Virus record (IMG/VR): IMGVR_UViG_3300020477_000151
Coordinates: 1 to 21,973 of that record
Reading direction: 5' to 3' (one strand)
Source of the DNA: a virus
Length of the DNA: 21,973 bases
Made by a program: the position numbers and the translations under genes. Below are positions 1 through 21,973 of the stretch, piece after piece (the stretch's first letter is position 1; each line of letters begins with the position of its first letter). Under the pieces are notes generated by a model. It worked only from the letters and a program-made list of their open reading frames with translations. It made no database searches and was not told the origin of the DNA.

Positions 1-24
1 AAGCTTCCATTTTTTAGTTAGCAT
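1..24 (-). CDS. Start of an unidentified gene, cut by the window edge
   Basis: Only the first eight codons are visible, reading MLTKKWKL, before the window ends. The ATG follows the TAA of the upstream membrane-protein gene by three bases. An AAAGGA ribosome binding site lies about six bases before it, inside the end of that gene, so this is the next member of the head/packaging operon. In T4-like phages prohead protease, scaffold and major capsid genes follow in this direction, but eight residues do not allow a product to be named. Confidence 0.6.
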
Positions 25-27
25 AGT

Positions 28-345
28 TTATCCTTTGTCCTCTCTCAAAAAAACCTTTAAACCGAAGTCGTTTACCGAAACACTCAATAAATAACTTGTT
101 CCCGAATTAAGACAACCCAATAGGAATGCATTAACCAGACTATAGTTAAATGTAAATAGTTCTGTATAGGGATTAATGCTGAACAAAAACACGCCTGTCC
201 AGAATCCAAGACACATTGGGCAATGAAAAAGTTTGCCAATGCCACTCAACCATTCCTTAGACGGTCTAATACGATCGAAGATTGAACCGTACAAAATAAT
301 TTGCGTAAGTCCGTAGCCAATTAAAACAAAATATATAAAATCCAT
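28..345 (-). CDS. Small membrane protein with CPMCLGFW motif (DUF1360-like)
   Basis: This 105-residue protein has a hydrophobic N-terminal helix (about residues 2-22) and further hydrophobic stretches near 46-58 and 68-90, so it is probably an integral inner-membrane protein. Residues 42-51 read CPMCLGFWTG, a Cys-x2-Cys-x-Gly-Phe-Trp motif that I associate with the DUF1360 family of small bacterial and phage membrane proteins. That family has no established function. The two cysteines could bind metal or be redox active, but this is inference. The ATG at 345 follows the upstream TAA by two bases and has an AAAGG ribosome binding site. Its place at the end of the terminase-portal operon suggests co-expression with head genes, although a membrane protein there is unexpected. 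Confidence 0.75.
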   Translation of the reverse strand: MDFIYFVLIGYGLTQIILYGSIFDRIRPSKEWLSGIGKLFHCPMCLGFWTGVFLFSINPYTELFTFNYSLVNAFLLGCLNSGTSYLLSVSVNDFGLKVFLREDKG

Positions 346-347
346 AT

Positions 348-902
348 TTACCTTTCTTTCTTTTCTTGAAACATACCGTAAGCCATGCCGGAATTATTCC
401 CGGCAGCATTGCTTCCGTAATAATTTGTACCTTTTCGTGGTTCGTGTGGCACTTTGCCAAGTTCTGTTGTTTCGTCTTTGGGGGGGTTAGAAAGCTCTTG
501 CTCGTAAGACTCTTGATAATCGTCTACAATATCACCATAATGCAATTCGCTTTTTAAAAATTTTGTTATCAAATAAATTGAGATCTGAACAGGGTCAACT
601 GCTGGTTGGTTAATCTTATCAGGTAAAAGATCCCCTTGTAATGAACCAAAAATATTAGCTGCTTTAACAGAACCGTGTTTACATGCACCTTTTCGGGTCA
701 GGTAATCAAAAAGGCGTGACTGAACAGCGTAAACATGGTCCGCGTACTCTTTTTTTGGATAAGTGACAACACGATTTTCATCAGTGGAGATAAGAATATC
801 AATATCGGGATGGTCTAAAATAACAATATCTCCATTTATAACTTTTTTTGCCTTTAATCTTAGCTTGGCGTCAATTGGATCGTCAATTTTAATTTTAATC
901 AT
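348..902 (-). CDS. Conserved-looking protein of unknown function in the portal operon
   Basis: I do not recognise the function of this 184-residue protein. The N-terminal 50 residues look beta-rich and alternate charged and hydrophobic residues (MIKIKIDDPIDAKLRLKAKK). A middle helical region includes a segment near residues 57-72 with VQSRLFDYLTRKG. The C-terminal 50 residues, from about 135, are rich in Pro, Gly, Asn and Ser and are probably disordered. There is no signal peptide or membrane segment. The ATG overlaps the stop of the preceding gene by eight bases, and only a weak GAGAT-type ribosome binding site lies upstream, so translational coupling is likely. The slot after portal holds prohead core and scaffold genes in T4, so a capsid-assembly role is possible but unproven. 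Confidence 0.8.
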   Translation of the reverse strand: MIKIKIDDPIDAKLRLKAKKVINGDIVILDHPDIDILISTDENRVVTYPKKEYADHVYAVQSRLFDYLTRKGACKHGSVKAANIFGSLQGDLLPDKINQPAVDPVQISIYLITKFLKSELHYGDIVDDYQESYEQELSNPPKDETTELGKVPHEPRKGTNYYGSNAAGNNSGMAYGMFQEKKER

Positions 903-1722
903 TGGTGTTGATCTCTTTTATAAGTTGTTGAATTTGCGTAACTTTTAGAATAAGTGTTTCATTCAGTGGGAATTGAGAAGTTGTCTCTAAAAATTGAACT
1001 ATTTTATCATATTTCTCTTTCATGTTTCCGTCATTGGCTAGATCTTGGTCGTTGTAGTTCTTTTTCATCTCTTCTAGTAATCTATTTATTTCCCGATCGA
1101 GATAAATCTTAAATTCGAGGCCATCATCTTTAAATGATTTAATAAAATTGCTTATTAGTGTTTTCTGCTCTGACAACAATTTATCACCATATGTGTTGTT
1201 GAATCTTTTAACAAAAGTGTTAATGACCGAGTTGTTGATTTTAACTTCATTAGTCTCTTCGGGTTCCTCATCTGCGGTCATATTGTTGAGAATTTGTTCT
1301 TCAAGTAAAACTTTTGTTTTTGGTTTTAAATCGTCATTGAAGAGTTGGCCAATGCTTGCAAGAAATTTGTAAGAAGGGACAAAATTAGAAAAAACTGATT
1401 TTGAGATATTTTTGTTAATCTGGGAGATTATGTGGCTCTGTTCTTTAAACAGCTTCTCTTTATCAATCCTACTCCGCATTGCAATCGTCTCTTTAAGGAT
1501 TTTAGATGCCAACTTTTCTGTTGTATTATTCGTTTCTGCGAGTGTTTTATAAAAAATTAAATCTTTGTACAAGAGGCTTTTTTTATTAAAATGTTCTTTT
1601 AATAAAGACACCGCGACATCTCGCTTGTTTGCCCCTTCTTCCAAGGATTGTTTGACTACTTCTCTCACGAGAGCTTCGTAAATAAAACCAGTATTTCTTT
1701 TTTTATTGTGCTTATTCGTCAT
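895..1722 (-). CDS. Helix-rich protein of unknown function directly after the portal
   Basis: This 275-residue protein is rich in Lys, Glu, Leu and Asn, appears almost entirely alpha-helical, and has no membrane segment or signal peptide. It begins with a basic tail (MTNKHNKKRNTGFIYEALVR). A Glu-rich acidic stretch near residues 151-158 (ADEEPEET) separates two helical halves. The start overlaps the portal stop by 11 bases, with GGAG about eight bases before the ATG, so expression is tied to the portal. In T4 the genes after the portal (67, 68, 21, 22) encode prohead core proteins and protease. The charged helical composition would suit a scaffold or core protein, but no recognised motif supports that, and no protease Ser/His/Asp signature is visible. 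Confidence 0.8.
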   Translation of the reverse strand: MTNKHNKKRNTGFIYEALVREVVKQSLEEGANKRDVAVSLLKEHFNKKSLLYKDLIFYKTLAETNNTTEKLASKILKETIAMRSRIDKEKLFKEQSHIISQINKNISKSVFSNFVPSYKFLASIGQLFNDDLKPKTKVLLEEQILNNMTADEEPEETNEVKINNSVINTFVKRFNNTYGDKLLSEQKTLISNFIKSFKDDGLEFKIYLDREINRLLEEMKKNYNDQDLANDGNMKEKYDKIVQFLETTSQFPLNETLILKVTQIQQLIKEINTND

Positions 1723-3724
1723 TTATTTGCTCCAAGTCTTCAAACAATTTTTTAACACTTTCGTCCGTTTCAAATAATTTGCGTTCTTCCTCATCATAAT
1801 TAGTATTTTTTCCCTCAAAGATTCCCTTGCTTAGTCCTAATAATTCTTTAGCGCCCAAAGAGAGGTCATTAAATACTTGTCGTTTGGGCATGCGAGCCGT
1901 TTCATGAGAGCCAAGAGCCCTCCAACTTCTTCTTCTTGCACCTTGTGGCCTGTTATCAACTTTTTCTGGCTTGTAAACGTTACCTTTGGATTTGGTGGTG
2001 GTAGTTTCTCCAGTTTTGTCGTCAACATACTTTACATTTCTCCAGCGAAGTTTTCGTTTATCATCTCGATTTCCGGGAGGGGCTTCCGGTGTGGGAGCTT
2101 CTTCTGTTGGGGCTGCGATCAAGCCTCCGGGCTCTTCTGCTGGAGCACCTTCTTCTCCACCGGCTTCGCCTGCAGCGACGGCGAGATCTTCTTCACCTCC
2201 CATATCACCGCCCATGTCTGCGCCCATGTCTCCGCCCATGTCACCAAGTCCTCCGCCGCCCATACCAGCATCGGGAGCTGCAGCGACACCTTCAAGTTCT
2301 GCTGCCACTTGCTTGTCATAGAAAAGTTCACGTTGGTTTCTAAGATATTCCTCATCAGAAATCTCGAAGATATTTTCTGCAACCCATCGTTTACTAAAAT
2401 AGCCCTCTGGTACAGAAGCAACGGCATCGAATTTAGTTTTCCAATGTTCAAGCTCTTGCATCTCTGCAATCTTAGAAGGGTTATTTAATTTAAGTTTAAA
2501 ATTTAAAAGGTCTTCGTTACGGAAGCCTAAAACATATAAATGGACAGTAGCAATCTTTTCAAGTTCTGAAAGAATACAGCGTTGAAGTCGATCAATTGTT
2601 CTAGCAAATCGAATGTCTTTTTGTGCCAAGGTGCCCTTATCCTCAGAGCCACCTTCTCCATATGTCAAATAAGCTTGAGGTATTTTTAAACCTGAGAATA
2701 GCTTGTCGCGTAAATATTTAACGTCATCAATATCTCCAGTGTATTGTCCACCAGATATGCTTTCAATCTTGGTCTGTACGCCACCCCTAACCGGGATATA
2801 ATAATCTTCTTCGACAGACATTGGGTTATAGCGCAAGTCAACTTGGCCACTGGTGGGGTCAATAACTTGATTTCTCTTCATTGATGTCATAAATCGCTGC
2901 ATAAACTGTTCAACTTCACTTGGAGGGATATTGCCGACATCAACATAAAAAACTTTTCTCTCTGGGGAGCGAACAATCCGATAGGCCATCATCGCATCTT
3001 CAAGTAACGTAAGCTGGCGCCAGATTCTTCGAACGGGATCCAAAACAGAAGTTCCATAAGGAGCAAATTTGTCATTGCCTAAGATTCTAAAGTGTGCAAG
3101 CTGCCAGTTTTCTAGTGTGATACCAGCGGAATTCCATTGATACTGAACATAGTTGGGATTTTGTTTGTCCTCACCCTCAAGTCTTTCGACCTCGCGTGTT
3201 GGAAGGCCAATTACCTGTTTAATACCAAGTTTCTCGTCAATGTCAAGGTATAGATAAAAATCTCCATATTTGCACATGGTGCGTGACCAGCCAAATAGGT
3301 TGTAATTGACATTTAAAACCTGATTGAAAAGAATTTCAAGAATGCCTTTTATCTCCTCATTGGAGGACTTTATATTAAGCATGGTATTGTACACATTAAA
3401 GGTGGTCATTTCGTCAGAATAGATGTCTAATGCAGAGGCGATCTCAGGCATGAACTCCATTTGATCGAAGTCGTTATAACGTTGCACGCGACTCTGTGTT
3501 TGCATTGCAAAGCTTGAAAAGTTGTTGTAAGGGTTATAATCGTACCGTTCAAATTTTTGACCAGCCACATCTTTGAAGGAAAAAGCATATTTATCCATTC
3601 TCCTTCGACGAAGTTGTCGAGTATTCTGCGAACGATAATTTATGATTGGTCCAGAGAATAATCTTGTTAATCTTTTAAAGAGTGCAGATTCATTATTTTT
3701 AGTGTTTTTAGATTGGTCGGCCAT
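1712..3724 (-). CDS. Portal protein, T4 gp20-like, with long C-terminal extension
   Basis: The portal forms the dodecameric ring at the capsid vertex through which DNA is packaged, and it nucleates prohead assembly. Residues 249-267 (RIVRSPERKVFYVDVGNIP) match a very conserved segment of gp20 relatives. Residues 338-381 contain the helix region with IPQAYLTYGEGG and DIRFARTIDRLQ, also typical of the family. At 670 residues it is clearly longer than T4 gp20 (about 520). The excess is C-terminal: residues 480-552 are low complexity, first Gly/Met/Asp repeats and then Ala/Pro/Glu, followed by a basic region and an acidic C-terminus. The ATG at 3724 has AAGGATAAG upstream and follows the terminase stop by three bases, giving the usual terminase-portal order. 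Confidence 0.95.
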   Translation of the reverse strand: MADQSKNTKNNESALFKRLTRLFSGPIINYRSQNTRQLRRRRMDKYAFSFKDVAGQKFERYDYNPYNNFSSFAMQTQSRVQRYNDFDQMEFMPEIASALDIYSDEMTTFNVYNTMLNIKSSNEEIKGILEILFNQVLNVNYNLFGWSRTMCKYGDFYLYLDIDEKLGIKQVIGLPTREVERLEGEDKQNPNYVQYQWNSAGITLENWQLAHFRILGNDKFAPYGTSVLDPVRRIWRQLTLLEDAMMAYRIVRSPERKVFYVDVGNIPPSEVEQFMQRFMTSMKRNQVIDPTSGQVDLRYNPMSVEEDYYIPVRGGVQTKIESISGGQYTGDIDDVKYLRDKLFSGLKIPQAYLTYGEGGSEDKGTLAQKDIRFARTIDRLQRCILSELEKIATVHLYVLGFRNEDLLNFKLKLNNPSKIAEMQELEHWKTKFDAVASVPEGYFSKRWVAENIFEISDEEYLRNQRELFYDKQVAAELEGVAAAPDAGMGGGGLGDMGGDMGADMGGDMGGEEDLAVAAGEAGGEEGAPAEEPGGLIAAPTEEAPTPEAPPGNRDDKRKLRWRNVKYVDDKTGETTTTKSKGNVYKPEKVDNRPQGARRRSWRALGSHETARMPKRQVFNDLSLGAKELLGLSKGIFEGKNTNYDEEERKLFETDESVKKLFEDLEQINDE
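2069..2287 (-). repeat. Low-complexity Gly-Met-Asp / Ala-Pro-Glu linker in the portal gene
   Basis: This stretch encodes portal residues 480-552. The first half repeats short units of the type GGDMGAD, visible in the DNA as reiterated 9- to 12-base units. The second half is Ala/Pro/Glu-rich. It is probably a flexible linker between the conserved portal fold and a basic C-terminal tail. The repeats also create spurious open frames on the opposite strand. Confidence 0.8.
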
Positions 3725-3727
3725 TTC

Positions 3728-5305
3728 TTATCCTTTTATAATCCATAGATGTTGTTTATTTTTTATATGTTCGTCAAAAGCTTTCTCCAGCGTAGATGAT
3801 TTGTGCATGCCGGGAATATTGGTGTCTAAGTGGGTGTTTGAGGTCATGACTGAGTTCATAAAAGCTTTTTTATATTCAATATCTTTTTTATTTTCGATAA
3901 TCGCTGTGTCTCGCACCCAACAACCAATAGACGCAGCCATTACTAAATCGTCATTATAACCTCGTTGAGCTTCTGGGCGACCATTCCTCCAAATAAACGT
4001 ATCTAATTCACTCGCAAGTCTCGTAGAATAAATAGTTAATACTTTATTTCTAATAAATTCTTCAAACTTAGCGATGATTAGTGGTCTAGTTTTGGAAGAT
4101 GTTGTAAATCCCGGAATAACCGATGAGTCACCCTGTGCTGCATATTGGTCTACATATTCATGAGTGCTTTTTTTAGAATAAAAAATGTTTTTATATTCTT
4201 TTTCAATTAGTTTGTCCAGAACATGATAGCCAACAGAATTATTCTCAACTACCAGCATGGCGCAATTATATTCATTGCCAGAAGTGAACAAAATCTCGGC
4301 AAACAAGTCAGGAGTTGGTTTGCCTTTATATTCACACACCAATTCCATTGTCTCTAATTTGAAAACATGAAAGGTACTGGAATCAAGCCCGTCGCCTCTT
4401 GCCACATCGGCCACCAGCAAATAATTATTTTCGTCGCTTGGCTCTTCCCAAATCCAAATGTTCCTATCAAATCCAACTTTATATTTTGGCTCAACAATAT
4501 TCGATTTAATCCTCACGATGTCATCTGGATGTATAACAGTGTCACCAGAAGTATTAAAATTACACTCATACTCCTGCGCAATTTGCCGTTGGCTCATATT
4601 TCGGGTTTCTGTTTCAAACCACTCTTTATCCCTGTCGGGATGCTTCCCCCACAGAAGTTTAACCGGAAAGAATTCATTCTGCCCACTTTCGGCACTCACG
4701 TAGGTCTCGTGGAACCAATCTCCTACACCGTTTGGAGTTGAAATGGCTATGCATCGCCCACCAGTTGAAATTGTAGGATATAAACCAGTCCAGAGATCTT
4801 GAAGGTTTTCTATGTGTGCGGCCTCGTCAATCACTAATAACGACAAGGCTTCAGAACGACCGGCGTCACCTGAAGTAGAAGATGCTTTCACTTGGCTCCC
4901 GTTTGTAAGTTCAATACTGTTTTTATTGTCAACGCTGAAATCTGAGATTCTTAACCAATCAGGCAGATGTTTTAAAATTGTTTTAACTTTCTTGACCATG
5001 TTTGCGGCAGTAGCCAATTTAGTGGCAATTATTAAAACATTTTTATCTCTATGGAATAAACAAAGCCAAGCTATGTAAGCTGCCGTAATCGTTGAAATTC
5101 CAAGCTGTCGCGCCTTTAAAACAACAATAAAACGATGCAAGTCAAGATCGTCAACCAGTTCGCTTTGAAAATCATAAGTTTTGAAAGGTATTAAACCCTT
5201 TCCTGGGTGTGGAATTTTAGCATAAGTATTGATAAAGTAAACCGGCTTTTTGCCACACTTAACTATCTCTTTTATTATCTGTTCTTTGGTTAATTCGTAG
5301 GCCAT
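3728..5305 (-). CDS. Terminase large subunit, T4 gp17-like
   Basis: This is the ATPase/nuclease motor that cuts concatemeric DNA and pumps it into the prohead through the portal. In 525 residues it shows a variant Walker A at residues 64-72 (KARQLGIST), Walker B at 158-161 (VIDE), and the coupling motif ISTPNG near 188-193. The C-terminal RNase H-like nuclease supplies candidate metal ligands Asp300 and Asp305 (VADVARGDG), Glu354 (VVENNSVG) and Asp452/453 (YNDDLVMAA). The length suits the family. The invariant Lys of a classical GKS/T loop is Ile here, as in other phage terminases where Lys/Arg at the start of the loop takes over. The start overlaps the upstream TAA by one base (TAATG) with no good ribosome binding site, so translation is probably coupled. 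Confidence 0.95.
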   Translation of the reverse strand: MAYELTKEQIIKEIVKCGKKPVYFINTYAKIPHPGKGLIPFKTYDFQSELVDDLDLHRFIVVLKARQLGISTITAAYIAWLCLFHRDKNVLIIATKLATAANMVKKVKTILKHLPDWLRISDFSVDNKNSIELTNGSQVKASSTSGDAGRSEALSLLVIDEAAHIENLQDLWTGLYPTISTGGRCIAISTPNGVGDWFHETYVSAESGQNEFFPVKLLWGKHPDRDKEWFETETRNMSQRQIAQEYECNFNTSGDTVIHPDDIVRIKSNIVEPKYKVGFDRNIWIWEEPSDENNYLLVADVARGDGLDSSTFHVFKLETMELVCEYKGKPTPDLFAEILFTSGNEYNCAMLVVENNSVGYHVLDKLIEKEYKNIFYSKKSTHEYVDQYAAQGDSSVIPGFTTSSKTRPLIIAKFEEFIRNKVLTIYSTRLASELDTFIWRNGRPEAQRGYNDDLVMAASIGCWVRDTAIIENKKDIEYKKAFMNSVMTSNTHLDTNIPGMHKSSTLEKAFDEHIKNKQHLWIIKG

Positions 5306-5835
5306 TAATCATTTTTTTTAGTAACATTCGATGGTTTTTTGTCAGACTTCTGTGCAAGAAAATCTTTAAAATTTTTCTCAAGTCTATCTTGAGATGGTTC
5401 GCCCACCGGGAGAACATCTTTCATATTTCCAATAGTATAAGTTTTTTTACACTCGACCCAAGTTCTAATCTTCGACATATTTTGTAAAAACATATCCAAT
5501 GGACCGTCGTCTTTTAAGCTTAGAGTGTTGCCTGTAACGTTTTTATATTCTTTCTTAAGAAACTTAATGATATCGGAATAAGTCTGCTCTATTTCTTGCT
5601 CTAGTTTTTTATTATGAAAATCCTTTAGCGGAAGTTCTGACTGGTAAGAGACAATCATTTGAGGTCCACTAAGACGAACATTGAACCCATCCATTACTCG
5701 TGAATCTTTAATAGAGTGTCCTTTCTCTCTTTTTAAGCCAATCTTAATTGGCTCACCATCTTTATTTGAGGCACCATCATATGCGTTTGACGCTGCTTGA
5801 TTGATCCCTTGAATTATTTCGTATACTGTAGCCAT
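5305..5835 (-). CDS. Unknown protein immediately upstream of terminase
   Basis: I do not recognise a domain in this 176-residue soluble protein. The N-terminal 20 residues (MATVYEIIQGINQAASNAYD) look helical. A beta-like section with SGPQMIVSYQ lies near residues 56-65. A long helix around residues 75-97 (HNKKLEQEIEQTYSDIIKFL) follows, and the Lys-rich C-terminus looks disordered. The ATG at 5835 directly abuts the preceding stop (TAAATG), with AAGGAGC about eight bases upstream. Its stop overlaps the terminase start by one base, so the two are almost certainly co-translated. Its position is where T4 has the small terminase gene 16. A DNA-recognition or packaging-accessory role is therefore a reasonable guess, but no DNA-binding motif is evident. 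Confidence 0.8.
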   Translation of the reverse strand: MATVYEIIQGINQAASNAYDGASNKDGEPIKIGLKREKGHSIKDSRVMDGFNVRLSGPQMIVSYQSELPLKDFHNKKLEQEIEQTYSDIIKFLKKEYKNVTGNTLSLKDDGPLDMFLQNMSKIRTWVECKKTYTIGNMKDVLPVGEPSQDRLEKNFKDFLAQKSDKKPSNVTKKND

Positions 5836-6234
5836 TTATTTTTGCTCCTTATTGGGCCTCCAGCCGTTGGCCCATCTTTCTTCTCGATCTTCAACCCATT
5901 GAATATAGCAATCCCAGCAACATTCAAACTTATTCATATAAAGATCATCTCTTGCGCTAAAAGAATATGCTTCACAAACCAAACAAACTCTTTTAGTTTC
6001 CTTACTAATTAGATTTTTTGCTAGTAAAAAACCATCTTTTTCTGTTTTCTCATGATCTTCGTCTCTTTTTCTTTTGTTCTTGTAAATCTCTTTAAGCTGC
6101 AAAAGGTATTCTTCTTCCTTGAAATCATCCCACAGAGACTTGGGATTTAAAATAGCTTCCTCCCCAAATTTCTTTGCGATTGCTTTTTCAACGGCAGCTA
6201 TTTTGTTAAAATCTTTCTTGCTTTTACTCGTCAT
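5836..6234 (-). CDS. Putative Cys4 zinc-binding protein in the packaging operon
   Basis: This 132-residue charged protein has a helical N-terminal part with many Lys and Glu residues, then a likely zinc-binding module. Cys84 and Cys87 (RVCLVCEAYSF) pair with Cys106 and Cys109 (ECCWDC; Cys105 is an alternative ligand). This gives a C-x2-C/C-x2-C zinc-ribbon arrangement about 18 residues apart. It ends in a Trp/Arg-rich segment. The start overlaps the stop of the upstream fibre-like gene by 11 bases, and I see no strong ribosome binding site, so coupling is likely. It lies two genes before the large terminase. It could be a terminase accessory or nucleic-acid binding protein, but the sequence does not settle that. 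Confidence 0.78.
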   Translation of the reverse strand: MTSKSKKDFNKIAAVEKAIAKKFGEEAILNPKSLWDDFKEEEYLLQLKEIYKNKRKRDEDHEKTEKDGFLLAKNLISKETKRVCLVCEAYSFSARDDLYMNKFECCWDCYIQWVEDREERWANGWRPNKEQK

Positions 6235-6838
6235 ATTTTATAGTATGCCATTCCCCATTCGCAACCACTTTTAATCTATGAGTGTCCTCTTCATAAATTA
6301 ACAAACCGTTAAGCGCGCTAGTAGCAGTTGGCTTAGAGGCTTCCAAAACTCTGGGTAGCATCACCCCTTTGTTACTTGATGACATCTCCAATATAGCCGA
6401 GGTATTTGGGGAACTTGTGCCTATACCAACATTGGAGTTCCCGGCGTCAGCGTGGAATAAAACATTTGAATAATCATCTTTAATTCTAAAATCAATATTA
6501 TTATTTCCGTTGTTGATTTTAATAATTCCGTCGCCTTCGTCTATCTTTATAAAGGATTTACCACCAGCCTGTACGTTTATATCGTCATTTTGAAATCGAA
6601 TGTATGTGTTGGTGTCGCCGTTGTGGTAGATATATTCATCGACGCCCATATTTCCGGCAACATGAAGTGGATATGCTGGGGTGTGGGTAAGGATACCAAC
6701 CCTATTGGTCGATGCATCTATGACAAGAGTATCATCATCACCATCCATGTAGATGTCGTCGTCGCCACTTCCCAGATCAATTTCGCCATCTACAATTAGA
6801 GTACCAGTTATGCTTGCATTCCTTCCATATTCAGACAT
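6224..6838 (-). CDS. Fibre-like virion protein without S74 domain
   Basis: This 204-residue protein has the composition of distal tail-fibre material. Gly/Asp/Asn-rich short strands are punctuated by motifs common in phage fibres: NRVGILTHTPAYPLHVAG near residues 46-63, YIYHNGDTNTYIRFQNDD near 69-86, and NVGIGTSSP near 136-144. The last 60 residues (LEMSSSNKGVMLPRV, then NGLLIYEEDTHRLKV) resemble a small C-terminal domain found at the end of many secreted and fibre proteins. There is no chaperone/peptidase S74 domain, unlike the two fibres upstream. It is the first gene after the terminator at 6897-6929 and so heads the packaging operon. The ATG at 6838 has GAGGG about eight bases upstream. 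Exact placement on the virion is unknown. Confidence 0.82.
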   Translation of the reverse strand: MSEYGRNASITGTLIVDGEIDLGSGDDDIYMDGDDDTLVIDASTNRVGILTHTPAYPLHVAGNMGVDEYIYHNGDTNTYIRFQNDDINVQAGGKSFIKIDEGDGIIKINNGNNNIDFRIKDDYSNVLFHADAGNSNVGIGTSSPNTSAILEMSSSNKGVMLPRVLEASKPTATSALNGLLIYEEDTHRLKVVANGEWHTIKYDE

Positions 6839-6863
6839 TTTAAAACCCTCTAAAAATAATAAT

Positions 6864-6895
6864 ATATTATACTATAAAATATATAGTTTTTTATA
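6864..6895 (-). promoter_or_regulatory. Candidate promoter(s) for the packaging/head operon
   Basis: Between the terminator and the start at 6838 the minus strand is almost pure A/T. It carries two promoter-like boxes: TATAAAAA (6895-6888), one mismatch from the T4 late consensus TATAAATA, and TATAATAT (6871-6864), a good -10-like hexamer. No -35 box is convincing. A promoter is expected here because the preceding terminator would otherwise isolate the operon, but which box is used cannot be told. Confidence 0.4.
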
Positions 6896-6896
6896 T

Positions 6897-6929
6897 AAAA
6901 AGGAGGCTAGGGGTTACCCCCCAGCCTCC
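6897..6929 (-). terminator. Strong intrinsic terminator after the long fibre gene
   Basis: An inverted repeat at 6902-6929 forms a stem of seven pairs (GGAGGCT with AGCCTCC), one A-C mismatch, and four more G-C pairs around a four-base loop. On the minus strand it is followed directly by five U residues. The other strand has no U tract, so it terminates minus-strand transcripts. It lies 29 bases after the stop of the fibre gene ending at 6959. Confidence 0.88.
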
Positions 6930-6958
6930 AGAGTCAAACAATTAAATTAAAAATTTAA

Positions 6959-9085
6959 TCACTTGTCAAGTTTTGCTTTTAGCATTTCAATCTGGATAGA
7001 TTGTTCTTGTATAGCCGAAACAAGGATTGAGGTCAAGCGACCGTAATCCACACCGTAAAGGCCATCTTCAGTGCCATGAACAGCTTGAGGAACAGCTTTC
7101 TTAAGATCTTGAGCTAAGAAGCCAAAGTCTTGAACGCCATCCTTTTTCCAAGTAAAGTTTACAGCCTTAAGAGAATTAACAGTCTTCAATGCGTTGCGCA
7201 TAGGCTTCACATCGCTCTTGAGTCTCTCATCTGAATAGGTAACAAATGCCGCAGCTCTGATTTTGTTGATAGCATTCGAGCCATCTTGAACATCAACAGC
7301 GTAAGCGCTTGTAGCATCACCACCCATGCGAACGGTTTCACTATTTCCATCTTTGATGATAATAGCATTCTCAGATGCATCCCACAACATGAGGTCATTT
7401 GCATTGGTTCCGTAGAACGTAACATCGTGACCAGCAGTAGAAGCACCAACGGTAACGGTACCTTTCGCGGTAAGCGCAGCGTTGCCAAGAGTCAACAAGT
7501 CGGTGTCGGCAGCGCAACCTACGGTGAAGCCAGTGTCAACGACAACGCTACGTCCACTAACAGTGGTTGAAGCGCTAACTTCGCCAGCTGTTGCGTGAAC
7601 AGCACCAGCAACTTTCAGCTCGTTGGCCTCAAGCGTTAACAAATCAGCATCAGCAGAAGTACCAATAACACCATCCTCGTCGAGAATAAGCTTCATACCG
7701 GAAATCTGACCGGAGCCAGAAATCGTAGTCGAAACCGTTGCACCAGCAACAGTTAAGGTATTAGCTGTAAGGGTCATCAAGTTGGTATCAGCAGCACAAC
7801 CAATGGTCGAGCCGTTGTCGACGACAAGAGAACGACCAGAAATGGTCGTAGAGCCAGAGATAGTCGTACCAGCAACAAGAGTTGTGTCGGACTGCAAGGA
7901 CAAGCCAGCAACTGCTCCAGCACCAGAAACTGTGGTGGTGGCGACAACTGCGCCAGCAACCGTAACGGTATTAGCCGTAAGAGTCAACAAGTCAGTATCA
8001 GCAGCGATACCAATCGTTTTACCGGTATCGATAACAATATCTCTACCTTTAACAGTGGTTGAAGCGCTAACTTCGCCAGCTGTTGCGTGAACAGCACCAG
8101 CAACTTTCAGCTCGTTGGCCTCAAGCGTGAGCAAGTCAGCGTCAGCAGAAGTACCAATAACGCCGTCCTCATCAAGAATAAGCTTCATACCGGAAATCTG
8201 ACCAGAGCCAGAAATCGTAGTCGAAACCGTTGCTCCAGCAACAGTTAAAGTATTGGCTGTAAGAGTCATCAAGTTGGTATCAGCAGCACAACCAATGGTC
8301 TTGCCGTTATCGACGACAAAGCTACGTCCACTAACTGTAGTGGATGCACTAAGTTCACCGGCAACAGCATGAGCGCTACCGTTGATTTTTAACTCGTCGT
8401 TTTCCAACTGTAGCAAGTTGGTATCACCAGCGGTACCAATGAAACCATCGGTATCAATGATGAGCTTCATACCGGAAAGCTGGCCGGAACCAGAAACGGT
8501 AGTAGCTGTTGCACCGTTGGTGAAATCAGCAGCAGCGGAACCTAAGAAGTGGGCACGAGTCATTTTGCGAATCGTACCCCCGTCACCGTCATCTATAAGG
8601 ATAGTGTCGGAATTGTTTACGCCAGTTGCTGCGGCCTGATTAGTAATATCAACATTCATTGTTAATGTATTACCAGAACCAGCGGATGCGAGTCCATCGC
8701 CACCAGCAATAGTGAGTGTCTCGGAATCTAAGTCGATGGCAAGAGCGCCCCCGCTGTCACCTTGGAAGTCCAAGTCTTGAGCGGTTAGCTGGGCATCAAC
8801 ATACGCTTTGATACTCTGCTGTGTAGCAAGAGCGCCAGCTGCGTTTGAGGTCATATCGTCCTCGTCTAGAATCGCGCTGACTTTGACGCTGCCGTTCGCA
8901 AGTCCCGTACTACCAGTGATCAAGAGCACTGGTAGGGATGCGGTTGTTGAAATATATACCATTTCGCTGGCGGCAGCACCAGAAAGATAGATGGAGCCTG
9001 ACGTTTCAGGCGGTGTTCCAGAAGCGTGCTTCTGGAGATCGATATAGCTACCGTAAGCGGTAACTGTAACAGGTGTTGTAGACAT
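6959..9085 (-). CDS. Long tail fibre with C-terminal chaperone/peptidase S74 domain
   Basis: This 708-residue protein is a probable trimeric tail fibre. The shaft (about residues 190-560) is built of roughly 41-residue beta repeats that alternate two themes, one with SGRSLVVDNGSTIG-type text and one with SGSGQISGMKLILDEDG. The C-terminal 93 residues, from Thr616, are an intramolecular chaperone/peptidase S74 domain with YSDERLKSDVKP at the start, DFGFLAQDLKKAVP in the middle and a helical tail. In this family autocleavage falls just before the Ser of the SD motif (here Ser618), releasing the domain after trimer folding. No signal peptide is present. The ATG at 9085 has an AAAGGGGG binding site about ten bases upstream. 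Its base composition is visibly more GC-rich and its codons more uniform than its neighbours, suggesting recent exchange of the fibre. Confidence 0.9.
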   Translation of the reverse strand: MSTTPVTVTAYGSYIDLQKHASGTPPETSGSIYLSGAAASEMVYISTTASLPVLLITGSTGLANGSVKVSAILDEDDMTSNAAGALATQQSIKAYVDAQLTAQDLDFQGDSGGALAIDLDSETLTIAGGDGLASAGSGNTLTMNVDITNQAAATGVNNSDTILIDDGDGGTIRKMTRAHFLGSAAADFTNGATATTVSGSGQLSGMKLIIDTDGFIGTAGDTNLLQLENDELKINGSAHAVAGELSASTTVSGRSFVVDNGKTIGCAADTNLMTLTANTLTVAGATVSTTISGSGQISGMKLILDEDGVIGTSADADLLTLEANELKVAGAVHATAGEVSASTTVKGRDIVIDTGKTIGIAADTDLLTLTANTVTVAGAVVATTTVSGAGAVAGLSLQSDTTLVAGTTISGSTTISGRSLVVDNGSTIGCAADTNLMTLTANTLTVAGATVSTTISGSGQISGMKLILDEDGVIGTSADADLLTLEANELKVAGAVHATAGEVSASTTVSGRSVVVDTGFTVGCAADTDLLTLGNAALTAKGTVTVGASTAGHDVTFYGTNANDLMLWDASENAIIIKDGNSETVRMGGDATSAYAVDVQDGSNAINKIRAAAFVTYSDERLKSDVKPMRNALKTVNSLKAVNFTWKKDGVQDFGFLAQDLKKAVPQAVHGTEDGLYGVDYGRLTSILVSAIQEQSIQIEMLKAKLDK
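7559..7838 (-). repeat. Fibre-shaft repeat, copy 2 in gene order
   Basis: This 280-base block is nearly identical to 8051-8330, with an offset of exactly 492 bases (164 codons), so the frame is kept. The differences are scattered and mostly at third codon positions near one end. It encodes the segment with SGQISGMKLILDEDG and GAVHATAGEVSAS. Confidence 0.9.
8051..8330 (-). repeat. Fibre-shaft repeat, copy 1 in gene order
   Basis: This is the partner of 7559-7838, read first in the gene. Near-identity over about 280 bases in a protein-coding repeat points to recent duplication or gene conversion within the shaft. It offers a site for recombination that would change fibre length in multiples of whole codons. 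Confidence 0.9.
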
Positions 9086-9101
9086 AATAAGTTTTCCCCC
9101 T

Positions 9102-9109
9102 TTATTATA
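9102..9109 (-). promoter_or_regulatory. Possible promoter box before the long fibre gene
   Basis: In the 68-base gap between the two S74 fibre genes the minus strand contains TATAATAA, just before the GGGGG ribosome binding site. It resembles a -10 hexamer or a degenerate T4-type late box. No -35 element is clear, and the resulting leader would be very short. A weak CCCTA/TAGGG inverted repeat with no U tract lies just upstream and is not a good terminator. Confidence 0.25.
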
Positions 9110-9153
9110 ACTCCCTAATTACAGGAAGCGTCTAGGGGTAAGTAGAGTTTAAA

Positions 9154-10107
9154 TTATCTTTGAGTGGTACGTTTAAGTAAAATAATTTCTGACTTTAAGT
9201 TATCTATTTGAAGTTGCTGTTTTTTTATTCCTTCAACTAAAATTGGAATAATTCTTGTGTAATCCATACTAAATGCTGACTCATGGTTTTTATCCCACTC
9301 TACAATATTAGGTATCTTTTTACCAACCTCTTCTGCTATAAACCCATAATCACTTTTTTTATTCTCTTTCCAAGAGAAAGTAATACCTTCGATGTCAGAG
9401 AGTAATCCAAGCGGGTCTTTGATGGGTTTAATGTTTTCTTTATATCGAACTGAGGAGTAAGTAAGATAAGCGTTTGCTTTAACTCTCCCTGCGGCACCTG
9501 CAGTGTCTGGCAGGGTGATAGCATGAGTGACACTAGCGGGAGCAACTCCAACGCCTAAGTAATTATCAACATATACAACAGAACCTGACAAGATTATACC
9601 GTTGCCGGAACCAGAGATTTCAAGATAATTGTTGCTCGAATTATTATACTGGACATAAGAGTCATTACCGGAACCGAAATATAATTTGATATCGTCGCCA
9701 AAGGTCATCGCAGTGGTGTCCTCTCCAGAGACAGTAACAATCTCAATACCGCCAGCTATCTTCAAAGGAGAAGCCCCTACGAGAGTTCCGTCAATTTGAA
9801 TTTTGCTGCCCGACAAAGCAATACCTTCTGTGGAGCCTGAGATTGTAAAATAATCGCTTGAACTTTCATCATATACAATGTATGCGTCACTCCCATCGCC
9901 AAAGAAAAGCTTTTTGTCATCAGCTACGGTTAAGTGGCCAGTTGAGTCATTAAAGGTGAGAGTGGAAACTCCACCGGTTTCACGTCCTCCGTTGTTATAT
10001 TGTAGTTGTGAATCGCTTCCACCCGGACTCGCGGTGGCAGTAATAGAAGAGTTTTCTATGATTTCATCGAGTTTTGCTCGACTATAATTTCCAATTGTAC
10101 TTGGCAT
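9154..10107 (-). CDS. Short tail fibre with C-terminal S74 domain
   Basis: This 317-residue fibre protein has a short beta-rich shaft. Two repeats of about 80 residues contain YIVYDESSSDYFTISGS and SYVQYNNSSNNYLEISGSG, each followed by an ISG or LSGS turn. It ends in a chaperone/peptidase S74 domain from about residue 216: YSSVRYKENIKPI, then SDYGFIAEEVGKKIP, then a terminal helix with heptad-like spacing (IKKQQLQIDNLKSEIILLK). The S-S-x-R-x-K-E-N form is a known variant of the S-D-x-R-x-K motif, with cleavage expected at the Ser of the motif. The gene follows the small membrane-protein cassette by six bases and has GAGAGG before the ATG. It is probably a receptor-binding fibre or an attachment partner of the long fibre downstream. 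Confidence 0.88.
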   Translation of the reverse strand: MPSTIGNYSRAKLDEIIENSSITATASPGGSDSQLQYNNGGRETGGVSTLTFNDSTGHLTVADDKKLFFGDGSDAYIVYDESSSDYFTISGSTEGIALSGSKIQIDGTLVGASPLKIAGGIEIVTVSGEDTTAMTFGDDIKLYFGSGNDSYVQYNNSSNNYLEISGSGNGIILSGSVVYVDNYLGVGVAPASVTHAITLPDTAGAAGRVKANAYLTYSSVRYKENIKPIKDPLGLLSDIEGITFSWKENKKSDYGFIAEEVGKKIPNIVEWDKNHESAFSMDYTRIIPILVEGIKKQQLQIDNLKSEIILLKRTTQR

Positions 10108-10113
10108 GCATAA

Positions 10114-10563
10114 TTACCTCTCTACAGCATACATAACGGCAAGAGTCAAACCAATACCAGCCAAGACCCCACCTGTCAGCCAAAGAGTAGAGTAATCTTT
10201 TTTGTCTATCACGATAGAACTAAGCCTCTTGATCTCTTCGTCCTTAATCTTAATTATAGTAGCATATCTATTTTCAAGAGATTCGCAAGCGACTTTTTGA
10301 TTTTTTAAAATAGTATTCAACTTAGCCGCTTCTTTATCAACTTCATATTTAACCCTGAGATCACATTCTTTATCGTAGAAAGACTTATCTGCAAGAATTT
10401 TTGCAGCTGCAGTGGGGTTCAGAAGCACGCCAGCGAAAGGCGCGCGTTCATTATTTTTGATATTATAGATCTTTGGAGGATCCTCTTCTTCGGCAAATGC
10501 TACTGACGGGAATGCCAACAGGGCACACAAAAAAACACACAGTAATTTATTCAAAATTTTCAT
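10114..10563 (-). CDS. Secreted coiled-coil protein with C-terminal membrane anchor (spanin-like)
   Basis: The 149-residue product starts with a clear Sec signal peptide (MKILNKLLCVFLCALLAFPS), with probable signal peptidase I cleavage after VAFA at residue 24. The mature part contains a short segment with APFAGVLLNPTAAAKILADK (residues 41-60), two cysteines (Cys67 and Cys93) that could form a disulfide, a helical region predicted as coiled coil (about 65-117), and a C-terminal transmembrane helix (about 127-145). The predicted topology is periplasmic with a C-terminal inner-membrane anchor. This resembles unimolecular spanins, but I see no lipobox to anchor it in the outer membrane. The ATG abuts the upstream stop (TAAATG) with AGGAG before it. 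The role in lysis is inferred from topology and neighbours. Confidence 0.8.
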   Translation of the reverse strand: MKILNKLLCVFLCALLAFPSVAFAEEEDPPKIYNIKNNERAPFAGVLLNPTAAAKILADKSFYDKECDLRVKYEVDKEAAKLNTILKNQKVACESLENRYATIIKIKDEEIKRLSSIVIDKKDYSTLWLTGGVLAGIGLTLAVMYAVER

Positions 10564-10989
10564 TTATTCTCCTAAAATTTCTTCTGGTGGAATATATATA
10601 AAGCTAAATTTTTCTGCCATCTCTTTGGCAATGGCTTCTGGGTCTTCGAGATTCTTTTCAATAATTCTTTTAATTTCTTTTTTCTTTTTCTCGCTTAATT
10701 CTTCTCGACCCTCTTCATATTCTTTTTCTATGTCTTCCAATATTTTATTATATTCCTCTAAAACCTTGTCCCGCCTTCTAATTTCTTCTTCGTGAGAGTC
10801 TTTAATGGCATCTATTTGGTCTTTCAGACTTTCTTCTCTTATCTTTAATATCTCAAATGCCTTATCTTTGTTTTTAAAAAGGAACCAAAGAACCAAAGTA
10901 TATACAAGAACCGCTGGAACATACCAATAGTGTTTAATCCACGTCCAAACTTTTTTAGAAGAAGTTTTTATTACAAGCCAAGAAACCAT
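10564..10989 (-). CDS. Membrane-anchored coiled-coil protein (putative i-spanin-like)
   Basis: This is a 141-residue protein when started at the ATG at 10989. That start has a perfect GGAGG six bases upstream, whereas the in-frame TTG at 11010 has none. An N-terminal transmembrane helix (about residues 20-37, YWYVPAVLVYTLVLWFLF) is followed by a long, highly charged coiled coil (about 40-115) of Glu, Lys and Arg, and a short C-terminal segment with FSFIYIPPEE. This matches the architecture of an inner-membrane spanin subunit: a single N-terminal membrane helix and a coiled-coil body. The start lies two bases after the upstream holin-like gene, and the next gene begins at the adjacent base. 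Another membrane-tether function cannot be excluded. Confidence 0.8.
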   Translation of the reverse strand: MVSWLVIKTSSKKVWTWIKHYWYVPAVLVYTLVLWFLFKNKDKAFEILKIREESLKDQIDAIKDSHEEEIRRRDKVLEEYNKILEDIEKEYEEGREELSEKKKKEIKRIIEKNLEDPEAIAKEMAEKFSFIYIPPEEILGE

Positions 10990-10991
10990 AA

Positions 10992-11183
10992 TCAGCCTCC
11001 ATGTCTCCAACGAGTAGCAATATCTGCCAGACCCTCAATACCGATGTAGGCCAAAGAAATAGCGACCCAATCGCTTGATTCCAAAGAGTGTTCTGGTAGT
11101 AACATAAATAGTGTCGCAGTCAACCACACCATCAATTTTCGTGATAATAATTTATTTAATCCTTTATCTAAAACTTCTTTCAT
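10992..11183 (-). CDS. Small holin-like membrane protein
   Basis: The 63-residue protein starts at the ATG at 11183, which has AGGAG seven bases upstream. The TTG 21 bases earlier lies inside the preceding gene and lacks a ribosome binding site. A basic N-terminus (MKEVLDKGLNKLLSRK) precedes two hydrophobic segments, about residues 18-30 and 40-54, separated by a short acidic loop, and a basic tail (ATRWRHGG). This size and the SRKLMVWLT-type entry into the first helix are typical of small two-helix phage holins, which make lethal membrane lesions at the end of infection. It begins ten bases after the upstream beta-helix gene and overlaps nothing. No endolysin gene is adjacent, so the holin assignment rests on architecture. 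Confidence 0.7.
   Translation of the reverse strand: MKEVLDKGLNKLLSRKLMVWLTATLFMLLPEHSLESSDWVAISLAYIGIEGLADIATRWRHGG
10996..11000 (-). promoter_or_regulatory. Ribosome binding site fixing the start at 10989
   Basis: GGAGG on the minus strand lies six bases before the ATG at 10989 and inside the last codons of the holin-like gene. It decides the start of the coiled-coil membrane protein in favour of this ATG over the upstream TTG. Confidence 0.85.
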
Positions 11184-11190
11184 AATTTTT

Positions 11191-11195
11191 CTCCT
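11191..11195 (-). promoter_or_regulatory. Ribosome binding site fixing the start at 11183
   Basis: AGGAG on the minus strand is seven bases before the ATG at 11183 and overlaps the TAG stop of the beta-helix gene. Terminating ribosomes could therefore reinitiate on the holin-like gene. Confidence 0.85.
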
Positions 11196-12459
11196 ATGTG
11201 TCAACTTTATAAGGTGTTGTCCTACCTCTTATACTGCTAGGACCCTTTACCCCTCTTGAAAAGGGTGATTGTCCCGGATTACTAGCTATCCTATATTTTT
11301 GATTTTCTTTCACATTTACATAGTGATTAATTGCCAAACAATGAGGATCGAAAGGAAATCTATCTTCGGTTTCGTAATCGGTCCAAATTGCTGAGTATTC
11401 ATAGGCACCCACATCTGGTGGGTTTGAACGGGTTACGCTTGCCAAATCTGTAGTTATGGAACCATATGAGATTCCCTTACCCACTGCCGGAGATCTACCT
11501 TCTATTTTAAAACTTTCCGCTACTACAATAGTGTTTCCAATCGCGCTGGCATCAACGAACACGGCGTCAGAATCAGATTGATCTCCTGTCCCTGCAGACT
11601 CTTCGTTTCGCGAACCGTCTACAAAATCATAGTCTCGAACTTTCACAACGTTATAAGTGTGGCTTATGGCTTGAATACCATTGGCGCGTTCGCCACCGGT
11701 TCCACCGGCTTGCATTGGTGTGGCAGTTCCAGAAACAATGCAATTTATAACTTTTGCCCATTCATCAACAACAGCGCCGTGATTTGAGGCATTTGTATGA
11801 CCACGAGCTATAAAAGTTGAAAAACTAGCTGTGTTATTGGCATTATCATAACCGCGAAACAAGCCGTGTCCTCTGGCGGTAGATGCGCCATAATCATTGC
11901 CAGTTCGGTTATCGCTAGAAGTGACCAAACAGTTATATATATGAAAATATCCATTTGATCTTATTGGCCATGTGGCAGAAGAACCGGCGGATGGGACACC
12001 AAAAAACAAAATTGAATTCTTAATAGTTACAGGTTTTGCACTTGTACCGGCAAAATCATTATACGAAAAGATTCTTGCAGAATGAACAAAACAATCATCC
12101 ATCTCAAAGCCTTTGCCCTGTGAAGTGTTAAAATAAACAGGACCAATGTTATCGGCATTAAAAGTGTGAATTTCTAAACCTTGAAGTTTAAAATCCTCAA
12201 CATTACCCATATTGAACATGTTGTTGCCTTGTCCTACAAGAACTGGGCGTGTCGGACCACTAGCAGTATGTCTTACGGTTACGTTGTTTGCGGCGACTGT
12301 AAGATTATCTTCACTGTAAGTTCCTTCATCAATAATTTCAACAATGTCACCAGAAGTAGTGGCTGCATCAATGGCACTATCAATTGTTAATTTAGGAGCG
12401 CCGTGGTCGGTGCCTGCGTTTGAATCGTTTCCAGTTTTAGCAACGTAATATGTAGCCAT
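11194..12459 (-). CDS. Parallel beta-helix spike/fibre protein, paralogue B
   Basis: This 421-residue protein opens with YYVAKTGNDSNAGT (residues 4-17) and a PKLTI-x-SAIDAA segment, a DUF1565/pectate-lyase-like entry to a right-handed parallel beta-helix. Repeating short strands with Asn-rich turns (ITVR, FKLQGLEIH, VTIKNSILFF, VKVINCIVSG-like) continue to about residue 350. The last 65 residues form a distinct module beginning IWTDYETEDRFPFDP and ending SSIRGRTTPYK, shared with the next gene upstream. Such proteins act as tail spikes or virion decorations that bind or degrade surface polysaccharide. I cannot identify catalytic residues, so only binding is safely inferred. There is no signal peptide, as expected for a virion protein. 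GAGGG precedes the ATG at 12459. Confidence 0.82.
   Translation of the reverse strand: MATYYVAKTGNDSNAGTDHGAPKLTIDSAIDAATTSGDIVEIIDEGTYSEDNLTVAANNVTVRHTASGPTRPVLVGQGNNMFNMGNVEDFKLQGLEIHTFNADNIGPVYFNTSQGKGFEMDDCFVHSARIFSYNDFAGTSAKPVTIKNSILFFGVPSAGSSATWPIRSNGYFHIYNCLVTSSDNRTGNDYGASTARGHGLFRGYDNANNTASFSTFIARGHTNASNHGAVVDEWAKVINCIVSGTATPMQAGGTGGERANGIQAISHTYNVVKVRDYDFVDGSRNEESAGTGDQSDSDAVFVDASAIGNTIVVAESFKIEGRSPAVGKGISYGSITTDLASVTRSNPPDVGAYEYSAIWTDYETEDRFPFDPHCLAINHYVNVKENQKYRIASNPGQSPFSRGVKGPSSIRGRTTPYKVDT
11344..11389. repeat. 46-base exact repeat, copy 1 (C-terminal module of beta-helix gene B)
   Basis: These 46 bases recur exactly at 12622-12667 and encode part of TDYETEDRFPFDP in both paralogues. 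The rest of the two genes has diverged strongly. Identity at DNA level, third positions included, suggests recent exchange or gene conversion of this module. Confidence 0.88.
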
Positions 12460-12471
12460 CTTTATCCCTCG

Positions 12472-13668
12472 TCACCTGTTATTCTTATAGGGCGTGTTAC
12501 GACCCCTTAACGTACTTGGGCCCTTTATCCCTCTTGAAAAGGGTGTTTGATGCGGGTCACTCGCTATCCTATATTTTTGATTCTCTCTTATGTTCACATA
12601 GTGGTTAATCGTCAAGTCAGCAGGATCGAAAGGAAATCTATCTTCGGTTTCGTAATCGGTCCAAATTTGTGCAAATTCATAAGCACCAATTGTTGGGGGA
12701 TTGGCACGAGTTGCTTCTACTATATCAAGAGTGACACCGCCGTAACTCACACCTTTTCCAGACGCTGGAGTTCCAGTTGTTAAACTATAGTCTTGTGTCC
12801 CAAATTCTACATTTCCGTATGCTGCGGGGTCTGCTTTTCCGGGTTGTGAGCCACTTACAAACTTTGGATCCCCAGTAATCTCACCTGTGTTAGCTGAGCG
12901 GGGAGTACCGTCGTAATCGTCGCCGCTCCATTCTACAAACGGATCGCCGCTGACGTGAACCAGATTATAAGTGCTATCATAAGCATTTATCCCATCTCCA
13001 CTGCCTGATACAATACAATTTCTTATTTTATAAACGTGATTGATAATATTTCCATTTCTCCCATTACTGTTGTTGTAACCACTTCCTATGAAGGTACAAA
13101 AACTAGCGGTAACATTAACATGTGATTGTTGCGAATCAACTACATGGGAAACGGCGTTACTTGCAATTACGCTATTGTTAAACCAAATGTTTGCATTTGC
13201 ACAGCTAAAGGCGAAATTCTGTTCACAAACAATTTTACAATCTTGAACCTCGGCAACACCAGTTGAGGCGCCGCCGATCTGCTGTGGGCCTAAAATATAC
13301 TGTCCGACACACCCACTTAACAAAAAAGATTGTCCAGCAGTATTCCCTCCAACCAGTGCATTGTCATAGTTTCTCATACGAAGGCCCTGAAAAACACAAC
13401 CACTTACATAGGGATCAAATGCATAATCGTTATTCCCGGAATCCCCATCCATAATCGGACTATTAGATCCCGTTGCACGGACTGTTATAGCATTTGGATA
13501 AATAAAAATATCGCCTTCATTATATTGCTCTGAGTCAATGATTTCAACGATGTTCCCTGTGCCGCCGTCAGCAACACCACAGGCATTAGCGATGGTTAGT
13601 TTTGGAGCAGAGAGAGATGTCCCCGCATTTGAGTCGTTGCCCGTCTTAGCAACATAATAAACTGTCAT
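12472..13668 (-). CDS. Parallel beta-helix spike/fibre protein, paralogue A
   Basis: This 398-residue paralogue of the next gene has the same N-terminal signature (YYVAKTGNDSNAGT, residues 4-17) and the same C-terminal module from about residue 335 (IWTDYETEDRFPFDP, later ENQKYRIASDPHQTPFSRG). Between them lies an Asn/Gly/Ser-rich parallel beta-helix with turns such as FQGLRMRNYDNAL, VQDCKIVCEQ and IRNCIVSGSGDG. The middle parts of the two proteins are much more divergent than the ends, as expected if the helix carries binding specificity and the ends carry attachment. It probably forms a spike or a fibre tip. The start has AGGAAG upstream. It is the first gene after the recombination operon, behind a possible late-type promoter at 13683-13690. 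Confidence 0.82.
   Translation of the reverse strand: MTVYYVAKTGNDSNAGTSLSAPKLTIANACGVADGGTGNIVEIIDSEQYNEGDIFIYPNAITVRATGSNSPIMDGDSGNNDYAFDPYVSGCVFQGLRMRNYDNALVGGNTAGQSFLLSGCVGQYILGPQQIGGASTGVAEVQDCKIVCEQNFAFSCANANIWFNNSVIASNAVSHVVDSQQSHVNVTASFCTFIGSGYNNSNGRNGNIINHVYKIRNCIVSGSGDGINAYDSTYNLVHVSGDPFVEWSGDDYDGTPRSANTGEITGDPKFVSGSQPGKADPAAYGNVEFGTQDYSLTTGTPASGKGVSYGGVTLDIVEATRANPPTIGAYEFAQIWTDYETEDRFPFDPADLTINHYVNIRENQKYRIASDPHQTPFSRGIKGPSTLRGRNTPYKNNR
12622..12667. repeat. 46-base exact repeat, copy 2 (C-terminal module of beta-helix gene A)
   Basis: This is the partner of 11344-11389, at the equivalent position of the upstream paralogue. The direct repeats are 1278 bases apart, so recombination between them would delete one gene's worth of sequence and leave a single chimeric beta-helix gene. 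Confidence 0.88.
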
Positions 13669-13682
13669 TTGATTGACTTCCT

Positions 13683-13690
13683 AATTTATA
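13683..13690 (-). promoter_or_regulatory. Possible T4-type late promoter before the beta-helix genes
   Basis: The 30-base gap between the Mre11-Rad50 stop and the beta-helix start contains TATAAATT on the minus strand, one mismatch from the T4 late consensus TATAAATA, followed by AGGAAG and the ATG. A switch from replication to structural genes occurs exactly here. The leader would be short, and no transcription data support it. Confidence 0.35.
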
Positions 13691-13698
13691 TAGAATAA

Positions 13699-16600
13699 TT
13701 AGGTCTCTTGAATGAAAGCATACCCATCTTTTTTATCAATAGATATCTGTAAATCAACGCAGTCCTTCAGTGATTCAAGGTGGGAGATTAAAAGAATTGT
13801 TTTGAAATGACTTTTAATTAAGTCAAGGATGGAAACAAAACCGTCCATATTTTCTGCGTCCAAAGCTGTTCCGGGCTCATCTAAGATAAAAACATCTGAC
13901 TTTGGCAAACTTGAAACAGAAAGCAGGGCAAGTCGAATCGCCATGGCGGCAATTGTTTTTTCAGCACCTGAACCCAACTCCAATGGCCTTGGGTCATATT
14001 TAGAGTGCTGTATAAAAATATTTAATTTTCTGTTATCGGACTCAAAAAAGATGTTGAAGTCGACAACATTTGCTAAGGTTTTAGCAATTTCATTATTAAT
14101 AACAGGGAGTTGGCGCTTGATGATTTCATAAGCGATTCCATTAGAATGAACGCATTGCATAAACAAATCATAAGCAGTATACTCCTCGCGAAGAGAATGA
14201 AGCTCATCCTTTTGTTCTTTTAAAAACCGAATCTTTTCTTCAAGAGAGCCGTGCTCTTTATAGAGAGCCAAGATACTTTCTTGACATTCTTCATTATCTG
14301 TGGTTTTATCTTTGATCTCATCTGCTAAAGATTTAATATCCTTCTGAAGCTGCTCTTTGCTTTCAATTATTTCTTTATTAGCATAGTATTCTTCTTTCTG
14401 GTTATATAAGGAGTCTAATTCTTGCTCTAAAAGCAAAAGCTGGTTTTTCAACCCTTTCTTGTCGGATTCAATTACAAGCAATTCTTTTTCAACGTTGTTT
14501 TTCTTTTCAAGTACAGCTTCGTATTTTTGTATATAAGAGTCGACCTTATCTTGATCCAGCGCATCAAGTTCTTTTTGTTCTTGTTTTTGTTGTTCTGAAA
14601 AATCTTTTACAAGTTTAACCAAATCAGGCAGTTCTTTTTTTGCTTCTGAAGCATCTTTAATAAATTTACAATTTGAAAATTTATCTCCACAAGGAACCTC
14701 GTCTAACAAAGTTATCTTTTTTTCGTTTCCTTCAATAAGATTTTGTGTCTTTGTGAGACTATTATCAACTTCCTCTAATATGGAAAGTTTTGCATCTATT
14801 TTGGATCTTTTATCTTTAATGCCGTCTATGTCGAATACAGATAATAAGTCCTCTATTTTATCAAAAACTTTCTTATTATCAACAAGTTTTGCATCACAAA
14901 CTTGTATGCTTGATATAATGTTTTGCTTTTCTTTCTCTTGGGTGTCGATTTCGCCCAAAAGTGAATCAATATTTATAACTTGATTTGGAATGTTTGCAAA
15001 AATCTGTTCAGCTTCTTCTTTCTTTTTTGTGATACTTTTTAGCTCCTCGTCAATTACATCACAGATTTTCTTCTGGGCCGTTGTTTCATTTTCTAAATAC
15101 ATTAGCTGTTTCTCAGCTTCATATATCTCGTCATCAAACTCCTTGCCTTCGAGTCTTTTTAATGCGCCTCGTAAATCGGACGCATCTTCTTTGGCCAGTT
15201 TGAACTTTTTGTCAAACACCTCAAGGTCCAAAAACTTAGCCAATATTTCCTTTCTTTTTGTTGATCCCTCATTGATGAATTGAAGGGCGCCAAGCTGTGA
15301 ACTTAGAGATGTGATAAGAAAGTCTTCTAAGGTGCCGAAATGTTTACGAATAATTTCATCTGTCTCATTCCTTGTAAGACCATTGAGACTTAAAACTTCT
15401 CCGGACACAGTATCTTCTACTCTAAAGTCAACATCTGTTTTGGCTTCAAGGGTTTCTTCACCCTTGAGCTTCTTGACATATTTTTCAGAAGTTCTTTCAA
15501 CAGTATATTTTTTATGACCAACTGAGATTGTGACCTTGCCACAACAACTATCCTTATTTTGGTTAATCACATTCAAGTTCTTTCTTTCATTTTTTGAAGT
15601 GCTATTAAAGATGGTATAAAGAATTCCGTCGATCACGCTAGATTTTCCAGAAAAGTTCTTTCCAAAGAGGCCGACAACTCCATTAAAACGATTAAAGACT
15701 ATTTTATTCTTTTCTCCGTAATTAAAAAGGTTATCCCACTCAAAACTTTCAAGCTTCCAGTTGATATTTCTTTGTATTTCTTCGCTTCCATAAATGATAG
15801 AATTGTATTTCTTGTTTAAGGCGAATATCTTCTCCAATATATTATCGTCCGGTCTAAAGTCTTTCAGATAATCTTTAATTAAATTTTCTTGAACAGCCAC
15901 GTCTCGTAGGTTATCTGAGGCAATGCCATCTGGAAAGTCTGCATTTCTTCTTTTATCTTTGGTGTTGTTAATGAATGTAACTCGTTCTGGTTTAAAGCGA
16001 TGTTTGACAACTTCAATCGCTTTTTTCATTTTGTGCAAAGGGATATTATTCTCAGAAAGTAGCCTAATTCTTGCTCCTTGCGAGATATTCAATTTCGTAG
16101 GCAATCTTCCAGAGCGAGTAAGATGAACAGAAATAAATGGCCTTGGGTTATCAATTGTGATATGTTTTGTGACAAAGTTATCCCTGTCCTTGATGTCCCA
16201 AAGCAAATAACCTTTATCGTTTGTTTCACCAAAGTTTTGTTGAACTGTGCTGCCGCAATAGCGTATTCGGCCCTCTTTGTCTAATGCCTGATTAGTCTTA
16301 TGGATATCGCCTAAAAATGCGAAGTCGTGTCCGTCGAATATGGAAATGTCATCTTCGCCGTTTTCCATAACCCACCCAAGGTCGGTCTGACAATTTGATA
16401 TAGCTCCGTGGTAAACAGCCACGTTAATCCTATCGGTATTAGAAGGAGAAGACCAGTTGCTGCGATCAAAGACACTAAGTACATTAAGACTAAATTCTTT
16501 ATCAAGCTCCACCTCTCCTGAATTTTTTAGAAGGAATAAATTTGGTAAATTTAATGCTTCAACTATCGGGGTGATAGCATCTTGTCGACTACTGTTTTTA

Positions 16601-16854
16601 AGATTACCATCATGGTTCCCTAAAATTATATAGGTTGGAGCCACCCTCGAAAGCCCAGTTAAAAATTCAGAGCATAGTTCAACATACTCTGGAGACAGCT
16701 GAGTTTTCGAGTGCGCTATGTCCCCGCAATGAATAATAAAATCAACTTCTTCCTCTTTGATGCTCTCAAAAAGCTTTTTAAATACCGCGCGGTACTCCGA
16801 ATGGTATTTAAGATTGCGGATGTGTGTATCTGCGATGTGTGCAAATTTAGCCAT
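13699..16854 (-). CDS. Fused Mre11-Rad50 (SbcD-SbcC, gp47-gp46) recombination nuclease
   Basis: One 1051-residue polypeptide carries both halves of the DNA-end-processing complex. Residues 1 to about 350 are an Mre11-type phosphoesterase with metal ligands in ADTHI (Asp9, His11), CGDIAH (Asp45), GNHD (Asn80, His81), YHGAI (His149) and GDIHK (His185). From about 365 a Rad50-type ABC ATPase begins, with Walker A GKNFSGKS (398-405), long coiled coils (about 540-900), a hook-like Cys722/Cys729 pair, signature LGSGAEK (960-966), Walker B FILDEP and H-loop His1025. In T4 these are separate genes, 47 and 46, needed for recombination-dependent replication and host DNA degradation. The start overlaps the primase stop by eight bases, with GGAG upstream. 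No stop or frameshift separates the halves. Confidence 0.93.
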   Translation of the reverse strand: MAKFAHIADTHIRNLKYHSEYRAVFKKLFESIKEEEVDFIIHCGDIAHSKTQLSPEYVELCSEFLTGLSRVAPTYIILGNHDGNLKNSSRQDAITPIVEALNLPNLFLLKNSGEVELDKEFSLNVLSVFDRSNWSSPSNTDRINVAVYHGAISNCQTDLGWVMENGEDDISIFDGHDFAFLGDIHKTNQALDKEGRIRYCGSTVQQNFGETNDKGYLLWDIKDRDNFVTKHITIDNPRPFISVHLTRSGRLPTKLNISQGARIRLLSENNIPLHKMKKAIEVVKHRFKPERVTFINNTKDKRRNADFPDGIASDNLRDVAVQENLIKDYLKDFRPDDNILEKIFALNKKYNSIIYGSEEIQRNINWKLESFEWDNLFNYGEKNKIVFNRFNGVVGLFGKNFSGKSSVIDGILYTIFNSTSKNERKNLNVINQNKDSCCGKVTISVGHKKYTVERTSEKYVKKLKGEETLEAKTDVDFRVEDTVSGEVLSLNGLTRNETDEIIRKHFGTLEDFLITSLSSQLGALQFINEGSTKRKEILAKFLDLEVFDKKFKLAKEDASDLRGALKRLEGKEFDDEIYEAEKQLMYLENETTAQKKICDVIDEELKSITKKKEEAEQIFANIPNQVINIDSLLGEIDTQEKEKQNIISSIQVCDAKLVDNKKVFDKIEDLLSVFDIDGIKDKRSKIDAKLSILEEVDNSLTKTQNLIEGNEKKITLLDEVPCGDKFSNCKFIKDASEAKKELPDLVKLVKDFSEQQKQEQKELDALDQDKVDSYIQKYEAVLEKKNNVEKELLVIESDKKGLKNQLLLLEQELDSLYNQKEEYYANKEIIESKEQLQKDIKSLADEIKDKTTDNEECQESILALYKEHGSLEEKIRFLKEQKDELHSLREEYTAYDLFMQCVHSNGIAYEIIKRQLPVINNEIAKTLANVVDFNIFFESDNRKLNIFIQHSKYDPRPLELGSGAEKTIAAMAIRLALLSVSSLPKSDVFILDEPGTALDAENMDGFVSILDLIKSHFKTILLISHLESLKDCVDLQISIDKKDGYAFIQET

Positions 16855-17773
16855 AATTTCTCCATTGTAAATCCATCACATTTTCAAATGTCATTGGTAC
16901 TGCTTTTTTTATAAGTTCTGCAGTTTTTCTTTTAGAGATGGAACCAATATCTTCAATGTTAGAAGTGTTAATGTTGTAAACTTCCAAACCATGTTGTAAC
17001 AAATTACTAACCGTTTGTAAAGTTTTTTTTATTGCATCGTGATCAAAACCCAAATAGATTTTTGACTCATTGGTCACAAGGCGCTGAAACAATCTCGAAT
17101 TAACATTCAACGTCGAACCAAGAACAGGTATACTGTTTCTTGCTTTAATCGAGTCGAACGCGCCTTCAACAAGAATAATAGGACTTTTCCAGTCAATCAG
17201 AAGCTCATTAAAAATAATGTTGTTAGATGACACAGGGGGGTTTTTATATTTGTACCAATTATTTGTGTAGCTTCTTGCAATAAAATAGTTGCAGTCACCT
17301 GCATCATTGAAAGAAGGAAAAATTATTCTATTCTTGTACTTTCCCTTCTTGCAATAGCCAATCTTATAATATATGATATCTTGCTTTGACATACCACGGG
17401 TGGATAAATATTGAAGTGGTTCTTTGGATGAATAGGATAATTTCTTGTTCCCCAAACAAATAAACTCTTTGGGTAGCTGGGTTGTCGGTTCTTCTTGTTC
17501 TTTAATATCAAAAAAAGATTTCGGCTCGGACATATCAATGGACTGGGTTAGCAACGCCCATTGGTGTTTATCTGACTGTGACGCATATCGCCTCACAAGA
17601 TAATTCAAGTTCCCCTTTGAATTGCACACCCAGCATTTGAAAACATTTAATCTTAGATTAACCGAGAGCTTCTTTTTGTGATGCTCGCAGAAAGGACACT
17701 TAAAAAGGAATTCATCTTTGCTTTTATAATAGTATCCAAGAAAGTTTTCAAAAATCTTGATTTTTTCTTTCAT
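16847..17773 (-). CDS. DNA primase, DnaG/gp61-type zinc-finger and TOPRIM protein
   Basis: This 308-residue primase lays RNA primers for lagging-strand synthesis, acting with the phage replicative helicase. The N-terminal zinc finger has Cys26-x2-Cys29 (CPFC) and Cys47-x2-Cys50 (CWVC). A central catalytic section includes LSTRGMSKQDIIYYKIGY and NRIIFPSFNDAGD (about residues 123-160). A TOPRIM domain supplies Glu203-Gly204 (ILVEGAFDSIKA) and the Asp-x-Asp pair Asp244/Asp246 (GFDHDA). It is close in size to T4 gp61 (about 340) and lacks a fused helicase. The ATG overlaps the phosphomannomutase-like stop in an ATGA arrangement, so the two are translationally coupled. No helicase gene lies in this window. 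Confidence 0.92.
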   Translation of the reverse strand: MKEKIKIFENFLGYYYKSKDEFLFKCPFCEHHKKKLSVNLRLNVFKCWVCNSKGNLNYLVRRYASQSDKHQWALLTQSIDMSEPKSFFDIKEQEEPTTQLPKEFICLGNKKLSYSSKEPLQYLSTRGMSKQDIIYYKIGYCKKGKYKNRIIFPSFNDAGDCNYFIARSYTNNWYKYKNPPVSSNNIIFNELLIDWKSPIILVEGAFDSIKARNSIPVLGSTLNVNSRLFQRLVTNESKIYLGFDHDAIKKTLQTVSNLLQHGLEVYNINTSNIEDIGSISKRKTAELIKKAVPMTFENVMDLQWRNYG

Positions 17774-18483
17774 AAAGTTCGTAGTATTTTTTCAGTATCT
17801 AAATACGAGTTAATACTATAAACAAAATCTTTTTCCTTGTCAAGCTTTTTTGCAAGGGCGTAGTCATTTCCGCCGGGTTCAGTTCTGTCTCCGAAAAAAT
17901 GATAAGTGGCATGTGGTATGTGATCTAAGATTTGAGACTTGTCCCACCCTTTGGGGTAAATATCAATGCTTATTTCTCCCCCAACAGCTGCTTCAATGTC
18001 TTCTAGTTCCGTGTTGATTCGTTCGGCAATACGTGTTCTTTCGTTATTTTTTTTATCCCATTCATAATAGCTTTTTCTTTGCTCATAAGGGGCGTTGCGA
18101 CCGACTGTGGAGAAGTTAATCATGCCGACTCTTTCCTCAACATGCTTTCCGAAAGTTGGTCGATAGGAGGTGTTCTCAAGCTCTTGTTGCAAAATATCCC
18201 ATAATTTCTTTGGGGCGTTAAACGTTCTTTTCGAGATGCTGTGTCCTTTAACGTGCAGCGTGTTCCCCATACAGCCAAAGACACCCTGAACAGAACACAA
18301 AATATCTTCCGGAACTTGTTCTTGTAGTTTTTTGTAATCACTACCAGAAATTAGATAGACTAGCTTGTCTTCTGCCCAATGTTTAAAAAAAGAATAAAAT
18401 TCGTCCGTCATTCGTTGTCGTGCGGGGGTCAAAGTTCCGTCCACGTCAAACAAAAAAACATTTTTAAGAGTTGTGTCTGTCAT
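17770..18483 (-). CDS. Eukaryotic-type phosphomannomutase (HAD superfamily)
   Basis: This 237-residue protein matches the eukaryotic phosphomannomutase family (PMM/Sec53), which interconverts mannose 6-phosphate and mannose 1-phosphate, the precursor of GDP-mannose. The HAD motif DVDGTLTPAR is at residues 13-22, with candidate nucleophile and acid/base Asp13 and Asp15. The cap region keeps the phosphate-binding arginines in ERVGMINFSTVGRN (Arg118, Arg129) and EQRKSYYEWDKK (Arg136). The C-terminal core has ISIDIYPKGWDKSQIL (residues 171-186) and FFGDRTEPGGNDYA (196-209), both near-diagnostic. Length is close to the 245-255 typical of the family. It overlaps the resolvase gene by 20 bases and the primase by four. 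A related sugar- or nucleotide-phosphatase role remains possible. Confidence 0.88.
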   Translation of the reverse strand: MTDTTLKNVFLFDVDGTLTPARQRMTDEFYSFFKHWAEDKLVYLISGSDYKKLQEQVPEDILCSVQGVFGCMGNTLHVKGHSISKRTFNAPKKLWDILQQELENTSYRPTFGKHVEERVGMINFSTVGRNAPYEQRKSYYEWDKKNNERTRIAERINTELEDIEAAVGGEISIDIYPKGWDKSQILDHIPHATYHFFGDRTEPGGNDYALAKKLDKEKDFVYSINSYLDTEKILRTL

Positions 18484-19000
18484 CTAGCTCCAGTTGACCA
18501 GCTTTAGCAACAACAATCGCATCTGCGATGTCGTAATATTTTGGTTTAGGATTTCCATAGCTAGTATATTCTACCACAAAAGAGGATTCATTAGCAAGCA
18601 ACCATTTAATAATTGTTTTTTTTGTGTTAACACCTCTTGGAACTTTTATGCCGCACAGCTTTCTCGCGTGTTGTGCAGTATAATACACTGGCTTTTTGTC
18701 AAAAATAGAAAAACACATCCAAGAGATGATGCCATTGAACTTTTGAAGGCTTGCCATTGTTTTCGCGGACGACTTTCCGGAGCCAAAAAAGGTAAACGGT
18801 TTTTCAATGATAACCTTTTCAATGGGAAATTGTGCTTTAATCTCACACAAATTTTCTTTTATAATTTGTGCTTTGTCAAAGATGGTAGGGAACTTGTTTT
18901 TATTCCTAACATCCCAAGCATCTGCTCTAATCACCTCTCCAGAGGTGTCAAGAACACAGAAACCAGTTATACTGGTACTAATATCGAGTCCTAAAATCAT
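18464..19000 (-). CDS. RuvC-like Holliday junction resolvase
   Basis: This 178-residue RNase H-fold nuclease probably cleaves Holliday and branched junctions before or during packaging, the job done in T4 by the unrelated gp49. It begins LGLDISTSITGF, with Asp6 as first metal ligand. Then come Glu66 in KVIIEKPF and the acidic pair Asp157/Asp160 in YYDIADAIVVA, the RuvC-type catalytic set in the usual order and spacing. Between them is the DNA-binding helix region with GKSSAKTMASLQKFNG and a basic VPRGVNTKKTI segment. The ATG at 19000 follows the upstream structural gene by 13 bases with AAGGA about 11 bases before it, and its 3' end overlaps the phosphomannomutase start. It heads the recombination/replication operon. 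Confidence 0.88.
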   Translation of the reverse strand: MILGLDISTSITGFCVLDTSGEVIRADAWDVRNKNKFPTIFDKAQIIKENLCEIKAQFPIEKVIIEKPFTFFGSGKSSAKTMASLQKFNGIISWMCFSIFDKKPVYYTAQHARKLCGIKVPRGVNTKKTIIKWLLANESSFVVEYTSYGNPKPKYYDIADAIVVAKAGQLELDDRHNS

Positions 19001-19013
19001 TTTTAAAAAATCC

Positions 19014-20234
19014 TTAAATGTCTAATTTAAGCTTAAACGTATAATCATCATTTTCTTTTTTCCTCACTGGTCTTGCCAAGTGAGCAATGGCAATCAGATT
19101 CTTGTTCGAATCATATATGCCAACTTTACTAATAAAAGTTTGTTTTTCAAAAGACGCTGAGTGGTGACTAAATGATGAGCTAACAACATTTTTAACCACA
19201 TGATAGTTTGGTTGCGAAAACGATGAAGACGAAAAAGAAAAGTTCTTTCCATCCCGTGTTGTTTTGTCAATAAACGTTGGGTTGCTTGAATAATTGAGTT
19301 CGCCCTTCCTAGCATGAGCAAACATGGTCATTGTTGGTGTTACTGTCGTTCCTTTAAACTGCACCTCGAAACTTGCTGACGGGGTTAGATCATCATCTGC
19401 CAAGCCATCATTACACCCAACAGCAAAGTTCAGCCACATTGGTTTTTCAGTTGCTGTGCCTAAATCAAAATTGTGTTCTCCCAACTGCCAAGAACCCGTC
19501 AACAACAGAAATCCTTCATTATAAAGAACAACTCCTGCAACCGATGCCGATCCTTGAGTTTGAGCATAAGCAGAACCGCTAGTTTGGACCAAGGTGCCAT
19601 CTTCATAAACATCTTCTAGAGTACCTATTTTACTACCAGAAATATAATAATTTAACTTAACCGATCCTTTTTTTATTTTTTGCCCAAAAAAGATAGATGG
19701 AATGCTTATCAAATTACAACGCTGAAGGGACTTATCACCCAGCGAAGAAGAGAAAGCATAATGGTCACTAAGTGTCTTATAATGATTCAAAGTGTTTTTT
19801 AAAGCCAAAACATGAGAACCGGTTGATGCTGTTGTTCCGTGGTTGGCCGCAAATGCCTCTCTTATAATAGATGAGCTTAAGGGGTAGCTACCAGTTAGGA
19901 TATCCCCATATTGAAATTGGTTATAGTTTGTTGTCGATACCGTCGAGAAGGAACCCAAACTAGAATCTTTCGTAATAAAAGGAAAGATCCTTGCCTTAAC
20001 CCCCGCGTTAGAATCAGAATCATATGTGTGCTTAGAAAAATCCCTATCAACGTTCATTTCATAAAGGCTGATGAACCCGGAGTCAATTTCTTTTACTTTT
20101 GTGGTAAACGAACCATGGTACGCGGTTTCTAAATTTAAATAAACGCGAGCACCTTTTATTGAAAATTTGAAAGAAGGATAAGACTTGGCGTAATTAATTA
20201 TCTTATCGTTCTTTCCGAACTTATAGTAAGGCAT
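19014..20234 (-). CDS. Virion structural protein, second of two paralogues
   Basis: This 406-residue beta-rich Ser/Thr/Gly protein has no membrane or signal segment. It shares features with the upstream gene: an IKKGSVKLNYYISG segment (residues 187-200), a YSSNPT motif (315-320) after FAHARKGELN, and a C-terminal VGIYDSNKNLIAIAHLARPV ending in KLKLDI. From memory this C-terminal pattern recurs in structural proteins of marine T4-like phages, where it probably marks a tail, baseplate or neck component. I cannot assign a T4 counterpart. The ATG at 20234 lies two bases after the upstream stop, so the pair is one transcription unit. About 100 residues in the middle (50-150) have no visible match in the paralogue. 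Confidence 0.78.
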   Translation of the reverse strand: MPYYKFGKNDKIINYAKSYPSFKFSIKGARVYLNLETAYHGSFTTKVKEIDSGFISLYEMNVDRDFSKHTYDSDSNAGVKARIFPFITKDSSLGSFSTVSTTNYNQFQYGDILTGSYPLSSSIIREAFAANHGTTASTGSHVLALKNTLNHYKTLSDHYAFSSSLGDKSLQRCNLISIPSIFFGQKIKKGSVKLNYYISGSKIGTLEDVYEDGTLVQTSGSAYAQTQGSASVAGVVLYNEGFLLLTGSWQLGEHNFDLGTATEKPMWLNFAVGCNDGLADDDLTPSASFEVQFKGTTVTPTMTMFAHARKGELNYSSNPTFIDKTTRDGKNFSFSSSSFSQPNYHVVKNVVSSSFSHHSASFEKQTFISKVGIYDSNKNLIAIAHLARPVRKKENDDYTFKLKLDI

Positions 20235-20236
20235 TT

Positions 20237-21310
20237 TTAGTAGTCCAGTCTAACTCTCAGAGTAATTTCATTTGAAGGGGCTTTCTTTAGTGGTTCGGAA
20301 AGCTTTGCTGTAGCAAGAAGTTCATTGTCTGCAGAGTACAAGCCGACAGTTGTAATATAAGAGACGGGCTCCTCAAAAGCATTTTCTCCTTTAACAACAA
20401 TTTTACTTGAACTCAAATAAGTTGGATTCGAACTATAATTATATTCACTGGTATTCGCCCTGCAAAAGTACATTGTAGAATTTAATTCTGTGGTGTTATT
20501 AAATTCAAGATTGTCAATGGTGTATCTAAGGCCATTTGAAAGTTGTTCTATTGTTGAGCCGGTCATTTGGCCATTAATTTGGGGCGCTGCCGAACGGCTC
20601 ACTTCGATATCTGTTGCACCCGGACCCCCAAAGGCTCCGGAAAAAATTGATGCAGTTAGAACTGCAACGCCAGCTTGATAATAAATGTGACCGACAGCGG
20701 AGTTGGCGTCTGAGGTGGAAGAAGTTAACAATAAACCATATTCACCTGTTGGCGAATTTACTTTATAGCTAGTTGCGGCGCCGTAGTCTCCAATATAAAG
20801 TGGTCCTTTTCTGATATCGTTTGCTTGTTTCCATGCAAAGCTTGCAGTTGAGTAGAGGTTGATCCTAAAAGAACCTTTTTTAATTTCATCCTTAACCAGT
20901 AGTCTAGAAAATGGAAGAAAGAAGCACTCTGTCATTACTACATTGTCCGCTACGTTAACATCGCCATTTCGATCAAAATTTTGAATGTTTCCGCTAATAT
21001 CATATGGGACTAAAACTTGTGCAAATTGATTATAAATATTGATTTTTTTCGCATTTTGTGTATGGTCAGAACCAGATAACGGACTGTCTGCCGAATAGCC
21101 AAAAGTAATATCAAAAATACTATTTGCAGAAGAGCTTAAAAAAGGATAGTCATAAACAGATTCGAACATTCCATGGGAAAACGTTTTGATGTTGGCATCT
21201 GAGATATAGGTACCGGAAACGATTGTTCCAGTAATTGGAATCGCTTCATGAAGTAAAGTTTTCGTTGTTGCAATGTCGTTAGCTAAAAAAGTTTTATATG
21301 TAGATGCCAT
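20237..21310 (-). CDS. Virion structural protein, first of two paralogues
   Basis: The 357-residue product begins MASTYKTFLANDIATTKTLL followed by HEAIPITG, an N-terminal pattern I have seen in structural proteins of marine T4-like phages (memory, not checked). It has the matching IKKGSFRINLYS segment (residues 144-154), YSSNPT (292-297) after CRANTSEYN, and a C-terminal VGLYSADNELLATAKLSEPL ending RVRLDY. These match the next gene in order and spacing, so the two arose by duplication. The composition is beta-rich with many Ser, Thr and Asn. The ATG at 21310 has AAGGATTAAG upstream and follows the previous stop by 16 bases. The position on the virion is not known. Confidence 0.8.
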   Translation of the reverse strand: MASTYKTFLANDIATTKTLLHEAIPITGTIVSGTYISDANIKTFSHGMFESVYDYPFLSSSANSIFDITFGYSADSPLSGSDHTQNAKKINIYNQFAQVLVPYDISGNIQNFDRNGDVNVADNVVMTECFFLPFSRLLVKDEIKKGSFRINLYSTASFAWKQANDIRKGPLYIGDYGAATSYKVNSPTGEYGLLLTSSTSDANSAVGHIYYQAGVAVLTASIFSGAFGGPGATDIEVSRSAAPQINGQMTGSTIEQLSNGLRYTIDNLEFNNTTELNSTMYFCRANTSEYNYSSNPTYLSSSKIVVKGENAFEEPVSYITTVGLYSADNELLATAKLSEPLKKAPSNEITLRVRLDY

Positions 21311-21326
21311 TTCTTAATCCTTATTT

Positions 21327-21973
21327 TTATGATTTCTTGATAAATCTAACCGGTATATCAACCCTGTAGCCGGTTGTCGCTCCTTGAACTCTAACCGTAG
21401 AATCAATATATTTAAAATCAACGGTTGGGGAGCCCACCGTTGCACTTGAACCAATTTGGTCAAACAAGAAGGTTGAAGTTCTCAAACTGACCGAGGATAA
21501 AATGCTAAATTCCAATTTCGTTCCTCTCGGGCCTTGGATAGTACTTTTAGTGGAGGTTCCGTCAGTTTTATCAGCCTCAAGATTTGTTACGAAAGGTGCC
21601 GTTGAAAGATAATAACTAGCGATATTGTCATCATCAATATATGATGGATTAATTGTGTTTCCTTCAAGGTCAACCACTGCACCTAACCTATTGTCTATTT
21701 CAACAATGTATTGATTTTCAGTCAGCTCGGCGTCTAAATTAAAAACTGCACTAATCTCATTTGTGTCCAGTCCTTGGTCTAGCCTGAATCTTTGAGAATC
21801 GTTGTCGAAGGCTGGGCCATTGATTCCATCAACATATAAATCACCAAGAAAAGCACTGCTTTTAAGAGTATCAACAGAATCTTGATCTACTAAGATGGCA
21901 TGTGATCCCGAAGCAATAGACAATGAGTCGGAAGATTTAAAGCGAGATACTAAATTATTGACTGTGATGATTG
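21327..21973 (-). CDS. Partial virion-type protein, 5' end outside the window
   Basis: The frame is open from the right edge of the window to the TAA at 21327, giving at least 215 residues. The only nearby in-frame start candidate inside the window, a TTG at 21923, has no ribosome binding site, and the frame continues upstream of it (IITVNNLVSRFKSSDSLSI). The true start is therefore beyond the window. The protein is rich in Asp, Ser, Thr and Asn with beta-like text such as LGDLYVDGINGPAFDN and a C-terminal STVRVQGATTGYRVDIPVRF. There are no membrane helices. Its position ahead of the paralogous structural pair suggests a tail or baseplate protein, but I do not recognise the family. Confidence 0.75.
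   Translation of the reverse strand, partial: IITVNNLVSRFKSSDSLSIASGSHAILVDQDSVDTLKSSAFLGDLYVDGINGPAFDNDSQRFRLDQGLDTNEISAVFNLDAELTENQYIVEIDNRLGAVVDLEGNTINPSYIDDDNIASYYLSTAPFVTNLEADKTDGTSTKSTIQGPRGTKLEFSILSSVSLRTSTFLFDQIGSSATVGSPTVDFKYIDSTVRVQGATTGYRVDIPVRFIKKS

What the first reader, a model, noticed from the sequence alone, without database searches (positions are those of the whole stretch)
17770..18483. Eukaryotic-type phosphomannomutase inside a phage replication operon
The HAD motif DVDGTLT, the GRN/EQR cap arginines, YPKGWDK and FFGDRTEPGGND match the PMM/Sec53 family in order. That family is typical of eukaryotes; most bacteria instead use the unrelated phosphohexomutase family (ManB/AlgC). 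The gene is wedged by overlaps between a RuvC-like resolvase and the primase, so it is made with replication proteins. It may supply mannose-1-phosphate for GDP-sugar synthesis (DNA or virion glycosylation, or altering host surface glycans), or it may have been repurposed as a phosphatase in DNA metabolism.
Basis: partly seen in the sequence, partly recalled or inferred. Interest (0 to 1): 0.72.

Follow-up and report, generated by a model that had tools for sequence, protein, structure and literature searches.

The report
Phage-encoded HAD-type phosphomannomutase
A marine T4-like phage carries a mannose-activating enzyme of the kind best known from animals and fungi, probably acquired from bacteria, and it most likely feeds phage-encoded synthesis of mannose- and fucose-type sugars rather than DNA replication.

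Summary
Window 17770-18483 (-) encodes a 237-aa HAD-type phosphomannomutase (PMM). PF03332 scores 117 bits against 22 for the generic hydrolase family. The AlphaFold model (pLDDT 93.6) matches human PMM2 at Z 28. The catalytic Asp pair and six checked substrate-binding residues are all present.

Two parts of the interpretation change. First, the nearest cellular relatives are bacterial or archaeal, not eukaryotic; several lie beside mannose-1-phosphate guanylyltransferase genes. Second, the replication context looks incidental: close sister phages have RuvC touching or nearly touching primase with no PMM, and the two nearest PMM orthologues (57-58%) sit elsewhere in their genomes.

Related phages carry the rest of a mannose/fucose pathway. 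GDP-mannose dehydratase occurs in 9 of 13 PMM-bearing contigs of at least 40 kb and 0 of 19 random ones, and in the window's closest long relative. In other phages PMM lies near a mannose-6-phosphate isomerase, an RfaE-like nucleotidyltransferase, or both. Most lack a canonical guanylyltransferase.

Best reading: PMM supplies mannose-1-phosphate for phage-directed sugar-nucleotide synthesis. This is inferred from homology and gene context; no activity was measured, and the 22-kb window shows only the PMM step.

The parts
17770..18483 (-). HAD-type phosphomannomutase CDS, 237 aa
   Evidence: PF03332 117.3 bits; AlphaFold model Z 28 to human PMM2
18433..18447 (-). catalytic motif DVDGT (D13 nucleophile, D15 acid/base)
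   Evidence: aligned to PMM2 D12/D14; D13, D15, G16, T17 invariant in 23 viral homologues
18076..18132 (-). cap-domain phosphate-binding arginines R118, R129, R136
   Evidence: aligned to PMM2 R123, R134, R141; all three invariant in alignment A2
17938..17982 (-). GGEISIDIYPKGWDK, holds S172 and D174
   Evidence: aligned to PMM2 S179/D181; D174 invariant; S172 is replaced by Gly in S-SSM7, P-TIM68, L003, L006
17863..17898 (-). FFGDRTEPGGND metal/HAD motif 4
   Evidence: F196, G198, D199, N206, D207 invariant
18464..19000 (-). RuvC-like resolvase, overlaps PMM start by 20 nt
   Evidence: PHROG 159 E 1.1e-13; conserved in sister phages
16847..17773 (-). DnaG-like primase, overlaps PMM end by 4 nt
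   Evidence: PHROG 47 E 1.7e-40; follows RuvC directly, without PMM, in L027 and G033
13699..16854 (-). SbcD-SbcC fusion nuclease, part of the conserved neighbourhood
   Evidence: PHROG 77 and 100; conserved synteny

Best explanation
The gene encodes a working phosphomannomutase that interconverts mannose-6-phosphate and mannose-1-phosphate through a phospho-Asp13 intermediate. The phage makes it during infection to push hexose phosphate into activated mannose. That pool then feeds a phage-encoded GDP-mannose to GDP-4-keto-6-deoxymannose to GDP-fucose branch and glycosyltransferases that decorate the virion or the host surface. The gene is mobile cargo, of bacterial descent, that happens to sit at a variable site between RuvC and primase in this phage. 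Shown by computation: family, fold, catalytic residues, bacterial affinity, site variability, co-occurrence of GMD/FCL/MPI in related PMM-bearing phages. Inferred: catalytic activity, flux direction, that this particular phage has the downstream genes (its 22 kb fragment does not reach them), and the glycan target.
For: Profile, PDB sequence and fold matches, all led by PMMs. Active-site residues kept. Bacterial/archaeal PMM genes of the same family lie next to ManC or GMP in L104, L092, L116, L135. GMD-strength PF16363 hits (387-440 bits) in G001, G008, G009, G011, G012, G013, G016, G019, G020: 9 of 13 PMM-bearing contigs >=40 kb against 0 of 19 random contigs >=40 kb. The closest long relative, G033 (TerL 88% identical), has GMD (441.8 bits) adjoined by an FCL-like epimerase. 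FCL and GT11 in G019's cluster. The window PMM's nearest orthologue (58%, G019) lies about 1.5 kb from a type II MPI domain. A published cyanophage, S-SCSM1, has MPI + GMD + GDP-fucose synthase + fucosyltransferases (PMC9602691).
Against: The 22 kb window itself has no GMD and no PF01467 nucleotidyltransferase, and no MPI domain among the nine window proteins scanned. Canonical GMP (PF00483) was found in only 2 of 28 records. Some PMM-bearing phages (S-SSM7, P-TIM68, AB1I1M-1, Ab1-TPeters) have no GMD-strength hit. The co-occurrence sample is small, not corrected for relatedness, and biased to longer contigs (40-110 kb only: 3/7 against 0/18, p 0.015).
Confidence: 0.68

Rival explanations
1. 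It is mainly an alpha-phosphoglucomutase (glucose-6-phosphate to glucose-1-phosphate), like the Lactococcus enzyme of the same HAD branch, feeding UDP- or dTDP-glucose synthesis or DNA glucosylation.
For: The Lactococcus alpha-PGM (4bnd) is a relative. Clade C relative AB1I1M-1 sits near beta-glucosyltransferase genes and has a PF00483 nucleotidyltransferase. Eukaryotic PMM1/PMM2 act on both sugars (own knowledge).
Against: The model is far closer to true PMMs (Z 24-28) than to 4bnd (Z 18.6). MPI and GMD, not glucose enzymes, accompany the gene.
Confidence: 0.14
2. The PMM-like enzyme works in a heptose route: with an RfaE-domain-II nucleotidyltransferase it makes ADP- or GDP-manno-heptose rather than a mannose nucleotide.
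For: RfaE-domain-II-like genes lie within 6.5 kb of PMM in 15 of 30 records, adjacent in five. Heptose is a manno-sugar; some GMD-like enzymes act on GDP-heptose (own knowledge).
Against: [quoted passage not shown] RfaE hits are well below the equivalog cut-off. The window's own relatives show no such gene near PMM.
Confidence: 0.08
3. It is a repurposed sugar-phosphate or nucleotide phosphatase in DNA metabolism, made with the replication genes.
For: Overlaps with RuvC and primase. In G013, G019, G020 the PMM also lies among replication genes. IMP-nucleotidases are distant fold relatives.
Against: All mutase-specific residues checked are kept; IMP-nucleotidase Z is about half that of PMM. L027 and G033 lack the gene at this site.
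Confidence: 0.06

Closest known systems
Eukaryotic PMM1/PMM2/Sec53 (PF03332)
   Same: Fold over residues 6-237, catalytic Asp pair, cap arginines, motif order; 30-34% identity in structural alignment.
   Different: Phage gene; places among bacterial/archaeal PMMs rather than with PMM2.
HAD-type PMMs of Marinimicrobia, Alphaproteobacteria, Bacteroidota, Elusimicrobiota and Lokiarchaea
   Same: Up to 48% identity, the closest cellular relatives; some beside ManC/GMP.
   Different: In Marinimicrobia and Bacteroidota the neighbours scanned are unrelated to mannose; the phage gene sits in a replication neighbourhood.
S-SSM7 SSSM7_237 and P-TIM68 gp126 (annotated hypothetical)
   Same: Phage PMM homologues, 38% and 34% identity.
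   Different: Different clade; substrate-binding Ser replaced by Gly.
Cyanophage S-SCSM1 mannose/GDP-fucose gene set (PMC9602691)
   Same: Phage MPI + GMD + GDP-fucose synthase + fucosyltransferases.
   Different: No PMM is mentioned in that paper.
Lactococcus lactis alpha-phosphoglucomutase 4bnd
   Same: HAD fold, same branch.
   Different: 20% identity, Z 18.6.

Membership tests
HAD-type phosphomannomutase (PF03332) | Profile match above the curated cut-off and better than generic HAD | tested here: met
   117.3 vs cut-off 22.4; Hydrolase_3 22.2 bits; Cof TIGR00099 20.7 vs cut-off 137
HAD-type phosphomannomutase (PF03332) | Asp nucleophile and general acid/base Asp (DxD) | tested here: met
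   D13/D15 align to PMM2 D12/D14
HAD-type phosphomannomutase (PF03332) | Phosphate-binding Arg21/123/134/141 and Ser179/Asp181 (PMM2 numbering) | tested here: met
   R22, R118, R129, R136, S172, D174
HAD-type phosphomannomutase (PF03332) | Core plus cap fold of PMM | tested here: met
   Model pLDDT 93.6; top 22 Foldseek rows are PMMs; Z 28.0, rmsd 1.7 over 229 residues to 7o58_A
HAD-type phosphomannomutase (PF03332) | Mannose-6-phosphate/mannose-1-phosphate mutase activity | not testable with these tools
   needs an enzyme assay
HAD-type phosphomannomutase (PF03332) | Homodimer through the cap domain | not tested
   no complex was predicted
Phosphohexomutase family (ManB/AlgC) | Match to the alpha-D-phosphohexomutase Pfam domains | tested here: not met
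   Pfam scan at E<=0.01 returned only PMM and Hydrolase_3
HAD-type alpha-phosphoglucomutase (4bnd-like) | Closer structural match to 4bnd than to PMM | tested here: not met
   Z 18.6 against 23.9-28.0 for PMMs; substrate preference itself untested
Phage GDP-mannose/GDP-fucose gene set | GMD, FCL or MPI genes in the same genome | tested here: inconclusive
   None seen in the 22 kb fragment; GMD present in sister phages G033, G019, G020, MPI in G019

The most novel reading that the evidence does not exclude
Large phages use a self-contained but unorthodox route to activated mannose: type II mannose-6-phosphate isomerase, HAD-type PMM, and an RfaE-domain-II-like nucleotidyltransferase standing in for the canonical mannose-1-phosphate guanylyltransferase. 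Support: the nucleotidyltransferase lies within 6.5 kb of PMM on the same strand in 15 of 30 PMM-bearing records (random placement mean 5.6); MPI within 7 kb in 5 of 7 records that hold both; a phage protein fuses the nucleotidyltransferase to the MPI domain, the layout of ManC with the guanylyltransferase part exchanged (L355:3792-4559). Distance limits were set after seeing the data, and the window itself shows only the PMM.
Probability: 0.33. Interest if true: 0.68.

Novelty: new member of a known kind. Interest (0 to 1): 0.46.

Why it matters
Phage sugar-nucleotide genes are usually read as scattered host-like extras. A recurring PMM, in at least three separated branches of the tree and often beside MPI, RfaE-like nucleotidyltransferase or with GMD genes, suggests that large marine phages control mannose activation from its early steps. 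It gives a likely function to phage proteins filed as hypothetical (phrog_29277; S-SSM7, P-TIM68) and poses a testable question: which enzyme makes the mannose nucleotide when the canonical guanylyltransferase is missing. It also shows that an enzyme labelled 'eukaryotic' in Pfam has a bacterial branch from which phages draw.

Tried and rejected
Generic Cof/sucrose-phosphatase HAD: rejected by profile and fold scores. Eukaryotic origin: the tree puts the window among bacterial/archaeal PMMs, although only two eukaryotic sequences were included and the bacterial sample was selected by likeness to the window. Functional coupling to replication from gene overlap: empty sites in L027 and G033, and variable cargo at the same gap in other sisters, argue against it. 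GMD-bearing phages as a sample for PMM: only 3 of 19 carry PMM, not distinguishable from random (p 0.23), so GMD does not predict PMM; the link runs from PMM to GMD. Literature: no paper in the held library describes PMM as a cyanophage gene; one query failed on syntax. The RuvC-like protein found no relative in the phage collection, so the phage could not be named; TerL is nearest to Flavobacterium phage immuto at 45%.

Full report
What is there. The minus-strand ORF at 17770-18483 encodes 237 residues. It overlaps a RuvC-like gene by 20 nt and a primase gene by 4 nt. Pfam gives PF03332 (PMM) at 117.3 bits and Hydrolase_3 at 22.2 bits; NCBIfam gives only the HAD-IIB superfamily and a sub-threshold Cof hit. 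The best solved relatives by sequence are PMM2 proteins. An AlphaFold model built on an 18-sequence phage alignment has mean pLDDT 93.6. The first 22 Foldseek rows are PMMs, and VIA-align gives Z 28.0, rmsd 1.7 over 229 residues to human PMM2; the Lactococcus alpha-PGM follows at 18.6 and phosphatases at 17 and below. Every PMM2 catalytic or substrate-binding residue I checked by alignment has its counterpart, including the Asp pair, four arginines, Ser179 and Asp181. The choice and numbering of these PMM2 residues is from my own knowledge of the family.

Where it comes from. A scan of GTDB species genomes found 112 places encoding relatives, the best 80 in Marinimicrobia, Alphaproteobacteria, Bacteroidota, Elusimicrobiota, Lokiarchaea and a few others. 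In a maximum-likelihood tree the window groups with PMMs of sister phages G019 and G020 (99/96) inside a set of bacterial and archaeal PMMs, apart from human and Candida PMM and from a second large viral clade. Viral sequences need at least three changes of label on supported branches, so phages probably acquired this family more than once. Several cellular copies lie next to ManC or GMP, which supports a mannose role for the non-eukaryotic branch. Limits: two eukaryotic sequences only, and cellular sequences chosen by likeness to the window.

Why the replication context is weak evidence. In eleven sister loci the order g21327-g20237-g19014-RuvC-primase is conserved. In L027 RuvC overlaps primase with no PMM between them; in G033, whose TerL is 88% identical to the window's, 55 bp separate the two. 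Other sisters carry unrelated small genes in the same gap. The closest PMM orthologues, at 57-58% identity, lie elsewhere, in G019 and G020 near a 5'-exonuclease-like gene and a helicase-like gene (these two names are from reading the sequences, not from a profile search). The gene is therefore cargo. It does keep company with early genes in several phages, so early expression is possible.

What it probably feeds. Nine of 13 PMM-bearing phage contigs of 40 kb or more have a GMD-strength match, against 0 of 19 random contigs of that size (Fisher p 2.5e-5; 40-110 kb only, 3/7 against 0/18, p 0.015). NCBIfam names G020's protein GMD above the equivalog cut-off (432 against 415 bits) and puts the G019 and G001 proteins just below it (389 and 397); next to G019's lies a GDP-fucose synthase-like protein and a GT11 transferase. 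G033 carries GMD and an adjoining epimerase beside baseplate-type genes. A type II MPI domain is present in several of these phages, within 7 kb of PMM in five of seven records that hold both, including about 1.5 kb away in G019. A cyanophage with MPI, GMD, GDP-fucose synthase and fucosyltransferases is published (PMC9602691). PMM would fill the step between MPI and the guanylyltransferase.

The missing step. Canonical GMP (PF00483) was found in only 2 of 28 records. Instead, RfaE-domain-II-like nucleotidyltransferases (PF01467; TIGR02199 below its equivalog cut-off) lie within 6.5 kb of PMM on the same strand in 15 of 30 records, immediately adjacent in G002, G007, G009, G011 and Ab1-TPeters, which span three PMM clades. 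Random placement gives 5.6 on average; for records of 40 kb or more it is 10 of 20 against 2.5 expected. A phage contig without PMM encodes one protein with such a nucleotidyltransferase domain followed by the MPI domain (L355:3792-4559). S-SSM7 and P-TIM68, two PMM-bearing isolates, also encode close relatives of that nucleotidyltransferase. This suggests, without showing, that it activates mannose-1-phosphate. The distance limits were chosen after seeing the positions. The window and its nearest relatives show no such gene near PMM, so the host's guanylyltransferase may serve there.

Shown and inferred. Shown by computation: identity, fold, residues, bacterial affinity, site variability, gene company. 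Inferred: enzyme activity, the direction of flux, the presence of downstream genes in this very phage, the glycan and its purpose. The host is unknown; TerL is nearest to a Flavobacterium phage at 45%.

Verdict. A real PMM, ordinary as an enzyme and new as a named phage gene so far as the held literature shows. It is interesting mainly for the pathway it points to.

Noticed in passing
L038:6506-7009, L039:6560-7045, L040:5961-6392, L041:6977-8059, L042:8369-8749: Sister phages carry small proteins that share the leader MKLTKSKLKQLIKEE and then diverge, up to four in a row near the RuvC/primase gap; similar leaders in L010, L021 and L177. They look like T4-type capsid-targeting leaders of injected internal head proteins.
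   Followed up: no
L355:3792-4559: A 255-aa phage protein fuses an RfaE-domain-II-like nucleotidyltransferase to a type II mannose-6-phosphate isomerase domain, like ManC with the guanylyltransferase part exchanged.
   Followed up: partly
L011:9391-10029, L015:10778-11392, L356:3522-4121: A class II aldolase-like gene (PF00596 in L011) lies next to or near PMM in three clade-B phages; role in the cassette unknown.
   Followed up: partly
window 13699-16854: SbcD and SbcC are fused in one 1051-aa protein, conserved in sister phages; P-TIM68 has them as separate genes.
   Followed up: no
L025:3995-4744, L026:3992-4747: Acinetobacter phage relatives (clade C) lack the active-site Arg22 equivalent; they may have another substrate, and in L026 the gene follows an RfaE-like nucleotidyltransferase.
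   Followed up: partly
L058:14929-15984: A 351-aa protein in G019's sugar cluster seems to join a weak MobA-like nucleotidyltransferase half to a HAD half; function unknown.
   Followed up: no
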